In this document: positions 1 to 39,972 of the stretch, piece after piece
How the letters are laid out: the number at the start of each line of letters is the position of its first letter
Position numbering within the stretch: position 1 is the stretch's first letter
IMG/VR virus record: IMGVR_UViG_3300022752_000161
Coordinates: 1-39,972 of that record
Strand: one strand, 5' to 3'
DNA: 39,972 bases
Source of the DNA: a virus
Program-made: the position numbers and the translations under genes
The notes under the pieces: generated by a model
The model's input: only the letters and a program-made list of their open reading frames with translations
The model's database searches: none
What the model was told of the DNA's origin: nothing

Positions 1-72
1 GAGTTTATGTATGACTGCCAATGTGGCAAAAAGTTCGACAAAATTGTTCGCGTTGAAGTGCGGGAGATCTGA
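1..72 (+). CDS. 3' end of a small Cys-rich protein split by the contig ends
   Basis: This open frame runs from base 1 to a TGA at 70-72. It encodes the last 23 residues of the protein that is complete at 39708-39890. The two copies differ at one codon: AAA (Lys) here and GAA (Glu) at 39846-39848. It contains the second CxC pair of the zinc-ribbon-like protein. It is a gene fragment only because the contig was opened here; in the circular molecule it is the same gene as the copy at the right end. The next gene starts one base downstream. Confidence 0.8.
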   Translation, partial: EFMYDCQCGKKFDKIVRVEVREI

Positions 73-154
73 TATGCCAAAACTAGGTAAGCGCGGTCAT
101 TTACTTATGACCCAAGAGATCCGCAAGCAGATCCCACAATTACAGAACGCAGAT
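1..154. repeat. Left copy of terminal direct repeat (contig circularity overlap)
   Basis: Bases 1-154 match bases 39819-39972 with a single difference (A at 28, G at 39846). The repeat cuts through one gene and into the next, so it has no gene-based explanation. The simplest reading is the overlap left when a circular or circularly permuted genome is assembled linearly. The mismatch would be a population variant or a sequencing error. A true short terminal repeat is less likely because the ends fall inside a reading frame. Confidence 0.85.
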
Positions 155-415
155 AAAAACTCAATAGTATGGGTTAAGTTTTTTAGCCCTTACTCCGGCT
201 GGACTTGGTATGCGACAGAGTTTGACGGCGAAGATCGCTTATTTGGTTATGTTACGGGCTTTGCTAATGAGTGGGGTTATTTCTCGCTTAAAGAGTTAGA
301 AGAAACAACATTAGGTCCGGATCTACCGGCTATCGAGCGCGATTGCTCATTTACCCCACAACCGCTTATTGATCTATTAAAGAAGGCAGGGATCACTTAT
401 GGCGCAATCAGTTAA
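74..415 (+). CDS. DUF2958 family protein
   Basis: The product is 113 aa and matches the layout of DUF2958 proteins, found on phages and mobile elements with unknown function. Visible hallmarks are the aromatic segment FSPYSGWTWYATEFDG (37-52), WGYFSLKELE (67-76) and the IERD segment near residue 88. An upstream ATG at 11 would add 21 residues that overlap the preceding gene out of frame, so the ATG at 74, one base after that gene's stop, was chosen. The gene ends 17 bases inside the next one. Family assignment is from pattern recognition; its role in this phage is unknown. Confidence 0.8.
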   Translation: MPKLGKRGHLLMTQEIRKQIPQLQNADKNSIVWVKFFSPYSGWTWYATEFDGEDRLFGYVTGFANEWGYFSLKELEETTLGPDLPAIERDCSFTPQPLIDLLKKAGITYGAIS

Positions 416-626
416 AGAAGTAATTGAAACTTTATCAACGCTGGACCCGGAAGCAGCTTGCGTATGGCAATTATGGACACAAGATCATATTGCCGAAGAG
501 CTGACGAAAGAAGAATGGTTATCAGTATGTAGGTATTTTAACGATAACTCTATTACTAGCGAAATGGTAGGGCTTGATGACCTGATTAGCGATGTTTTAG
601 ATAAACGAAAAGGATCTTGGGAGTGA
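399..626 (+). CDS. Small acidic phage protein of unknown function
   Basis: The 75-aa product is acidic and predicted helical, with no signal peptide or membrane segment. The N-terminal VIETLSTLDPE and WQLWTQDHI segments look like a short phage family of unknown role. The start at 399 follows a purine-rich AGGCAGGGA and overlaps the previous gene by 17 bases. The end overlaps the next gene by four bases (GTGA), the coupling pattern used through this cluster. It could be a small host-takeover or regulatory protein, but nothing in the sequence shows this. Confidence 0.75.
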   Translation: MAQSVKEVIETLSTLDPEAACVWQLWTQDHIAEELTKEEWLSVCRYFNDNSITSEMVGLDDLISDVLDKRKGSWE

Positions 627-802
627 GTCCTAAGCCTTTACACCCAAGCCCATACAAGCCTAACCGCGCTTCTTGCGAAGTCTGTTGGGCTGACTCATCA
701 GAAACGACTATTTATTGTTTCAAGCAAAGTTCTTACTGTGAGCAACATTACTACGAAGTCAAATACGAAGCATTGGAGAAAAAATGCGCAAAACAACAAT
801 AA
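623..802 (+). CDS. Cys/His-rich mini-protein (putative zinc finger)
   Basis: The 59-aa product contains CEVC, then a single Cys, then CEQH, a set that could bind one zinc ion. GTG at 623 is preferred over TTG at 617 because it forms the GTGA overlap with the preceding stop and lies about nine bases after AAAAGGA. The tail of the gene overlaps the following membrane-protein gene by 19 bases. The family was not recognised. The zinc-binding idea rests only on cysteine spacing. Confidence 0.65.
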   Translation: MSPKPLHPSPYKPNRASCEVCWADSSETTIYCFKQSSYCEQHYYEVKYEALEKKCAKQQ

Positions 803-960
803 CGCCGCGTGGCTGGTTTGTTCTTGGTTTCGCAGCTGGAGTTCTACTTTGTCTATTTACTTACGCTACGCACGATGTTTGCTATGTTGGATCCGAGCAT
901 GGTAATTGGCTGGGTTATGGATCCTGCTCGGCTATGGTAGATCGAGTGGTATTACCATGA
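784..960 (+). CDS. Small single-pass membrane protein
   Basis: This short frame encodes 58 aa: a basic N-terminus (MRKTTITPR), one hydrophobic segment at about residues 10-27 (GWFVLGFAAGVLLCLF is its core), then a short tail with two cysteines. It could be an uncleaved membrane anchor or a signal peptide on a tiny exported protein. It overlaps the previous gene by 19 bases and the next by four (ATGA), which supports a real gene in the translationally coupled chain. Function is unknown. Positive-inside orientation would place the tail outside the cell. Confidence 0.7.
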   Translation: MRKTTITPRGWFVLGFAAGVLLCLFTYATHDVCYVGSEHGNWLGYGSCSAMVDRVVLP

Positions 961-1160
961 AGTTTCGCGTAACGCTGGAAGTAGATCTTGACGATGACAT
1001 TGGCGCGTTAAAGAAATATGTGCGGTGGGAAAAAGGCTTAATCTCCGTCTCTCACCTTAACGCGCTAGTAAAGCACCAAATCAAAACAGACATAGAAGAC
1101 GCTTTGCGTTCCTATGGGTCCGAAGGTCAAATAGTTTCGGTGGTAAAGGCAAATGTCTGA
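957..1160 (+). CDS. Small hypothetical protein
   Basis: The 67-aa product begins MKFRVTLEVDLDDD, a beta-strand-like opening, followed by a helical stretch ending in IVSVVKANV. The start at 957 was chosen over an in-frame GTG-type start at 906 because it gives an ATGA overlap with the preceding stop and the upstream extension runs antithetically through the membrane-protein gene. It overlaps the next gene by eight bases. No family was recognised. Confidence 0.7.
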   Translation: MKFRVTLEVDLDDDIGALKKYVRWEKGLISVSHLNALVKHQIKTDIEDALRSYGSEGQIVSVVKANV

Positions 1161-1419
1161 TACCGATTACAACGGCTGGAAGAACCGGGCAACTTGGAAT
1201 GTCTCTATGTGGATCAATAACGATGAAAGTCTATATTGGGGAGCGGTCGAGTTTATGAAAGAAAACCCAAAGACGCGACACCCGTATATCCGGTTTATTG
1301 AGTCATGCGGGCTGGACTCGCAGACTACGCCGGACCGGATCAAATACAAGTCCGAGCAGCTCGACTACTCGGCATTAGACCAAATGATGAAAGAACTAAT
1401 CAAAGGAGAAGGCAAGTGA
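1153..1419 (+). CDS. DUF7249-like phage protein
   Basis: The 88-aa product begins with YNGWKNRATWNVSMWINND, a signature shared by many small phage proteins (DUF7249-like) of unknown function. The rest is charged and helical, ending in a Lys/Glu-rich tail. It starts eight bases inside the previous gene. It is linked to the next by a GTGA overlap, and a strong AAAGGAGAAGG just before its own stop serves as the next gene's ribosome site. The family resemblance is from memory of the motif. Confidence 0.7.
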   Translation: MSDTDYNGWKNRATWNVSMWINNDESLYWGAVEFMKENPKTRHPYIRFIESCGLDSQTTPDRIKYKSEQLDYSALDQMMKELIKGEGK

Positions 1420-1610
1420 TAAATCCCGTTGTTCAGAATTACTTAGCAAGTACAGGTCAGATGTTTATTAAGGCTGCGGAGTCGGAAGATCCTGCGGCTA
1501 TGTTCGTAGCAGTATCCAACGCTATGAGCGTAATAGAGTCTATTCATAGCCAAGCATTAACGGCTAATTTGATTACTCTCGAACCCCGTATGTCGGAGCA
1601 TTTAGCATGA
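1416..1610 (+). CDS. Small helical hypothetical protein
   Basis: The 64-aa product is alanine-rich and predicted mainly helical. The GTG start at 1416 overlaps the preceding stop (GTGA) and sits about six bases after GGAGAAGG. The longer frame from 1305 would overlap the previous gene by more than 100 bases with unlike composition and was not used. The stop overlaps the next ATG (ATGA). No family was recognised. Confidence 0.65.
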   Translation: MINPVVQNYLASTGQMFIKAAESEDPAAMFVAVSNAMSVIESIHSQALTANLITLEPRMSEHLA

Positions 1611-1924
1611 AGATCCAAGAAAATACCAACTACGGCGTAAGCCCTACTTATGAGTTTGTTATAGTGTGCGTTACAGACGGCGGAACTGTTTGGGAACAGA
1701 TATGGACCAAGTCATACGATAACGCGTTAGACGCAGTTAAGGGTTATCTAGGGTTCGTAGATCACGCTACTTGCGTGCTGGACCGCGTAGTTACGCTAGT
1801 CGAGCCAAACGGCAGATCTCACACTAAAATGTTTAAGTATCCTTACGGAAGCAGTAAAGAATACGAAGCCGCTTGCCAAAAATTACGGAAGTCGGACCCG
1901 CTACTGAGCAGTAATCAAGGCTAG
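1607..1924 (+). CDS. Hypothetical protein
   Basis: The 105-aa soluble product starts MKIQENTNYG and has alternating beta-strand-like hydrophobic residues, consistent with a small alpha/beta fold. It is ATGA-coupled to the preceding gene. The stop at 1922-1924 lies within the octamer CTAGACTT, which also occurs twice in the promoter-like region near 39,500; this may be chance. No catalytic motif or family was recognised. Confidence 0.65.
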   Translation: MKIQENTNYGVSPTYEFVIVCVTDGGTVWEQIWTKSYDNALDAVKGYLGFVDHATCVLDRVVTLVEPNGRSHTKMFKYPYGSSKEYEAACQKLRKSDPLLSSNQG

Positions 1925-1962
1925 ACTTATCTATGTCCATGCCCGAACCGAAAGGAAATGAT

Positions 1963-2058
1963 ATGGATAGCAAACTAAATCGGTGCGCCTATGGCGCTTG
2001 GCATTATGGAGATCGGCTCTGCGAAGTCTGTAGAAAGGCGGCGGAAGGTCCAAGATAG
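1963..2058 (+). CDS. 31-residue Cys/His mini-protein
   Basis: The start at 1963 follows AAAGGAAA at a good distance. The product has a single Cys near residue 8, a His near 14 and a CEVC pair near 20-23, a spacing that could form one zinc knuckle. The stop TAG overlaps the ATA from which the next protein appears to start. Similar CxxC mini-proteins occur elsewhere in this genome (623-802, 36964-37098, 39708-39890). Its size makes the call tentative, but the ribosome site and overlap support it. Confidence 0.55.
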   Translation: MDSKLNRCAYGAWHYGDRLCEVCRKAAEGPR

Positions 2059-2495
2059 CAAGAGCTGCGCGATACCTTTTAGTAGCCCTTATTGGGGTAG
2101 GTATCGTTATTGTGCCTTCTTACGCTTACGCTCCGGTGATGACTCCAACTCAAAAGCATAAGTTTGTGGTGGCGCAACTGCCGCCAAAAGATTATGCTAA
2201 TTACCTGCTAAAGCAAAAGTATGCCGATCCGCGTAAGCAGTTTGGCTGCCTTACTCAATTATGGGGCAAAGAAAGCGGCTGGAACTATCAGGCGAAGTCT
2301 TCCACCCACGATTACGGCATACCGCAACGGCACATGAAGCACAATACTCAAAAGGAGATCCGAGACTTTATGGAGCACCCGCATATTCAAATTCGCTGGG
2401 GCTTGGGCTATATCGAGCATAGATATAAGTCTCCATGCGGAGCACTCGCAGTATGGTTATCGAGATCTAAAAACGGCAGGGGCGGCTGGTATTGA
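2055..2495 (+). CDS. Secreted lytic-transglycosylase-like protein with apparent ATA start
   Basis: The mature part resembles actinobacterial lysozyme/transglycosylase-like (SLT/resuscitation-factor-like) proteins: FGCLTQLWGKESGWNY with a candidate catalytic Glu, YGIPQ, a WGLGYIEHRY segment, SPCGA and a C-terminal GWY. The first ordinary start is GTG at 2112, inside a signal peptide. The frame is open further upstream with no ATG, GTG or TTG. ATA at 2055 lies six bases after GGAAGG and overlaps the preceding TAG. From there a full signal peptide is read: basic RAAR, a hydrophobic core of about 14 residues and an AYA cleavage site. It probably acts on host peptidoglycan outside the membrane. 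The conservative coordinates are 2112-2495. Confidence 0.7.
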   Translation: MARAARYLLVALIGVGIVIVPSYAYAPVMTPTQKHKFVVAQLPPKDYANYLLKQKYADPRKQFGCLTQLWGKESGWNYQAKSSTHDYGIPQRHMKHNTQKEIRDFMEHPHIQIRWGLGYIEHRYKSPCGALAVWLSRSKNGRGGWY

Positions 2496-2587
2496 TGAGT
2501 ATTATTCCGGTCTATGTCGAACCCGTCTTCCCTTCGATAGATCCGACAGAGATTTACGAAGATGACGAAGAAGAAGACGATGATTGA
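2495..2587 (+). CDS. 30-residue acidic mini-protein
   Basis: The frame starts at an ATG sharing one base with the previous stop (TGATG) and ends 26 bases inside the HNH gene. The product ends in an almost uninterrupted run of Asp/Glu (EDDEEEDDD), like acidic DNA-mimic tails, though it is too short to argue function. The overlap may only serve to couple translation to the nuclease gene. Confidence is limited by its length. Confidence 0.4.
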   Translation: MSIIPVYVEPVFPSIDPTEIYEDDEEEDDD

Positions 2588-2912
2588 TAAAAAAGTAGTC
2601 AGCCTAGTTAAAGAGCGGGCAGGGGGATACTGCGAGAAATGCGGACTCCCTGCCACCGACTCTATGGCGCTACACCACCGCAAGCTGCGCTCGCGGGGCG
2701 GCAAAGATACTCCGGCTAACTTGCTGGTAGTTCATCACTCTTGCCACAACTTAGGCACAGACTCGATCCACCTTAACCCGGAAAAAGCAGAAAACAAAGG
2801 CTGGATGTGTCCGGGCTGGAAGGATCCGGAAGATCATGTTTATGTAACGCCGGAAGGATCCTTTGCTTTATTAGACAATGAAGGTAATATCAAGATACTA
2901 GGGAAGGCGTAA
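2562..2912 (+). CDS. HNH endonuclease
   Basis: The 116-aa product has the HNH layout. A zinc-binding CEKC (24-27) precedes the catalytic segment ALHHRKLRSRGG (38-39 HH), then Asn near 53, then VVHHSCHN (HxxCH near 58-62). Such enzymes nick or cut DNA with one metal ion; in phages they act as homing nucleases or in packaging. A second ATG at 2580 is possible and would avoid most of the overlap with the acidic mini-protein. It sits just upstream of the single-stranded DNA-binding protein gene, away from the terminase, so recombination or host DNA attack are both possible roles. Confidence 0.85.
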   Translation: MTKKKTMIDKKVVSLVKERAGGYCEKCGLPATDSMALHHRKLRSRGGKDTPANLLVVHHSCHNLGTDSIHLNPEKAENKGWMCPGWKDPEDHVYVTPEGSFALLDNEGNIKILGKA

Positions 2913-2913
2913 A

Positions 2914-3276
2914 ATGAATATCTCAGTTAAAGGTAATGTTGGACAAGATCCGGAGTTCAAGGTAAGTAAGTCAGGCACACAGGTTTGCTCTTTCTCGCTG
3001 GCATACACACCACGCAAGAAGCAGGGTACTGAGTGGATAGACGGGGAAACAATGTGGTTTCGCGTAGTTCAGTTTGGCGATAAGGCTGAGCAGCTCGCGG
3101 ATCTAATTGCCAAAGGTGACGCGGTGATAGTAGTAGGATCTCTTTCGCAATCTACTTATCAAGCCAAAGACGGATCCGAAAAGACAAGTCTCGAAATATC
3201 GGCTACCGATGTAGGAGTATTGCCGAAAAGAACACAAAACATTAAAAGTAGCCGGAAGGAAGATGTGCCTTGGTAG
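2914..3276 (+). CDS. ssb: Single-stranded DNA-binding protein
   Basis: The 120-aa product begins MNISVKGNVGQDPEF and continues with the OB-fold pattern of bacterial SSB: TQVCSFSLAYTP, WFRVVQFGDKAEQLADLIAKGDAVIVVGSL and YQAKDGSEKTSLEISATDVG. A short linker leads to an acidic, aromatic tip, EDVPW, comparable to the DDIPF tip that recruits partner proteins. It coats single-stranded DNA in replication and recombination, fitting the Erf-like, RecB-like and RusA proteins at 35-39 kb. It overlaps the following HTH gene by seven bases. Confidence 0.92.
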   Translation: MNISVKGNVGQDPEFKVSKSGTQVCSFSLAYTPRKKQGTEWIDGETMWFRVVQFGDKAEQLADLIAKGDAVIVVGSLSQSTYQAKDGSEKTSLEISATDVGVLPKRTQNIKSSRKEDVPW

Positions 3277-3458
3277 ATGAAGAATGGCTGAGTGCGGGAG
3301 AAGTAGCACAAATACTAGGAGTTAATCTCAATAACTTAAGGCAAATTCAATACCGAAAGTCATTATCGTGGGGCAAGAAGAAGGGTAGAAGTGTGTTCTA
3401 CCTTAGATCCGAAGTAGAAGCCTACGCAGCTCGGCGCGCAGCCCGTAATAAAATGTAA
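3270..3458 (+). CDS. Excisionase/MerR-like helix-turn-helix protein
   Basis: The 62-aa product has a winged-helix DNA-binding pattern of the excisionase/HTH_17 type: WLSAGEVAQILGVNLNNLRQ as the helix-turn-helix, then a beta-wing segment ending in VFYLRSEVEAY. The start appears to be TTG at 3270, about ten bases after GGAAGGA and overlapping the ssb end; no in-frame ATG exists before the HTH. With no integrase in the window it is more likely a small regulator than an excisionase. Confidence 0.7.
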   Translation: MVDEEWLSAGEVAQILGVNLNNLRQIQYRKSLSWGKKKGRSVFYLRSEVEAYAARRAARNKM

Positions 3459-3467
3459 GATCTTTCT

Positions 3468-3644
3468 ATGATAGTCATAGATGATCGCCCGATTACGGTA
3501 GCCGATATTGACGAAGCCTTATCGCATATTTGCGAAATGCTTCAAGATCGCTACGGCAACCGCCTGACCCACCAACGAAAGCAAATGTTGCTGGAGTCTA
3601 TTGACGATCTACTTGACTACCGATTACAAATTACATTACAGTAG
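3468..3644 (+). CDS. Small acidic hypothetical protein
   Basis: The 58-aa product begins MIVIDDRPITVADIDEAL and is mostly helical and acidic. It sits in the 190-base gap between the HTH gene and the ParB-like gene and fills it almost completely. No strong ribosome site is visible (TAAGATCTTTCT precedes the ATG), which lowers confidence. No family was recognised. Confidence 0.6.
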   Translation: MIVIDDRPITVADIDEALSHICEMLQDRYGNRLTHQRKQMLLESIDDLLDYRLQITLQ

Positions 3645-3648
3645 ATCT

Positions 3649-4347
3649 ATGAACATTGAGAAGGTAGCGCTGGACTCGATCCGCGAATATCACAACAACC
3701 CACGCAAAGGCAACACCACGCTAATTGCCGAGTCACTTTTGACTTACGGGCAATATAAGCCAATAACAGTAAATAAAAGATCCGGAGAGATCCTTGCAGG
3801 TAATCACACCTACCGAGCTGCGAAAGAAATTGGCTGGTCCGAAATCGATGTTGTTTATGTTGATGTAGATGAGACTACTGCTGCCAAGATAGTAGCCATA
3901 GATAATCGTTCCGCAGATTTAGGTCAATATGATAATGAAAAATTAGCAGCTCTACTCGAAACTTTACCTGAGTTGGACGGATCCGGTTATACGCTGGATG
4001 AGTTTGACGCAATTATTGCCGAGATACAAGAACAAACTACTCCGGAGTTATCTAAGTCTGCTTTCTCTCAGGTAGAAGTAGGAGAAACGGGGCAGAGCGG
4101 AACCCGGTATATTGAGACGCTGGCTGCGTATGGCGAGCGTTACAATCAAAGAGCAACGCGTATGCTTATGGCGGACTTTCCGCCGGATATCTATGTGTGG
4201 CTTATTGATAAACTAATCCAAGTGCGAAACACGCATAGTTTAACAAGCAACGGGGATGCCATTGTAAAAATGGCTGAGATAATTTCAGGGGAGAGCGCGC
4301 CACATGAGTCAGATCAAAATAGCGGATCTACCGATACACCGAATTAA
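3649..4347 (+). CDS. ParB-like nuclease-domain protein (modification cassette)
   Basis: The 232-aa product has a ParB/sulfiredoxin-like N-terminal domain: an opening strand-helix with HNNPRKG (15-21), a GQYKPITVN strand, and GEILAGNHTYRAAKEIGW (46-63), the box corresponding to the ParB nucleotide-binding motif. Residues 70-90 (VDVDETTAAKIVAIDNR) continue the fold. The C-terminal half is not recognised. No ParA gene is near, so plasmid partition is unlikely. ParB-type domains recur beside TET/JBP oxygenases in phages, where they may bind or act on DNA. It overlaps the oxygenase gene by 44 bases. An upstream start at 3601 was rejected because it overlaps the previous gene. Confidence 0.82.
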   Translation: MNIEKVALDSIREYHNNPRKGNTTLIAESLLTYGQYKPITVNKRSGEILAGNHTYRAAKEIGWSEIDVVYVDVDETTAAKIVAIDNRSADLGQYDNEKLAALLETLPELDGSGYTLDEFDAIIAEIQEQTTPELSKSAFSQVEVGETGQSGTRYIETLAAYGERYNQRATRMLMADFPPDIYVWLIDKLIQVRNTHSLTSNGDAIVKMAEIISGESAPHESDQNSGSTDTPN

Positions 4348-5182
4348 GCGAGTTCTATCAGAAGAACAAGCAAGTGAGTTGGTAGGCACAGTAGTTCCTG
4401 ATTACGCGCCTAACTGCGAAGAAGCCGGTATATGGATCGATGACGATACCGAAGAGATTGTATTTGTCTATTTCCCTATGCCTGACGAAGTAAATATCTT
4501 GCGTAAAGCGGTTCTCAACATCAAGTATGGAGAGACTATTCGCCAATCAACCGGACTTAAAAATAAGTCACGCACTTTTGGTATGGCTCCAAGAAAGATC
4601 TATCAGAAGCGCGAGAGCTGCCGCCCTACTACGCTGGCACAAGAACAACCTATGGAACACGCGGTATTGGTTAAGTTCGCTGAAAAGTTTGCGGATATGT
4701 ATAAAGAATTTGCCCCACAATTATACGAAAACGACAAGAAAAACTTGGCTGATGCTGGACTCGATGATGAGTGGAGAATGACCGATGACGCGTTATGGAC
4801 TTCCGGCGTAGTCAATAAATCTTCGACTTTGCCTTATCACCGAGACGGCTTTAACTTTGCTACTTGGTCCGCTATGCCGGTGATCCGAAAGAATATGTCT
4901 GGCGGCTATCTAACACTTCCGGAATATAACTTTACTTGCTCATGCAGAGACGGGTGGGTGACTTTCTTTGCGGGATATAAGTATGTTCATGGCGTTACGC
5001 CTATGAGTCCAAAGACCAAAGACGCATACCGATACTCGGTAGTTTATTACGCCCTACGCGGCATGAAAGATTGCTTTACCTACGCAGTAGAAACTGCTAA
5101 AGCAAAAGAGCGCCGGACCGCTCGCGAAGATAAAATGGCGCAAATAATTAAAGGCGAAGCGGAAGCACCCGTATTTAGATAA
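4304..5182 (+). CDS. TET/JBP-like 2-oxoglutarate/Fe(II) DNA base oxygenase
   Basis: The 292-aa product has the double-stranded beta-helix signature in its C-terminal half. The iron-binding HxD is H179-R-D181 in LPYHRDGFNF. SGGYLTLPEYNF (199-210) follows, then the distal His H229 in YKYVHGVTPM, then the 2-oxoglutarate-binding Arg R243 in YRYSVVYYAL. The GG-L-LPE strand and HGV-TP arrangement resemble TET/JBP enzymes, which oxidise 5-methylcytosine or thymine in DNA to hydroxymethyl forms. The N-terminal 170 residues are unassigned. Neighbours (ParB-like, AADT-like, PLP enzyme, kinase) fit installation of a hydroxymethyl handle that is then decorated. The alternative is another 2OG oxygenase clade; the base specificity cannot be read from sequence. 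Confidence 0.78.
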   Translation: MSQIKIADLPIHRIKRVLSEEQASELVGTVVPDYAPNCEEAGIWIDDDTEEIVFVYFPMPDEVNILRKAVLNIKYGETIRQSTGLKNKSRTFGMAPRKIYQKRESCRPTTLAQEQPMEHAVLVKFAEKFADMYKEFAPQLYENDKKNLADAGLDDEWRMTDDALWTSGVVNKSSTLPYHRDGFNFATWSAMPVIRKNMSGGYLTLPEYNFTCSCRDGWVTFFAGYKYVHGVTPMSPKTKDAYRYSVVYYALRGMKDCFTYAVETAKAKERRTAREDKMAQIIKGEAEAPVFR

Positions 5183-5199
5183 CGCAGGGGGAAGGCAGC

Positions 5200-6255
5200 A
5201 TGAGTAATCTAAAGGAAGGCTTAGATTTCCGCCTACCGCAATACCGATACGATGTATTTCTTGATTTTTATGAGTTTCACTTAAAGTATCGCGCACATCC
5301 CGGTTGCGTCTATTACTTAATGCCCTATCTTCGGGATCGCTACGGCTGGAATAACGAAGCAGCTCTATGGTTTGCGTTCATCAACGGCAATACGCAGAAC
5401 CCGGTTACAAGCCTAATTCTACACCGGAGATTTCCGGATAAAGGTCAATGGTTGGATCTAGTTAAGTTCTATAAAGAAAACTATGAGCGGCTGGAGTTCG
5501 ACACCGATAGGCGCTATCACAAGAAGTCTATGCCCGCAGCAATAGAGAGCTATCTTTCGCTGGTTGGTCCGGACCAATGGGATTTCTATACTGCTACGGC
5601 GCAACGGGGCTTTGGGGCAATGTGGAAAGCTGCTACTTCGATCTCAACTTTTGGGCGCTTGTCGGCTTACTCCTATCTTGAATATGTGCGCATTATGGGT
5701 ATAGATTTCGATTGTGATGATTTAATGTTGGCAGATCGAGACGGCTCGCGCTCGCATAGGAACGGCTTATGTATCGTCAGCGGACTCGATCATTACGATT
5801 GGCACAAGAGCAACCCTACTTTTGACGGAAACTACCCGCCGGAGTTAATTGCTTCGCTCGAAACTATGGGCGAACAGATCCTTGCCGATATGAAAAAGCG
5901 AGCAGCTGGAAAGGATTACGAAAGAGATGTCTCTTATTTTACGCTGGAGTCGGCACTATGCACTTACAAGTCATGGCACCGACCCAACCGCCGATACCCC
6001 AATGTCTATAACGATATGTTATTCAATAGGATTAAAAAAAACGAAGCGGCTTGGCCGGAAGAAGATCTCTCGGTATTTTGGGAAGCGAGAAAGCATTACT
6101 TACCGGACTATCTCCGACTCGAAGATAACCCAAAAGATCTCGGACTCAACCCAAGAAAACAAAATCATTATCTCCTTACCGGTCAGGTAATAATGATGAA
6201 CCGCGATTACCCTTACTACAAGAATGAATACAACGATGAATACGATCTTTCCTGA
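5200..6255 (+). CDS. Putative amino acid:DNA transferase (aGPT-PPlase clade 2/3-like)
   Basis: The 351-aa all-helical product resembles the alpha-glutamyl/putrescinyl thymine pyrophosphorylase families, some of which are now shown to transfer amino acids onto phosphorylated hydroxymethyl-uracil in phage DNA. Visible landmarks are ALWFAFINGNTQNP (55-68), DTDRRYHK (101-108), TFGRLSAYSYLEY (150-162) and DRDGSRSHRNGL (179-190). These polar clusters probably line the active site. It has no membrane segment. It starts 18 bases after the oxygenase with GGGGGAAGG as ribosome site and overlaps the PLP-enzyme gene. The family call is by pattern memory; the kinase and oxygenase alongside support it strongly. 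Confidence 0.7.
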   Translation: MSNLKEGLDFRLPQYRYDVFLDFYEFHLKYRAHPGCVYYLMPYLRDRYGWNNEAALWFAFINGNTQNPVTSLILHRRFPDKGQWLDLVKFYKENYERLEFDTDRRYHKKSMPAAIESYLSLVGPDQWDFYTATAQRGFGAMWKAATSISTFGRLSAYSYLEYVRIMGIDFDCDDLMLADRDGSRSHRNGLCIVSGLDHYDWHKSNPTFDGNYPPELIASLETMGEQILADMKKRAAGKDYERDVSYFTLESALCTYKSWHRPNRRYPNVYNDMLFNRIKKNEAAWPEEDLSVFWEARKHYLPDYLRLEDNPKDLGLNPRKQNHYLLTGQVIMMNRDYPYYKNEYNDEYDLS

Positions 6256-7285
6256 ACAGACCATAGAACGCTCAATAATGCGGTGGGAAGATTACACATA
6301 CACTCTTACGCCATTTGAGCAACATCAAGGCTTATGGTGGAAGCGAGAAGATCACTTCGCCCCGCTCGGATACGGCGGACCAAACGGAAGCAAGCTGCGC
6401 CAATTATTATTTCTAATAGATCAATATGTGGCAAAAGGTGGCAACGCTGGACTAATCACGGGCGCAAGTGTTTTATCTCCGCAGCTCTCGATGAGCGCAT
6501 TGGTATCTAAGCATTACGGACTCACGCCTACGCTGATACTTGGAGCGACTAAGCCGGAAACGGCTATCAAGCACGAAAATGTTTATATTGCCGCCGCAGC
6601 TGGAGCAGAGTTTATTTATACGCCCGTAGGCTATAACCCGGCTTTACAACGCGCAGTAAAGCAACACTCAGAGTCCGAGCGCTACAAAGATCATTACCGC
6701 TTGTGCTACGGAATTACGACACCGGAAGACGCTGCTGATGACGATATCCGAGCGTTTCACGAAGTAGGTGCGTATCAAGTCAAGAACCTGCCGCCACACA
6801 TCACCACGCTAGGTATGACGGCGGGTTCGTGTAACTCTTGCGTATCGGTGCTATATGGAATTGCTAAGTATCGCCCCGCAGACTTAGAGCGCGTTATTTT
6901 GTTTGGTATCGGTCCTACCCGGCTCAACTTTATTGAAGAAAGATTACGCAGGATCGAGAACGCCACAGGCATAGCCATACTGGATCTATTTCGCCGCAAA
7001 TATCATCATCACCGAGATCTCGAAGCAGAACATCAGACCGGTGGAGAGATCTTGATAGAGCATTACGATCTTCACCACACTAAGTTCTCCGGCTATCAGG
7101 ACAAAATGCCTTACGAGCTGAGAGACAAGTCAATATCGTTCCACCCAACTTACGAAGGAAAGGCACTTACTTATATGGATCGCAATAGGGGAATGTTTGA
7201 GTGGTATCACGAACCTGACGGGAAAGCAGCATTTTGGATCGTAGGTAGCCAACCCAACCGGGAGATAGTCGAGCGAGCGTTATGA
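6224..7285 (+). CDS. PLP-dependent fold-type-II enzyme of the modification cassette
   Basis: The product (353 aa, or 349 from the ATG at 6236) looks like the tryptophan-synthase-beta / ACC-deaminase / D-cysteine-desulfhydrase superfamily. KREDHFAPLGYGG leads to NGSKLRQLLFL, whose Lys (residue 57, or 53 from the second ATG) should form the Schiff base with PLP. GLITGASVLSPQLSMSALVS matches the Rossmann-like segment after it. TAGSCNSCVS occupies the place of the glycine-rich phosphate-binding loop. In thymidine hypermodification pathways, PLP enzymes remodel the amino acid attached to the base, for example by decarboxylation. This fold would more naturally catalyse elimination or replacement at C-beta, so the chemistry may differ. 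It overlaps the kinase gene by four bases. Confidence 0.8.
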   Translation: MNTTMNTIFPEQTIERSIMRWEDYTYTLTPFEQHQGLWWKREDHFAPLGYGGPNGSKLRQLLFLIDQYVAKGGNAGLITGASVLSPQLSMSALVSKHYGLTPTLILGATKPETAIKHENVYIAAAAGAEFIYTPVGYNPALQRAVKQHSESERYKDHYRLCYGITTPEDAADDDIRAFHEVGAYQVKNLPPHITTLGMTAGSCNSCVSVLYGIAKYRPADLERVILFGIGPTRLNFIEERLRRIENATGIAILDLFRRKYHHHRDLEAEHQTGGEILIEHYDLHHTKFSGYQDKMPYELRDKSISFHPTYEGKALTYMDRNRGMFEWYHEPDGKAAFWIVGSQPNREIVERAL

Positions 7286-7818
7286 AGACTATTTACCTAA
7301 TCGGCGCACCGGGATCCGGCAAAACAACTCTTACCGAAGCCTTTACTCGGAACTGGATCGAAGTAGCCAAGCACGATGATCCGGTTAAGTGGCGAGAACA
7401 TCAGACTCCCTACGGAACGGCTATTTCGCTGGGCTGGCTGCGCCCTACCTTTGGGGGAACCGACACATTGGGAAATGCCGCGATACTGGAGATTGAGCCT
7501 TGGTATCCGACAATAAATCATGACATTGTGTATGGAGAAGGTGACCGCTTAGCCAATAAGCGCTTTTTTGATCTAGCAATTATGTATGGAGAGTTCCATT
7601 TGTTTTACCTAGATACTCACCCGGACAGAGCTGCGCAACGGCGAAAAGCAAGAGCTGCGATTACTGGTAAAGAGCAGAACCCGTCATGGGTCAAGGGTCG
7701 AGAGACCAAGCACCGTAATTTAGCAATCGAATACAACGCAACATTTATTCCTGATGCCTTGACTCCGGATGAAGGCGCAAGCATAATTCGCGAAGTAGTA
7801 TTTCCTACATTACAGTAA
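7282..7818 (+). CDS. P-loop kinase, probable hydroxymethyl-pyrimidine DNA kinase
   Basis: The 178-aa product begins with a beta-strand and a perfect Walker A, GAPGSGKTT (8-16). RPTFGGTDTLGNAAI is a segment seen in phage P-loop proteins of this type. DIVYGEGDRLANKRFFD follows, then a strand plus LDTHPDRAAQRRKAR, which looks like a lid/arginine region. In known hypermodification systems, a kinase phosphorylates the hydroxymethyl base in DNA to make the leaving group for the amino acid transferase. The context here fits that role. Alternatives are a deoxynucleotide kinase or generic small-molecule kinase. It is ATGA-coupled to the PLP gene and only five bases separate it from the terminase small subunit. 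Confidence 0.75.
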   Translation: MKTIYLIGAPGSGKTTLTEAFTRNWIEVAKHDDPVKWREHQTPYGTAISLGWLRPTFGGTDTLGNAAILEIEPWYPTINHDIVYGEGDRLANKRFFDLAIMYGEFHLFYLDTHPDRAAQRRKARAAITGKEQNPSWVKGRETKHRNLAIEYNATFIPDALTPDEGASIIREVVFPTLQ

Positions 7819-7822
7819 ATAC

Positions 7823-8314
7823 ATGGCAGGAAAAAAACAGCGTAAAGTGCCGGATCCGGACATTATTGATCGCGAACTCGCAGTAGTCGAGTTACGCAGA
7901 ACAGGGGAAACTTGGGATCGAATAGCGAAGGTAGTTGGCTACGCGAACGCAGCAGGGGCATACAAGGCTTACAAGCGCGCTTTATTGCGGACCCTACAAC
8001 AACCTACGGAAGAAATGCGGGATCTCGAATTAGACCGGCTGGACCGGCTACAAAGGGCATACTGGAAGCGAGCCATAGACGGGGAGACGCGAGCTGCGGA
8101 TTTTATCTTGAGAGTAATAGATCGCCGCGCCAAGATCTTGGGCTTAGACGCTCCGCAGAAGATACAAGCGGAAGTGGTGAATTATGACGGAAGCAGCAAC
8201 ATTGACTCCGATATCGAACGAATTATCCGATTACTCGACCAAGTGGATTCGAGCCGCCCGCTACAAGTGGAGAGCGGAATTAGCGAGAGCGGAACAATTA
8301 CCGCCGGAGAGTGA
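7823..8314 (+). CDS. terS: Terminase small subunit
   Basis: The 163-aa product has an N-terminal helix-turn-helix-like part (ELRRTGETWDRIAKVVGY) and a long oligomerisation helix (RDLELDRLDRLQRAYWKRA), as in actinophage TerS proteins, which recognise phage DNA and stimulate TerL. It starts five bases after the kinase gene with no obvious Shine-Dalgarno, suggesting translation depends on ribosomes finishing the modification genes. Its last 131 bases also encode the start of the large subunit in another frame. Confidence 0.85.
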   Translation: MAGKKQRKVPDPDIIDRELAVVELRRTGETWDRIAKVVGYANAAGAYKAYKRALLRTLQQPTEEMRDLELDRLDRLQRAYWKRAIDGETRAADFILRVIDRRAKILGLDAPQKIQAEVVNYDGSSNIDSDIERIIRLLDQVDSSRPLQVESGISESGTITAGE

Positions 8315-9563
8315 TTGGCACATTTGGCTTTATATGGCTGGGCGCGGCGCTGGGAAGACTCGAACGGCGGCTGAGTGGCTGGCATGGGAAGCAATAAAAC
8401 AACCCGGAACGCGGTGGGCAATAGTTGCGCCTACCTTCTCTGACGCAAGAGATACCTGCGCCGAAGGAGAGTCAGGCGTAATCTCGATCTTGCGTAGATA
8501 CAGAATGCTGAGCAGCTGGAACCGATCTATCGGAGAGATCTTATTGCGTAATGGATCTAGGATAAAGTTATTCTCAGCAGATCAGCCGGATCGCTTTCGC
8601 GGTCCGCAACATCATGGCGCTTGGTGTGATGAGTTAGCGGCATATAGATATTCAGACGCTTGGGATCAATTACAATTTGGATTACGCTTAGGCGATAAGC
8701 CGCGCATTATCGTTACTACTACCCCGCGCCCTACCCCGTTAATCCGAGCGCTCGCCAACCGCGATGACGGCTCAGTAGTAATCACTCGCGGATCTACTTT
8801 CGATAACGCGGCTAACTTAGCACCTAGCGCGTTGCTGGAGTTACAGGCACGATACAACAATACCCGGCTAGGTCGGCAGGAATTATACGGAGAGATCCTT
8901 GAAGATGTAGAAGGCGCGTTATGGACTAAGGGCTTAATAGATCGAAATAGACTAAATAAAGCACCAAGTTTGGCACGAATTGTTGTATCCATAGATCCGG
9001 CAGTAACGAATACCAAAGACTCTGACGAAACCGGAATAATCGTGTGCGGATCTGACGCAGCTGGACATGGCTACCTACTAGGAGATTACTCATTTCGGGG
9101 ATCGCCGCTTGATTGGGCTTCGAAGGCAGTATCGGTGTTTGATGAGTTTAAGGCTGACTCGATCCTAGTAGAAGTTAATCAAGGTGGAGATATGGTTACG
9201 AGCGTTCTCCAACAGATCCGGCTGGGCTTACCGATCCGCGAAGTGCGAGCGCATGTTGGTAAAAGACTCCGAGCTGAGCCGATAGCAGCCATGTATGAGC
9301 AGGGGCGTATTCACCACATTGGCGAGTTTGCGCAGCTAGAAGATCAAATGACTCTCTGGACTCCGGAAGAAGTTAATTCACCGGATCGCCTTGACGCTAT
9401 GGTTCAAGGTTTTGCGGATCTTCTTGGTACTATTAATGTTGCGAATTACTTTGGAGCGCTCGCTAATTTCTGCCGAAAATGCGGATTACCTATGCCGAAA
9501 TCAATGAGCCATTGTAGTAAGTGCGGAACGGCTATGATAGCGCCGGATAGTAAAGGAGTATAA
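8184..9563 (+). CDS. terL: Terminase large subunit with C-terminal zinc ribbon
   Basis: The 459-aa product has the packaging ATPase motifs GRGAGKT (Walker A, 53-59) and GAWCDE (Walker B plus catalytic Glu, 145-150), and TTTPRP (178-183) as the coupling segment. The RNase-H-like nuclease has D271 in VSIDPAVTN and D404 in DRLDAMV. Residues 430-447 carry CRKC and CSKC, a zinc-ribbon tail that many TerL proteins lack. It threads DNA into proheads and cuts concatemers. The 131-base overlap with TerS is unusual, but the overlapping residues WRAELARAEQLPPESDW look like genuine TerL sequence. Confidence 0.95.
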   Translation: MTEAATLTPISNELSDYSTKWIRAARYKWRAELARAEQLPPESDWHIWLYMAGRGAGKTRTAAEWLAWEAIKQPGTRWAIVAPTFSDARDTCAEGESGVISILRRYRMLSSWNRSIGEILLRNGSRIKLFSADQPDRFRGPQHHGAWCDELAAYRYSDAWDQLQFGLRLGDKPRIIVTTTPRPTPLIRALANRDDGSVVITRGSTFDNAANLAPSALLELQARYNNTRLGRQELYGEILEDVEGALWTKGLIDRNRLNKAPSLARIVVSIDPAVTNTKDSDETGIIVCGSDAAGHGYLLGDYSFRGSPLDWASKAVSVFDEFKADSILVEVNQGGDMVTSVLQQIRLGLPIREVRAHVGKRLRAEPIAAMYEQGRIHHIGEFAQLEDQMTLWTPEEVNSPDRLDAMVQGFADLLGTINVANYFGALANFCRKCGLPMPKSMSHCSKCGTAMIAPDSKGV

Positions 9564-9907
9564 TGGCAGTCGCGTATAACACAACAATAGATCAAGGCGC
9601 GGATTGGTATTTAACAATAACTTATGAAAATCCAAACGGCACTGCGATCAATATTACTAACTACACTGCTGCCTTACAGATTCGTTCGTTACCTTCTGAT
9701 CCGACAACAGTACTATCGCTTTCTACGGGAAGTGGGATTACCATTACCGGAGCAACAGGAACAGTTGCCGTTCATGCTACCGCCGCGCAAACAAGGGCAA
9801 TAGACGAAGGCAATTACTACTATGATTTAGAAATTACCGCGCCTACCGGCGTAGTAACCCGTCTAGTGCAAGGGCAGGTTGTAGTGAGTGCGGAAGTGAC
9901 TCGATGA
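9563..9907 (+). CDS. Small beta-rich virion-associated protein
   Basis: The 114-aa product opens with IDQGADWYLTITYENPNG and continues with an alternating-strand Ig-like pattern ending in VTRLVQGQVVVSAEVTR. Similar short proteins occur upstream of fibre genes in many siphoviruses (BppU-like N-terminal domains), so an attachment-structure role is likely. It shares one base with the TerL stop (TAATG) and four with the next gene. Confidence 0.7.
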   Translation: MAVAYNTTIDQGADWYLTITYENPNGTAINITNYTAALQIRSLPSDPTTVLSLSTGSGITITGATGTVAVHATAAQTRAIDEGNYYYDLEITAPTGVVTRLVQGQVVVSAEVTR

Positions 9908-10194
9908 GCGAAGATACAATAGTAGTAACGCCGATAATCAATCAGATTACTGTCGCAGCTCCGGGTCCGCAAGGTCCGGCTGGAGCCTTTACGCCAAGCG
10001 ATATCGCTTATACCCATACGCAATCAGTATCAAGTGCGACATGGACAATAAATCACAATCTAGGCTTTAATCCGGTAGCAGTTGTATTAGACTCTGCCGG
10101 AACTCAATGCGAAGGCGCTATTTCTTACCCAAGCGTTAATCAAATGGTGATAACCTTTACGGGTGCTTTCACCGGCGTAGCATACATAGTTTAG
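9904..10194 (+). CDS. Short fibre-like protein with collagen-like triplets
   Basis: The 96-aa product contains PGPQGPAG (20-27), a minimal collagen-like stretch typical of phage appendages. A beta domain follows with WTINHNLGFNPVAVVLDS. The same NHNLG-type module recurs near the end of the next protein (ITHNLGTRDVVVTVYE), which suggests shared ancestry of the two tips. It probably assembles as a trimer with its neighbours. ATGA coupling links it to the gene before. Confidence 0.7.
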   Translation: MSEDTIVVTPIINQITVAAPGPQGPAGAFTPSDIAYTHTQSVSSATWTINHNLGFNPVAVVLDSAGTQCEGAISYPSVNQMVITFTGAFTGVAYIV

Positions 10195-10204
10195 GAGAAC
10201 ACAC

Positions 10205-11641
10205 ATGGCGCGCAAGTTTCTAGTCTCACTCGATCTCACCAAAAACGAATTACAGAACGCGGCAATTCAAAACCTTGCTTCGGCTCCTGCTTCTCCTGCC
10301 ACCGGGCAGATTTACTTCAACACAGTTGATGCTGCGCTTTATATCTACAATGGAACGCGTTGGGAAATTGCCGGTAACGCAATTCTTTCCGGGTTGCTGG
10401 CTTCTCGACCATTGGCAAATGCGGTAGATACTGGAACTATTTACTACGCCACCGACACTTATCTTTTCTATTACTCAGACGGATCTACTTGGACACAGAC
10501 AAATGCGTTCGGATCCGTAACTGCGCAAACTACATACGGCGCTGCGAGTGGTAACGGAACTGCGACTACTTATGCTCGCGCAGATCATACTCATGGAACT
10601 CCTGCGCTTGGAACTTCTACGCCAAACGCAATCTCCGGAGCAGCTGGATCTGCTGGAAGCGCAACTGTTCCTTCGAAAGAAGATCACACACACGCTTTCA
10701 CGCCAAGTCAAGATCTCAACATGCAAGGCTTCAAACTTGCCAACTTAGCAACACCAACAGTAAGCACAGACGCAGCAACTAAGCAATATGTTGATGATGT
10801 TGCGCAAGGTTTGAATATTCATCAGGCTTCCTATGCCGCAACTACCGCTAACTTAAACGCGACTTATAGCAATGGCACTAGCGGCGTAGGAGCAACATTA
10901 ACTAACGCTGGAACGCAAGCTGCTTTTACAACTGACGGCTTAACGCCTTCGGTTAATAATCGTATTCTTGTAAAAAATCAAACTACTACTTCTCAAAATG
11001 GTATTTACACACTCACCACAGTAGGTAGCGGATCTACTAACTGGGTGCTTACCCGCGCAACCGACTTTGACACCGCAGTAGAGATCGCCGGCGGTGACTT
11101 TACTTTTGTAGATAACGGAACGCTCTACGCCAACACAGGCTGGGTGTGTGTCGATGAAGTAACAACAGTAGGCACAGATCCTATTGTGTTTCAACAGTTT
11201 TCCGGCGCTGGAACCTATACTGCTTCAAACGGCGTAGTTCTTAACGGCACAGTTTTCTCATTCGCTCCACGATCCGGCTACGGATTACAAACCGGCGCAA
11301 GTGGCGCAGAAATCAAACTTGCTACTACTTCCGGACTTAATTTAACTTCGGATCTAGCAGTAGGCGCTGGTAATGGTATTTCAGTTCTTACCAACACAGT
11401 TGCTATTGACTCATCAGTGGTAGTCAGTAAATACGCAACTACTTTCGGTGACGGATCCGCTACTTCTTACACAATAACCCATAATCTCGGAACGCGTGAT
11501 GTTGTAGTCACAGTATATGAAGCGAGCGGTAGTTACGCAGAAGTAATTTGCGATGTAGCGCACGCTACTACCAATACTGTTACGCTCGCATTCTCCGTAG
11601 CACCTACAAGCAATCAATATCGAGTAGTCGTACACGCGTAG
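10205..11641 (+). CDS. Tail fibre / virion appendage protein
   Basis: The 478-aa product is rich in Thr, Ser, Gly and Ala and predicted beta. It begins with LDLTKNELQNAAIQNL and ASPATGQIYFNT, a start shared by many phage fibre proteins. ADHTHG and KEDHTHA are metal-binding HxH motifs found in trimeric fibres. STDAATKQYVDD is the classic fibre motif, and the C-terminus is the NHNLG-type domain seen in the preceding gene. It likely contacts the host surface. Its place between terminase and portal rather than with the tail is typical of some actinophages. Confidence 0.82.
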   Translation: MARKFLVSLDLTKNELQNAAIQNLASAPASPATGQIYFNTVDAALYIYNGTRWEIAGNAILSGLLASRPLANAVDTGTIYYATDTYLFYYSDGSTWTQTNAFGSVTAQTTYGAASGNGTATTYARADHTHGTPALGTSTPNAISGAAGSAGSATVPSKEDHTHAFTPSQDLNMQGFKLANLATPTVSTDAATKQYVDDVAQGLNIHQASYAATTANLNATYSNGTSGVGATLTNAGTQAAFTTDGLTPSVNNRILVKNQTTTSQNGIYTLTTVGSGSTNWVLTRATDFDTAVEIAGGDFTFVDNGTLYANTGWVCVDEVTTVGTDPIVFQQFSGAGTYTASNGVVLNGTVFSFAPRSGYGLQTGASGAEIKLATTSGLNLTSDLAVGAGNGISVLTNTVAIDSSVVVSKYATTFGDGSATSYTITHNLGTRDVVVTVYEASGSYAEVICDVAHATTNTVTLAFSVAPTSNQYRVVVHA

Positions 11642-11658
11642 TAAAAAGGGAGATACAC

Positions 11659-13503
11659 ATGGGTCTTCGTGACCGTATCGCAAAAGCATTACTGGCTGGA
11701 GACTTAGACAAAAAGCCAAATCTGCCGGCTGGTGCTACTACCATGTCGGAAAACGAAATGCGTAACGCAGCTCTTAATCAGATTGCGCAGAACTACGGCA
11801 ACTCCAACCCATTACCGCGTAACCCTTGGTTGAACATGGTTCCGTTCGGTCCGGGTATGCCGATTACTCCGGGAGCAATCAATCCTTTACGCCCTGACGG
11901 CAGACCGGATCCGCGCCGCTACGAATACCAAGTAGCACAAAACATCAACATCACCGAAACACGCCTTGTTCCTTTTAAGACTCTGCGAGCTGCGGCAGAT
12001 CAGATAGATATATTGCGGCGTTGTATTGAAGTATTAAAGAGCAAGATTACTGGGCTGGATTGGGATATTGTTTTAGGCACAGACGCTTCCGAAAAAATCG
12101 CTGCTGAGTCCGGCGGGGATCATGTTCGCGCTATGGCGAAGGCTCGCCAAGAATATACCGATGAAATAAACCGCCTGAGAACATTTTGGGAAAATCCGGA
12201 CAAGGCTAACGGGCTTACTTTTTCGGATTGGTTGATGATTGCTTTAGAAGAGATCCTAGTTATTGACGCTTGGGCAGTTTGGCCGCAAATGAGCGTTGGG
12301 GGAGATCTCTACGGCTTGCAGATCCTTGACGGATCTACAATTAAGCCATTACTGGATGATCGCGGAATGCGCCCTATGCCGCCCAACTCAGCTTTCCAAC
12401 AGATCCTATACGGCTTTCCACGCGCCGAATTTACCGCCAATGACGATGATCCGAAGGCAGACGGCGAATTTACTGCTGATGACTTGGCATATATGGTCCG
12501 TAATCGCCGCACAATTAGCGTATATGGGCAATCTCCTACTGAGCGAGCGCTACCCCTAGCCGATATTTACTTGCGCCGCCAACAATGGATCCGAGCCGAA
12601 TACACAGACGGCGTATTGCCGGAGTTGATGTTTGAAACAGACGCTACTTGGGGAAGTAATCCGGAGCTGCTACGCGCTTACGAAAATATCTTTAACGATG
12701 ATCTTTCAGGGCAAACTGAACAACGCAAGCGCGCTCGCTTATTGCCTAGCGGTATGAAGCCGGTTCAATACGAAGGCTATGGCGAGAAATTCAAAGACAC
12801 GCTCGATGACTACTTGATTACTTCGATCTGCGGACACTACGGAGTCCAACCGGCAGAAATCGGCTTTTCTCCTAAAGCCGGACTCGGTGGGGCTGGATTT
12901 GAAGAAGGTAGGGCTTCGAGCGCAGAAGCAATCGGAGCGCAACCGCTTGTTAATTGGATTAACAAAATGCTTACTAACCTTTCTTACACTTATCTCGGCA
13001 TGCCACGCGAATTAGAGTTTAGATTAATGACTTCTAAGCGACTAGATAACGAAGAAAACGCTCGTAAGGCTCAGATCGAAGTCACAAGTGCCGGTAAAAC
13101 TATTAACGAACGCAGATCTGAAATGGGATTGCCTTTACTCGATACTCCGCAAGCCGATATGCCGTTATTGGTTGGTGGCGCGGGGATCTATTTATTCTCG
13201 CCTGACGGGATTATTAACGCGGCTGATGTAGTAAGCGCTCCGGCTCTTGCTGGATCCGAAGCAGCTCCGGCAGCTCCGACTACGGAAGTAGGAGAAAAGC
13301 CGCAGGTAGAGCCAAGCGCTGAGCAAGAAGAAACAATCGAAGAAGAAGTCAAGGCATTTCTAAAGTGGGCAAGTAAAGGCAAACGCGCTCGCCAATTTGA
13401 GTTTTACGAAATAGATCCGGTAGTAGGGGAAGCGCTTAATCGTTGCGCGTTCGAAGGAGATCTCGAAACCGCTCGATCTATTGCTAAAGCGTATATCTCA
13501 TGA
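11659..13503 (+). CDS. Portal protein
   Basis: The 614-aa product matches phage portal proteins: TRLVPFKTLRAAADQIDILRRCI and KITGLDWDI in the N-terminal wing, a stem/crown region, and long C-terminal helices. Twelve copies form the head vertex through which DNA enters. ATG at 11659, preceded by AAAAGGGAGA, was preferred to a start at 11548 inside the fibre gene. The last 100 residues are an acidic linker followed by a small helical domain (FLKWASKGKRARQFEF). It overlaps the MuF gene by four bases. Confidence 0.92.
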   Translation: MGLRDRIAKALLAGDLDKKPNLPAGATTMSENEMRNAALNQIAQNYGNSNPLPRNPWLNMVPFGPGMPITPGAINPLRPDGRPDPRRYEYQVAQNINITETRLVPFKTLRAAADQIDILRRCIEVLKSKITGLDWDIVLGTDASEKIAAESGGDHVRAMAKARQEYTDEINRLRTFWENPDKANGLTFSDWLMIALEEILVIDAWAVWPQMSVGGDLYGLQILDGSTIKPLLDDRGMRPMPPNSAFQQILYGFPRAEFTANDDDPKADGEFTADDLAYMVRNRRTISVYGQSPTERALPLADIYLRRQQWIRAEYTDGVLPELMFETDATWGSNPELLRAYENIFNDDLSGQTEQRKRARLLPSGMKPVQYEGYGEKFKDTLDDYLITSICGHYGVQPAEIGFSPKAGLGGAGFEEGRASSAEAIGAQPLVNWINKMLTNLSYTYLGMPRELEFRLMTSKRLDNEENARKAQIEVTSAGKTINERRSEMGLPLLDTPQADMPLLVGGAGIYLFSPDGIINAADVVSAPALAGSEAAPAAPTTEVGEKPQVEPSAEQEETIEEEVKAFLKWASKGKRARQFEFYEIDPVVGEALNRCAFEGDLETARSIAKAYIS

Positions 13504-14402
13504 TTTGGGGCGCTCATCAGGCAGACGGGCGCATAGCTGCGAATAACGCTCGAAAGATCCGAGCTGCGTTAGGGCTGGAGATTAATGCCCGCCAAGTGTA
13601 TGACCGGTATCTTGAAACTCAACCTACTGTAAGCGACAACATAGCCCAAGATCGAGCCAAAGCCCGCGCATGGGCAATGCTGAATGTCGGACTTAACGAA
13701 GACGCTTTATACCAAGTCTTATCTAGGTTATGGGCAGAAGGCGTGGTTACTGGCTACGCGGCGGCAGAAGAATTAATAACACAACTAGAACGCCGAAGAT
13801 CTCGTAAAATTGCTAAAGAAAACACTTATATTGATTGGGCAAACTGGAAGCCCGGTGATCTAGCTGCTGCGGCGCTGGTCCGACCTAAAGGTGCTTTAGC
13901 CCGCTTACTGGAGCAAGCTGCGGTTAGCATTAGATCTTTAGCGAAAGAGACTTACAATGAACTCGGAACAGCAATTGCAGACTCTCTGGCGGTTGGCTTG
14001 TCTCCGGAACGCGCAGCCAAACTCATTAACGACAAGATCCGGAACCCAAAGCGATCTCTTACTATTGCGATTACTGAACTTAACCGCGCTATGTCTGCCG
14101 CCGCAATCGAACGATACCGACAAGCCGAAATAGAATATATGGAGTGGTCGGTTAGCGATCCTTGCCCTATCTGTGCGCAGAACGCTGGACAAGTGGTTCA
14201 AATGGGCGGAACATTTAATTCCGGATCTACGCAACCGCCCGCACACCCAAATTGTCGATGTGTTTTATTACCGGTAATTCCTGAGTATGACGATAACGGG
14301 GTGATAGATGTTGCGCCTAAAACTGCTAAGATTACTGCCCAAGATCTTGCTCGATTAGACGCAGCTCTTAACAACATAGAAATAGAGTGGGTGAATTTAT
14401 AG
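13500..14402 (+). CDS. MuF-like minor head protein
   Basis: The 300-aa product ends with the MuF (SPP1 gp7-like) zinc-binding pattern: CPIC (222-225), then HPNCRC (249-254). The N-terminal 200 residues are helical, as in proteins that bind the portal and enter the head. Such proteins help organise DNA exit or are ejected into the host. It starts within the portal stop (ATGA) and ends one base into the protease gene. Confidence 0.9.
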   Translation: MIWGAHQADGRIAANNARKIRAALGLEINARQVYDRYLETQPTVSDNIAQDRAKARAWAMLNVGLNEDALYQVLSRLWAEGVVTGYAAAEELITQLERRRSRKIAKENTYIDWANWKPGDLAAAALVRPKGALARLLEQAAVSIRSLAKETYNELGTAIADSLAVGLSPERAAKLINDKIRNPKRSLTIAITELNRAMSAAAIERYRQAEIEYMEWSVSDPCPICAQNAGQVVQMGGTFNSGSTQPPAHPNCRCVLLPVIPEYDDNGVIDVAPKTAKITAQDLARLDAALNNIEIEWVNL

Positions 14403-16462
14403 TGGCAGAAAGTTTTGTTCCACCCGCCGGAGCTGCTGCTGCTGCGAAACGCGCAATTAAATGGATTGAAGAAGGAAAGGCTGGATCCGGATTTACTTCT
14501 ACGGGTAGAACTCGCGCAGGACAAATTGCCCGCCGCGAAGCAATAAGTAGAGATACAGTTATGCGCATGGTGTCGTTCTTTGCGCGACATGAGCCGGATA
14601 AAAAGGCAGAAGGCTTTAACGCCGGAGAAAAAGGTTATCCTTCTCCCGGTAGAGTTGCGTGGGATGCTTGGGGCGGTGACGCTGGAAGATCTTGGGCAAA
14701 TAGAACTGCTGAGTCAATTAGAAATAAGGAGAAAGCACCAATGACCGACTTAACTACATCGTATTTTGCGATTGAAAAGGCGGATCGAAACGCTGACGGA
14801 ACACTCATGGTTTATGGCAAGGCTACCGATGACTCAGTAGATATAGATCAACAAATTTGTGACGCTTCTTGGCTGGACCGCGCTATGCCGGATTGGTTTA
14901 AGACCGGCGGCAACATTCGCGAACAACATAGTTCTATCGCAGCTGGAGTTGCAAAAGAATACGAAGCCAAGTCAGACGGGCATTATATTCGGGCGCTGGT
15001 AGTAGATCCGATCTCAGTTCGTAAAGTAGAAACCGGCGTTCTCAAAGGCTTTTCTATCGGTATCAAGAACCCACGCGTAGCACGCGATAACAAGGCTGCC
15101 AACGGAAGAATTATTGACGGGCAAATAGTAGAAGTATCGCTAGTGGATCGCCCTGCTAATCCCAACTGCCAATTAGTTCTTGCTAAATCAACTGCGGCAG
15201 ACGCGACTCTGATTATGGTAGAAGATCTGATAGAGAAGAAAGAAGAAACAGATTACGAAAGTATCAATGTCGGCGGCGCTGGATCCGAACCCGCAGATAA
15301 AGAACTCTACAACCGCGTAAAGGCAGAAGCCAAAGAAAAGTTTGATGTTTATCCTTCTGCCGTAGCCAACGCATGGGTAGTCCGCGAGTATAAAAAGCGC
15401 GGCGGCAAATACAAAAAGAAGACAAAAAAGAGCCTTACCAAGTGCTTAGAGTGCGGTTGCCACGAACCCGGCAACGATCATGGTAGAGCTGATGTATCTA
15501 CCGCCGAAATCGTTAAGCCCACCGATACACCGAAGTTTGCCCTACAATCAGACAGTAATCTATCGACAGGAGTGGATCTAATGGAGCAGGTTAAAGAAAT
15601 ATTAGATTTTTCCGCCGCATACAAGAACGCAGACCTGCTAAAGTTCGACAAGAAGACATACGACACCGCGCGTACGGCTCTCGCTCAACTTATTGCTATT
15701 GAAGCAGAAGAAATGGGCGCTGGATCGAACGAAGAAATGTCGTTACAACATTTACTATCCGCAGTACATCACCTTTTTGCTTGGTACGAAGGTGAAGAAG
15801 CAGAAGGAGAGATCATGCAGGAGACAGAAATCGAAATGGCTGCTGGAGCCGATAAGAAAGATATGAAGCCAAAAAAAGGTGAGTCAAAAGAAGACTTCAT
15901 GAAGCGTTGCAAAGAAGTCGGCATGAGCGACAAGGAAGCAATCGAGTGCTTCGATAAGTACATGGCGGCAGATAAAATGGAAGACGAAGAAAAGCCGGCT
16001 AAGAAAAAAACCGATAAAGAAGATGACAAAAAGAAAACCGGTCATAAGTCGGTAGAGTCCGAAGACGCAGCTCCGGAAGCAGTTGAACCGGATGTCGTAG
16101 AAAAAGAAAAAGATAATTCTGATGATGATAAGTCAGCAGATGTAGAAGCCATAATCGAGCAAGTGGTAAAGAGTGCAACCGAGTCTCTACGCAAAGAGAT
16201 TGCTGATTTAGTGACCGCAACAAAGGCGGCACAAGAAAAAGCAACTACGCTGGAATCCGAGTTGGCTATTGCCAAATCTCTCGCAGTGGCTGGCGGTCCA
16301 AAACGCACAGGACATTCCGTTGAGCAATCAACAGATTTACTGGTTAAGGCTGCCAATTACAAAGCGAAAGCAAACGCAACAACCGACCCAACACTAGCCC
16401 AAGGCTATAAGCAGCTCGCGCAAGAATTCTTTGCGAAAGCAGCCGAAGCCAACAAGCAGTAA
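14402..16462 (+). CDS. Prohead protease fused to scaffold, with nested internal starts
   Basis: The 686-aa product has three parts. Residues 1 to about 110 form a small domain (HEPDKKAEGF, GYPSPGRVAWDAWGGDAG). Residues of about 120-260 are an HK97-type S78 prohead protease (NIREQHSS with the likely catalytic His, LKGFSIGIKNPR with the Ser, VEVSLVDRPANPNC). A linker with the Cys/His cluster CLECGCHEPGNDHG leads to about 290 residues of charged, helical scaffold. Fusion of protease and scaffold is known in several phages. In-frame ATGs at 14741 and 15581, each with a good ribosome site, may give separate protease and scaffold forms. GTG at 14387 is an alternative start. Confidence 0.9.
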   Translation: MAESFVPPAGAAAAAKRAIKWIEEGKAGSGFTSTGRTRAGQIARREAISRDTVMRMVSFFARHEPDKKAEGFNAGEKGYPSPGRVAWDAWGGDAGRSWANRTAESIRNKEKAPMTDLTTSYFAIEKADRNADGTLMVYGKATDDSVDIDQQICDASWLDRAMPDWFKTGGNIREQHSSIAAGVAKEYEAKSDGHYIRALVVDPISVRKVETGVLKGFSIGIKNPRVARDNKAANGRIIDGQIVEVSLVDRPANPNCQLVLAKSTAADATLIMVEDLIEKKEETDYESINVGGAGSEPADKELYNRVKAEAKEKFDVYPSAVANAWVVREYKKRGGKYKKKTKKSLTKCLECGCHEPGNDHGRADVSTAEIVKPTDTPKFALQSDSNLSTGVDLMEQVKEILDFSAAYKNADLLKFDKKTYDTARTALAQLIAIEAEEMGAGSNEEMSLQHLLSAVHHLFAWYEGEEAEGEIMQETEIEMAAGADKKDMKPKKGESKEDFMKRCKEVGMSDKEAIECFDKYMAADKMEDEEKPAKKKTDKEDDKKKTGHKSVESEDAAPEAVEPDVVEKEKDNSDDDKSADVEAIIEQVVKSATESLRKEIADLVTATKAAQEKATTLESELAIAKSLAVAGGPKRTGHSVEQSTDLLVKAANYKAKANATTDPTLAQGYKQLAQEFFAKAAEANKQ
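14724..14743 (+). promoter_or_regulatory. Internal ribosome site and ATG for a shorter protease
   Basis: AAGGAGAAAG lies about nine bases before an in-frame ATG at 14741. Translation from here would give about 573 residues beginning MTDLTTSYFAIEK, removing the small N-terminal domain. The position coincides with the domain boundary, which argues for use. Whether it is used cannot be told from sequence. Confidence 0.45.
15566..15583 (+). promoter_or_regulatory. Internal ribosome site and ATG for a nested scaffold protein
   Basis: ACAGGAG lies eight bases before an in-frame ATG at 15581, which opens MEQVKEILDFS just after the Cys/His cluster. The product would be 293 residues of charged helical protein. 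This is the same logic as phage lambda, where scaffold Nu3 is made from within protease gene C. It is supported by spacing and domain boundary only. Confidence 0.5.
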
Positions 16463-16482
16463 AGACGAAAGGAAACACAAAC

Positions 16483-18150
16483 ATGGCGGAAATGCCACGC
16501 GCAACCGATCTGTTTGGTGATGCTTCTCCGAGAGAAGCCGTAGAGCGCCACGAAGAATACTTAGCAGAACTAAATAAGTCTCTTGCTAATTCTTCAAGCG
16601 TTCCCGGACAAACACCAACACAAGATCCGCTTGCTGCTATGGAAGCACTAGCTGCTACCAAGTCACTTACCCCTGACGCGCTCGCTGGACTACAGAACGC
16701 GCTATCAGCACAAAGAGTTGCTATGCAGGAGATCCAAAAGGATATTACTCTTACTAGCCCACTCTCAACATCCTTCGCAGCCTTCGATCTCGAAGCACCT
16801 GCTAAGTTGCTTACTCCACGCCCAACACCACTTCGTAACCGCATTCCGCGTAAGAAGGGCGTTGGTACTTCACACCGCGTCAAGAGAATTCTTGGCTATA
16901 CCGGTACTGGTACTGGCGGCGTAGGAAATACTTGGCCGGGAATTACCGAGTCAAGCACCGCAACATTCGGATCTATCAACTACGAGCGCGGTCCAAAGAT
17001 CAGCTACGCAGCAGATGATCTAGTATTGCCATACAACTCATACTCTCTATCAGATAGCGTGTCATTTGACGCTAACTTCTCAGGTTTGGGTTATCAAGAT
17101 CTTCGTCAGCTATCAAGCACATCCACTCTATACGCAACAATGCTTATGGAAGAAAGAATGATGCTTATGGCACGCGGAACCGCAAGCGGTTACTCAGGCG
17201 CACTTTCAGCACCAACTTTCACCAAGGCTTCTCCTGTTGCTTCCGGATCTCAGACCGCTCTCGCAGCTGGTACTTACTATGTAAATGTCACTGCTGACGC
17301 TGGTATTTCCGGCAACGGCTTTGGTGAATCCATTCTTGGCACCGAAGTTTCCGAAACTGTTGCTGCTGGCGATGTTCTAACTGTTACTGTTAGCACCGCC
17401 GTTGCTGGCGCGCTTGGTTACAACATCTATGTTGGAACTGCTACTGGCGCAGCAAACCTTAAGTATCAGGGAACTCTAAAGGGAACTGGAACTTTCACAA
17501 TTCAAGGAGCTTCTGCTACCGGTCTAACGGGAAATAACGCAGCTTTCACTACTTCAGGAGCAGCCGCAACCCGCGCAGCAACAGATACTTCTGCTTACGC
17601 AACCGGTTATGACGGAATTCTTCCAACAGTATTGGGATCTAACTCCGGTTACAACAACTCAATCAATAGCGTGTTTGATGTAAATAATCCCGGTAAAGAG
17701 TTTCAAACTGTATTTGCTTCGCTCTATCAGTCAGTTAAGGCTGATCCGGACCTAGTATTGCTAAATGGAAACGATCGTAAGCAGCTCTCTGACGCTATCA
17801 AGAATGGATCCACCGCTAACTATCGCTTAGTGATTAATGATCCGGGCGAAGGCGGAACAACATACGGATCTATCGTTACTGGACTTCAAAACGAAGTTAC
17901 CGGTAAAGCAGTAGATCTCATGGTTCATCCTTGGCTAAATCAGGGTGTGGCTCCGGTCCTATCCTTTACTCTGCCAATTCCTGATACCGAAGTGTCTGAT
18001 GTTTGGGCTAACTTCTTAGTTCAGGATTACATGGGTATTCAATGGCCTGTAACTCAATTCAGTTACGACTTCTCAACTTACTTCCGTGGCACTTTCTTCT
18101 GCACCGCTCCTGCTTGGAATGGCGCAGTATCAGGAATTATCAACGCATAA
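16483..18150 (+). CDS. Major capsid protein (HK97 fold) with inserted Ig-like domain
   Basis: The 555-aa product follows the protease/scaffold gene, as expected, after a clear AAAGGAAA ribosome site. Residues 1 to about 95 are helical and may be a delta-domain removed by the protease. Residues 110-235 (HRVKRILGYTG, ISYAADDLVLPY, MEERMMLMARG) and about 370-555 fit the HK97 coat fold. Residues of about 243-358 form a Thr/Ser/Gly-rich beta domain (GTYYVNVTADAGISG, GYNIYVGTATGA) that interrupts the coat fold like surface Ig-like domains on other capsids. It is followed by a terminator. Confidence 0.92.
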   Translation: MAEMPRATDLFGDASPREAVERHEEYLAELNKSLANSSSVPGQTPTQDPLAAMEALAATKSLTPDALAGLQNALSAQRVAMQEIQKDITLTSPLSTSFAAFDLEAPAKLLTPRPTPLRNRIPRKKGVGTSHRVKRILGYTGTGTGGVGNTWPGITESSTATFGSINYERGPKISYAADDLVLPYNSYSLSDSVSFDANFSGLGYQDLRQLSSTSTLYATMLMEERMMLMARGTASGYSGALSAPTFTKASPVASGSQTALAAGTYYVNVTADAGISGNGFGESILGTEVSETVAAGDVLTVTVSTAVAGALGYNIYVGTATGAANLKYQGTLKGTGTFTIQGASATGLTGNNAAFTTSGAAATRAATDTSAYATGYDGILPTVLGSNSGYNNSINSVFDVNNPGKEFQTVFASLYQSVKADPDLVLLNGNDRKQLSDAIKNGSTANYRLVINDPGEGGTTYGSIVTGLQNEVTGKAVDLMVHPWLNQGVAPVLSFTLPIPDTEVSDVWANFLVQDYMGIQWPVTQFSYDFSTYFRGTFFCTAPAWNGAVSGIINA

Positions 18151-18161
18151 GTAAGGCAATA

Positions 18162-18203
18162 GGGGGCGCGACACATTTGAACAGTCGCGCCCCTTATTTT
18201 TAG
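18162..18203 (+). terminator. Rho-independent terminator after the capsid gene
   Basis: GGGGCGCGAC (18163-18172) pairs with GTCGCGCCCC (18184-18193) around an 11-base loop and is followed by TTATTTTTAG. The perfect ten-pair GC-rich stem plus U-rich tail is a strong intrinsic terminator. It would reduce read-through into the connector and tail genes, allowing excess capsid transcript. Confidence 0.9.
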
Positions 18204-18218
18204 TTATCGGGGGCATAA

Positions 18219-18497
18219 ATGGCACGCATGGTAGCGCCGGATCGTGGCGTTAAAGAAACAGTAATTGGCGGATCAAAATATAATCCGGACAAAGGCGGGA
18301 TCTACAATGTAGATAACTCGCGGCATATAAATGCGATGAAAGCAGAAGGTTATTTTGAAGCAGCTCTTAATCCGCATACTGCTGGAGACGGCGCACGCGG
18401 CTTTTGTTGCGTACAATGTGGCTTTAATGGTTGGTTTCGCAAGTGCGGGCGCTGCGGCGTAGAAGCAGTAAGTCCGCCACCAAGAGACGGAGAGTAA
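18219..18497 (+). CDS. Small zinc-ribbon protein next to capsid gene
   Basis: The 92-aa product begins MARMVAPDRGVKETVIGG and carries NVDNSRHINAMKAEGYF, then a zinc ribbon with C-x2-C (CVQC) and C-x2-C (CGRC) spaced by FNGWFRK. Similar proteins sit just after the capsid gene in many actinophages. Its role is unknown, perhaps a head-tail or capsid accessory. The start follows ATCGGGGGC with good spacing. Confidence 0.75.
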   Translation: MARMVAPDRGVKETVIGGSKYNPDKGGIYNVDNSRHINAMKAEGYFEAALNPHTAGDGARGFCCVQCGFNGWFRKCGRCGVEAVSPPPRDGE

Positions 18498-19391
18498 ATG
18501 GCTACCGGAGTAACAACAAATACTTTTACGGAGAACCCTTACTTAACTGTTGCCGAATACAAGAACGCTCCGACTAGCATTGATTACGATAATCTCGTAG
18601 TAGGCGGCAACGCTAACGCCCAAGACGGAGAGCTGAGCCGCATTATTCTTCGCGCTTCTTCCTATCTTGATGAGTACCTTAATCAAAATCTAGTAGCCGA
18701 TACTCAGACCGAGACTCAACGCACCCGTATTACTCCGCAAGGGTATATCTCGCTCCACCCGAACCGCAACCCTATTATTTCTTTAAATTCTTTTCAATAC
18801 GGATCCGATCCCAATAATCTACAAACAATGACGGATCCGAGTCAATCTTGGTTTGAAAATCAACAAATCATTATTCCGCTTTCGCAGCTCTCTACAACTT
18901 ATTCAAGCGCTGGACCGCTCGCGTTCGGTGGTAATTTAGGATCTCGCACTCAGGTCTATTGTAAATATACCTATGTTGCTGGCTTCGTCAATACTACGCT
19001 GGCTTCTGCTGCGAGCGCAGCCGCAACTTCTCTTATAGTCAATTCGGGAGCAGGAATAATTGCCGGCGCGCAGCTCCGGATCTTTGACGGGGCAAATCAA
19101 GAGACAGTAACAGTAGCAAGCAATTACACCTACGGATCTACGACAGTTCCTTTAACTGCTGGACTCACCTACGCTCACGCAGCTGGAGTCGCAATAGGAA
19201 ATATGCCAAACGCGATCAAAGAAGCAGCGATCCTGATTACTACGGCGTTCATTAAAGTGCGCGGCGATAACTCGATGACTATGAACATTACTACGCAACC
19301 GAGCGCTAATCTATCTACCGGAACAAGCCGCTACGGATCCGAAATACAATTAGCGCTAGATATGGTAGATAAATACCGTAGGGTCCGATAA
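18498..19391 (+). CDS. Head-tail connector protein with inserted beta domain
   Basis: The 297-aa product has the features of gp6/gp15-like connectors: YLTVAEYKNAP near the N-terminus, a helix with ASSYLDEYLNQNL, and a C-terminal helical part NAIKEAAILITTAFIKVRG. Residues of about 165-240 (AATSLIVNSGAGIIAGAQLR and following) look like a separate beta-rich domain inserted before the last helices. It would sit below the portal ring. It shares single-base junctions with both neighbours. Confidence 0.78.
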   Translation: MATGVTTNTFTENPYLTVAEYKNAPTSIDYDNLVVGGNANAQDGELSRIILRASSYLDEYLNQNLVADTQTETQRTRITPQGYISLHPNRNPIISLNSFQYGSDPNNLQTMTDPSQSWFENQQIIIPLSQLSTTYSSAGPLAFGGNLGSRTQVYCKYTYVAGFVNTTLASAASAAATSLIVNSGAGIIAGAQLRIFDGANQETVTVASNYTYGSTTVPLTAGLTYAHAAGVAIGNMPNAIKEAAILITTAFIKVRGDNSMTMNITTQPSANLSTGTSRYGSEIQLALDMVDKYRRVR

Positions 19392-19879
19392 TGGCAGGGC
19401 GCACCGGAGTTCGGCAGCAGCTCTCGGAGTTTATTTCGAACCCACCGATAGCCACGCTTAATCAAGTATTCACTTCTTTCCCAAAGCGCATTAACTATCA
19501 AGTCAATTCTCAGCCGGGTCAGTTGTCGCGAGCTGCGGCAGTAGTTTTTATCCAAGCCGAAGATGAGTCACGCATAGCCGTAGGCGGTGCTACGAACGGC
19601 TGGAAGCGCGTTGATTACACAGTAATTATTCAGATCTATCAGCACTCGCTGGAGCGCAATAGCGAAAACGCGATGACGGCATTTGATACCCTTGTTGACA
19701 ATATCAAGGATAGACTACGCAGCGATCACAACTTTGGAGATACTACGGGAACGCTGGTATGGCAAGGAGCCGAACCCCGTATCTCAGCTAGATACGGCGA
19801 ACCGGCAACTTCGCAAGAAGGCGCTACGGAAACCTACGCTGAGATAGAATTCGTTGTTACCGAGATGATCCAAGCATAA
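19391..19879 (+). CDS. Tail terminator / neck protein
   Basis: The 162-aa product is an alpha/beta protein between connector and tail tube genes. It has the small-tail-terminator pattern: N-terminal helix, strands RINYQVNS, AAVVFIQAED and VDYTVIIQIYQHS, then a helix NAMTAFDTLVDNIKDRLR and a final strand EIEFVVTEM. Such proteins cap the tail tube and join it to the head. The assignment rests on gene order and predicted secondary structure. Confidence 0.7.
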   Translation: MAGRTGVRQQLSEFISNPPIATLNQVFTSFPKRINYQVNSQPGQLSRAAAVVFIQAEDESRIAVGGATNGWKRVDYTVIIQIYQHSLERNSENAMTAFDTLVDNIKDRLRSDHNFGDTTGTLVWQGAEPRISARYGEPATSQEGATETYAEIEFVVTEMIQA

Positions 19880-19884
19880 GGAGC

Positions 19885-20076
19885 ATGATGAAATATACAT
19901 ATAGCGGAACAGAAGAACGCGTGTTCCCAACGCTAGGGATCACAGTTAAGCCCGGACAAGAGTTTGACGCGCCTGAGAATTTCAGCGCGGCAGATGTAAC
20001 TCCTGCTGGCGCGAAAGTAGCACCAAAAGCACCAACAACCCCGTCTGCCGCGTCAGACATGAAAGCAGGAGAGTGA
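19885..20076 (+). CDS. Small protein between tail terminator and tail tube
   Basis: The 63-aa product has a short strand-rich N-terminus (YTYSGTEERVFPTLGITVKPGQ) and an Ala/Pro/Lys-rich tail. Small proteins with this VxPGQEFDxP pattern are common near tail genes of actinophages, and are perhaps virion decoration or head-tail proteins. The start follows AAGGAGC; a second ATG directly after the first would work equally well. Confidence 0.65.
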   Translation: MMKYTYSGTEERVFPTLGITVKPGQEFDAPENFSAADVTPAGAKVAPKAPTTPSAASDMKAGE

Positions 20077-20080
20077 TTAA

Positions 20081-21067
20081 ATGACAGTACAGAATTCCGT
20101 ACGCAGTTATTTAGGTATTGCCAAAGAAGCAACTAAAGGAACTGCTGTAGCACCAACAGACTTTATTCCGGTAATGGTTGATAGCCTAAAGCCGGTTGAT
20201 CTAATTGATCCACTTTACGATACTGGACTACGCGGATCTATGGTTACTAACTATAACTATATTCCGGGTCGCACAAGATCTACTTTTGATTTTGGCGGTC
20301 ATGTGTTTGCCGATACTATCGGTTATCCGCTTGCTGGAATTATGGGATCCGTAGCAACAAGCGGCGCAAGCGCACCTTATACTCACACAGTATCTTTGCT
20401 CAACGCAAGCGCTACCGGAGCTGACTCACAACCGATCTCTTACACTCTCACTGACTTCTATGCTGCAAATGTTCGCGCATACGCAGGTATTCAATTCCAT
20501 GACTTCTCTTTGAAGTTTAATGCTGACGGAATGCTCGAATACGAAGCGAAGGGAACAGGTTGGGCTTCGGCTGCGGCTGCTACCCCAACACCTTCTTTCT
20601 CCAATATTCTTCCTACTCCGGTATGGCGTGGAGCGGTAACTATTGGTGGATCTACAATTACAAATTCAATTTCCGGGTCACTAGATCTAAAGCGTTCAGT
20701 AACTCCGATCTACGGTATTTCTACTACGCAGAACCCTTATCAGATCTTCACCGGACCGCTAGAAGTAACGGGTAAGTTAGAGTTTGTTATGGAAGCGGAT
20801 ACCGAATTAACTCGCTATCTCACCAATACTCAACCTGTTATTGTTCTAAATTGGAACTACGGATCAGGCGCAAGCGAACTACAACTCCAAGCAACCTTAT
20901 CTAAGGGTGCTTATGTAGCAGCGGTAATTGATCGTGGAGAAGATTTCGTTAAAATTGCGGTAGATGTAAATGCGCAAGCACAAACTACTGATGCTGGATC
21001 TTCTGGCGGATTGGCTCCGATTAAGTGGATTCTAAAGAACGCAAAGGCAAGCGGCACTTACGCGTAA
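20081..21067 (+). CDS. Major tail tube protein
   Basis: The 328-aa product begins SYLGIAKEATKGTAVAPTDF, the usual opening of siphovirus tail tube proteins. It continues as a beta-rich fold with VTIGGSTITNSISGSLDLKR and LTRYLTNTQPVIVLNW. It stacks in hexameric rings around the tape measure. A nested hairpin follows the gene, as for the other abundant structural gene (capsid). Confidence 0.87.
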   Translation: MTVQNSVRSYLGIAKEATKGTAVAPTDFIPVMVDSLKPVDLIDPLYDTGLRGSMVTNYNYIPGRTRSTFDFGGHVFADTIGYPLAGIMGSVATSGASAPYTHTVSLLNASATGADSQPISYTLTDFYAANVRAYAGIQFHDFSLKFNADGMLEYEAKGTGWASAAAATPTPSFSNILPTPVWRGAVTIGGSTITNSISGSLDLKRSVTPIYGISTTQNPYQIFTGPLEVTGKLEFVMEADTELTRYLTNTQPVIVLNWNYGSGASELQLQATLSKGAYVAAVIDRGEDFVKIAVDVNAQAQTTDAGSSGGLAPIKWILKNAKASGTYA

Positions 21068-21078
21068 CAACTAGATCC

Positions 21079-21134
21079 GAACAGGCGGGGTAGGTTGATA
21101 ACGATAGCCTTCCCGTTATCCCACCCGCCTGTTC
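21079..21134 (+). terminator. Nested two-stem hairpin after tail tube gene
   Basis: GAACAGGCGGG (21079-21089) pairs with CCCGCCTGTTC (21124-21134). Inside it GATAACG (21097-21103) pairs with CGTTATC (21114-21120). There is no U-run after it, so it may be a processing/stability element or a weak attenuator rather than a classic terminator. It sits in the 112-base gap before the tail assembly chaperone, where transcript levels usually drop. Confidence 0.7.
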
Positions 21135-21179
21135 CTTACGCTACGATAGGCGGAAGGCAACTACTAGGAAAGGCAAATA

Positions 21180-21533
21180 ATGTCTAAGCAAATCAAACTT
21201 CCTTCGGGAAACACAGTCAAACTCAAAGACCCTAAAGATCTACGCGTAAAAGATCGTAAGCGCGTAATTAAAACTACCGACTCGCAAGAAGGCGATTTAT
21301 CTAAGGCTATGGCGCTGGGAGAAGCGATTATCGCTATGCTCGTAGAAGAGTGGTCTTTCGATCTGATTATTCCTTCCGTCAAGATTGAGTCTATCGAAGA
21401 ACTAGAAATGGCAGATTACGATTATCTAATTGAACAGACCAAAGACGCACAGAAAGCGTTGTTCCCTAGCCTAATGGAAAGTGAAGATAACGCCGCAGAC
21501 CCAAAAGCGATTACCGCCGACTCCAAAGATTAA
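21180..21533 (+). CDS. Tail assembly chaperone, short form (G-like)
   Basis: The 117-aa product lies directly upstream of the second chaperone frame and the tape measure gene, the invariant position of lambda G / gpG-T systems. It begins IKLPSGNTVKLKDPKDLRVKDRK and ends in an acidic tail. It wraps the tape measure during tail assembly. A slippery heptamer near its end allows a -1 shift into the next frame. The ATG follows AGGAAAGG. Confidence 0.85.
   Translation: MSKQIKLPSGNTVKLKDPKDLRVKDRKRVIKTTDSQEGDLSKAMALGEAIIAMLVEEWSFDLIIPSVKIESIEELEMADYDYLIEQTKDAQKALFPSLMESEDNAADPKAITADSKD
21500..21506 (+). other. -1 ribosomal frameshift site CCCAAAA
   Basis: In the short-form frame the bases read C CCA AAA, a canonical X XXY YYZ slippery heptamer. 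Slipping back one base gives CCC AAA and continues AGC GAT TAC into the open second frame without a stop. It lies 25 bases before the zero-frame stop. This is the only slippery heptamer I found in the overlap of the two frames. Confidence 0.85.
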
Positions 21534-21730
21534 AGTGGTTGCTCAAAGGCGGTCATAGGATCGCTGAGTTCGATTATCCTGATGAGCAGTGGTTTTATTA
21601 TCAAATGGCGGAACGCTTCGGCTGGACTCCGGATCAAGTAGATAATTTACCTGCTAACACGGCGGATTGGTTAATGGCTATTGCGGTGACAGTAGAAGAA
21701 GTCAAAGCAGAAAGGATAGATCCCAAGTGA
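21506..21730 (+). CDS. Tail assembly chaperone C-terminal extension (T-like, by -1 frameshift)
   Basis: This frame has no good start of its own but continues directly from the slippery site. The fusion would be 183 residues: 109 from the short form and 74 from here. The sequence KGGHRIAEFDYPDEQWFYYQ and FGWTPDQVDNLPA is typical of the second part of actinophage tail chaperones. The T-like extension is thought to contact tail tube subunits. It ends with a GTGA overlap with the next gene. TTG at 21539 would be the only independent start and lacks a ribosome site. Confidence 0.82.
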   Translation, partial: SDYRRLQRLKWLLKGGHRIAEFDYPDEQWFYYQMAERFGWTPDQVDNLPANTADWLMAIAVTVEEVKAERIDPK

Positions 21731-22185
21731 GCGGTGCAATAATAGTCAAGAACTTAAAAGATGTTCTAGCTGCTATTGACGGCGCTGGAGATCGCATAGA
21801 GCAAGGCGCACAGATAGGCATAGCCCAAGCCGGCTTAGCAATTCAACGCCAAGCACAAATTAATGCAAATACCGGCACACGCCGCCGCGAAGGTAGCCGG
21901 ATTATTCCGCCTAAGCACATTGGACCTAGCGGATCCGGACCGAATGTAATTACTGGAACGCTCCGGAGATCTATTCGCACATCAGTATCTTTTGGATTTG
22001 ACTCGTATATTGCGGTAATTGGTCCAACAGTTGAGTATGCGCGAGCAGTTGAATTAGGCTCACCGCGCTGGAAATCCGGCGTAAAATATCCTTACTTAGA
22101 ACCGGCGGCTATCGCCTTAATCGAGAGCGGTAAGATTAACCGGATCTTTGTCGGCGCTATCAAGTCTAAGTTAGGTAGGGGATAA
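21727..22185 (+). CDS. HK97 gp10-like neck/tail protein
   Basis: The 152-aa product (GTG start at 21727, within the preceding stop) contains RRREGSRIIPPKHIGPSG, NVITGTLRRSI, VEYARAVELG and KYPYLEPAA, the pattern of HK97-gp10-like proteins that act at the head-tail joint or tail completion. Lying between chaperone and tape measure is unusual, as such genes normally sit before the tail tube gene. It shares one base with the tape measure start. Confidence 0.75.
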   Translation: MSGAIIVKNLKDVLAAIDGAGDRIEQGAQIGIAQAGLAIQRQAQINANTGTRRREGSRIIPPKHIGPSGSGPNVITGTLRRSIRTSVSFGFDSYIAVIGPTVEYARAVELGSPRWKSGVKYPYLEPAAIALIESGKINRIFVGAIKSKLGRG

Positions 22186-25100
22186 TGGCTACTACGCTGG
22201 AAACCCTAGTTGTAAAATTACAGGCTGATGTTGCCGATCTTAAAGGCGGATTAGCGCAAGCACAGACTTCTCTTAAAGGCTTAGACAGTGGCGTAAAAAC
22301 TGCTAATGAAGGCATGGGTAAGTTCGGATCTAGTCTCAAAAAACTATCCGGAGTAATGGCTGCTACTTTTGGAGCGCAACAACTTATTCAGTTCGGTAAA
22401 GATACGGTAATGGCTGCTTCTAATATGGCAGAGTCGTTATCAAAGGTCCGAGTAGTATTCGAAGACGGAGCTGCGGCAGTAGAGACTTGGGCTGCGAGCG
22501 CGGCTACCAACATGGGTATTTCTAATCAAGCTGCCTTAGAAGCAGCTGGAACCTACGGCAATTTATTTCAAGCGTTCGGACTCGGACAAGGTGAGTCACA
22601 AAAAATGTCTATGTCGCTGGTCCAATTAGCAAGCGATATGGCTTCTTTCAATAACACTAGCATTGATGACGCAATACTTGCCCTGAGATCCGGTCTATCA
22701 GGAGAAACCGAACCGCTAAAAAGATTTGGTATTGCCCTATCTGACGCTCGATTGAAAGCGGAAGCCGCTGCTATGGGCTTAGGAACATTTACCGGCACAC
22801 TTCCACCGGCAATTAAGTCGCAAGCTGCTTATTCGTTGATTATGAAAGATACGACATTGGCGCAAGGCGATTATGCCCGGACCGCAGACGGAACCGCCAA
22901 CACGATGAAGACTATGCAAGCGCAGTTCGAAGACGCAAAAGTAGCGCTCGGAGAAGCACTCATGCCGGCATTTCGGGGATTATTAGGAGTATTGAAGTTA
23001 ATTATTCCTATGCTAAAGGCGCTCGGCAACTTCTTCAAGAATAATCAAGATGAAATTAAAGCCTTCGCAATAGCAGTCGGAATTGGATCCGTAGCATGGG
23101 GTATCTACACATTAGCGGTTAAGAGAGCTGAGATAGCGCAGAAGTTATTAAATTTAGCGCAAAAGATGAACCCTATTGGCTTGATTGTGATAGCAGTAGG
23201 CTTGCTCGCAGTTGGACTTGTAAAGTTATGGAAAAATAGCGAGACATTTCGAAATGTTGTGTTGTCGGTAGCCAAAGCTGCTATCAAGGCTTTTGCTTCT
23301 GTAATACCTATGGTCGGTCAAGTCTTCGAAGCAATTATGAAAATCGTAACCGGACCTATGAGATTATTCTTAGGCGTATTGTCCAAGTTGCCCGGAGTCG
23401 GTAAGTACGCAAAGTCTGGACTTGACTTTATCAACAAAGGGTTAGACGGGATCTCTGACTTCGCAGATAAAGCAGCCAAGAAAGCCAATGACTTAATTAA
23501 AACTCTTGACAATGTCGGTAAGGCTAAAGACAAAGCAGATAAGGCTGGATCTAAAGGTAAAGGCAAAGGTAGAGAAACTGCTGACGGCTTTGTGGATCCT
23601 GCTGCGGCACAGAAAGCTGCGGCTGCGGAAGAAACACGATTAAAGAAACTAGAAGAATATAAAGATAAAGTTCAAGATATCTATAAAGATATGAACGAAG
23701 TCATAGCCGAAAGCCAAGAGAAAATGGCTGACGCGGCTAAAGATCGAGATGAAGCAATGGCTAACGCGCAAGAACGCTATGCCGATACAGTAGCCGATCT
23801 TAATAAATCCTATAACGAAGCATTGGCGAGCGCTCAGGAAACCTATGATGACGCAGTAGGAGACGCTCGAAAGCGCTATACGCTTGCGCTCGCAGATATA
23901 GCCAAGGATTACGCTAAGAAAACCGAAGAGATTGAGTTCCGCTTACAAGAACGACTCAACGATATACGAGCAAGAGCTGCCGAGAAGTCTGCGGATCTTC
24001 AACAAAAAGCAGCCGATAAGCAAGCAGACATAATCCGTCAATCGGTAGATCGTTTGCGCAGCGCCTTCGCTTCAAGCACCGGCTTCTCGATTGCCGATAT
24101 GTTCAAGACCGCTAAGAGCGGTGGCGGCTTATTAGACGCTATGAAGAAACAACTTACCGCAGCTCGCAAACTTCAAGAAAACGCGGCTTATTTAGCCGGA
24201 CAGGGGTATTCGCAGACTTTTATTGAGCAGGTAGTCAAGGCTGGACCCGAAGCCGGAAATGAAATTGTAGAAGGCTTAAAGAACGCGTCACCGGAGCAAC
24301 AAACCGAAATACGCGACACATTTTTGGCTATGGAAGATATTCAAGAATCCGGACTTGATGTGCTGGCTCGATCTATGAATAAAGGAGCCAACTTAGCCAC
24401 TTCCGAGCTGCGCCGCGCTTACGATAAAGTAGCAGAAGATCTTAAAGACTCTTTAGCCGAAGTCGATGCGGAACTTAAAGAAAGCCTAGCTGACGCACAT
24501 ACAGAGTATCGCCGCTCTATGTCTGCGGCTATGGCTGAGTCGCTGGAGCGGACCGCCGAAGCCAAGCGTCAATTAGAAGAAGCCTTAGCAAGCGCTGCGG
24601 AGACGCTGGAGAAGTCTCGATTAGCTGCCAAGAAGAGACTTGATGAAGGATTAGCCGAAGCGCAAAAAATTTTACAAGACGCATTGGTAAACGCTCAAAA
24701 AGCCTACGAAGAAAAAATAGATGAGATTGCTAAGGCTACGGAGAAGAAGTTAGCAGATCTACGGGCTAAATTAGCCGAAATTGCTGACGCTATGCGTAAA
24801 TTAGGAGAAGCGCAAGCGGCTCTTGACGCTATGCAAAAAGCGCCTACAAATTTTACTTATTCAAAATTGCCGCCCGGAGTAACTTACGATCCTAACAAAA
24901 ATTTATTCACTGCCGGCGGTAGCGGCGCTGGATCTAGTGGTATTACAACTGACGCGGCAATTAAAAAAGCAACGGCAATAGACGCACTCTACGAAAAAAG
25001 CGAAACTTATTATGCTGATAAAGCCGCTAGTCTAGTAGGAACTACGGGCTATACAGGAATGACGGCTGCGCAAATCGAAGCCGAAAGAAGACGCGAGAGT

Positions 25101-25241
25101 GGCAATATATTCAATACAACAGTAGTAGCTACTAGCAATGCTTCGCCTTCGAGTATTGCTAGTAGCGTAGTAGCAGCGCAAAAGTATGGACAAGCGGTAA
25201 CAGTAAGTCGGCGCTACGGCAGGGGAGCGGTGGATGATTAA
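22185..25241 (+). CDS. Tape measure protein
   Basis: The 1018-aa product is the longest in the genome, Ala/Lys/Glu-rich and largely helical. It begins LETLVVKLQADVADLKGGL. Hydrophobic segments near residues 291-311, 331-348 (NPIGLIVIAVGLLAVGLVKL) and 355-385 could form the membrane channel. Long coiled coils with heptad-like repeats (AKDRDEAMANAQERYAD) span about 480-640 and 745-870. Tape measures set tail length at about 0.15 nm per residue, predicting a tail near 150 nm. No lytic domain was recognised in it. Confidence 0.93.
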   Translation: MATTLETLVVKLQADVADLKGGLAQAQTSLKGLDSGVKTANEGMGKFGSSLKKLSGVMAATFGAQQLIQFGKDTVMAASNMAESLSKVRVVFEDGAAAVETWAASAATNMGISNQAALEAAGTYGNLFQAFGLGQGESQKMSMSLVQLASDMASFNNTSIDDAILALRSGLSGETEPLKRFGIALSDARLKAEAAAMGLGTFTGTLPPAIKSQAAYSLIMKDTTLAQGDYARTADGTANTMKTMQAQFEDAKVALGEALMPAFRGLLGVLKLIIPMLKALGNFFKNNQDEIKAFAIAVGIGSVAWGIYTLAVKRAEIAQKLLNLAQKMNPIGLIVIAVGLLAVGLVKLWKNSETFRNVVLSVAKAAIKAFASVIPMVGQVFEAIMKIVTGPMRLFLGVLSKLPGVGKYAKSGLDFINKGLDGISDFADKAAKKANDLIKTLDNVGKAKDKADKAGSKGKGKGRETADGFVDPAAAQKAAAAEETRLKKLEEYKDKVQDIYKDMNEVIAESQEKMADAAKDRDEAMANAQERYADTVADLNKSYNEALASAQETYDDAVGDARKRYTLALADIAKDYAKKTEEIEFRLQERLNDIRARAAEKSADLQQKAADKQADIIRQSVDRLRSAFASSTGFSIADMFKTAKSGGGLLDAMKKQLTAARKLQENAAYLAGQGYSQTFIEQVVKAGPEAGNEIVEGLKNASPEQQTEIRDTFLAMEDIQESGLDVLARSMNKGANLATSELRRAYDKVAEDLKDSLAEVDAELKESLADAHTEYRRSMSAAMAESLERTAEAKRQLEEALASAAETLEKSRLAAKKRLDEGLAEAQKILQDALVNAQKAYEEKIDEIAKATEKKLADLRAKLAEIADAMRKLGEAQAALDAMQKAPTNFTYSKLPPGVTYDPNKNLFTAGGSGAGSSGITTDAAIKKATAIDALYEKSETYYADKAASLVGTTGYTGMTAAQIEAERRRESGNIFNTTVVATSNASPSSIASSVVAAQKYGQAVTVSRRYGRGAVDD

Positions 25242-26092
25242 TGGTTAGCGTTCTTTATTCCTTCTCTTTCAACGGGCAAGTCTTTGGCGGTGAAGGATCC
25301 CCGTATCAAATTCAATCGGTAGAAGGGCTGGAGTCTTTACCGGAGATCCGTAGGCAAGATGATAACCGGGGTTACGCAGACGGCATGTTTTCTGGGCGCG
25401 ATTTTTTGGGCGGGCGTTCTATATTTATTACATTTTTAACGCTGGGATCCGGAAACAATACGGCGCAAGAAAACTACAACACTATTCAATCGTATCTACT
25501 GCCGCAGACTTCCGGCACTACTCCGTTATTTTTTATGCTAGACGGAACTCAACAATATATCAACGCTCGCGTTCGCGGCTTACGCACTACGCTGGACCCG
25601 AATTACACTTATGGATACATTGTTTCGCAGGTCGAGTTTTTCTGCCCGGATCCGTCTTACTATAACGCTAACGATCAAACCGCAACCCTTCTATATTCAC
25701 CGCCTACGGGTCGTATATATAACCGAACTTACAATTTGACCTACGGCGGCGGCAGCTCGGTTATCACCACTACTATCAGCAATACCGGCTGGGCTACGGC
25801 TTATCCGACTATTACTATCAATGGACCTATCACCAACCCGCAGATAGGATCCGTAACTTCCGGAGACTCGCTGCTATTTAACGGAACTTATAGCGATACG
25901 GACTTTCTTGAAGTAGATCTTTACAATAAGTTAATTACGCTTAACGGCGTATCTGCCCGTAATTTGCTAACATCAGGTACTTGGTTTTCGGCACCACCCG
26001 GAAACTCGAACTTCTTCCTTACTGGACTCGCAGGTAGTACGCTAGTCAATGTAACTAAGGCAGTAGTCGAGTGGAATTCGGCTTACATTTAG
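25241..26092 (+). CDS. Distal tail (Dit-like) protein
   Basis: The 283-aa product directly follows the tape measure. Its N-terminal part (YSFSFNGQVFGGEGSPYQI, GRDFLGGRSIFITF) and the middle strand YGYIVSQVEFFCPDPSYY resemble siphovirus Dit proteins, which form the hub at the tail tip. The C-terminal half is a galectin-like beta domain, TISNTGWATAYPTITINGP. It shares one base with the tape measure gene. Confidence 0.82.
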   Translation: MVSVLYSFSFNGQVFGGEGSPYQIQSVEGLESLPEIRRQDDNRGYADGMFSGRDFLGGRSIFITFLTLGSGNNTAQENYNTIQSYLLPQTSGTTPLFFMLDGTQQYINARVRGLRTTLDPNYTYGYIVSQVEFFCPDPSYYNANDQTATLLYSPPTGRIYNRTYNLTYGGGSSVITTTISNTGWATAYPTITINGPITNPQIGSVTSGDSLLFNGTYSDTDFLEVDLYNKLITLNGVSARNLLTSGTWFSAPPGNSNFFLTGLAGSTLVNVTKAVVEWNSAYI

Positions 26093-26100
26093 GAGATTAA

Positions 26101-27066
26101 ATGGCACTACGCACACCACCTTCTTGGTTACAAAACGGATCCCACCCGGCAGAAAACGATCGCTTAACCGCGCAAGCTATCTTTGCGACTACCGGTATTG
26201 TTACTAGCGGATCTATGGCGGTAACGCCTAATTCACCGGTAGGTATGAGCGTTCTTGTTGCTAGTGGTTGGGCGGCTATTGTAGGAACAACACAAGCCAA
26301 CATGGGAACTTACATGGCTTACAACGATGCTACGACTACTTTAACTATTACTACCGCAAATCCTACCAACCCAAGAATAGATCGAGTCGTAGTAACTGTT
26401 AATGACGCTTACTATACCGGCGCGACCAACAATGTTGTGTTTTCAGTTGTTGCCGGCACTCCTGCTGGATCTCCTTCCGCTCCGGCAACTCCGGCTAACT
26501 CAATATCGTTGGCGACTATTTCCGTAGCAGCTGGAGCGCTATCTATCGGATCCGGAAACATAACCGACACAAGAGTATTAACTACTACCAATTTACCTAC
26601 CGGAGATATTACGGCAGTTACCGCCGGCTCCGGATTAAGTGGTGGGGGTTCAAGCGGCGGCGTTACTTTAAGCATCGATACTGCGGTAACGGCGGATCTA
26701 TCTACGGCTCAAACATTTACTAATAAAACATTAACCGATCCTAAAATTAACCTAGCAATTAACGCACAAACCGGAACTACTTACACAACAGTTTTAGCGG
26801 ATAACAACAAACTTATCACACAAACTAATGGATCTCCGATAACAACAACTATTCCTTTAAATTCATCGGTAGCCTATCCGGTGGGAGCGCAAATTAACAT
26901 CACACAGTTAGGCGCTGGACAGGTAACGATAGTAGGAGCGGGCGGTGTTACTATTGTATCTACGGGCGCTACCGCAGCCACTCCCAAAACCCGCGCTCAA
27001 TACTCTATTGCTACGGCAATTCAAACCGCTACCGATAATTGGTTGGTTGTGGGTGATATTGCGTGA
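26101..27066 (+). CDS. Tail tip / fibre protein with duplicated C-terminal module
   Basis: The 321-aa product starts with a conserved tip domain (RTPPSWLQNGSHPAENDRLT, WAAIVGTTQANMG, NPTNPRIDRVVVTV). A Gly/Ser linker leads to a C-terminal beta module with TFTNKTLTDP, NAQTGTTYTTVLADNNKL and VVGDIA. The last module of about 120 residues is repeated in the protein at 27317-27862. It is probably a trimeric receptor-contacting fibre. Confidence 0.75.
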   Translation: MALRTPPSWLQNGSHPAENDRLTAQAIFATTGIVTSGSMAVTPNSPVGMSVLVASGWAAIVGTTQANMGTYMAYNDATTTLTITTANPTNPRIDRVVVTVNDAYYTGATNNVVFSVVAGTPAGSPSAPATPANSISLATISVAAGALSIGSGNITDTRVLTTTNLPTGDITAVTAGSGLSGGGSSGGVTLSIDTAVTADLSTAQTFTNKTLTDPKINLAINAQTGTTYTTVLADNNKLITQTNGSPITTTIPLNSSVAYPVGAQINITQLGAGQVTIVGAGGVTIVSTGATAATPKTRAQYSIATAIQTATDNWLVVGDIA

Positions 27067-27317
27067 GTCGTTTAGCCTTAACCCCTACCAATGTTCCTTC
27101 AAGCGCAAGCGACATATCTACGCCTACGCTTCGGGCTGGAGATCTTTATTACAATACAACAACCGGGTTAAAAGTATATTCAGGATCCGCGTGGGTAGTA
27201 GTCAGCTCTGCGGCTATCACCGAAATAGACGCTGGAGTGTTTGATAGTATAGCGCCATATAGCGGCGGCAATCCAACAACAACGGCAACGCAAACTTATG
27301 ACGGGGGTAGTCCATAA
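27063..27317 (+). CDS. Short fibre-associated protein
   Basis: The 84-aa product begins with GTG in the preceding stop and carries LRAGDLYYNTTTGLKVYSGSAWVVV, the 'GxxYYNTTTxxLxxYxGSxW' module found at the base of many phage fibres and seen again near residue 65 of the 31275-31889 protein. It lies between two fibre genes, with single-base or 4-base overlaps, and is likely a part of the same appendage. Confidence 0.7.
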   Translation: MSRLALTPTNVPSSASDISTPTLRAGDLYYNTTTGLKVYSGSAWVVVSSAAITEIDAGVFDSIAPYSGGNPTTTATQTYDGGSP

Positions 27318-27862
27318 TGGCGGTAATTACACAAATTCAAGTTAGGCGCGGAACTGCGGCTCAATGGACTTCGGCTAATCCTACTTTGGCGAGTGGCGAG
27401 TGGGGATTTGAGAGCGATACCGGTAAAGTCAAAATAGGCAACGGCAGCTCGGCATGGAGCGCTTTAAGTTATGTTGGAACTGGAGAAGTCACTCTTAACG
27501 GAACCGAAACTTTAACTAATAAAACTTTAACTGCACCCGTAATTAATCTAGGATTAAACGCGCAAACCGGAACTACTTATACTTTTGTGTTGGCAGACAA
27601 CGGCAAATTAGTAACCGCTTCTAATGGATCTGCTCAGACTTACACAATTCCGCTTAATTCTTCGGTTGCTTACGCTACCGGTGCGCAAATCAACATTATT
27701 CAAATTGGAACCGGTCAAGTAACTATTCAAGGAACCGGCGGTGTTACTGTTGCTTCTACCGGAGCCACCGCAACTGCTCCGAAACTTCGCGCTCAATATT
27801 CTTCAGCAACCTTATTAAAGGTCGCAACAGATACTTGGTATGTCGTAGGAGATATCGCCTAA
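27317..27862 (+). CDS. Fibre protein with duplicated C-terminal module
   Basis: The 181-aa product starts ITQIQVRRGTAAQWTSANP and GEWGFESDTGKVKIG, the attachment domain used by many phage fibres. Its C-terminal 120 residues (TLTNKTLTAP, NAQTGTTYTFVLADNGKL, IPLNSSVAY, VVGDIA) are a close copy of the end of the 26101-27066 protein. The two proteins pair different heads with the same tip. It shares one base with each neighbour. Confidence 0.78.
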   Translation: MAVITQIQVRRGTAAQWTSANPTLASGEWGFESDTGKVKIGNGSSAWSALSYVGTGEVTLNGTETLTNKTLTAPVINLGLNAQTGTTYTFVLADNGKLVTASNGSAQTYTIPLNSSVAYATGAQINIIQIGTGQVTIQGTGGVTVASTGATATAPKLRAQYSSATLLKVATDTWYVVGDIA

Positions 27863-29079
27863 TGCCTATTCTTGGAACACTAGCCGGCGGCGGGCTTGTT
27901 CCCGGAACGCCTACTATCGGAACTGCTACGGCAGGTAACGCTCAGGCAACAGTACCCTTCACTGCTCCTTCTTGGGTAGGTAAAGGAAGCGGAACTGTTA
28001 CCTATACTGCTACTTCATCACCAAGCAGCATTACCGGCACATCAACAAGCGGATCTCCAATAACTGTGACCGGTTTGAGCAACGGCACAAGTTACACATT
28101 CACAGTCACCGCTACCACAAGTTATGGTGTTACTGGACCGGCGAGCGCAGCTAGCAATTCAGTATCTCCGGCAGCTCCTTCGAGTCGCGGTGTATTTGCT
28201 GGCGGTAATACATCATTTACTGTCCAAAGCACAATGGATTACATCAACATAGACTCTACGGGTAATGCAACTTCCTTTGGTTCTTTAACTGTTGCGCGAG
28301 ATAGCATGCCCGGATTTGGTTCTTCTACTAGGGGTGTTTTTGCGGGCAACTACACTTCCACAATTTACGATTACATTACTTTTGCGACAACCGGTAACGC
28401 CACTTCATTTGGAAATATGGCAACAAGTACCGGCGCTCGCGCTTCTTGCAACTCTTCTACACGCGGACTAACGGCAGGTGGATTATTTAGCAACGAAGCA
28501 AGAACTACAAATATTGAATATGTGACTATCGCTTCCACCGGAAACGGAACTAGTTTTGGAGAATTAACACAAGGTAGATATAGTTTAGCAAGTGGTTCTT
28601 CTTCAACTCGCGGTATGTTCTCAGGTGGTAATTACAACGCATCAGGAGCCGGCGTTGTTACTACTACTGATTATGTGACTATTGCTTCTACCGGCAACGC
28701 TACTTCTTTTGGAAGTTTGAATACTGCTACTGACGCATTATCGGGTGCGTCTAACTCAACTCGATTTATTGTTGGCGCTGGTAATTTGGCTTCTACTGCT
28801 CTTACTGCGCGTATGGAATATTTTACTATTGCCACTACAGGCAACGCCACAAGTTTCGGCAACCTACAAGCAAATCATAGAAACGGATACGCGGTTGCGA
28901 GCGCTACTTATTGGGTAAATGCGAACGGCTTGAATACACAGGGTGGTACTTATCAATTCTCCGCTAGTATGGATTATGTAACTATTGCAACAACTGGCAA
29001 CGCTAGTAATTTTGGAGATTTAACGCAAGGTCGTTGGGCAGAAGGCGGCGCGTCATCCAATAACGGCGGCGTTCAATAA
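27862..29079 (+). CDS. Receptor-binding-type protein: FN3 domain plus six repeats
   Basis: The 405-aa product has an FN3/Ig-like domain at about residues 20-100 (VPGTPTIGTATAGNAQATV, NGTSYTFTVTATTSYG). Six repeats of about 45-50 residues follow, each containing a variant of DYVTIASTGNATSFG and most ending with STRGVFAGG. This number and length suggest a beta-propeller-like carbohydrate-binding head, with the first STRG-like half-repeat closing the ring. ATG 27862 shares one base with the previous stop; the frame extended from 27835 was rejected. The role in host binding is inferred. Confidence 0.75.
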   Translation: MPILGTLAGGGLVPGTPTIGTATAGNAQATVPFTAPSWVGKGSGTVTYTATSSPSSITGTSTSGSPITVTGLSNGTSYTFTVTATTSYGVTGPASAASNSVSPAAPSSRGVFAGGNTSFTVQSTMDYINIDSTGNATSFGSLTVARDSMPGFGSSTRGVFAGNYTSTIYDYITFATTGNATSFGNMATSTGARASCNSSTRGLTAGGLFSNEARTTNIEYVTIASTGNGTSFGELTQGRYSLASGSSSTRGMFSGGNYNASGAGVVTTTDYVTIASTGNATSFGSLNTATDALSGASNSTRFIVGAGNLASTALTARMEYFTIATTGNATSFGNLQANHRNGYAVASATYWVNANGLNTQGGTYQFSASMDYVTIATTGNASNFGDLTQGRWAEGGASSNNGGVQ

Positions 29080-29089
29080 GGAAGGCGAG

Positions 29090-29893
29090 ATGAGCGAAAT
29101 AGCATTAAATAAAGTGAGCGAGATAATTAACTTCTCTCCCGAATATACAGGCATGGTGGATCACATTAAATCTATCATGCCCGCAATCCAACGCGATACG
29201 CAAAACTTTTACAAATCTTCGTCACAATTCAAATCAGTAACGCTGGATGTTACCGACTTAACTCCTATCTCTAGCATCCGGCATTGTTTGGCGGTTATTG
29301 ATCAAGTTAAAATGGCTTTAGAAAAAAGCCATGTGGAGCTGCGAAAAAAAGAAGTAGATTTAAAGAAAAAACAAAAAGATCTTGAAAGTATTACAGATCC
29401 ATTAGATCAAGAAATGTTAGAAATTGAAATAACAGAAATTATTTGCGATACCGATAATATAAAAAACGCAGTAAAAGGAGCAGTTAGAAGATTAAGTTTT
29501 TTTGCAACTCAATATCAAGCGTTAATGGAAAAAATAGGCAAAACTTATTTAACCGAAATTGATATTGAACGCGAAGAAAACAAATATCACATTATGACCG
29601 CTATGAAACAAGCACTAATCGCAGCTCGATCTCGCGGAGGCATAATAGATGAAGGTAATCATATTTATTTATTTGATATGGGAATTAACGGCGCAGTAGC
29701 GCAAAAAGAAATCTCTAATTATTTAGCAGTTGAGCAAGATATAATTAATCAAGGTTTAGAACCTACTCATAGTATGACTGTTAAGTGGTTAGAAGCGTGC
29801 GCAGATAAGTTTATAGATTGCGGCGTGGAGTATGCTACAAGCAGGGGATTTATTGCACTTGACGATCAAAGTCTATTAAAGGAGTTAGTATGA
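29090..29893 (+). CDS. Coiled-coil protein in the tail cluster
   Basis: The 267-aa product has a central charged coiled coil (VELRKKEVDLKKKQKDLE) and a helical C-terminal domain. Unlike its neighbours the gene is visibly AT-rich (many AAA, TTA, ATT codons), which may mean recent acquisition or low expression. It starts after AAGGAAGGCGAG and is ATGA-coupled to the next gene. No family was recognised; a fibre chaperone or tail accessory role is possible from position only. Confidence 0.65.
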   Translation: MSEIALNKVSEIINFSPEYTGMVDHIKSIMPAIQRDTQNFYKSSSQFKSVTLDVTDLTPISSIRHCLAVIDQVKMALEKSHVELRKKEVDLKKKQKDLESITDPLDQEMLEIEITEIICDTDNIKNAVKGAVRRLSFFATQYQALMEKIGKTYLTEIDIEREENKYHIMTAMKQALIAARSRGGIIDEGNHIYLFDMGINGAVAQKEISNYLAVEQDIINQGLEPTHSMTVKWLEACADKFIDCGVEYATSRGFIALDDQSLLKELV

Positions 29894-30174
29894 AATTAGC
29901 GGTAGCATATACTTTAACAGAAGGCCATGTGCCTAATTATATTTTAGACGGCGGATATTACGAAGACTCAAACGGAAATCTTATTGGCGTTACTATTGAT
30001 AATCCTACTTTGCCTGACAATATAACAATATTTGAAACTATCGAAGAATTAACTGCTTACCTAGACTCATACAAATTGCTATGGCAACAACCTTCTAATC
30101 CGACTTGGATTGGCTATCAACCTGATACACCAACACAAGCGGCAGAGTTTATTTGGCAGAAACTAACTTTGTGA
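29890..30174 (+). CDS. Small protein, possible fibre chaperone or tail accessory
   Basis: The 94-aa acidic product begins MKLAVAYTLTEGHVPNYILDGG and contains TIFETIEELTAYLDSY and a Trp-rich tail. It shares the AT-rich composition of the preceding gene and is coupled to it by ATGA, so the two probably work together. Short acidic proteins next to fibre genes are often fibre assembly chaperones, but no family was recognised. Confidence 0.6.
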   Translation: MKLAVAYTLTEGHVPNYILDGGYYEDSNGNLIGVTIDNPTLPDNITIFETIEELTAYLDSYKLLWQQPSNPTWIGYQPDTPTQAAEFIWQKLTL

Positions 30175-30177
30175 TAA

Positions 30178-31275
30178 ATGACAACTACTTACCGGTATTT
30201 GTTTGCCGATCTTCTTACTAACGACATTCTTGCCGAGCTGCCGATAACGGGAGTAGCCTTTACTCAGCAACTTAATCAGGCTGGAACTTTTACGGGTCAC
30301 CTTTTAATCTCTGGACTTGATACCGAAAAGTTTAATGTTCTACCGGCTACGATTCCGGGTCGCACCGCGTTATACATAGATCGCAACGGATCCTTAGTGT
30401 GGGGTGGGGTAATTTGGGGGCGCGAATACAATAGCGCTGAGCAGATTATTACCCTGACCGGGCGTGAGTTTGAGTCCTACTTTGAGCGCCGGCGCATAAC
30501 TACTACTCTTTCCTATGCCAATACAGATCAACTTGTGATTGCTCGCGGGTTAATAAACGCTGCGCAAGCTGCTGGATCCGGAGACATAGGCGTAATAGTC
30601 GGAGCTGAGACTTCGGGTGTGCTGATAGATCGAGTTTATTATGACTATGAGTTAAAGCAGGTTTATGGCGCTATTCAAGATCTATCGCGGCAGGAAAACG
30701 GCTTCGACTTCAATATAAAGGTTGAGTATGACGCTATTACCGATGAGCCTATCAAAACTCTTGTGCTGGGATATCCACGCACCGGAGTAGTTTATTCAAG
30801 CAGCTCTAATTCCGCACCGGTTTTCGAGTTCCCGGCGGGTAATGTGGTGGAGTATGTCTATCCGGAAGACGGAGCCATAGCCGCCAATACTATTTATGCG
30901 TTAGGCGCTGGATCTAACGAAGGCAAGCAGAGTTCTACCGCGCAAAATACTACGCTCTTAGGAGAAGGTTGGCCCTTACTAGAAGATCAGGCTAACTACT
31001 CAGATGTAACAGATCAAACAGTTCTTGACGAATTAGCAATAGGTCAAGCCAACGCAGTTGCTTATCCGCCTACTACGATCCGCCTAGTAGTTCCGGCGTT
31101 TGAGAACCCGGAGTTTGGGAGTTACGCAATAGGCGATGATTGCCGCCTACGGATCCTAGATAACCGGTTCCCGGAAGGGCTGGACTCTATCTATCGAATA
31201 GTAGGCTTATCGGTAGAACCCGGAGAAGACGGACCGGAACGGGTAACGCTGACCTTAACGGAGACTACTAACTAA
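30178..31275 (+). CDS. Gp37-like minor tail protein (tail tip hub)
   Basis: The 365-aa product resembles the Siphovirus ReqiPepy6 Gp37-like family: RYLFADLLTNDILAELPITG at the start, a FTGHLLISG strand, RTALYIDRNGSLVWGGVIWG, and an ITLTGREFESYFERRRI segment. These proteins form the hub below Dit, like Tal or lambda gpJ N-terminal parts. It follows the AT-rich pair and precedes another fibre-like gene with a one-base overlap. Confidence 0.83.
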   Translation: MTTTYRYLFADLLTNDILAELPITGVAFTQQLNQAGTFTGHLLISGLDTEKFNVLPATIPGRTALYIDRNGSLVWGGVIWGREYNSAEQIITLTGREFESYFERRRITTTLSYANTDQLVIARGLINAAQAAGSGDIGVIVGAETSGVLIDRVYYDYELKQVYGAIQDLSRQENGFDFNIKVEYDAITDEPIKTLVLGYPRTGVVYSSSSNSAPVFEFPAGNVVEYVYPEDGAIAANTIYALGAGSNEGKQSSTAQNTTLLGEGWPLLEDQANYSDVTDQTVLDELAIGQANAVAYPPTTIRLVVPAFENPEFGSYAIGDDCRLRILDNRFPEGLDSIYRIVGLSVEPGEDGPERVTLTLTETTN

Positions 31276-31889
31276 TGGCTTATATCAATCAACCGCCTGA
31301 TATCCGGCAGCTCTTTGCAGTTCTTGATGACCGCTTACGCAAACTAGAAACGGCAGTTCGCTTCACGGCTCCTAGTGTGTCGAGCGAGCCTACTCATCCG
31401 CGAGAAGCAGACATAATCTACAACAATACCAATGATTACATGGAGTATTGGAACGGATCTGCTTGGGTGGTCTTTGGAGATAATAACTTTGGAGTACCAA
31501 AAGTCACTTTCACTAGCACATGGACCGGAACAGGATTGACTTTTACTGGATCTCCTTCTACGGCTTATTACTCGCGCGTAGGCAAAATGATTTTTTTTAA
31601 TATTAAAATATCTTGCGCTACCGTAACTAATTTTGGAACCGGTAATTATTCTTTAACGCTGCCGGCTGGACTTACGCCTAATGTAAATGCCATAGTCACC
31701 GGCGGATTACATCATATTGCTTCCGGAGACCATTATTTGCTTTATGGAGATATTCAATCAGGATCGAGTACTTTAGAATTATATTATCCTAAAAGCAATG
31801 GCACTATGGAGCGTATGGATCACGATAGCCCGCATACATTACAGGTTGCTGATTTTTTTTATTTTAACGGCATGTATTTCTTATCGTAA
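31275..31889 (+). CDS. Minor tail / receptor-contact protein
   Basis: The 204-aa product has an N-terminal helix that attaches to the hub (YINQPPDIRQLFAVLDDRLRK is the opening region, shown here as QPPDIRQLFAVLDDR), the ADIIYNNTNDYMEYWNGSAW module, and a C-terminal beta sandwich (VGKMIFFNIKISC, LTLPAGLTP). The last third is AT-rich compared with the first, as in fibres that exchange tips. It probably forms the most distal tail element. Confidence 0.72.
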   Translation: MAYINQPPDIRQLFAVLDDRLRKLETAVRFTAPSVSSEPTHPREADIIYNNTNDYMEYWNGSAWVVFGDNNFGVPKVTFTSTWTGTGLTFTGSPSTAYYSRVGKMIFFNIKISCATVTNFGTGNYSLTLPAGLTPNVNAIVTGGLHHIASGDHYLLYGDIQSGSSTLELYYPKSNGTMERMDHDSPHTLQVADFFYFNGMYFLS

Positions 31890-31903
31890 GGTAATCTTCT
31901 CGC

Positions 31904-32134
31904 ATGGATATTCAACAATGGGCGGCGCTCGCAGTCGCAATAATGAGTCTAATAGGCGGTTTCGCAGCTCTTGTAAGGTGGCTAGTTAAGCATTATCTAG
32001 TTGAGTTAAAGCCCAACGGCGGCAGCTCGCTTCGTGATGAGCAAACTAGGCAAGGCGAAACAATTAAGCGGCTGGAATTGCGTATAGATGAGATCTATGC
32101 TTTGCTATTATCTACAAAGAAAGGTCGCAAATGA
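31904..32134 (+). CDS. Membrane-anchored coiled-coil protein (holin-like candidate)
   Basis: The 76-aa product has one membrane segment at about residues 5-27 (WAALAVAIMSLIGGFAALV) followed by a basic stretch and a coiled coil (RQGETIKRLELRIDEIYALL). It lies directly before the endolysin gene with a four-base overlap. Small proteins of this type act as holins, antiholins or spanin-like accessories. With a second membrane protein just after the endolysin, the pair may form the lysis timer. Confidence 0.7.
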   Translation: MDIQQWAALAVAIMSLIGGFAALVRWLVKHYLVELKPNGGSSLRDEQTRQGETIKRLELRIDEIYALLLSTKKGRK

Positions 32135-32607
32135 CGGCGTTAGTGATTGATGTTGCTGCCTTCGAAGTAGGCTATCAAGAAGGCGCAAACAACGATACTA
32201 AGTACGGCGCGTGGTATGGACTCAATAATAACCCTTGGTGCGCTATGTTTGTATCTTGGTGTTTTGATAAGGCTGGACTCTTAGAGCATGTAGCAGCAAG
32301 CGGCAAAAAAGGATTTGCTAGCTGCGATGCTGGATTGAAGTGGTTTGCTAAAAAAGGCAAATTAGTTCCGGTGGGAGATGCTAGACCGGGAGATATAGCC
32401 TTCTTTCAATTTGATGATGACGCTCAGCCGGATCATGTCGGCATAGTCATCAAGAACAATAAAAAACTCAAAAGGCTGGTCTGTATTGAAGGCAATACCG
32501 GAAGCGGTAACGCTGGATCTCAGTCCAACGGAGACGGCGTTTATGAGCGTAAGCGCAGTTATTCTCTAATCATGGCGGTAGCCCGCCCGATAAAGGAGCA
32601 AGCATGA
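32131..32607 (+). CDS. CHAP-domain endolysin
   Basis: The 158-aa product is a single CHAP (cysteine, histidine amidohydrolase/peptidase) domain. The nucleophile is C37 in NNPWCAMFVSWCF, the base is H102 in QPDHVGIV, and the polar residue is E120 in CIEGNT. RPGDIAFF precedes the His, as usual. It cleaves peptidoglycan peptides or the amide bond at lysis. There is no signal peptide and no separate cell-wall binding domain, so it needs a holin and is short for an actinophage lysin. Confidence 0.92.
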   Translation: MTALVIDVAAFEVGYQEGANNDTKYGAWYGLNNNPWCAMFVSWCFDKAGLLEHVAASGKKGFASCDAGLKWFAKKGKLVPVGDARPGDIAFFQFDDDAQPDHVGIVIKNNKKLKRLVCIEGNTGSGNAGSQSNGDGVYERKRSYSLIMAVARPIKEQA

Positions 32608-32840
32608 ATAAAGATCTAATTAAGTCAGCACTACGGCACTTTGTATTGGTAGCAATCGCGGTTTATCAGGTCACCGGTGGGGATACTAAAGCCTTTCTCT
32701 ATGCTTTAGTAGCAGCCATAGTTGGTCCGGCTATTCGTGGAGTCGATAAGAGCGATCCGGCTTTTGGGCGTATCGCAGATTTTGTAACACTCGAATTAGA
32801 CAAGTTAGCCAAAGCAGACAAAAAGAAAAAGACAAAGTAG
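32604..32840 (+). CDS. Holin
   Basis: The 78-aa product has two hydrophobic stretches (FVLVAIAVYQV and AFLYALVAAIVGPAIRG), the DPAFGRIADF motif common to actinophage holins, and a Lys-rich tail (KADKKKKTK) expected in the cytoplasm. It would permeabilise the membrane and release the CHAP endolysin, to which it is ATGA-coupled. A terminator follows, closing the late operon. Confidence 0.82.
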   Translation: MNKDLIKSALRHFVLVAIAVYQVTGGDTKAFLYALVAAIVGPAIRGVDKSDPAFGRIADFVTLELDKLAKADKKKKTK

Positions 32841-32846
32841 AGTTAG

Positions 32847-32872
32847 ACCCTGCTACGGCAGGGTTTATCTTT
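32847..32872 (+). terminator. Rho-independent terminator after lysis genes
   Basis: ACCCTGC (32847-32853) pairs with GCAGGGT (32858-32864) across the tetraloop TACG. The closing C-G pair and UACG form the very stable UNCG class. TTATCTTT follows. This marks the end of the structural and lysis block. Confidence 0.9.
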
Positions 32873-32882
32873 AGGGGGCGGC

Positions 32883-33119
32883 ATGGGTCTATCTGAGTCA
32901 ATAAAAAAGTTTGATTTCGGATCGAGTGACGCTTGCCCTTTTCAAACATTACTGAATAAATTAAGCAAAGAAGATCAAGCAGTTATCGACAATGCTTTCG
33001 AACGGGGAGTATCCGGCTACGCAATATGCAAGGCGCTTAGATCCGAAGGTTATCGTATAGCCGAAGTCTCTATTTATGATCATAGAAAGAAAATATGTCG
33101 ATGCTTCAAGAAATCTTAA
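32883..33119 (+). CDS. Small putative DNA-binding (helix-turn-helix) protein
   Basis: The 78-aa product contains VSGYAICKALRSEGYRIAEV, which fits the helix-turn-helix pattern of small phage regulators, followed by SIYDHRKKICRC. It is the first gene after the lysis terminator and starts after TAGGGGGCGGC. It could control the DNA-metabolism operon that begins here. No experimental family was recognised. It overlaps the next gene by 25 bases. Confidence 0.65.
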   Translation: MGLSESIKKFDFGSSDACPFQTLLNKLSKEDQAVIDNAFERGVSGYAICKALRSEGYRIAEVSIYDHRKKICRCFKKS

Positions 33120-33349
33120 ACGATAGAGAAGATCAATACGGCAGCGCGGCAGTTAATTTTGCTCAGGCTGGTCGCGGCTGGGGCGCTATTTTAGGTATAG
33201 ACGATATCCCGGCATATAAAGTTGCGTTAATGCTGGATTTCTTCAAAAGTATTCGCTGCGTAGCCAACCCTGCTCACGAAGATAGTTGGTTAGATAAACT
33301 GGGCTATACCCGTCATGGCATGGATATAGCGTTATCTGATGAGCCTTGA
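33095..33349 (+). CDS. DUF6378-like protein
   Basis: The 84-aa product matches the pattern of phage DUF6378 proteins: EILNDREDQYGS near the start, KVALMLDFFKSIRCVANP in the middle and DSWLDKLGYTRHG near the end. These helical, MazG/dUTPase-sized proteins are of unknown function and sit in nucleotide or DNA metabolism clusters. A second ATG two codons downstream is possible. It overlaps the next gene by 11 bases. Confidence 0.75.
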   Translation: MSMLQEILNDREDQYGSAAVNFAQAGRGWGAILGIDDIPAYKVALMLDFFKSIRCVANPAHEDSWLDKLGYTRHGMDIALSDEP

Positions 33350-34373
33350 AAAACGACTTAACGATATGCCGGAAGGCATTGACTCTGAGAATGTCGCAGA
33401 GCTGCGCCAAGCCTTACTCCGGCTACAAAAGCAATTAAAGAGATCTAAAGAGCGCACCGAAGATCTAGTAGAAATTACTCAGCAAGCTGCGTATGACGCG
33501 ATGCTGACTATGGGCAAGATCCTACCGGTACCGGAAGTCGTACCGGATAAAAGAAAAACAAAAGCCGAAGCAGCTCTATGGCACATGACGGATTGGCAGG
33601 GAGCCAAGCGCACCGTATCTTACAACTCAGAAATCATGCGCAAAAGAGTTATGGAGTTTGCGGCGAAAGCAGTTCGTATTACTGATATTCAGCGAGCAGA
33701 TCACCCGGTAAAAACTTGTCACATTTTATTTGGTGGAGATATGGTAGAAGGCTTATTTAATTTTCCTACGCAAGCGTTCGAAGTCGATGCGACATTATTT
33801 GAGCAGTATGTCCAAGTCTCCCGGTTATGCGTAGATGTGGTCCGGTTTGCGCTCGCTAACTATGAGCAAGTCACAGTAATCCCGGAGTGGGGTAATCATG
33901 GGCGTATAGGATCTAAGCGAGACAATGTGCCGAGATCCGACAACTTTGACCGGATGTGCTATGAGTTAGCGCGGCAGCTCTTGGCTGGAGAAAAGCGATT
34001 AACTTGGCTGGACTGCCCGGAAGATGTTCAACGCGTAGAAATAGGAGCCTATCGAGCGCTTCTTATTCACGGAGACGAAGTAGGTAGAAATGGATTTGCT
34101 TCACCGGGCGCAATAGTCCAACACATGAACCGGTGGAGATCCGGTTCGTATCCTTGGGAGTTCCGGGATGTGTATGTTGGGCATTACCATACTCACGCTG
34201 AGTGGCCTATGGCTAACGGCTTAGGATCTGTTTACCAAACCGGCTCAACAGAGTCAGATAATCGCTATGCCGGCGTAATGCTAGCTGCGAGCGCTACCCC
34301 GTCTCAACGATTACACTTCGTAGATCCCATTAAAGGCAGGGTAACGGCGGTGTATAAAGTATGGTTAGACTAG
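33339..34373 (+). CDS. Calcineurin-like metallophosphoesterase
   Basis: The 344-aa product has an N-terminal coiled coil (about residues 18-55) and the five metal-binding blocks of the family: WHMTDWQ (81-87), GGDMVEG (132-138), GNHGR (185-189), HGDE (244-247) and GHYHTH (281-286). Family members are nucleases or phosphatases; phage versions are often suspected of acting on DNA or nucleotides. The position among recombination genes fits a DNA role. It overlaps the next gene by 13 bases. Confidence 0.85.
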   Translation: MSLEKRLNDMPEGIDSENVAELRQALLRLQKQLKRSKERTEDLVEITQQAAYDAMLTMGKILPVPEVVPDKRKTKAEAALWHMTDWQGAKRTVSYNSEIMRKRVMEFAAKAVRITDIQRADHPVKTCHILFGGDMVEGLFNFPTQAFEVDATLFEQYVQVSRLCVDVVRFALANYEQVTVIPEWGNHGRIGSKRDNVPRSDNFDRMCYELARQLLAGEKRLTWLDCPEDVQRVEIGAYRALLIHGDEVGRNGFASPGAIVQHMNRWRSGSYPWEFRDVYVGHYHTHAEWPMANGLGSVYQTGSTESDNRYAGVMLAASATPSQRLHFVDPIKGRVTAVYKVWLD

Positions 34374-35050
34374 ATAGGCTACTTACTCAAAATAGCGAGC
34401 TGCGCCCTGACGGGATCTATAATTGGTCTATTCCGGCGCTCGCCGCTAAGTTATCCAACGGGAAAAATATAAAGACTTGCCCTAACGCTGGAGCGTGTGC
34501 CAATGTCTGCTACGCCCGAAACGGCACTTACAACTTTAGTAATGTAAAAGCGCGGCATACCGCTAACTTAGAGTATGTAATTGATGATCCGCAGGGCTGG
34601 TTTGCGCAGATGCTAGAAGAAGTCAATCACCCGCGTATGCGCGGTAAGTATGTCCGGATCCACGACTCAGGGGATTTTTTTTCGGAAGACTACTTGCGCT
34701 TATGGCTAAAGATAGCTCTCTTGACTCCGGATGTAACTTTCTATTGCTACACTAAGGAAGTCTCAATGTTCAAGCGCATAGTTGAATACGATTGCCCCAA
34801 GAACTTCCGCTATCTCTACTCGCTAGGCGGCAGGGAAGATTACTTAATTGATCTCGAACTGGACCGGCATGCCGATGTGTTTCCCGATGACGCAGCAATA
34901 CTGGAAGCCGGTTACTCTAATCAAGATGCTTCGGATCTATTGGCAATAACCTTGACTTCTAACAAGATAGGCATACCGCAAAACAACATTCCGCAGTTTC
35001 GAAAGCGGTTGGCTGGTCGGACTTTTGGACAAGTTCAAAAGGAACGCTAG
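34361..35050 (+). CDS. Gp88-like (DUF7227-type) Cys-motif protein
   Basis: The 229-aa product matches a widespread actinophage family (mycobacteriophage gene 88-like). The N-terminal TCPNAGACANVCYARNGTY has cysteines 40, 46 and 50 (C-x5-C-x3-C), suited to a metal or Fe-S cluster. YVRIHDSGDFFS (97-108) and FYCYTKEV (127-134) follow. Function is not established. The cysteine set recalls radical-SAM-type clusters but is spaced differently, so I make no enzymatic claim. Its 3' end faces the only minus-strand gene. Confidence 0.8.
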   Translation: MVRLDRLLTQNSELRPDGIYNWSIPALAAKLSNGKNIKTCPNAGACANVCYARNGTYNFSNVKARHTANLEYVIDDPQGWFAQMLEEVNHPRMRGKYVRIHDSGDFFSEDYLRLWLKIALLTPDVTFYCYTKEVSMFKRIVEYDCPKNFRYLYSLGGREDYLIDLELDRHADVFPDDAAILEAGYSNQDASDLLAITLTSNKIGIPQNNIPQFRKRLAGRTFGQVQKER

Positions 35051-35126
35051 ATCAGCTCGCTTGCGTCAATGGAGTCATCAGCGCTATACGGATGTTCCTG
35101 AGCGCATTTCCCGCATTGTAAGCACA

Positions 35127-35336
35127 TTAATCTTCTTCTTCGTCAAATTCAAAGTCGGAGTCGCGTATGTCGATGCCGGCTTCTTTAGCGGTGTGGAGCG
35201 CACCTGCCATAAGCATCATCGCTCGATTACACATATCCGTTAATTGATCCGGGTAAGTCGGATCCGCAGAGATCTCTATTTGTAAATTGTAAAGAACAAG
35301 CCAAACTCTTGCTTGATGTGATTTTGACTCAGGCAT
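35127..35336 (-). CDS. Only minus-strand gene: small acidic protein
   Basis: The 69-aa product starts MPESKSHQARVWLVLYNLQI, has a predicted helix with CNRAMMLMAGALHTAKEAG and ends in a strongly acidic tail, SDFEFDEEED. The start at 35336 has GGGGG five bases upstream on the minus strand. The N-terminal extension to 35369 adds basic residues without a better ribosome site. It converges on the Gp88-like gene and diverges from the annealing-protein gene. Acidic tails of this kind can mimic DNA or bind host proteins. A plus-strand frame across it (35025-35243) is less convincing. Confidence 0.65.
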   Translation of the reverse strand: MPESKSHQARVWLVLYNLQIEISADPTYPDQLTDMCNRAMMLMAGALHTAKEAGIDIRDSDFEFDEEED

Positions 35337-35471
35337 ATTTACCCCCAACCGGTTTCTAAAGGTTACCAAAAGTTACTTCGCGACTCGCCAAGCGAAATCC
35401 GGCAAAACCGTAATGTATCAGCGACAATAGACGCGCTGGGGCAGATCGCCCCTTATAGGAAGGAATAAATT
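35337..35471. promoter_or_regulatory. Divergent intergenic region with small hairpin
   Basis: This 135-base gap lies between divergently read genes and so should hold promoters for both. I could not identify convincing -35/-10 pairs. Visible elements are the palindrome AACCGGTT (35347-35354), a five-pair hairpin GGGGC/GCCCC (35438-35452) and the ribosome site AGGAAGGAA before 35472. Confidence 0.4.
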
Positions 35472-36035
35472 ATGGCTAAGTTCGATTTAGACTCGTACGA
35501 AACCGTAGAAAGCCGCTTGGCTCGATTTTGGAAAGATCACCCAAAGGGCAGGGTTTTGACGGATCTAGTATTTCATGATGAGCGCAGGTTCATTGTCAAG
35601 GCAGAGATTTTTTTTGATAGAGATGATTTAAGCCCGGTGTCTTCCGGTTATGCCGAAGAGATCGTAGGAGCGTCTCCCGTCAATAGGGTCAGCGCCCTAG
35701 AAAATGGAGAGACTTCCGCAATAGGGCGCGCGTTAGCCAACTGCAATTACGCGTCTCAGGGTAAGCGCCCTAGCCGCGAAGAAATGGAAAAGGTCGAGCG
35801 CTATAACGCCGAACCCCGTAAAGCAGTTGCGCCGAAGAAGACCGAAGTAAAAGAATACTCTCAGGCAGACAAAGATCTCGCAGCAGCTCTGATTGTAAGC
35901 GTGGAAGCAGTTAAAGACATTGAAGAATTAAAAAAGATTTGGGCAGAAAACCCGGATCTACGCGATATTCAAATTGATAACACAACTCTAAAAGACGCAG
36001 TCACCAACAAGAAAAAAGAACTTGAAGCAATATGA
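35472..36035 (+). CDS. Erf/RecT-like single-strand annealing protein
   Basis: The 187-aa product has SYETVESRLARFWKDHPKGR at the start and GYAEEIVGASPVNRVSALE followed by ETSAIGRALAN (80-90), the conserved block of Erf/Sak-type annealing proteins in actinophages. The C-terminal third is a Lys/Glu-rich helical region. It would pair single strands during recombination-dependent replication, together with SSB, the RecB-like nuclease and RusA. Single-strand binding without annealing activity is the main alternative. Confidence 0.72.
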   Translation: MAKFDLDSYETVESRLARFWKDHPKGRVLTDLVFHDERRFIVKAEIFFDRDDLSPVSSGYAEEIVGASPVNRVSALENGETSAIGRALANCNYASQGKRPSREEMEKVERYNAEPRKAVAPKKTEVKEYSQADKDLAAALIVSVEAVKDIEELKKIWAENPDLRDIQIDNTTLKDAVTNKKKELEAI

Positions 36036-36349
36036 GATCGCTGGACCGAAATACAGTTATTTTATCCGCGAAGGCTCAACGCACTTCGCGAGCTGCGGGG
36101 GAAAAAGTATTACCCCGAACTGGATCTTTACGCCGAAAGGTGTATGAGTATCTAGTAACACAAGGATTTCGTGGGGCAACGGATCAAGAAATTGAAACGG
36201 CGCTAGGAATAGACGGCAATACTGTCCGACCTACTCGCGGAACTTTATTCAAAGACGGCTACATTATCGATAGCGGAACTACCCGAAATAACGCTAACGG
36301 AAACTCTTGTATTGTATGGCGCGTGGCTCAGGAAGGAATGCTCTTATGA
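36032..36349 (+). CDS. Winged-helix DNA-binding protein
   Basis: The 105-aa product contains SLRRKVYEYLVTQGFRGATD followed by QEIETALGIDGNTVRPTRGT, a typical helix-turn-helix with wing (LFKDGYIIDSG and VWRV). It resembles small phage or Actinobacteria winged-helix proteins used in regulation or at replication forks. It is ATGA-coupled on both sides. Confidence 0.75.
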   Translation: MRSLDRNTVILSAKAQRTSRAAGEKVLPRTGSLRRKVYEYLVTQGFRGATDQEIETALGIDGNTVRPTRGTLFKDGYIIDSGTTRNNANGNSCIVWRVAQEGMLL

Positions 36350-36609
36350 GTAAGCAAAAAAAGTTTGAACCGCCTATGGGCTGGATTGTAGGCGTTAATC
36401 ATCAGCAGGTAGCGATAACTCGATTAGCCCAAGAGTTAAAGATGAGTCCGATAGAAGTAGGGCAAGCGCTGGAGCGCGCCGGTTATTTTCTTCAACCGGA
36501 CATTATGGATCTAGCTGCGGACTCATGGAAAGTATTGCGGATCGAGTTGGATAAAGCGAGCAATAACACTTTGTTGAAAATAGTGAAGAAAGAAGGCGCT
36601 GATGAGTGA
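36346..36609 (+). CDS. Small helical hypothetical protein
   Basis: The 87-aa product has VAITRLAQELKMSPIEVGQAL, which could be a helix-turn-helix-like element, within a mostly helical protein. ATG 36346 overlaps the preceding stop and was preferred to the longer frame from 36307, which runs antithetically through the winged-helix gene. It overlaps the next gene by eight bases. No family was recognised. Confidence 0.65.
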   Translation: MSKQKKFEPPMGWIVGVNHQQVAITRLAQELKMSPIEVGQALERAGYFLQPDIMDLAADSWKVLRIELDKASNNTLLKIVKKEGADE

Positions 36610-36964
36610 AACAATAGTCACGCCACAGATGATTGAGAAGCGGCTAAAGGATCTATCGAAAGAAGTAGATATTTCGCATAGAGATCTAGCAGACGCAGAG
36701 AAGTTCTACTATGAGACAAAAGCACAATACGAGTTAGCGCTCGCTCATGCTCGATTATCGGTGGCTACTAACAAGGAAGCAAAATACACAGTAAGCGATA
36801 AAGCGGATCTAGCCTTAATTTCTACCGAGAAATTACATTTACAAATGGCTACTGCGGAAGCGGTGGTTCGCGCAGCTCGCGCAAACTCAAATCGCATACG
36901 GACTCAGGTAGATATTGCCCGGTCCATAGGCACAAGCGTCAGAACAAGTATGGAAATAGTTTGA
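36602..36964 (+). CDS. Coiled-coil hypothetical protein
   Basis: The 120-aa product is almost entirely helical and charged, with a long predicted coil (LADAEKFYYETKAQYELALA). It is of a type common in phage recombination clusters, between the annealing protein and a RecB-like nuclease, and could be a partner of one of them. The stop shares one base with the next start. No catalytic residues were seen. Confidence 0.7.
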   Translation: MSETIVTPQMIEKRLKDLSKEVDISHRDLADAEKFYYETKAQYELALAHARLSVATNKEAKYTVSDKADLALISTEKLHLQMATAEAVVRAARANSNRIRTQVDIARSIGTSVRTSMEIV

Positions 36965-37098
36965 TGATTAAAGTCCGTAATCCCTTTTATCGAACACAAT
37001 CATCAATTACTTGCGTATCTTGCTTTCATTGCGCCAAAGTGTTTGAAATACACATTAAAAATATACGAGCAATTAATTATTGCGGGGAGTGCAAATGA
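36964..37098 (+). CDS. 44-residue zinc-finger-like mini-protein
   Basis: The product has CVSCFHC in the middle and CGEC near the end, an arrangement that can bind one zinc ion. It exactly fills the space between the coiled-coil gene and the RecB-like gene, sharing one base with the first and four with the second (ATGA), which supports it being a gene. It is AT-rich. No family was recognised. Confidence 0.65.
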   Translation: MIKVRNPFYRTQSSITCVSCFHCAKVFEIHIKNIRAINYCGECK

Positions 37099-37763
37099 TA
37101 GATCTACAAGAATTACTAACTAAATCGCTGGTAGCACACGATAGCCAACGGGATCGCAGTAAGCAGGTTGAGATAGGTCCAAGTTCGTTAGGCGGTTGCC
37201 GCCGGCGTGTTTATCATGAGTTAATAGAAACACCGCACACTAATCAAACCGAGAAGTTAGCGGCGATCTTAGGCACTTTTATTCACTCCGGTATCGAAAG
37301 CGTTATGGAACGCGAAGATCCCTTCGGAGATAACTACCTACGCGAAATAGAAGTAACCTACGGCGGTATGAAGGGTCATGTTGATCTTTATATCAAGAGC
37401 GAAGGCGCGGTTATTGACTGGAAGACAAAGAAGAAAGCCGGCTTGCGGTATTTCCCTAGTCACTCGGAGATATGGCAGGTTCAGACTTACGGCTATCTAT
37501 TAGACGCTAACGGCTATGAAGTAAAAACAGTATCGCTGGTCGCTATTCCGCGTGACGGCGAAATGGCAGACATCAAGGTTCATACCGAAGACTATAACCC
37601 GGAAGTAGCGAAAGCAGCTCTATCTTGGTTACAGGAACTTAAAGATATTGTGGCGGGCGCTGGACCTGCTCCGGATCCGGAAGAGAAAGTAGTATTCTGT
37701 TCTAAGTATTGCTCCTTCTATGATCCGAGCGGAGAAATAGGGTGTCCGAGTACCGCGAAGTAA
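37095..37763 (+). CDS. Cas4/RecB-like PD-(D/E)XK exonuclease
   Basis: The 222-aa product has the RecB-family nuclease motifs: H64 in GTFIHSGIE, D97 in GHVDLYI, the D108-W-K110 catalytic pair in AVIDWKTKKK, and QVQTYGYLL (128-136). One Cys at 35 (GGCRRR) and three near the C-terminus (202, 206, 217) match the 4Fe-4S pattern of Cas4 and AddB-type nucleases. It would resect DNA ends for the Erf-like annealing protein. It is not near a CRISPR array. It overlaps the WhiB gene by 22 bases. Confidence 0.87.
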   Translation: MIDLQELLTKSLVAHDSQRDRSKQVEIGPSSLGGCRRRVYHELIETPHTNQTEKLAAILGTFIHSGIESVMEREDPFGDNYLREIEVTYGGMKGHVDLYIKSEGAVIDWKTKKKAGLRYFPSHSEIWQVQTYGYLLDANGYEVKTVSLVAIPRDGEMADIKVHTEDYNPEVAKAALSWLQELKDIVAGAGPAPDPEEKVVFCSKYCSFYDPSGEIGCPSTAK

Positions 37764-38068
37764 ATTGGGAAGCGGCTGAGTGCCGCGACCTATATACCGA
37801 TCTTTTCTATTCAGTAGAAGAAGAACGGAACGCAAGTGCGTATAACAATATCAACGCCTTGCGCTCGGTGTGTTCCCGGTGTCCGATATGGAAGGCTTGC
37901 TTAACTTATGCGTTTGAGAACGAAAGTTACGGCGTATGGGGCGGATTAACTTCCGTAGAACGGCAAGCCTTCCGACACCCGGAGAAATATCCGCAGCAAC
38001 GGCAGCGAGCGCTAAAGGCTCTTGTTGAAACAGGAATTACATTGACTCAGATTAGGGAGTGTCTATGA
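37742..38068 (+). CDS. whiB: WhiB-family Fe-S transcription regulator
   Basis: The 108-aa product has the four cluster cysteines of WhiB proteins, C14 in AECRDL, C44, C47 and C53 in VCSRCPIWKAC, and the GVWGG turn (64-68) followed by a basic helix region. WhiB proteins bind a 4Fe-4S cluster and the main sigma factor; they occur in actinobacteria and their phages. The phage copy may steer host transcription. The GTG start at 37742 lies inside the nuclease gene; an ATGA overlap joins it to the next. Confidence 0.93.
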   Translation: MSEYREVNWEAAECRDLYTDLFYSVEEERNASAYNNINALRSVCSRCPIWKACLTYAFENESYGVWGGLTSVERQAFRHPEKYPQQRQRALKALVETGITLTQIRECL

Positions 38069-38871
38069 GTATTCGGCTTATGTCGGATGTGTGGAAGGCG
38101 GATCTCCCTACTACCGAGAAAATGGTTTTGTTGGTTATAGCCGATCACGCCAACGATGAAGGAACGGAAGCATGGCCTAGTCAAGCCACCATAGCCAAGA
38201 AGGCTTCTATAAGTGTGCGCACAGTTCAAAGAGCGGTCAATTCGCTGGTCCGCGCTGGATACTTGCGTATGGAAAAACATGCTGGGGGATCCGCAAGCTG
38301 CCGCGATGATCGCAGACCGCACCGATACACAATTAACTTAAGAAGACTACGGGGCGGCAATACGACTACCCGTAATCTACGACACGACTTAGAAGACGAT
38401 AACGACACGACTTCTACGCCCGTCACGGAGCGACTTTCACGCCCTAAGAAACATCCTTTAGATCCACCCAAAGAAACACCCGGTTTTGTTGATTTCTGGA
38501 CTATTTACCCAAAGAAGGTAGCAAAGAAGGCTGCGCTCCAAGCATACGAGAAGGCAATCAAAGAAACCGATCCGGCGGTTATCTTGGCTGGAGCGCGGCG
38601 GTATGCGCAAGATCCTAACCGCCACCCGTCATATACGGCTAATGCGGCTACTTGGCTCAATGCCGAACGCTGGTTAGACGAACCGCTACCGGACCGAGAG
38701 TTATCTATTGAAGAAAAGCGTGAGATCGAGCGGAAAGAAAGCGAGCGCCGGCGGCAGCTGGAGCGAGAAGCCTATGATAAGTGGCAAGCCGAACTACTAG
38801 AAGCGCAAAGTAAGGCTACGCCTATGCCCGAAAACTTCAAAGAAGAGCTGAGAAAACTGTTGCGTAAGTAA
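38065..38871 (+). CDS. Replication initiator / replisome-organiser-like protein
   Basis: The 268-aa product has an N-terminal winged helix (MSDVWKADLPTTEKMVLLV, then WPSQATIAKKASISVRTVQR) as in phage replication proteins that bind the origin. A Ser/Thr/Pro linker leads to a second helical domain (FVDFWTIYPKKVAKKAAL, ATWLNAERWLDE), the DnaD/DnaT-like part that loads host helicase. The C-terminus is a charged coiled coil. The ATG at 38065 overlaps the WhiB stop. A promoter lies at its 3' end. Confidence 0.82.
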   Translation: MSIRLMSDVWKADLPTTEKMVLLVIADHANDEGTEAWPSQATIAKKASISVRTVQRAVNSLVRAGYLRMEKHAGGSASCRDDRRPHRYTINLRRLRGGNTTTRNLRHDLEDDNDTTSTPVTERLSRPKKHPLDPPKETPGFVDFWTIYPKKVAKKAALQAYEKAIKETDPAVILAGARRYAQDPNRHPSYTANAATWLNAERWLDEPLPDRELSIEEKREIERKESERRRQLEREAYDKWQAELLEAQSKATPMPENFKEELRKLLRK

Positions 38872-38904
38872 TTTATACCCTATAATTATGCGTAATGATT
38901 ACGC
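38860..38904 (+). promoter_or_regulatory. Promoter with perfect 15-base operator-like palindrome
   Basis: A consensus -10, TATAAT, lies at 38881-38886, with TTGCGT 15 bases upstream (38860-38865) as a weak -35. The perfect inverted repeat GCGTAATGATTACGC occupies 38890-38904, where transcription would begin, the classic place for a repressor. It would drive the small protein at 38916 and RusA. Candidate binders are the HTH proteins at 3270, 32883 and 36032. Confidence 0.65.
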
Positions 38905-38915
38905 TTGGGGGTGAA

Positions 38916-39107
38916 ATGAGCAAAATAGTATCGTTATCTCCGGATAAATTACAATGCGGGGATCAACTTATACTTAAAAATCACTTATGGCAAGTAGCGT
39001 GTATTTCCGGTCCGGATCGTATCGGAACTTACGATGTGTCTCTTGTTGATAACTATGGAAATAAAACACAAGAGATAATTGTCGAACCCGTTACACTGCT
39101 TATGTGA
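38916..39107 (+). CDS. Small beta-rich hypothetical protein
   Basis: The 63-aa product (SLSPDKLQCGDQLILKNHLW, IEVEPVTLLM-like end) resembles a small beta-barrel. ATG 38916 follows GGGGGTGAA closely and is preferred to 38895, which lies inside the palindrome. It is the first gene after the promoter and is GTGA-coupled to RusA. No family was recognised. Confidence 0.65.
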   Translation: MSKIVSLSPDKLQCGDQLILKNHLWQVACISGPDRIGTYDVSLVDNYGNKTQEIIVEPVTLLM

Positions 39108-39478
39108 TTTCTTTTTTTGTTGGCGGTCAGCCGATCTCTCAGGGATCGATGAAAGTCATGAACGGGCGCGTGATACATAGCGCTGGATCTGCGCTCGCAG
39201 CTTGGAGATCTGCTATTGCCTTAGAAGCCAAGCGCGCTGGAGCCAAGCCTTGTATAAATCCTATCGGCATGGAACTTATTTTTGTATTTCAAAAACCTAA
39301 AACTGTAACGCGATCTTATCCGAGTGTTCCGCCGGATCTCGACAAACTTATTCGCGCAGCTCTCGATGCTTTAACTGCTATTGCGTATCGCGATGACGCA
39401 CAAGTAACAGAGATCCGCGCAGCAAAATGTTACGGAGATTATCCCGGAGTTCAAATAACTTTTTCAGAAATAAAATAA
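39104..39478 (+). CDS. rusA: RusA-family Holliday junction resolvase
   Basis: The 124-aa product has the RusA pattern: GGQPISQGSMK in the first strand-turn, PPDLDKLIRAALDAL (77-90) with the catalytic Asp residues, and YRDDAQVTEI (95-104). It is a dimeric metal-dependent nuclease that cuts four-way junctions, needed for recombination and for clearing branched DNA before packaging. The GTG start overlaps the preceding stop. No termination hairpin was seen after it. Confidence 0.92.
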   Translation: MISFFVGGQPISQGSMKVMNGRVIHSAGSALAAWRSAIALEAKRAGAKPCINPIGMELIFVFQKPKTVTRSYPSVPPDLDKLIRAALDALTAIAYRDDAQVTEIRAAKCYGDYPGVQITFSEIK

Positions 39479-39484
39479 AAAAAC

Positions 39485-39530
39485 TTCAACTAAATCCTAG
39501 ACTTTTTATTATATTCAACTAGACTTGTCT
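39485..39530 (+). promoter_or_regulatory. Candidate promoter with CTAGACTT repeats
   Basis: This AT-rich 98-base gap (39479-39576) contains TTCAAC (39485-39490) and TATTAT (39507-39512) with 16-base spacing, a plausible sigma-70-type promoter. The octamer CTAGACTT occurs at 39497-39504 and 39519-39526. The second is part of the inverted repeat AGACTTGTCT (39521-39530). These may be regulator sites for the small-gene operon that begins at 39577. Confidence 0.45.
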
Positions 39531-39576
39531 TATTGCGATTGGGGAAGGCTCCGATCCGATAACGGAAGGCAAGGCA

Positions 39577-39708
39577 ATGAAGGCAAAAAACGATAAGAAA
39601 TCAATGGCTTTTCGCTTGGAGCAACAAGCAGCGGAACGCAAGTTAATCGCAGCTCTGATCGAGTCATGCCGAGTGCAAGGCAAGTCTCTAAAGATTGAGA
39701 GCCGATAA
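39577..39708 (+). CDS. 43-residue basic mini-protein
   Basis: The product is basic and helical (KKSMAFRLEQQAAERKLIAA, KSLKIESR). The start follows GGAAGGCAAGGC and the stop shares one base with the next ATG (TAATG). It is the first gene after the candidate promoter. It could bind nucleic acid, but no family was recognised. Confidence 0.6.
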   Translation: MKAKNDKKSMAFRLEQQAAERKLIAALIESCRVQGKSLKIESR

Positions 39709-39890
39709 TGAAGCACACACCTAAATTTATCAACGATACGCACCGCACCCGTTGGATCTTTGGCAAATGTAAAGGTTGCTTAATGATTTGCGAACGGGCA
39801 TTTTGTATTGACGATTATGAGTTTATGTATGACTGCCAATGTGGCGAAAAGTTCGACAAAATTGTTCGCGTTGAAGTGCGGGAGATCTGA
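39708..39890 (+). CDS. Zinc-ribbon-like small protein spanning the contig junction
   Basis: The complete 60-aa product carries CKGC, two isolated cysteines and a CQCG, a spacing suited to one zinc ribbon, and a basic central part. Its last 23 codons are repeated at 1-72 with one Lys/Glu difference, which identifies the contig ends as overlapping. The next gene, DUF2958, starts two bases after the stop (base 39892 here, 74 at the left end). Confidence 0.75.
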   Translation: MKHTPKFINDTHRTRWIFGKCKGCLMICERAFCIDDYEFMYDCQCGEKFDKIVRVEVREI

Positions 39891-39972
39891 TATGCCAAAA
39901 CTAGGTAAGCGCGGTCATTTACTTATGACCCAAGAGATCCGCAAGCAGATCCCACAATTACAGAACGCAGAT
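39819..39972. repeat. Right copy of terminal direct repeat
   Basis: This is identical to bases 1-154 except G at 39846 in place of A at 28. The difference changes one codon from Lys to Glu. It supports a circular or circularly permuted genome of about 39.8 kb. Confidence 0.85.
39892..39972 (+). CDS. 5' end of DUF2958 gene, repeated at contig end
   Basis: The first 27 codons of the gene complete at 74-415 are repeated here and cut by the contig end. It is not a second gene but the same locus seen twice through the terminal overlap. Confidence 0.85.
   Translation, partial: MPKLGKRGHLLMTQEIRKQIPQLQNAD

Follow-up and report, generated by a model that had tools for sequence, protein, structure and literature searches.

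Known routes to hypermodified thymidine

Salmonella phage ViI (Vi01) and Pseudomonas phage M6 are thought to form 5-hydroxymethyl-dU (5-hmdU) by way of a dUMP hydroxymethylase, before polymerization; the amino acid donor in ViI is serine, and tailoring in M6 is carried out by a radical-SAM enzyme. ViI DNA contains 5-(2-aminoethoxy)methyl-dU (5-NeOmdU), with an [M+H]+ of 302.1 (PMC6449724), and PP35 ORF169, a PLP enzyme, is placed among the genes for 5-hmdU transformation (PMC6336734). A five-gene thymidine hypermodification system has been described in Rhodococcus phage Tonitrus, and cassettes led by a TET/JBP oxygenase are already in print (PMC11955845).

The locus examined here lies in a 39,972-base record of an uncultured phage, the whole of which we call the window, and places an amino acid:DNA transferase (AADT) and a PLP enzyme of the ViI type behind a different first step. 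We consider it probable that this is a post-replicative thymine-hypermodification cassette, in which ViI-type steps follow a TET enzyme and 5-NeOmdU is the likeliest product.

Gene order and conservation of the cassette

Positions 3649-7818 of the window are filled by five plus-strand open reading frames (Table 1). As originally predicted, the genes are adjacent and partly overlapping, sharing 44 b (ParB/TET), 32 b (AADT/PLP) and 4 b (PLP/kinase), with gaps of 17 b between TET and AADT and 4 b between the kinase and the small-terminase-like gene. Profile searches and structure models bear out all five predicted families, and the cassette is real. A TTG at 3601 is a possible alternative start for ParB, and the HTH match of the protein behind the kinase is below the Pfam cut-off.

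A scan of IMG/VR for TET kept the best 80 of 106 relatives. The order TET-AADT-PLP-kinase was found at 17 loci, representing 14 distinct IMG/VR contigs besides the window, with PLP enzymes 56-97% identical to the window's. ParB is visible upstream in 13 of the 14; in one contig TET is truncated at the end, leaving ParB out of view, and in another ParB itself is truncated. Since the same order recurs in 14 other contigs, the five-gene set is far beyond chance.

Table 1. Features of the cassette and its neighbors (positions in the window).
Feature	Position	Strand	Basis
ParB-like protein, 232 aa from ATG 3649	3649..4347	+	PF02195 E 2.8e-7; phrog_723 5e-45
TET/JBP 2OG-Fe(II) oxygenase, 292 aa	4304..5182	+	PF12851 E 2.1e-10
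HxD iron ligands H179-R180-D181	4838..4846	+	roles assigned from family
Further iron ligand H229	4988-4990	+	role assigned from family
Presumed 2OG-binding R243	5030-5032	+	role assigned from family
AADT, 351 aa	5200..6255	+	PF18724 E 1.9e-18; modelled fold
Fold-type-II PLP enzyme, 353 aa	6224..7285	+	Vi01_182 similarity; model match to 4d8t
K57, presumed PLP Schiff-base lysine (NGSKLRQ)	6392..6394	+	invariant; role assigned from family
P-loop nucleotide kinase, 178 aa	7282..7818	+	PF18751 E 1.6e-29
HTH-like protein, probable small terminase (outside pathway)	7823..8314	+	position and conservation next to TerL
Large terminase (neighbor)	8184..9563	+	PF03237 2e-25; PF17289 1.5e-12

The ParB-TET front end

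The first protein matches ParB_N with 30.9 bits (cut-off 26.3), and all 79 scanned loci with at least 700 b of sequence before TET have ParB there, at a distance of 0.8 kb or less; in 17 more loci the upstream stretch is too short to judge. The oxygenase scores 40.5 bits against Tet_JBP (curated cut-off 34.9), and its predicted active-site residues are exactly placed, with H179, D181, H229 and R243 invariant in an alignment of seq­uences numbering seven, window included. It is 48% identical to Tonitrus gp3, annotated as a Tet-like J-binding protein, and a PDB sequence search returned Tet-like dioxygenases only, at 0.19 and 0.26. The Tet_JBP match and the active-site residues contradict the PHROGs label of this protein, 'queuine tRNA-ribosyltransferase' (phrog_6059), which is probably a mislabel; the same label recurs in many phage records. 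From its family, the enzyme is predicted to hydroxylate the methyl group of thymine in DNA.

The AADT and PLP enzymes are related to those of ViI

The 5200-6255 protein, proposed to resemble amino acid:DNA transferases, matches ADDT (PF18724) with 67.5 bits (cut-off 26.2), and its model (pLDDT 88.9) has the fold of the PaMx11 5-PmdU glycinyltransferase 8z2n (Z 17.7, rmsd 3.3, 254 residues aligned). Its profile finds 25qc, an AADT-domain protein, at 1.9e-5 and 8z2m at 0.004 in the PDB, whereas the single sequence finds unrelated proteins only, at 0.29 or worse. It is predicted to exchange the phosphate of 5-phosphomethyl-dU for an amino acid.

Two kinds of AADT can be distinguished. The profile of the window type matches Vi01_199 (7e-37; 31% identity to the window protein) and neither M6_51 nor PaMx11_46 at E<=10, while that of the clade's other AADT (C0) matches M6_51 (9e-17) and PaMx11_46 (9e-9) and not Vi01_199. 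A direct blastp comparison of the window AADT with M6_51 gave E 0.08. A tree shows the same split, its very long M6 branch meeting other long branches so that the placement of M6 is unsure, and the profile-based split between ViI and M6/PaMx11 is independent of it.

The PLP enzyme follows the same pattern. From residue 7 to residue 352 it shares 38% identity with Vi01_182 (E 6e-76), and its profile matches Vi01_182 (7e-94) and PP35 orf169 (3e-95) and not M6_52, to which the window protein has weak similarity (blastp E 0.002 over 186 columns; hhalign probability 10%). It matches phrog_3650 at 1.2e-92 and no Pfam family at E<=1, so that PALP itself is not matched, and a PDB sequence search found 1rqx only (0.043). 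Against PALP (PF00291), which has a cut-off of 35 bits, M6 gp52 passes with 39.5 bits and Vi01_182 matches below it with 30.7 bits; a fold-type-II enzyme therefore does not make the set unusual. The suggestion that such an enzyme may point to an undescribed base is not supported, since the PLP enzymes of ViI and M6 are PALP-like and the window's AADT and PLP enzyme are ViI-related.

We predict from this relationship that the PLP enzyme is a decarboxylase of a DNA-bound amino acid. Its model (pLDDT 87.7; E 6e-10 to 4d8t) has D-cysteine desulfhydrase and ACC deaminase as the closest solved structures, and no decarboxylase by name is among the 50 nearest listed, which favors another PLP reaction, such as elimination or transamination. 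A different donor amino acid is likewise suggested by the modest identity of the window AADT to that of ViI and by its 44% identity to those of Prince and other mycobacteriophages, the nearest in named phages; in the part of Prince that was read, no PLP gene neighbors the AADT, so a donor other than serine is possible. Either change would leave the pathway in place and give a base not yet described. Both enzymes nevertheless fall on the ViI side, the PLP enzyme over nearly its full length, and we regard this outcome as unlikely, at roughly one chance in five.

The kinase belongs to a separate P-loop family

The kinase matches Ploopntkinase3 (PF18751) with 103.2 bits (cut-off 27) and carries a Walker A motif, GAPGSGKT, at 7303-7326. 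The 5-hmdU DNA kinases of ViI and M6 belong to PF18748 in Pfam, and membership of the window kinase in that HMUDK family, which was to be checked, did not hold up: of the 26 Pfam matches to this kinase, the top 25 include neither PF18748 nor PF18747. A PDB sequence search gave no match at E<=0.1. The PHROGs label 'terminase small subunit' (phrog_800) was rejected and is probably wrong, because Vi01_061c and M6 gp54 are annotated likewise and yet match PF18748. The protein is predicted to be a 5-hydroxymethyl-dU DNA kinase.

Comparison with cassettes of named phages

The direct relatives of the window AADT and PLP enzyme are in ViI and other Ackermannviridae. Unlike the window, ViI carries a gene of the thymidylate-synthase family and gives no match to Tet_JBP; its kinases fall into PF18748 and PF18747, its modification genes are scattered, and it encodes its own DNA polymerase. 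Tonitrus shares with the window ParB, the Tet-like protein, an AADT, the kinase (39%) and a TET-led arrangement free of PF00303, but its AADT is of the M6/PaMx11 branch and no PLP match is present in the 16 kb read. Mycobacterium phage Prince and its relatives have ParB, TET (44%), AADT and kinase (38-39%) directly before the terminase, as in the window, but the 8.8 kb that were read contain no gene for a PLP enzyme. In Glutamicibacter phage Montesquieu, AADT, PLP and kinase adjoin (40%, 30% and 25%) as they do in the window, but the phage has a thymidylate synthase/hydroxymethylase gene and no Tet_JBP match. M6 and PaMx11 share the AADT family and fold, and M6 a PALP-type PLP enzyme, but their AADTs are of the other branch, thymidylate-synthase-family genes are present in both (in PaMx11 by annotation), and PaMx11 has FAD oxidoreductase and acetyltransferase genes. 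The window thus fits the Tonitrus/Prince type of cassette, ParB, TET, AADT and kinase with no thymidylate-synthase-family gene. In phage Vincenzo a PLP relative and the kinase are present, whereas window-type AADT, TET and PF00303 are all missing, indicating that these two genes can occur apart from the rest of the pathway.

TET and the thymidylate-synthase-family gene exclude each other in the records compared

PF00303 is found in none of the 19 IMG/VR records with TET, including the window (a possibly incomplete record), and in neither of two isolates with TET. All nine IMG/VR records that combine AADT and PLP but lack TET contain it, as do Montesquieu and Vi01; Tet_JBP is matched in none of these 11. 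The counts take in near-copies (L038/L039, L040/L041), and divergent TETs could be missed, since the Tet_JBP profile scores the proteins of Tonitrus and Prince, too, below its cut-off. In these cassettes TET takes the place of the thymidylate-synthase-family (dUMP hydroxymethylase-like) gene.

Behind the constant ParB-TET pair the genes vary, in at least six downstream configurations, among them AADT with PLP, the other AADT with or without an FAD enzyme, glycosyltransferase-like genes and a kinase alone; the nameable genes after TET are other tailoring enzymes. The trees of the slot clusters were made by a quick method with identical and short rows dropped, cut and unassigned loci are outside the counts, and single-protein scans found close relatives only. 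For clusters C5, C6 and C8, each represented by one protein, neither Pfam nor PHROGs gave a match at E<=0.01; by eye alone, C6 and C8 read as glycosyltransferases and C5 as HAD-like.

Some of these genes bear on whether the oxygenase acts on 5-methylcytosine, so that the cassette would yield a cytosine derivative. Phage TETs are said to be coupled to 5mC methylases, some acting on 5mC, and to be associated with glycosyltransferases. A cluster-C4 gene fills the slot at 13 of 96 TET loci; two members tested match TAGT below the cut-off, and one matches a hydroxymethylcytosine glucosyltransferase PHROG (4e-7), which leans to cytosine for that relative. A C5-methylase match occurs in 4 of 22 records, including one with the five-gene set (L033; partial, 2.5e-8), but is absent from the window and from 18 of the 22 overall, and we downgraded 5mC as substrate. 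Moreover, the AADT relative with a solved structure is a 5-phosphomethyl-dU transferase, and the gene that TET replaces is of the thymidylate-synthase family. Cytosine modification in the window is thus improbable.

More tentatively, and with less than even odds, ParB-TET might be a site-selecting thymine hydroxylase on finished DNA, with interchangeable tailoring modules (ViI-type, glycine/FAD-type, glycosyltransferases or kinase alone), giving an aminoalkyl thymine at chosen sites, possibly an undescribed one, with neither a modified nucleotide pool nor a phage DNA polymerase. The lack of a phage DNA polymerase was considered as a trait that sets phages with TET apart, and rejected. None of 22 records matched polymerase family A, B or C, and these include the two with a thymidylate-synthase-family gene, each of which had one family-B candidate under the limit. 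In this sample, therefore, polymerase matches do not distinguish one front end from the other.

Proposed pathway and product

Homology and context support a base-hypermodification cassette with an oxygenase as its first enzyme, and the originally proposed order of oxidation, phosphorylation, displacement of phosphate by an amino acid and PLP remodelling very probably describes how it hypermodifies T. TET, with ParB as putative partner or targeting factor, would hydroxylate the 5-methyl group of thymine in the phage's DNA, yielding 5-hydroxymethyl-dU and substituting for the dUMP-hydroxymethylase route; the kinase would form 5-phosphomethyl-dU, the AADT would exchange the phosphate for an amino acid, most likely serine, and the PLP enzyme would decarboxylate the adduct, most likely to 5-NeOmdU. 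Modified sites may then be protected against host nucleases. As the AADT and PLP enzyme are specific relatives of those of ViI, not of M6 or PaMx11, the base is probably one already known, with the balance tipping slightly toward 5-NeOmdU.

In the window ACGT occurs 0 times (65 expected) and GTAC 30 times (151 expected), and T-containing sites are avoided in relatives too, in differing sets. This persistence is weak evidence against blanket replacement of T, and palindrome counts were downgraded as a test of modification. It would also fit decay or moonlighting of the genes, with DNA no longer being modified, but the five frames are open, the catalytic residues of TET, PLP enzyme and kinase are intact, and 14 distinct IMG/VR contigs have kept the set, making either very improbable.

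If the proposed pathway is correct, 4.2 kb of coding sequence, specifying four enzymes together with a ParB partner, would be enough to convert T of ordinary duplex DNA to an amine-bearing base, a useful tool for DNA labelling. The dUMP hydroxymethylase and TET would be exchangeable first steps to the same hypermodification, and the changing tailoring genes would be natural experiments in which one front end is joined to six or more sets of downstream genes, and for several of these the mass of the product can be predicted.

Cassette Genes and Predicted Pathway

The five open reading frames of the proposed hypermodification cassette lie at the expected positions on a single strand, overlapping by 44, 32 and 4 bases, and the terminase genes follow directly downstream. 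Four products matched Pfam families, each above the curated cut-off (ParB_N, Tet_JBP, ADDT and Ploopntkinase3), consistent with the ParB-like protein, TET/JBP oxygenase (TET), amino acid:DNA transferase (AADT) and kinase proposed from sequence, and the oxygenase residues H179, D181, H229 and R243 were all correct as claimed. The remaining product had no Pfam match at E<=1 and matched phrog_3650 in PHROGs (E 1.2e-92); its predicted model resembles D-cysteine desulfhydrase and ACC deaminase, supporting the suggested fold-type-II PLP enzyme. Among solved structures, the AADT model most resembled the PaMx11 5-phosphomethyl-dU glycinyltransferase (Z 17.7, 254 residues), far ahead of the DNA glycosylases that came next (Z 9.2 and below). 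DNA polymerase families A, B and C were not found in the window record.

The kinase match, phrog_800, is labeled "terminase small subunit." Vi01_061c and M6 gp54 carry the same annotation despite membership of PF18748, the 5-hydroxymethyl-dU (5-hmdU) DNA kinase family, and the phrog_800 label is probably the same mistake.

Coordinates of the cassette and other genes
Record	Position	Feature
Window	3649-7818 (+)	ParB, TET, AADT, PLP, kinase
Window	2562-3276	Genes for an HNH endonuclease and a single-stranded DNA-binding protein, just 5' of cassette
Window	33339-38871	Genes with exonuclease and replication-initiator matches (some PHROGs lambda-O-like)
L006 (Vi01)	38203-38865	Vi01_061c
L123 (M6)	31686-32249	gp54
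L107 (related locus)	5181-6266	Slot gene behind an AADT: second oxygenase, Asp/Arg beta-hydroxylase-like (PF05118, 1.1e-7)
L009 (Mycobacterium phage Vincenzo)	1-3152	ParB-like N-terminus fused to DNA methylase domain (weak match, below cut-off), then PLP relative and PF18751 kinase; TET, window-type AADT and PF00303 absent

Four activities are predicted from sequence and models. TET would convert T to 5-hmdU, with ParB as a constant partner that may target it. The PF18751 kinase would then phosphorylate 5-hmdU, a step suggested by position and family, because PF18751 differs from the PF18748 of ViI and M6. AADT, judging by its fold, would swap the phosphate for an amino acid, and the PLP enzyme may decarboxylate the product, by kinship with ViI.

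TET and the Thymidylate-Synthase Family

The strongest evidence that the window TET acts on thymine is the mutual exclusion of TET and the thymidylate-synthase family (PF00303), which had no match in the window. Among 22 records searched, PF00303 was absent from all 19 bearing TET, the window among them, and from L032, which starts within AADT so that TET is not visible, and present in both TET-less records (L041, L042). It matched all nine TET-less IMG/VR records that carry both PLP and AADT, and Tet_JBP none of them, although these include near-copies (L038/L039, L040/L041), and completeness is stated for none of the virus records in these counts. Montesquieu, Vi01 and M6 had PF00303 and no Tet_JBP match; in Tonitrus and Prince, PF00303 was missing and Tet_JBP matched below cut-off (E 8e-10 and 5e-8, respectively); Vincenzo matched neither. 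Tet_JBP matched 0 of 14 control genomes, so the reach of the search lacks an independent check, and PF00303 alone cannot separate hydroxymethylase from thymidylate synthase. Most simply read, these patterns would make TET and dUMP hydroxymethylase alternative routes to 5-hmdU.

Palindrome counts bear on how much thymine would be replaced. The window lacks ACGT (none against 65 expected from 3-mer counts) and strongly avoids GTAC (30/151 seen/expected), TGCA (29/146) and the T-free GGCC (8/106); AGCT is scarce too, and the avoided sets partly differ among relatives. Avoidance would be odd under blanket T replacement, but not with partial or site-specific modification, or if the avoidance is old. 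GATC is in excess (342/232). Cytosine may be the target in some relatives, because a C5-methylase match turned up in 4 of 22 records and one protein of slot cluster C4 matched a hydroxymethylcytosine glucosyltransferase PHROG (4e-7).

A ViI-Type Back End

Profile comparison separated a ViI type of AADT from a type common to M6 and PaMx11. The window-type profile matched Prince, Montesquieu and Vi01_199 (7e-37), and neither M6_51 nor PaMx11_46 at E<=10. The profile of C0, the other AADT of the phage clade, matched Tonitrus, M6_51 (9e-17) and PaMx11_46 (9e-9); its matches to Montesquieu (4e-6) and Prince (1e-4) were weak, and Vi01 was not matched. The AADT tree gave the same split (support 100/100), although the branch leading to M6 is very long. 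The PLP profile matched PP35 orf169 (3e-95), Vi01_182 (7e-94), Vincenzo (2e-55) and Montesquieu (6e-48), and not M6_52. The back end of the window is thus ViI-type. The two modules are not obligatory partners, since Prince has an AADT without an adjoining PLP gene and Vincenzo a PLP relative without a window-type AADT. In ViI, serine is reportedly the donor, and the PLP enzyme is said to decarboxylate. T positions of ViI DNA have been estimated at 43% 5-(2-aminoethoxy)methyl-dU (5-NeOmdU), 7% 5-hmdU and 50% T (PMC6449724).

Relatives and Exchange of Tailoring Genes

TET/JBP operons have reportedly been predicted, and combinatorial permutations described from viral metagenomes. TET-led thymidine hypermodification gene sets as such are already known, a five-gene set having been published for Tonitrus (PMC11955845). 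No paper on TET with a ViI-type AADT-PLP pair surfaced in a literature search, which says little because key papers lay outside its coverage.

Scanning IMG/VR with PLP gave 33 loci, and scanning with TET the best 80 of 106; once three loci from isolates and that of the window are added, 96 loci bear TET, three contigs being represented twice (L010/L044, L014/L043, L011/L090). Within this set, ParB lies <=0.8 kb upstream of TET in 79 of the 79 loci having >=700 b there, overlapping or adjoining it in most, the other 17 being too short upstream. TET-AADT-PLP-kinase occurs in 17 loci, or 14 contigs (window not counted; one contig ends within TET), with PLP 56% to 97% identical to the window's.

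A 32-kb contig in the bin of an Actinomycetota MAG carries a TET 96% identical to the window's, and 84 of 92 related-TET phage records are from Mycobacterium, Microbacterium, Arthrobacter, Gordonia or Rhodococcus phages, which is only a hint to the host.

Genes between TET and kinase/terminase (slot) in 96 TET loci, including the best 80 of 106 from the IMG/VR TET scan; labels approximate, from ORF clusters and tblastn
Slot	Loci	Remark
AADT(C0)+FAD enzyme+kinase	21	L056, L057 classed by FAD gene only
AADT+PLP+kinase	17	
C6 and/or C5, kinase absent	14	
C4 (TAGT-like), kinase absent	13	
AADT(C0)+kinase	9	
Kinase alone	8	L105: 0.9 kb before kinase without named enzyme
C8	5	
AADT(C0), cut	3	
No label	3	
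AADT+PLP+kinase, cut	2	One is the window's locus
AADT+kinase without PLP	1	Prince

The slot FAD protein matched DAO (6.5e-12) and PaMx11 gp47 (2e-8), and two C4 members matched TAGT under the curated cut-off (2.6e-4, 9e-6). Representatives of C5 (~148 aa), C6 (~308 aa) and C8 (~324 aa) had no Pfam or PHROGs match. At least six gene configurations occupy the slot in related phages (L046-L122, TET to terminase). Slot labels require 21 changes on the TET tree (78 rows; minimum 7, shuffled mean 47.0) and 18 on the TerL tree (57 rows; minimum 6, shuffled 37.2). Phages have thus swapped tailoring genes time and again while keeping the ParB-TET pair in front of them, although the slot still partly tracks lineage.

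Follow-up and report, generated by a model that had tools for sequence, protein, structure and literature searches.

Phages related to the one analyzed here carry either a TET/JBP-family oxygenase or a thymidylate synthase (TS) homologue, almost never both, together with the same DNA-tailoring enzyme, an amino acid:DNA transferase (ADDT). The window, i.e., the whole stretch of 39,972 nucleotides of viral DNA, is of the oxygenase type. Its oxygenase probably hydroxylates thymine after replication, giving 5-hydroxymethyl-deoxyuridine (5hmdU) on which a kinase, the ADDT, and a pyridoxal phosphate (PLP) enzyme would then act, and so would replace a dUMP hydroxymethylase. Experimentally studied thymidine hypermodification pathways require a hydroxymethylase that works on the nucleotide pool; in M6, ViI, and phiW-14, replication is considered to draw on hmdUTP and the phages' own polymerases (PMC6449724). 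If the proposal is correct, a 40-kb phage without a recognizable polymerase reaches the same chemistry through a DNA-acting oxygenase. Such an enzyme would parallel, in a phage, the opening step of base J synthesis and might serve to introduce 5hmU into DNA. Cultured relatives with the module include Mycobacterium phages Prince and BrownCNA (M. smegmatis mc2 155) and Gordonia phage CloverMinnie.

The oxygenase and its operon

A 154-bp terminal repeat, the two copies of which are 99% identical with a single mismatch at base 28, makes it probable that the window is a complete genome, in line with the preliminary description's impression. A WhiB-family regulator (positions 37742 to 38068), of a kind that marks actinobacteria and their phages, points to an actinobacterial host, as do the actinobacteriophage relatives and an actinobacterial metagenome-assembled genome (MAG; ~1.5 Mb), in the assembly of which there is a phage contig encoding an oxygenase 96% identical to that of the window.

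Table 1. Coordinates of the oxygenase operon and genome ends in the window
Feature	Positions	Strand	Basis
Terminal direct repeat, copy 1 (genome end)	1-154		99% identical to 39819-39972
ParB-like protein	3649-4347	+	PF02195, E 3.3e-7; synteny in relatives
TET/JBP Fe(II)/2-oxoglutarate oxygenase, proposed thymine-to-5hmdU DNA hydroxylase	4304-5182	+	PF12851, E 2.1e-10; HxD...H...R; model
Amino acid:DNA transferase (ADDT)	5200-6255	+	PF18724, E 1.9e-18
PLP fold-type II enzyme	6224-7285	+	37-40% identity to ViI-like phage protein
P-loop kinase PF18751	7282-7818	+	PF18751, E 1.6e-29; Walker A GAPGSGKT
Small-terminase-like protein	7823-8314	+	Synteny, phrog_645
Large terminase (landmark)	8184-9563	+	PF03237, E 2e-25; PF17289, E 1.5e-12
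Terminal direct repeat, copy 2	39819-39972		Repeat of 1-154

The ATG-initiated oxygenase ORF encodes a product of 292 amino acids, which profile and model comparisons place in the TET/JBP family and predict to act on DNA, in agreement with its initial assignment as an oxygenase. It matches the Pfam Tet_JBP family with 40.5 bits against a curated cut-off of 34.9. The putative Fe ligands H179, D181, and H229 and the putative 2-oxoglutarate arginine R243 are invariant in the oxygenase alignment (91 of 91 sequences) and also in a broader set (n = 55). An AlphaFold (AF2) model built from 55 related sequences (mean pLDDT 90.8) superseded a single-sequence prediction (pLDDT 46) and contains the double-stranded beta-helix fold of DNA-base oxygenases. 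The 26 best PDB matches of the model are all chains of TET2, NgTet1, CcTet, or CMD1, and AlkB-type and other oxygenases rank below TET-family chains.

The family is labeled “queuine tRNA-ribosyltransferase” or “DpdA-like” in PHROG 6059 (phrog_6059) and in several RefSeq records, e.g., NC_022061; the queuine name was rejected as wrong, since sequence and predicted fold are those of TET/JBP. One homologous frame (L037:1840-2736) is broken by a TAA stop and may be a pseudogene or reflect a sequencing error. At least two more TET/JBP lineages, ~20% identical, lie beside the same ADDT family at marine loci (L287, L289, L290, L295, and others).

Genes of the operon lie on one strand, overlap or are tightly spaced, and follow the order ParB-like protein, oxygenase, ADDT, PLP enzyme, PF18751 kinase, small terminase, and large terminase (Table 1). 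The ParB-like ORF was listed from a TTG at 3601, but with the upstream ORF ending at 3644, an ATG at 3649 is the more probable start. In nearly all relatives, this gene immediately precedes that of the oxygenase, and its product is a possible DNA-targeting partner of the oxygenase. The ADDT, which is proposed to attach an amino acid to the activated hydroxymethyl group, is 28 to 30% identical to homologues of ViI-type phages. The PLP enzyme, whose proposed role is to trim this amino acid once attached, is 37 to 40% identical to a protein that occurs in 345 phage records, with ViI-like phages accounting for nearly all of them; it is 26% identical to the PALP-family protein gp52 of M6 and weakly similar to ACC deaminase and D-cysteine desulfhydrase. 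DNA of the Ackermannviridae carries 5-NeOmdU (PMC11721090). As the ADDT and PLP enzyme are closest to those of ViI-type phages and the oxygenase start is not, the tailoring half of the operon appears ViI-like and the starting half does not. The kinase is proposed to be the 5hmdU DNA kinase of oxygenase-type systems, and the small-terminase-like protein forms the right edge of the cargo slot, outside the modification chemistry.

Relatives keep the frame HNH-SSB-ParB-oxygenase-slot-terminase, in which oxygenase and ParB are constant and the content of the slot varies. Slots (L004 to L083 and L187) contain ADDT, PLP enzyme, and kinase, as in the window; another ADDT with the kinase, with or without a DAO-type flavoenzyme; or the kinase alone. 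Other contents are TAGT-like glycosyltransferases and families without a Pfam match (C3, C6, C9, and C16). In Arthrobacter phage Bolt007 (L088:5974-8245), a TAGT-like glycosyltransferase and a PIG-L de-N-acetylase are encoded after the oxygenase, possibly for an amino-sugar relative of base J.

The cassette usually adjoins the terminase, and some annotations name the PF18751 kinase a small terminase. The kinase is also retained in cluster B1-type mycobacteriophages (hundreds of records), where it stands without the oxygenase: Mycobacterium phage Hocus (L106, positions 1 to 567), the one B1 phage tested, has the kinase and neither oxygenase nor TS. These features would suit genes that are relics or serve another role, such as a packaging-linked function given the adjacency to the terminase, but this explanation is very improbable, as the catalytic residues are invariant in relatives down to ~20 to 50% identity and the cargo genes are exchanged as whole chemical sets.

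Alternation of oxygenase and thymidylate synthase homologues

Two sets of records were compared: a first set holding the oxygenase and a second set selected for ADDT alone, plus M6 and phiW-14. In the first set, TS was found in none of the actinobacterial and environmental oxygenase records, three ViI-type records had TS without the oxygenase, and Caulobacter phage Cr30 had both. Whole-record searches of the ADDT-selected set found TET/JBP only in 26 records, TS only in 19, both in none, and neither in 4 (Fisher exact test, 5e-10, with relatedness of the records ignored). The initial TS-only count was 18 and rose to 19 when L297, apparently lacking both, proved to have a divergent TS. With the window-type ADDT alone, the corresponding counts were 26, 3, 0, and 4 (p 0.006). 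The ADDT tree indicates at least three switches between the oxygenase and TS routes, and a phylogeny-aware test of independent pairs had too few pairs for significance.

Exceptions to the alternation are few. Three of the four contigs with neither gene begin at or within ~1.1 kb of the ADDT gene. The sole clear exception among the four is L259, a 94-kb contig that encodes ADDT, a PLP enzyme, a PF18751-like kinase, and a radical SAM protein, and in which neither TET/JBP nor TS was found. The TS profile was negative in L259 and in all 47 oxygenase-bearing records tested. Cr30 (L091) is the only record with both routes, containing TET, ADDT, and a canonical-looking TS, which may be an ordinary thymidylate synthase. 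The ADDT of Vibrio phage 1.244.A, used as a query, had no match among viral contigs.

The alternation extends to the neighborhood of the ADDT gene and to the kinase. Within 6 kb of ADDT, the oxygenase is present at 59 loci, TS at 5, and both at none. The PF18751 kinase accompanies ADDT at 41 of the 59 oxygenase loci and at none of the five TS loci, and HMUDK-type kinases near ADDT occur solely with TS. It is fairly likely that these are two interchangeable front ends, one combining the oxygenase and PF18751 kinase on finished DNA and the other combining TS and an HMUDK-type kinase through the nucleotide pool, with the oxygenase serving as a general handle-maker and some relatives perhaps making base-J-like sugars. 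No earlier report of the exchange of TS and oxygenase, or of its coupling to kinase type, was found in the library searched, which is not the full literature.

Base supply and the proposed substrate and timing of hydroxylation

Neither a dUMP hydroxymethylase, a TS homologue, nor a C5-methyltransferase had been noticed in the window in the preliminary description, and Pfam and profile searches agree with that reading. Pfam scans of 40 window proteins, comprising all plus-strand proteins of more than ~175 amino acids and leaving out ORFs of 162 and 172 amino acids in the structural region, detected no TS or DNA methyltransferase, and genome searches with PF00303 (TS) and PF00145 (C5-methyltransferase) were likewise negative for the window. 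The PF00303 search overlooked the divergent TS of L297, and custom TS profiles were therefore used. An iterated profile of phage TS proteins of the dUMP hydroxymethylase type gave no match in the window at E values up to 10, and a 13-sequence TS profile searched against whole records was negative for the window and detected both positive controls in the same run. No DNA polymerase family turned up in these Pfam scans of window proteins, as would suit a route in which replication itself is not altered.

We infer the substrate, the order of steps, the timing, and the final base of the following pathway. The oxygenase would hydroxylate the 5-methyl group of thymine in replicated phage DNA to form 5hmdU, and the PF18751 kinase would phosphorylate the new hydroxyl. 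ADDT would then swap the phosphate for an amino acid, which the PLP enzyme would trim, probably by decarboxylation, to leave a base similar to the 5-(2-aminoethoxy)methyl-dU found in ViI. In this scheme, the oxygenase would stand in for the dUMP hydroxymethylase of ViI, M6, and phiW-14, so that the phage need not remodel its dNTP pool. Several observations tell against it: the window kinase differs in Pfam family from the 5hmdU kinases of M6 and ViI-type phages, Hocus has the PF18751 kinase with neither route, Cr30 has both routes, and L259 has neither. Lee et al. reportedly described amino acids installed on 5hmdU and PLP decarboxylases, and phage TET/JBP modification systems are said to have been predicted early by Iyer et al.

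In the TS-route phages M6, ViI, and phiW-14, 5hmdU is the common intermediate (PMC6449724; PMC5977210). Because the oxygenase replaces TS, and TS serves 5hmdU in these phages, 5hmdU production by the oxygenase is the most economical interpretation. JBP oxidizes thymine in DNA (PMC11065319). Of the two substrates initially considered, thymine is thus supported at the level of sequence comparison by the replacement of oxygenase and TS by each other before the same tailoring enzyme, and 5-methylcytosine (5mC) appears less likely.

On the 5mC alternative, the oxygenase would act like TET on 5mC supplied by a host or phage C5-methyltransferase, and kinase and ADDT would act on 5hmdC. The model fold is indeed nearest to 5mC oxidases, with no thymine-oxidizing JBP structure among its PDB matches, and N184 aligns with Asn1387 of TET2, the reader of 5mC N4. 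Some relatives encode TAGT-like glycosyltransferases, and in T-even phages this family is associated with modified cytosine (PMC13390438). Of 58 oxygenase-bearing records, 4 (G026, G027, G029, and G011) have a C5-methyltransferase match, as does 1 of 26 further records (G062, a partial match); the window has none, and this rarity argues against a 5mC route. No C5-methyltransferase was found in the MAG assembly holding the near-identical phage contig, a host-linked search proposed at the outset, although this MAG may not cover its whole genome and the contig might merely have been binned with it. The tailoring family is also that of 5hmdU phages, and the TS homologues with which the oxygenase alternates serve 5hmdU in M6, ViI, and phiW-14; the 5mC alternative is therefore unlikely.

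Neither of the active-site residues examined, N184 and L251, separates thymine oxidases from 5mC oxidases in a comparison that covered TET2, NgTet1, and CcTet. L251 occupies the site of CcTet Arg393, TET2 His1904, and NgTet1 His297, which contacts O2. It was considered as a thymine marker and dropped, as O2 is common to thymine and cytosine and CcTet has Arg at this site. Prochlorococcus phage MED4-184 was rejected as a cytosine-type control, its neighboring “DNA methylase” being ParB-like and the next gene FkbM-like.

Oxidation could instead precede replication, with free thymine nucleotides converted to hmdUTP and then incorporated. There is precedent in thymine-7-hydroxylase, a 2-oxoglutarate oxygenase that oxidizes free thymine (PMC4787775), but the model matches DNA-acting TET enzymes best, thymine-7-hydroxylase is absent from its 50 listed PDB matches, and the window scans revealed no polymerase family. 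Prereplicative oxidation is accordingly given little credence, and hydroxylation of thymine in replicated DNA is the preferred reading.

Comparison with known systems

The gene set is not wholly new. A similar set of five genes in Rhodococcus phage Tonitrus was called a thymidine hypermodification system (PMC11955845), and a mycobacteriophage GenBank record already labels the oxygenase protein “thymidine hydroxylase.” In Tonitrus, genes for ParB, a TET/JBP oxygenase (48% identical), ADDT, and a kinase likewise lie in this order and ahead of the terminase, but its ADDT is of another subtype and no PLP enzyme is recognized in its slot. The Tonitrus system was proposed from annotation only, and a TS alternative was not part of that proposal.

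ViI-type phages (Ackermannviridae, 5-NeOmdU) share a homologous ADDT (~30% identity) and the PLP enzyme with the window. They differ in having a TS-type hydroxymethylase and HMUD-family kinases, whereas the window has the oxygenase and PF18751 kinase and no TS. Pseudomonas phage M6 (5-NedU) resembles the window in its ADDT, PLP-family enzyme, and 5hmdU kinase logic; in contrast, its gp58 is of the TS type, it lacks TET/JBP, and its ADDT is distant from that of the window (28% over 63 amino acids). Kinases of M6 and ViI-type phages match PF18748 and PF18747 (HMUDK_HMUD1 and HMUD2) rather than PF18751.

The closest structural matches, TET2, NgTet1, CcTet, and CMD1, have the same metal and 2-oxoglutarate residues as the window oxygenase but act on 5mC, and the base-contacting histidine of TET2 and NgTet1 is a leucine in the window oxygenase. 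Cytosine hypermodification systems combine a phage TET with a C5-methyltransferase, unlike the window, which is negative for PF00145. Compared by description, the kinetoplastid base J pathway (JBP1 and JBP2) is similar in that 5hmU would arise in finished DNA through the action of a TET/JBP oxygenase. Glucosylation follows in base J synthesis, whereas the predicted tailoring in the window involves a kinase, an amino acid, and a PLP enzyme.
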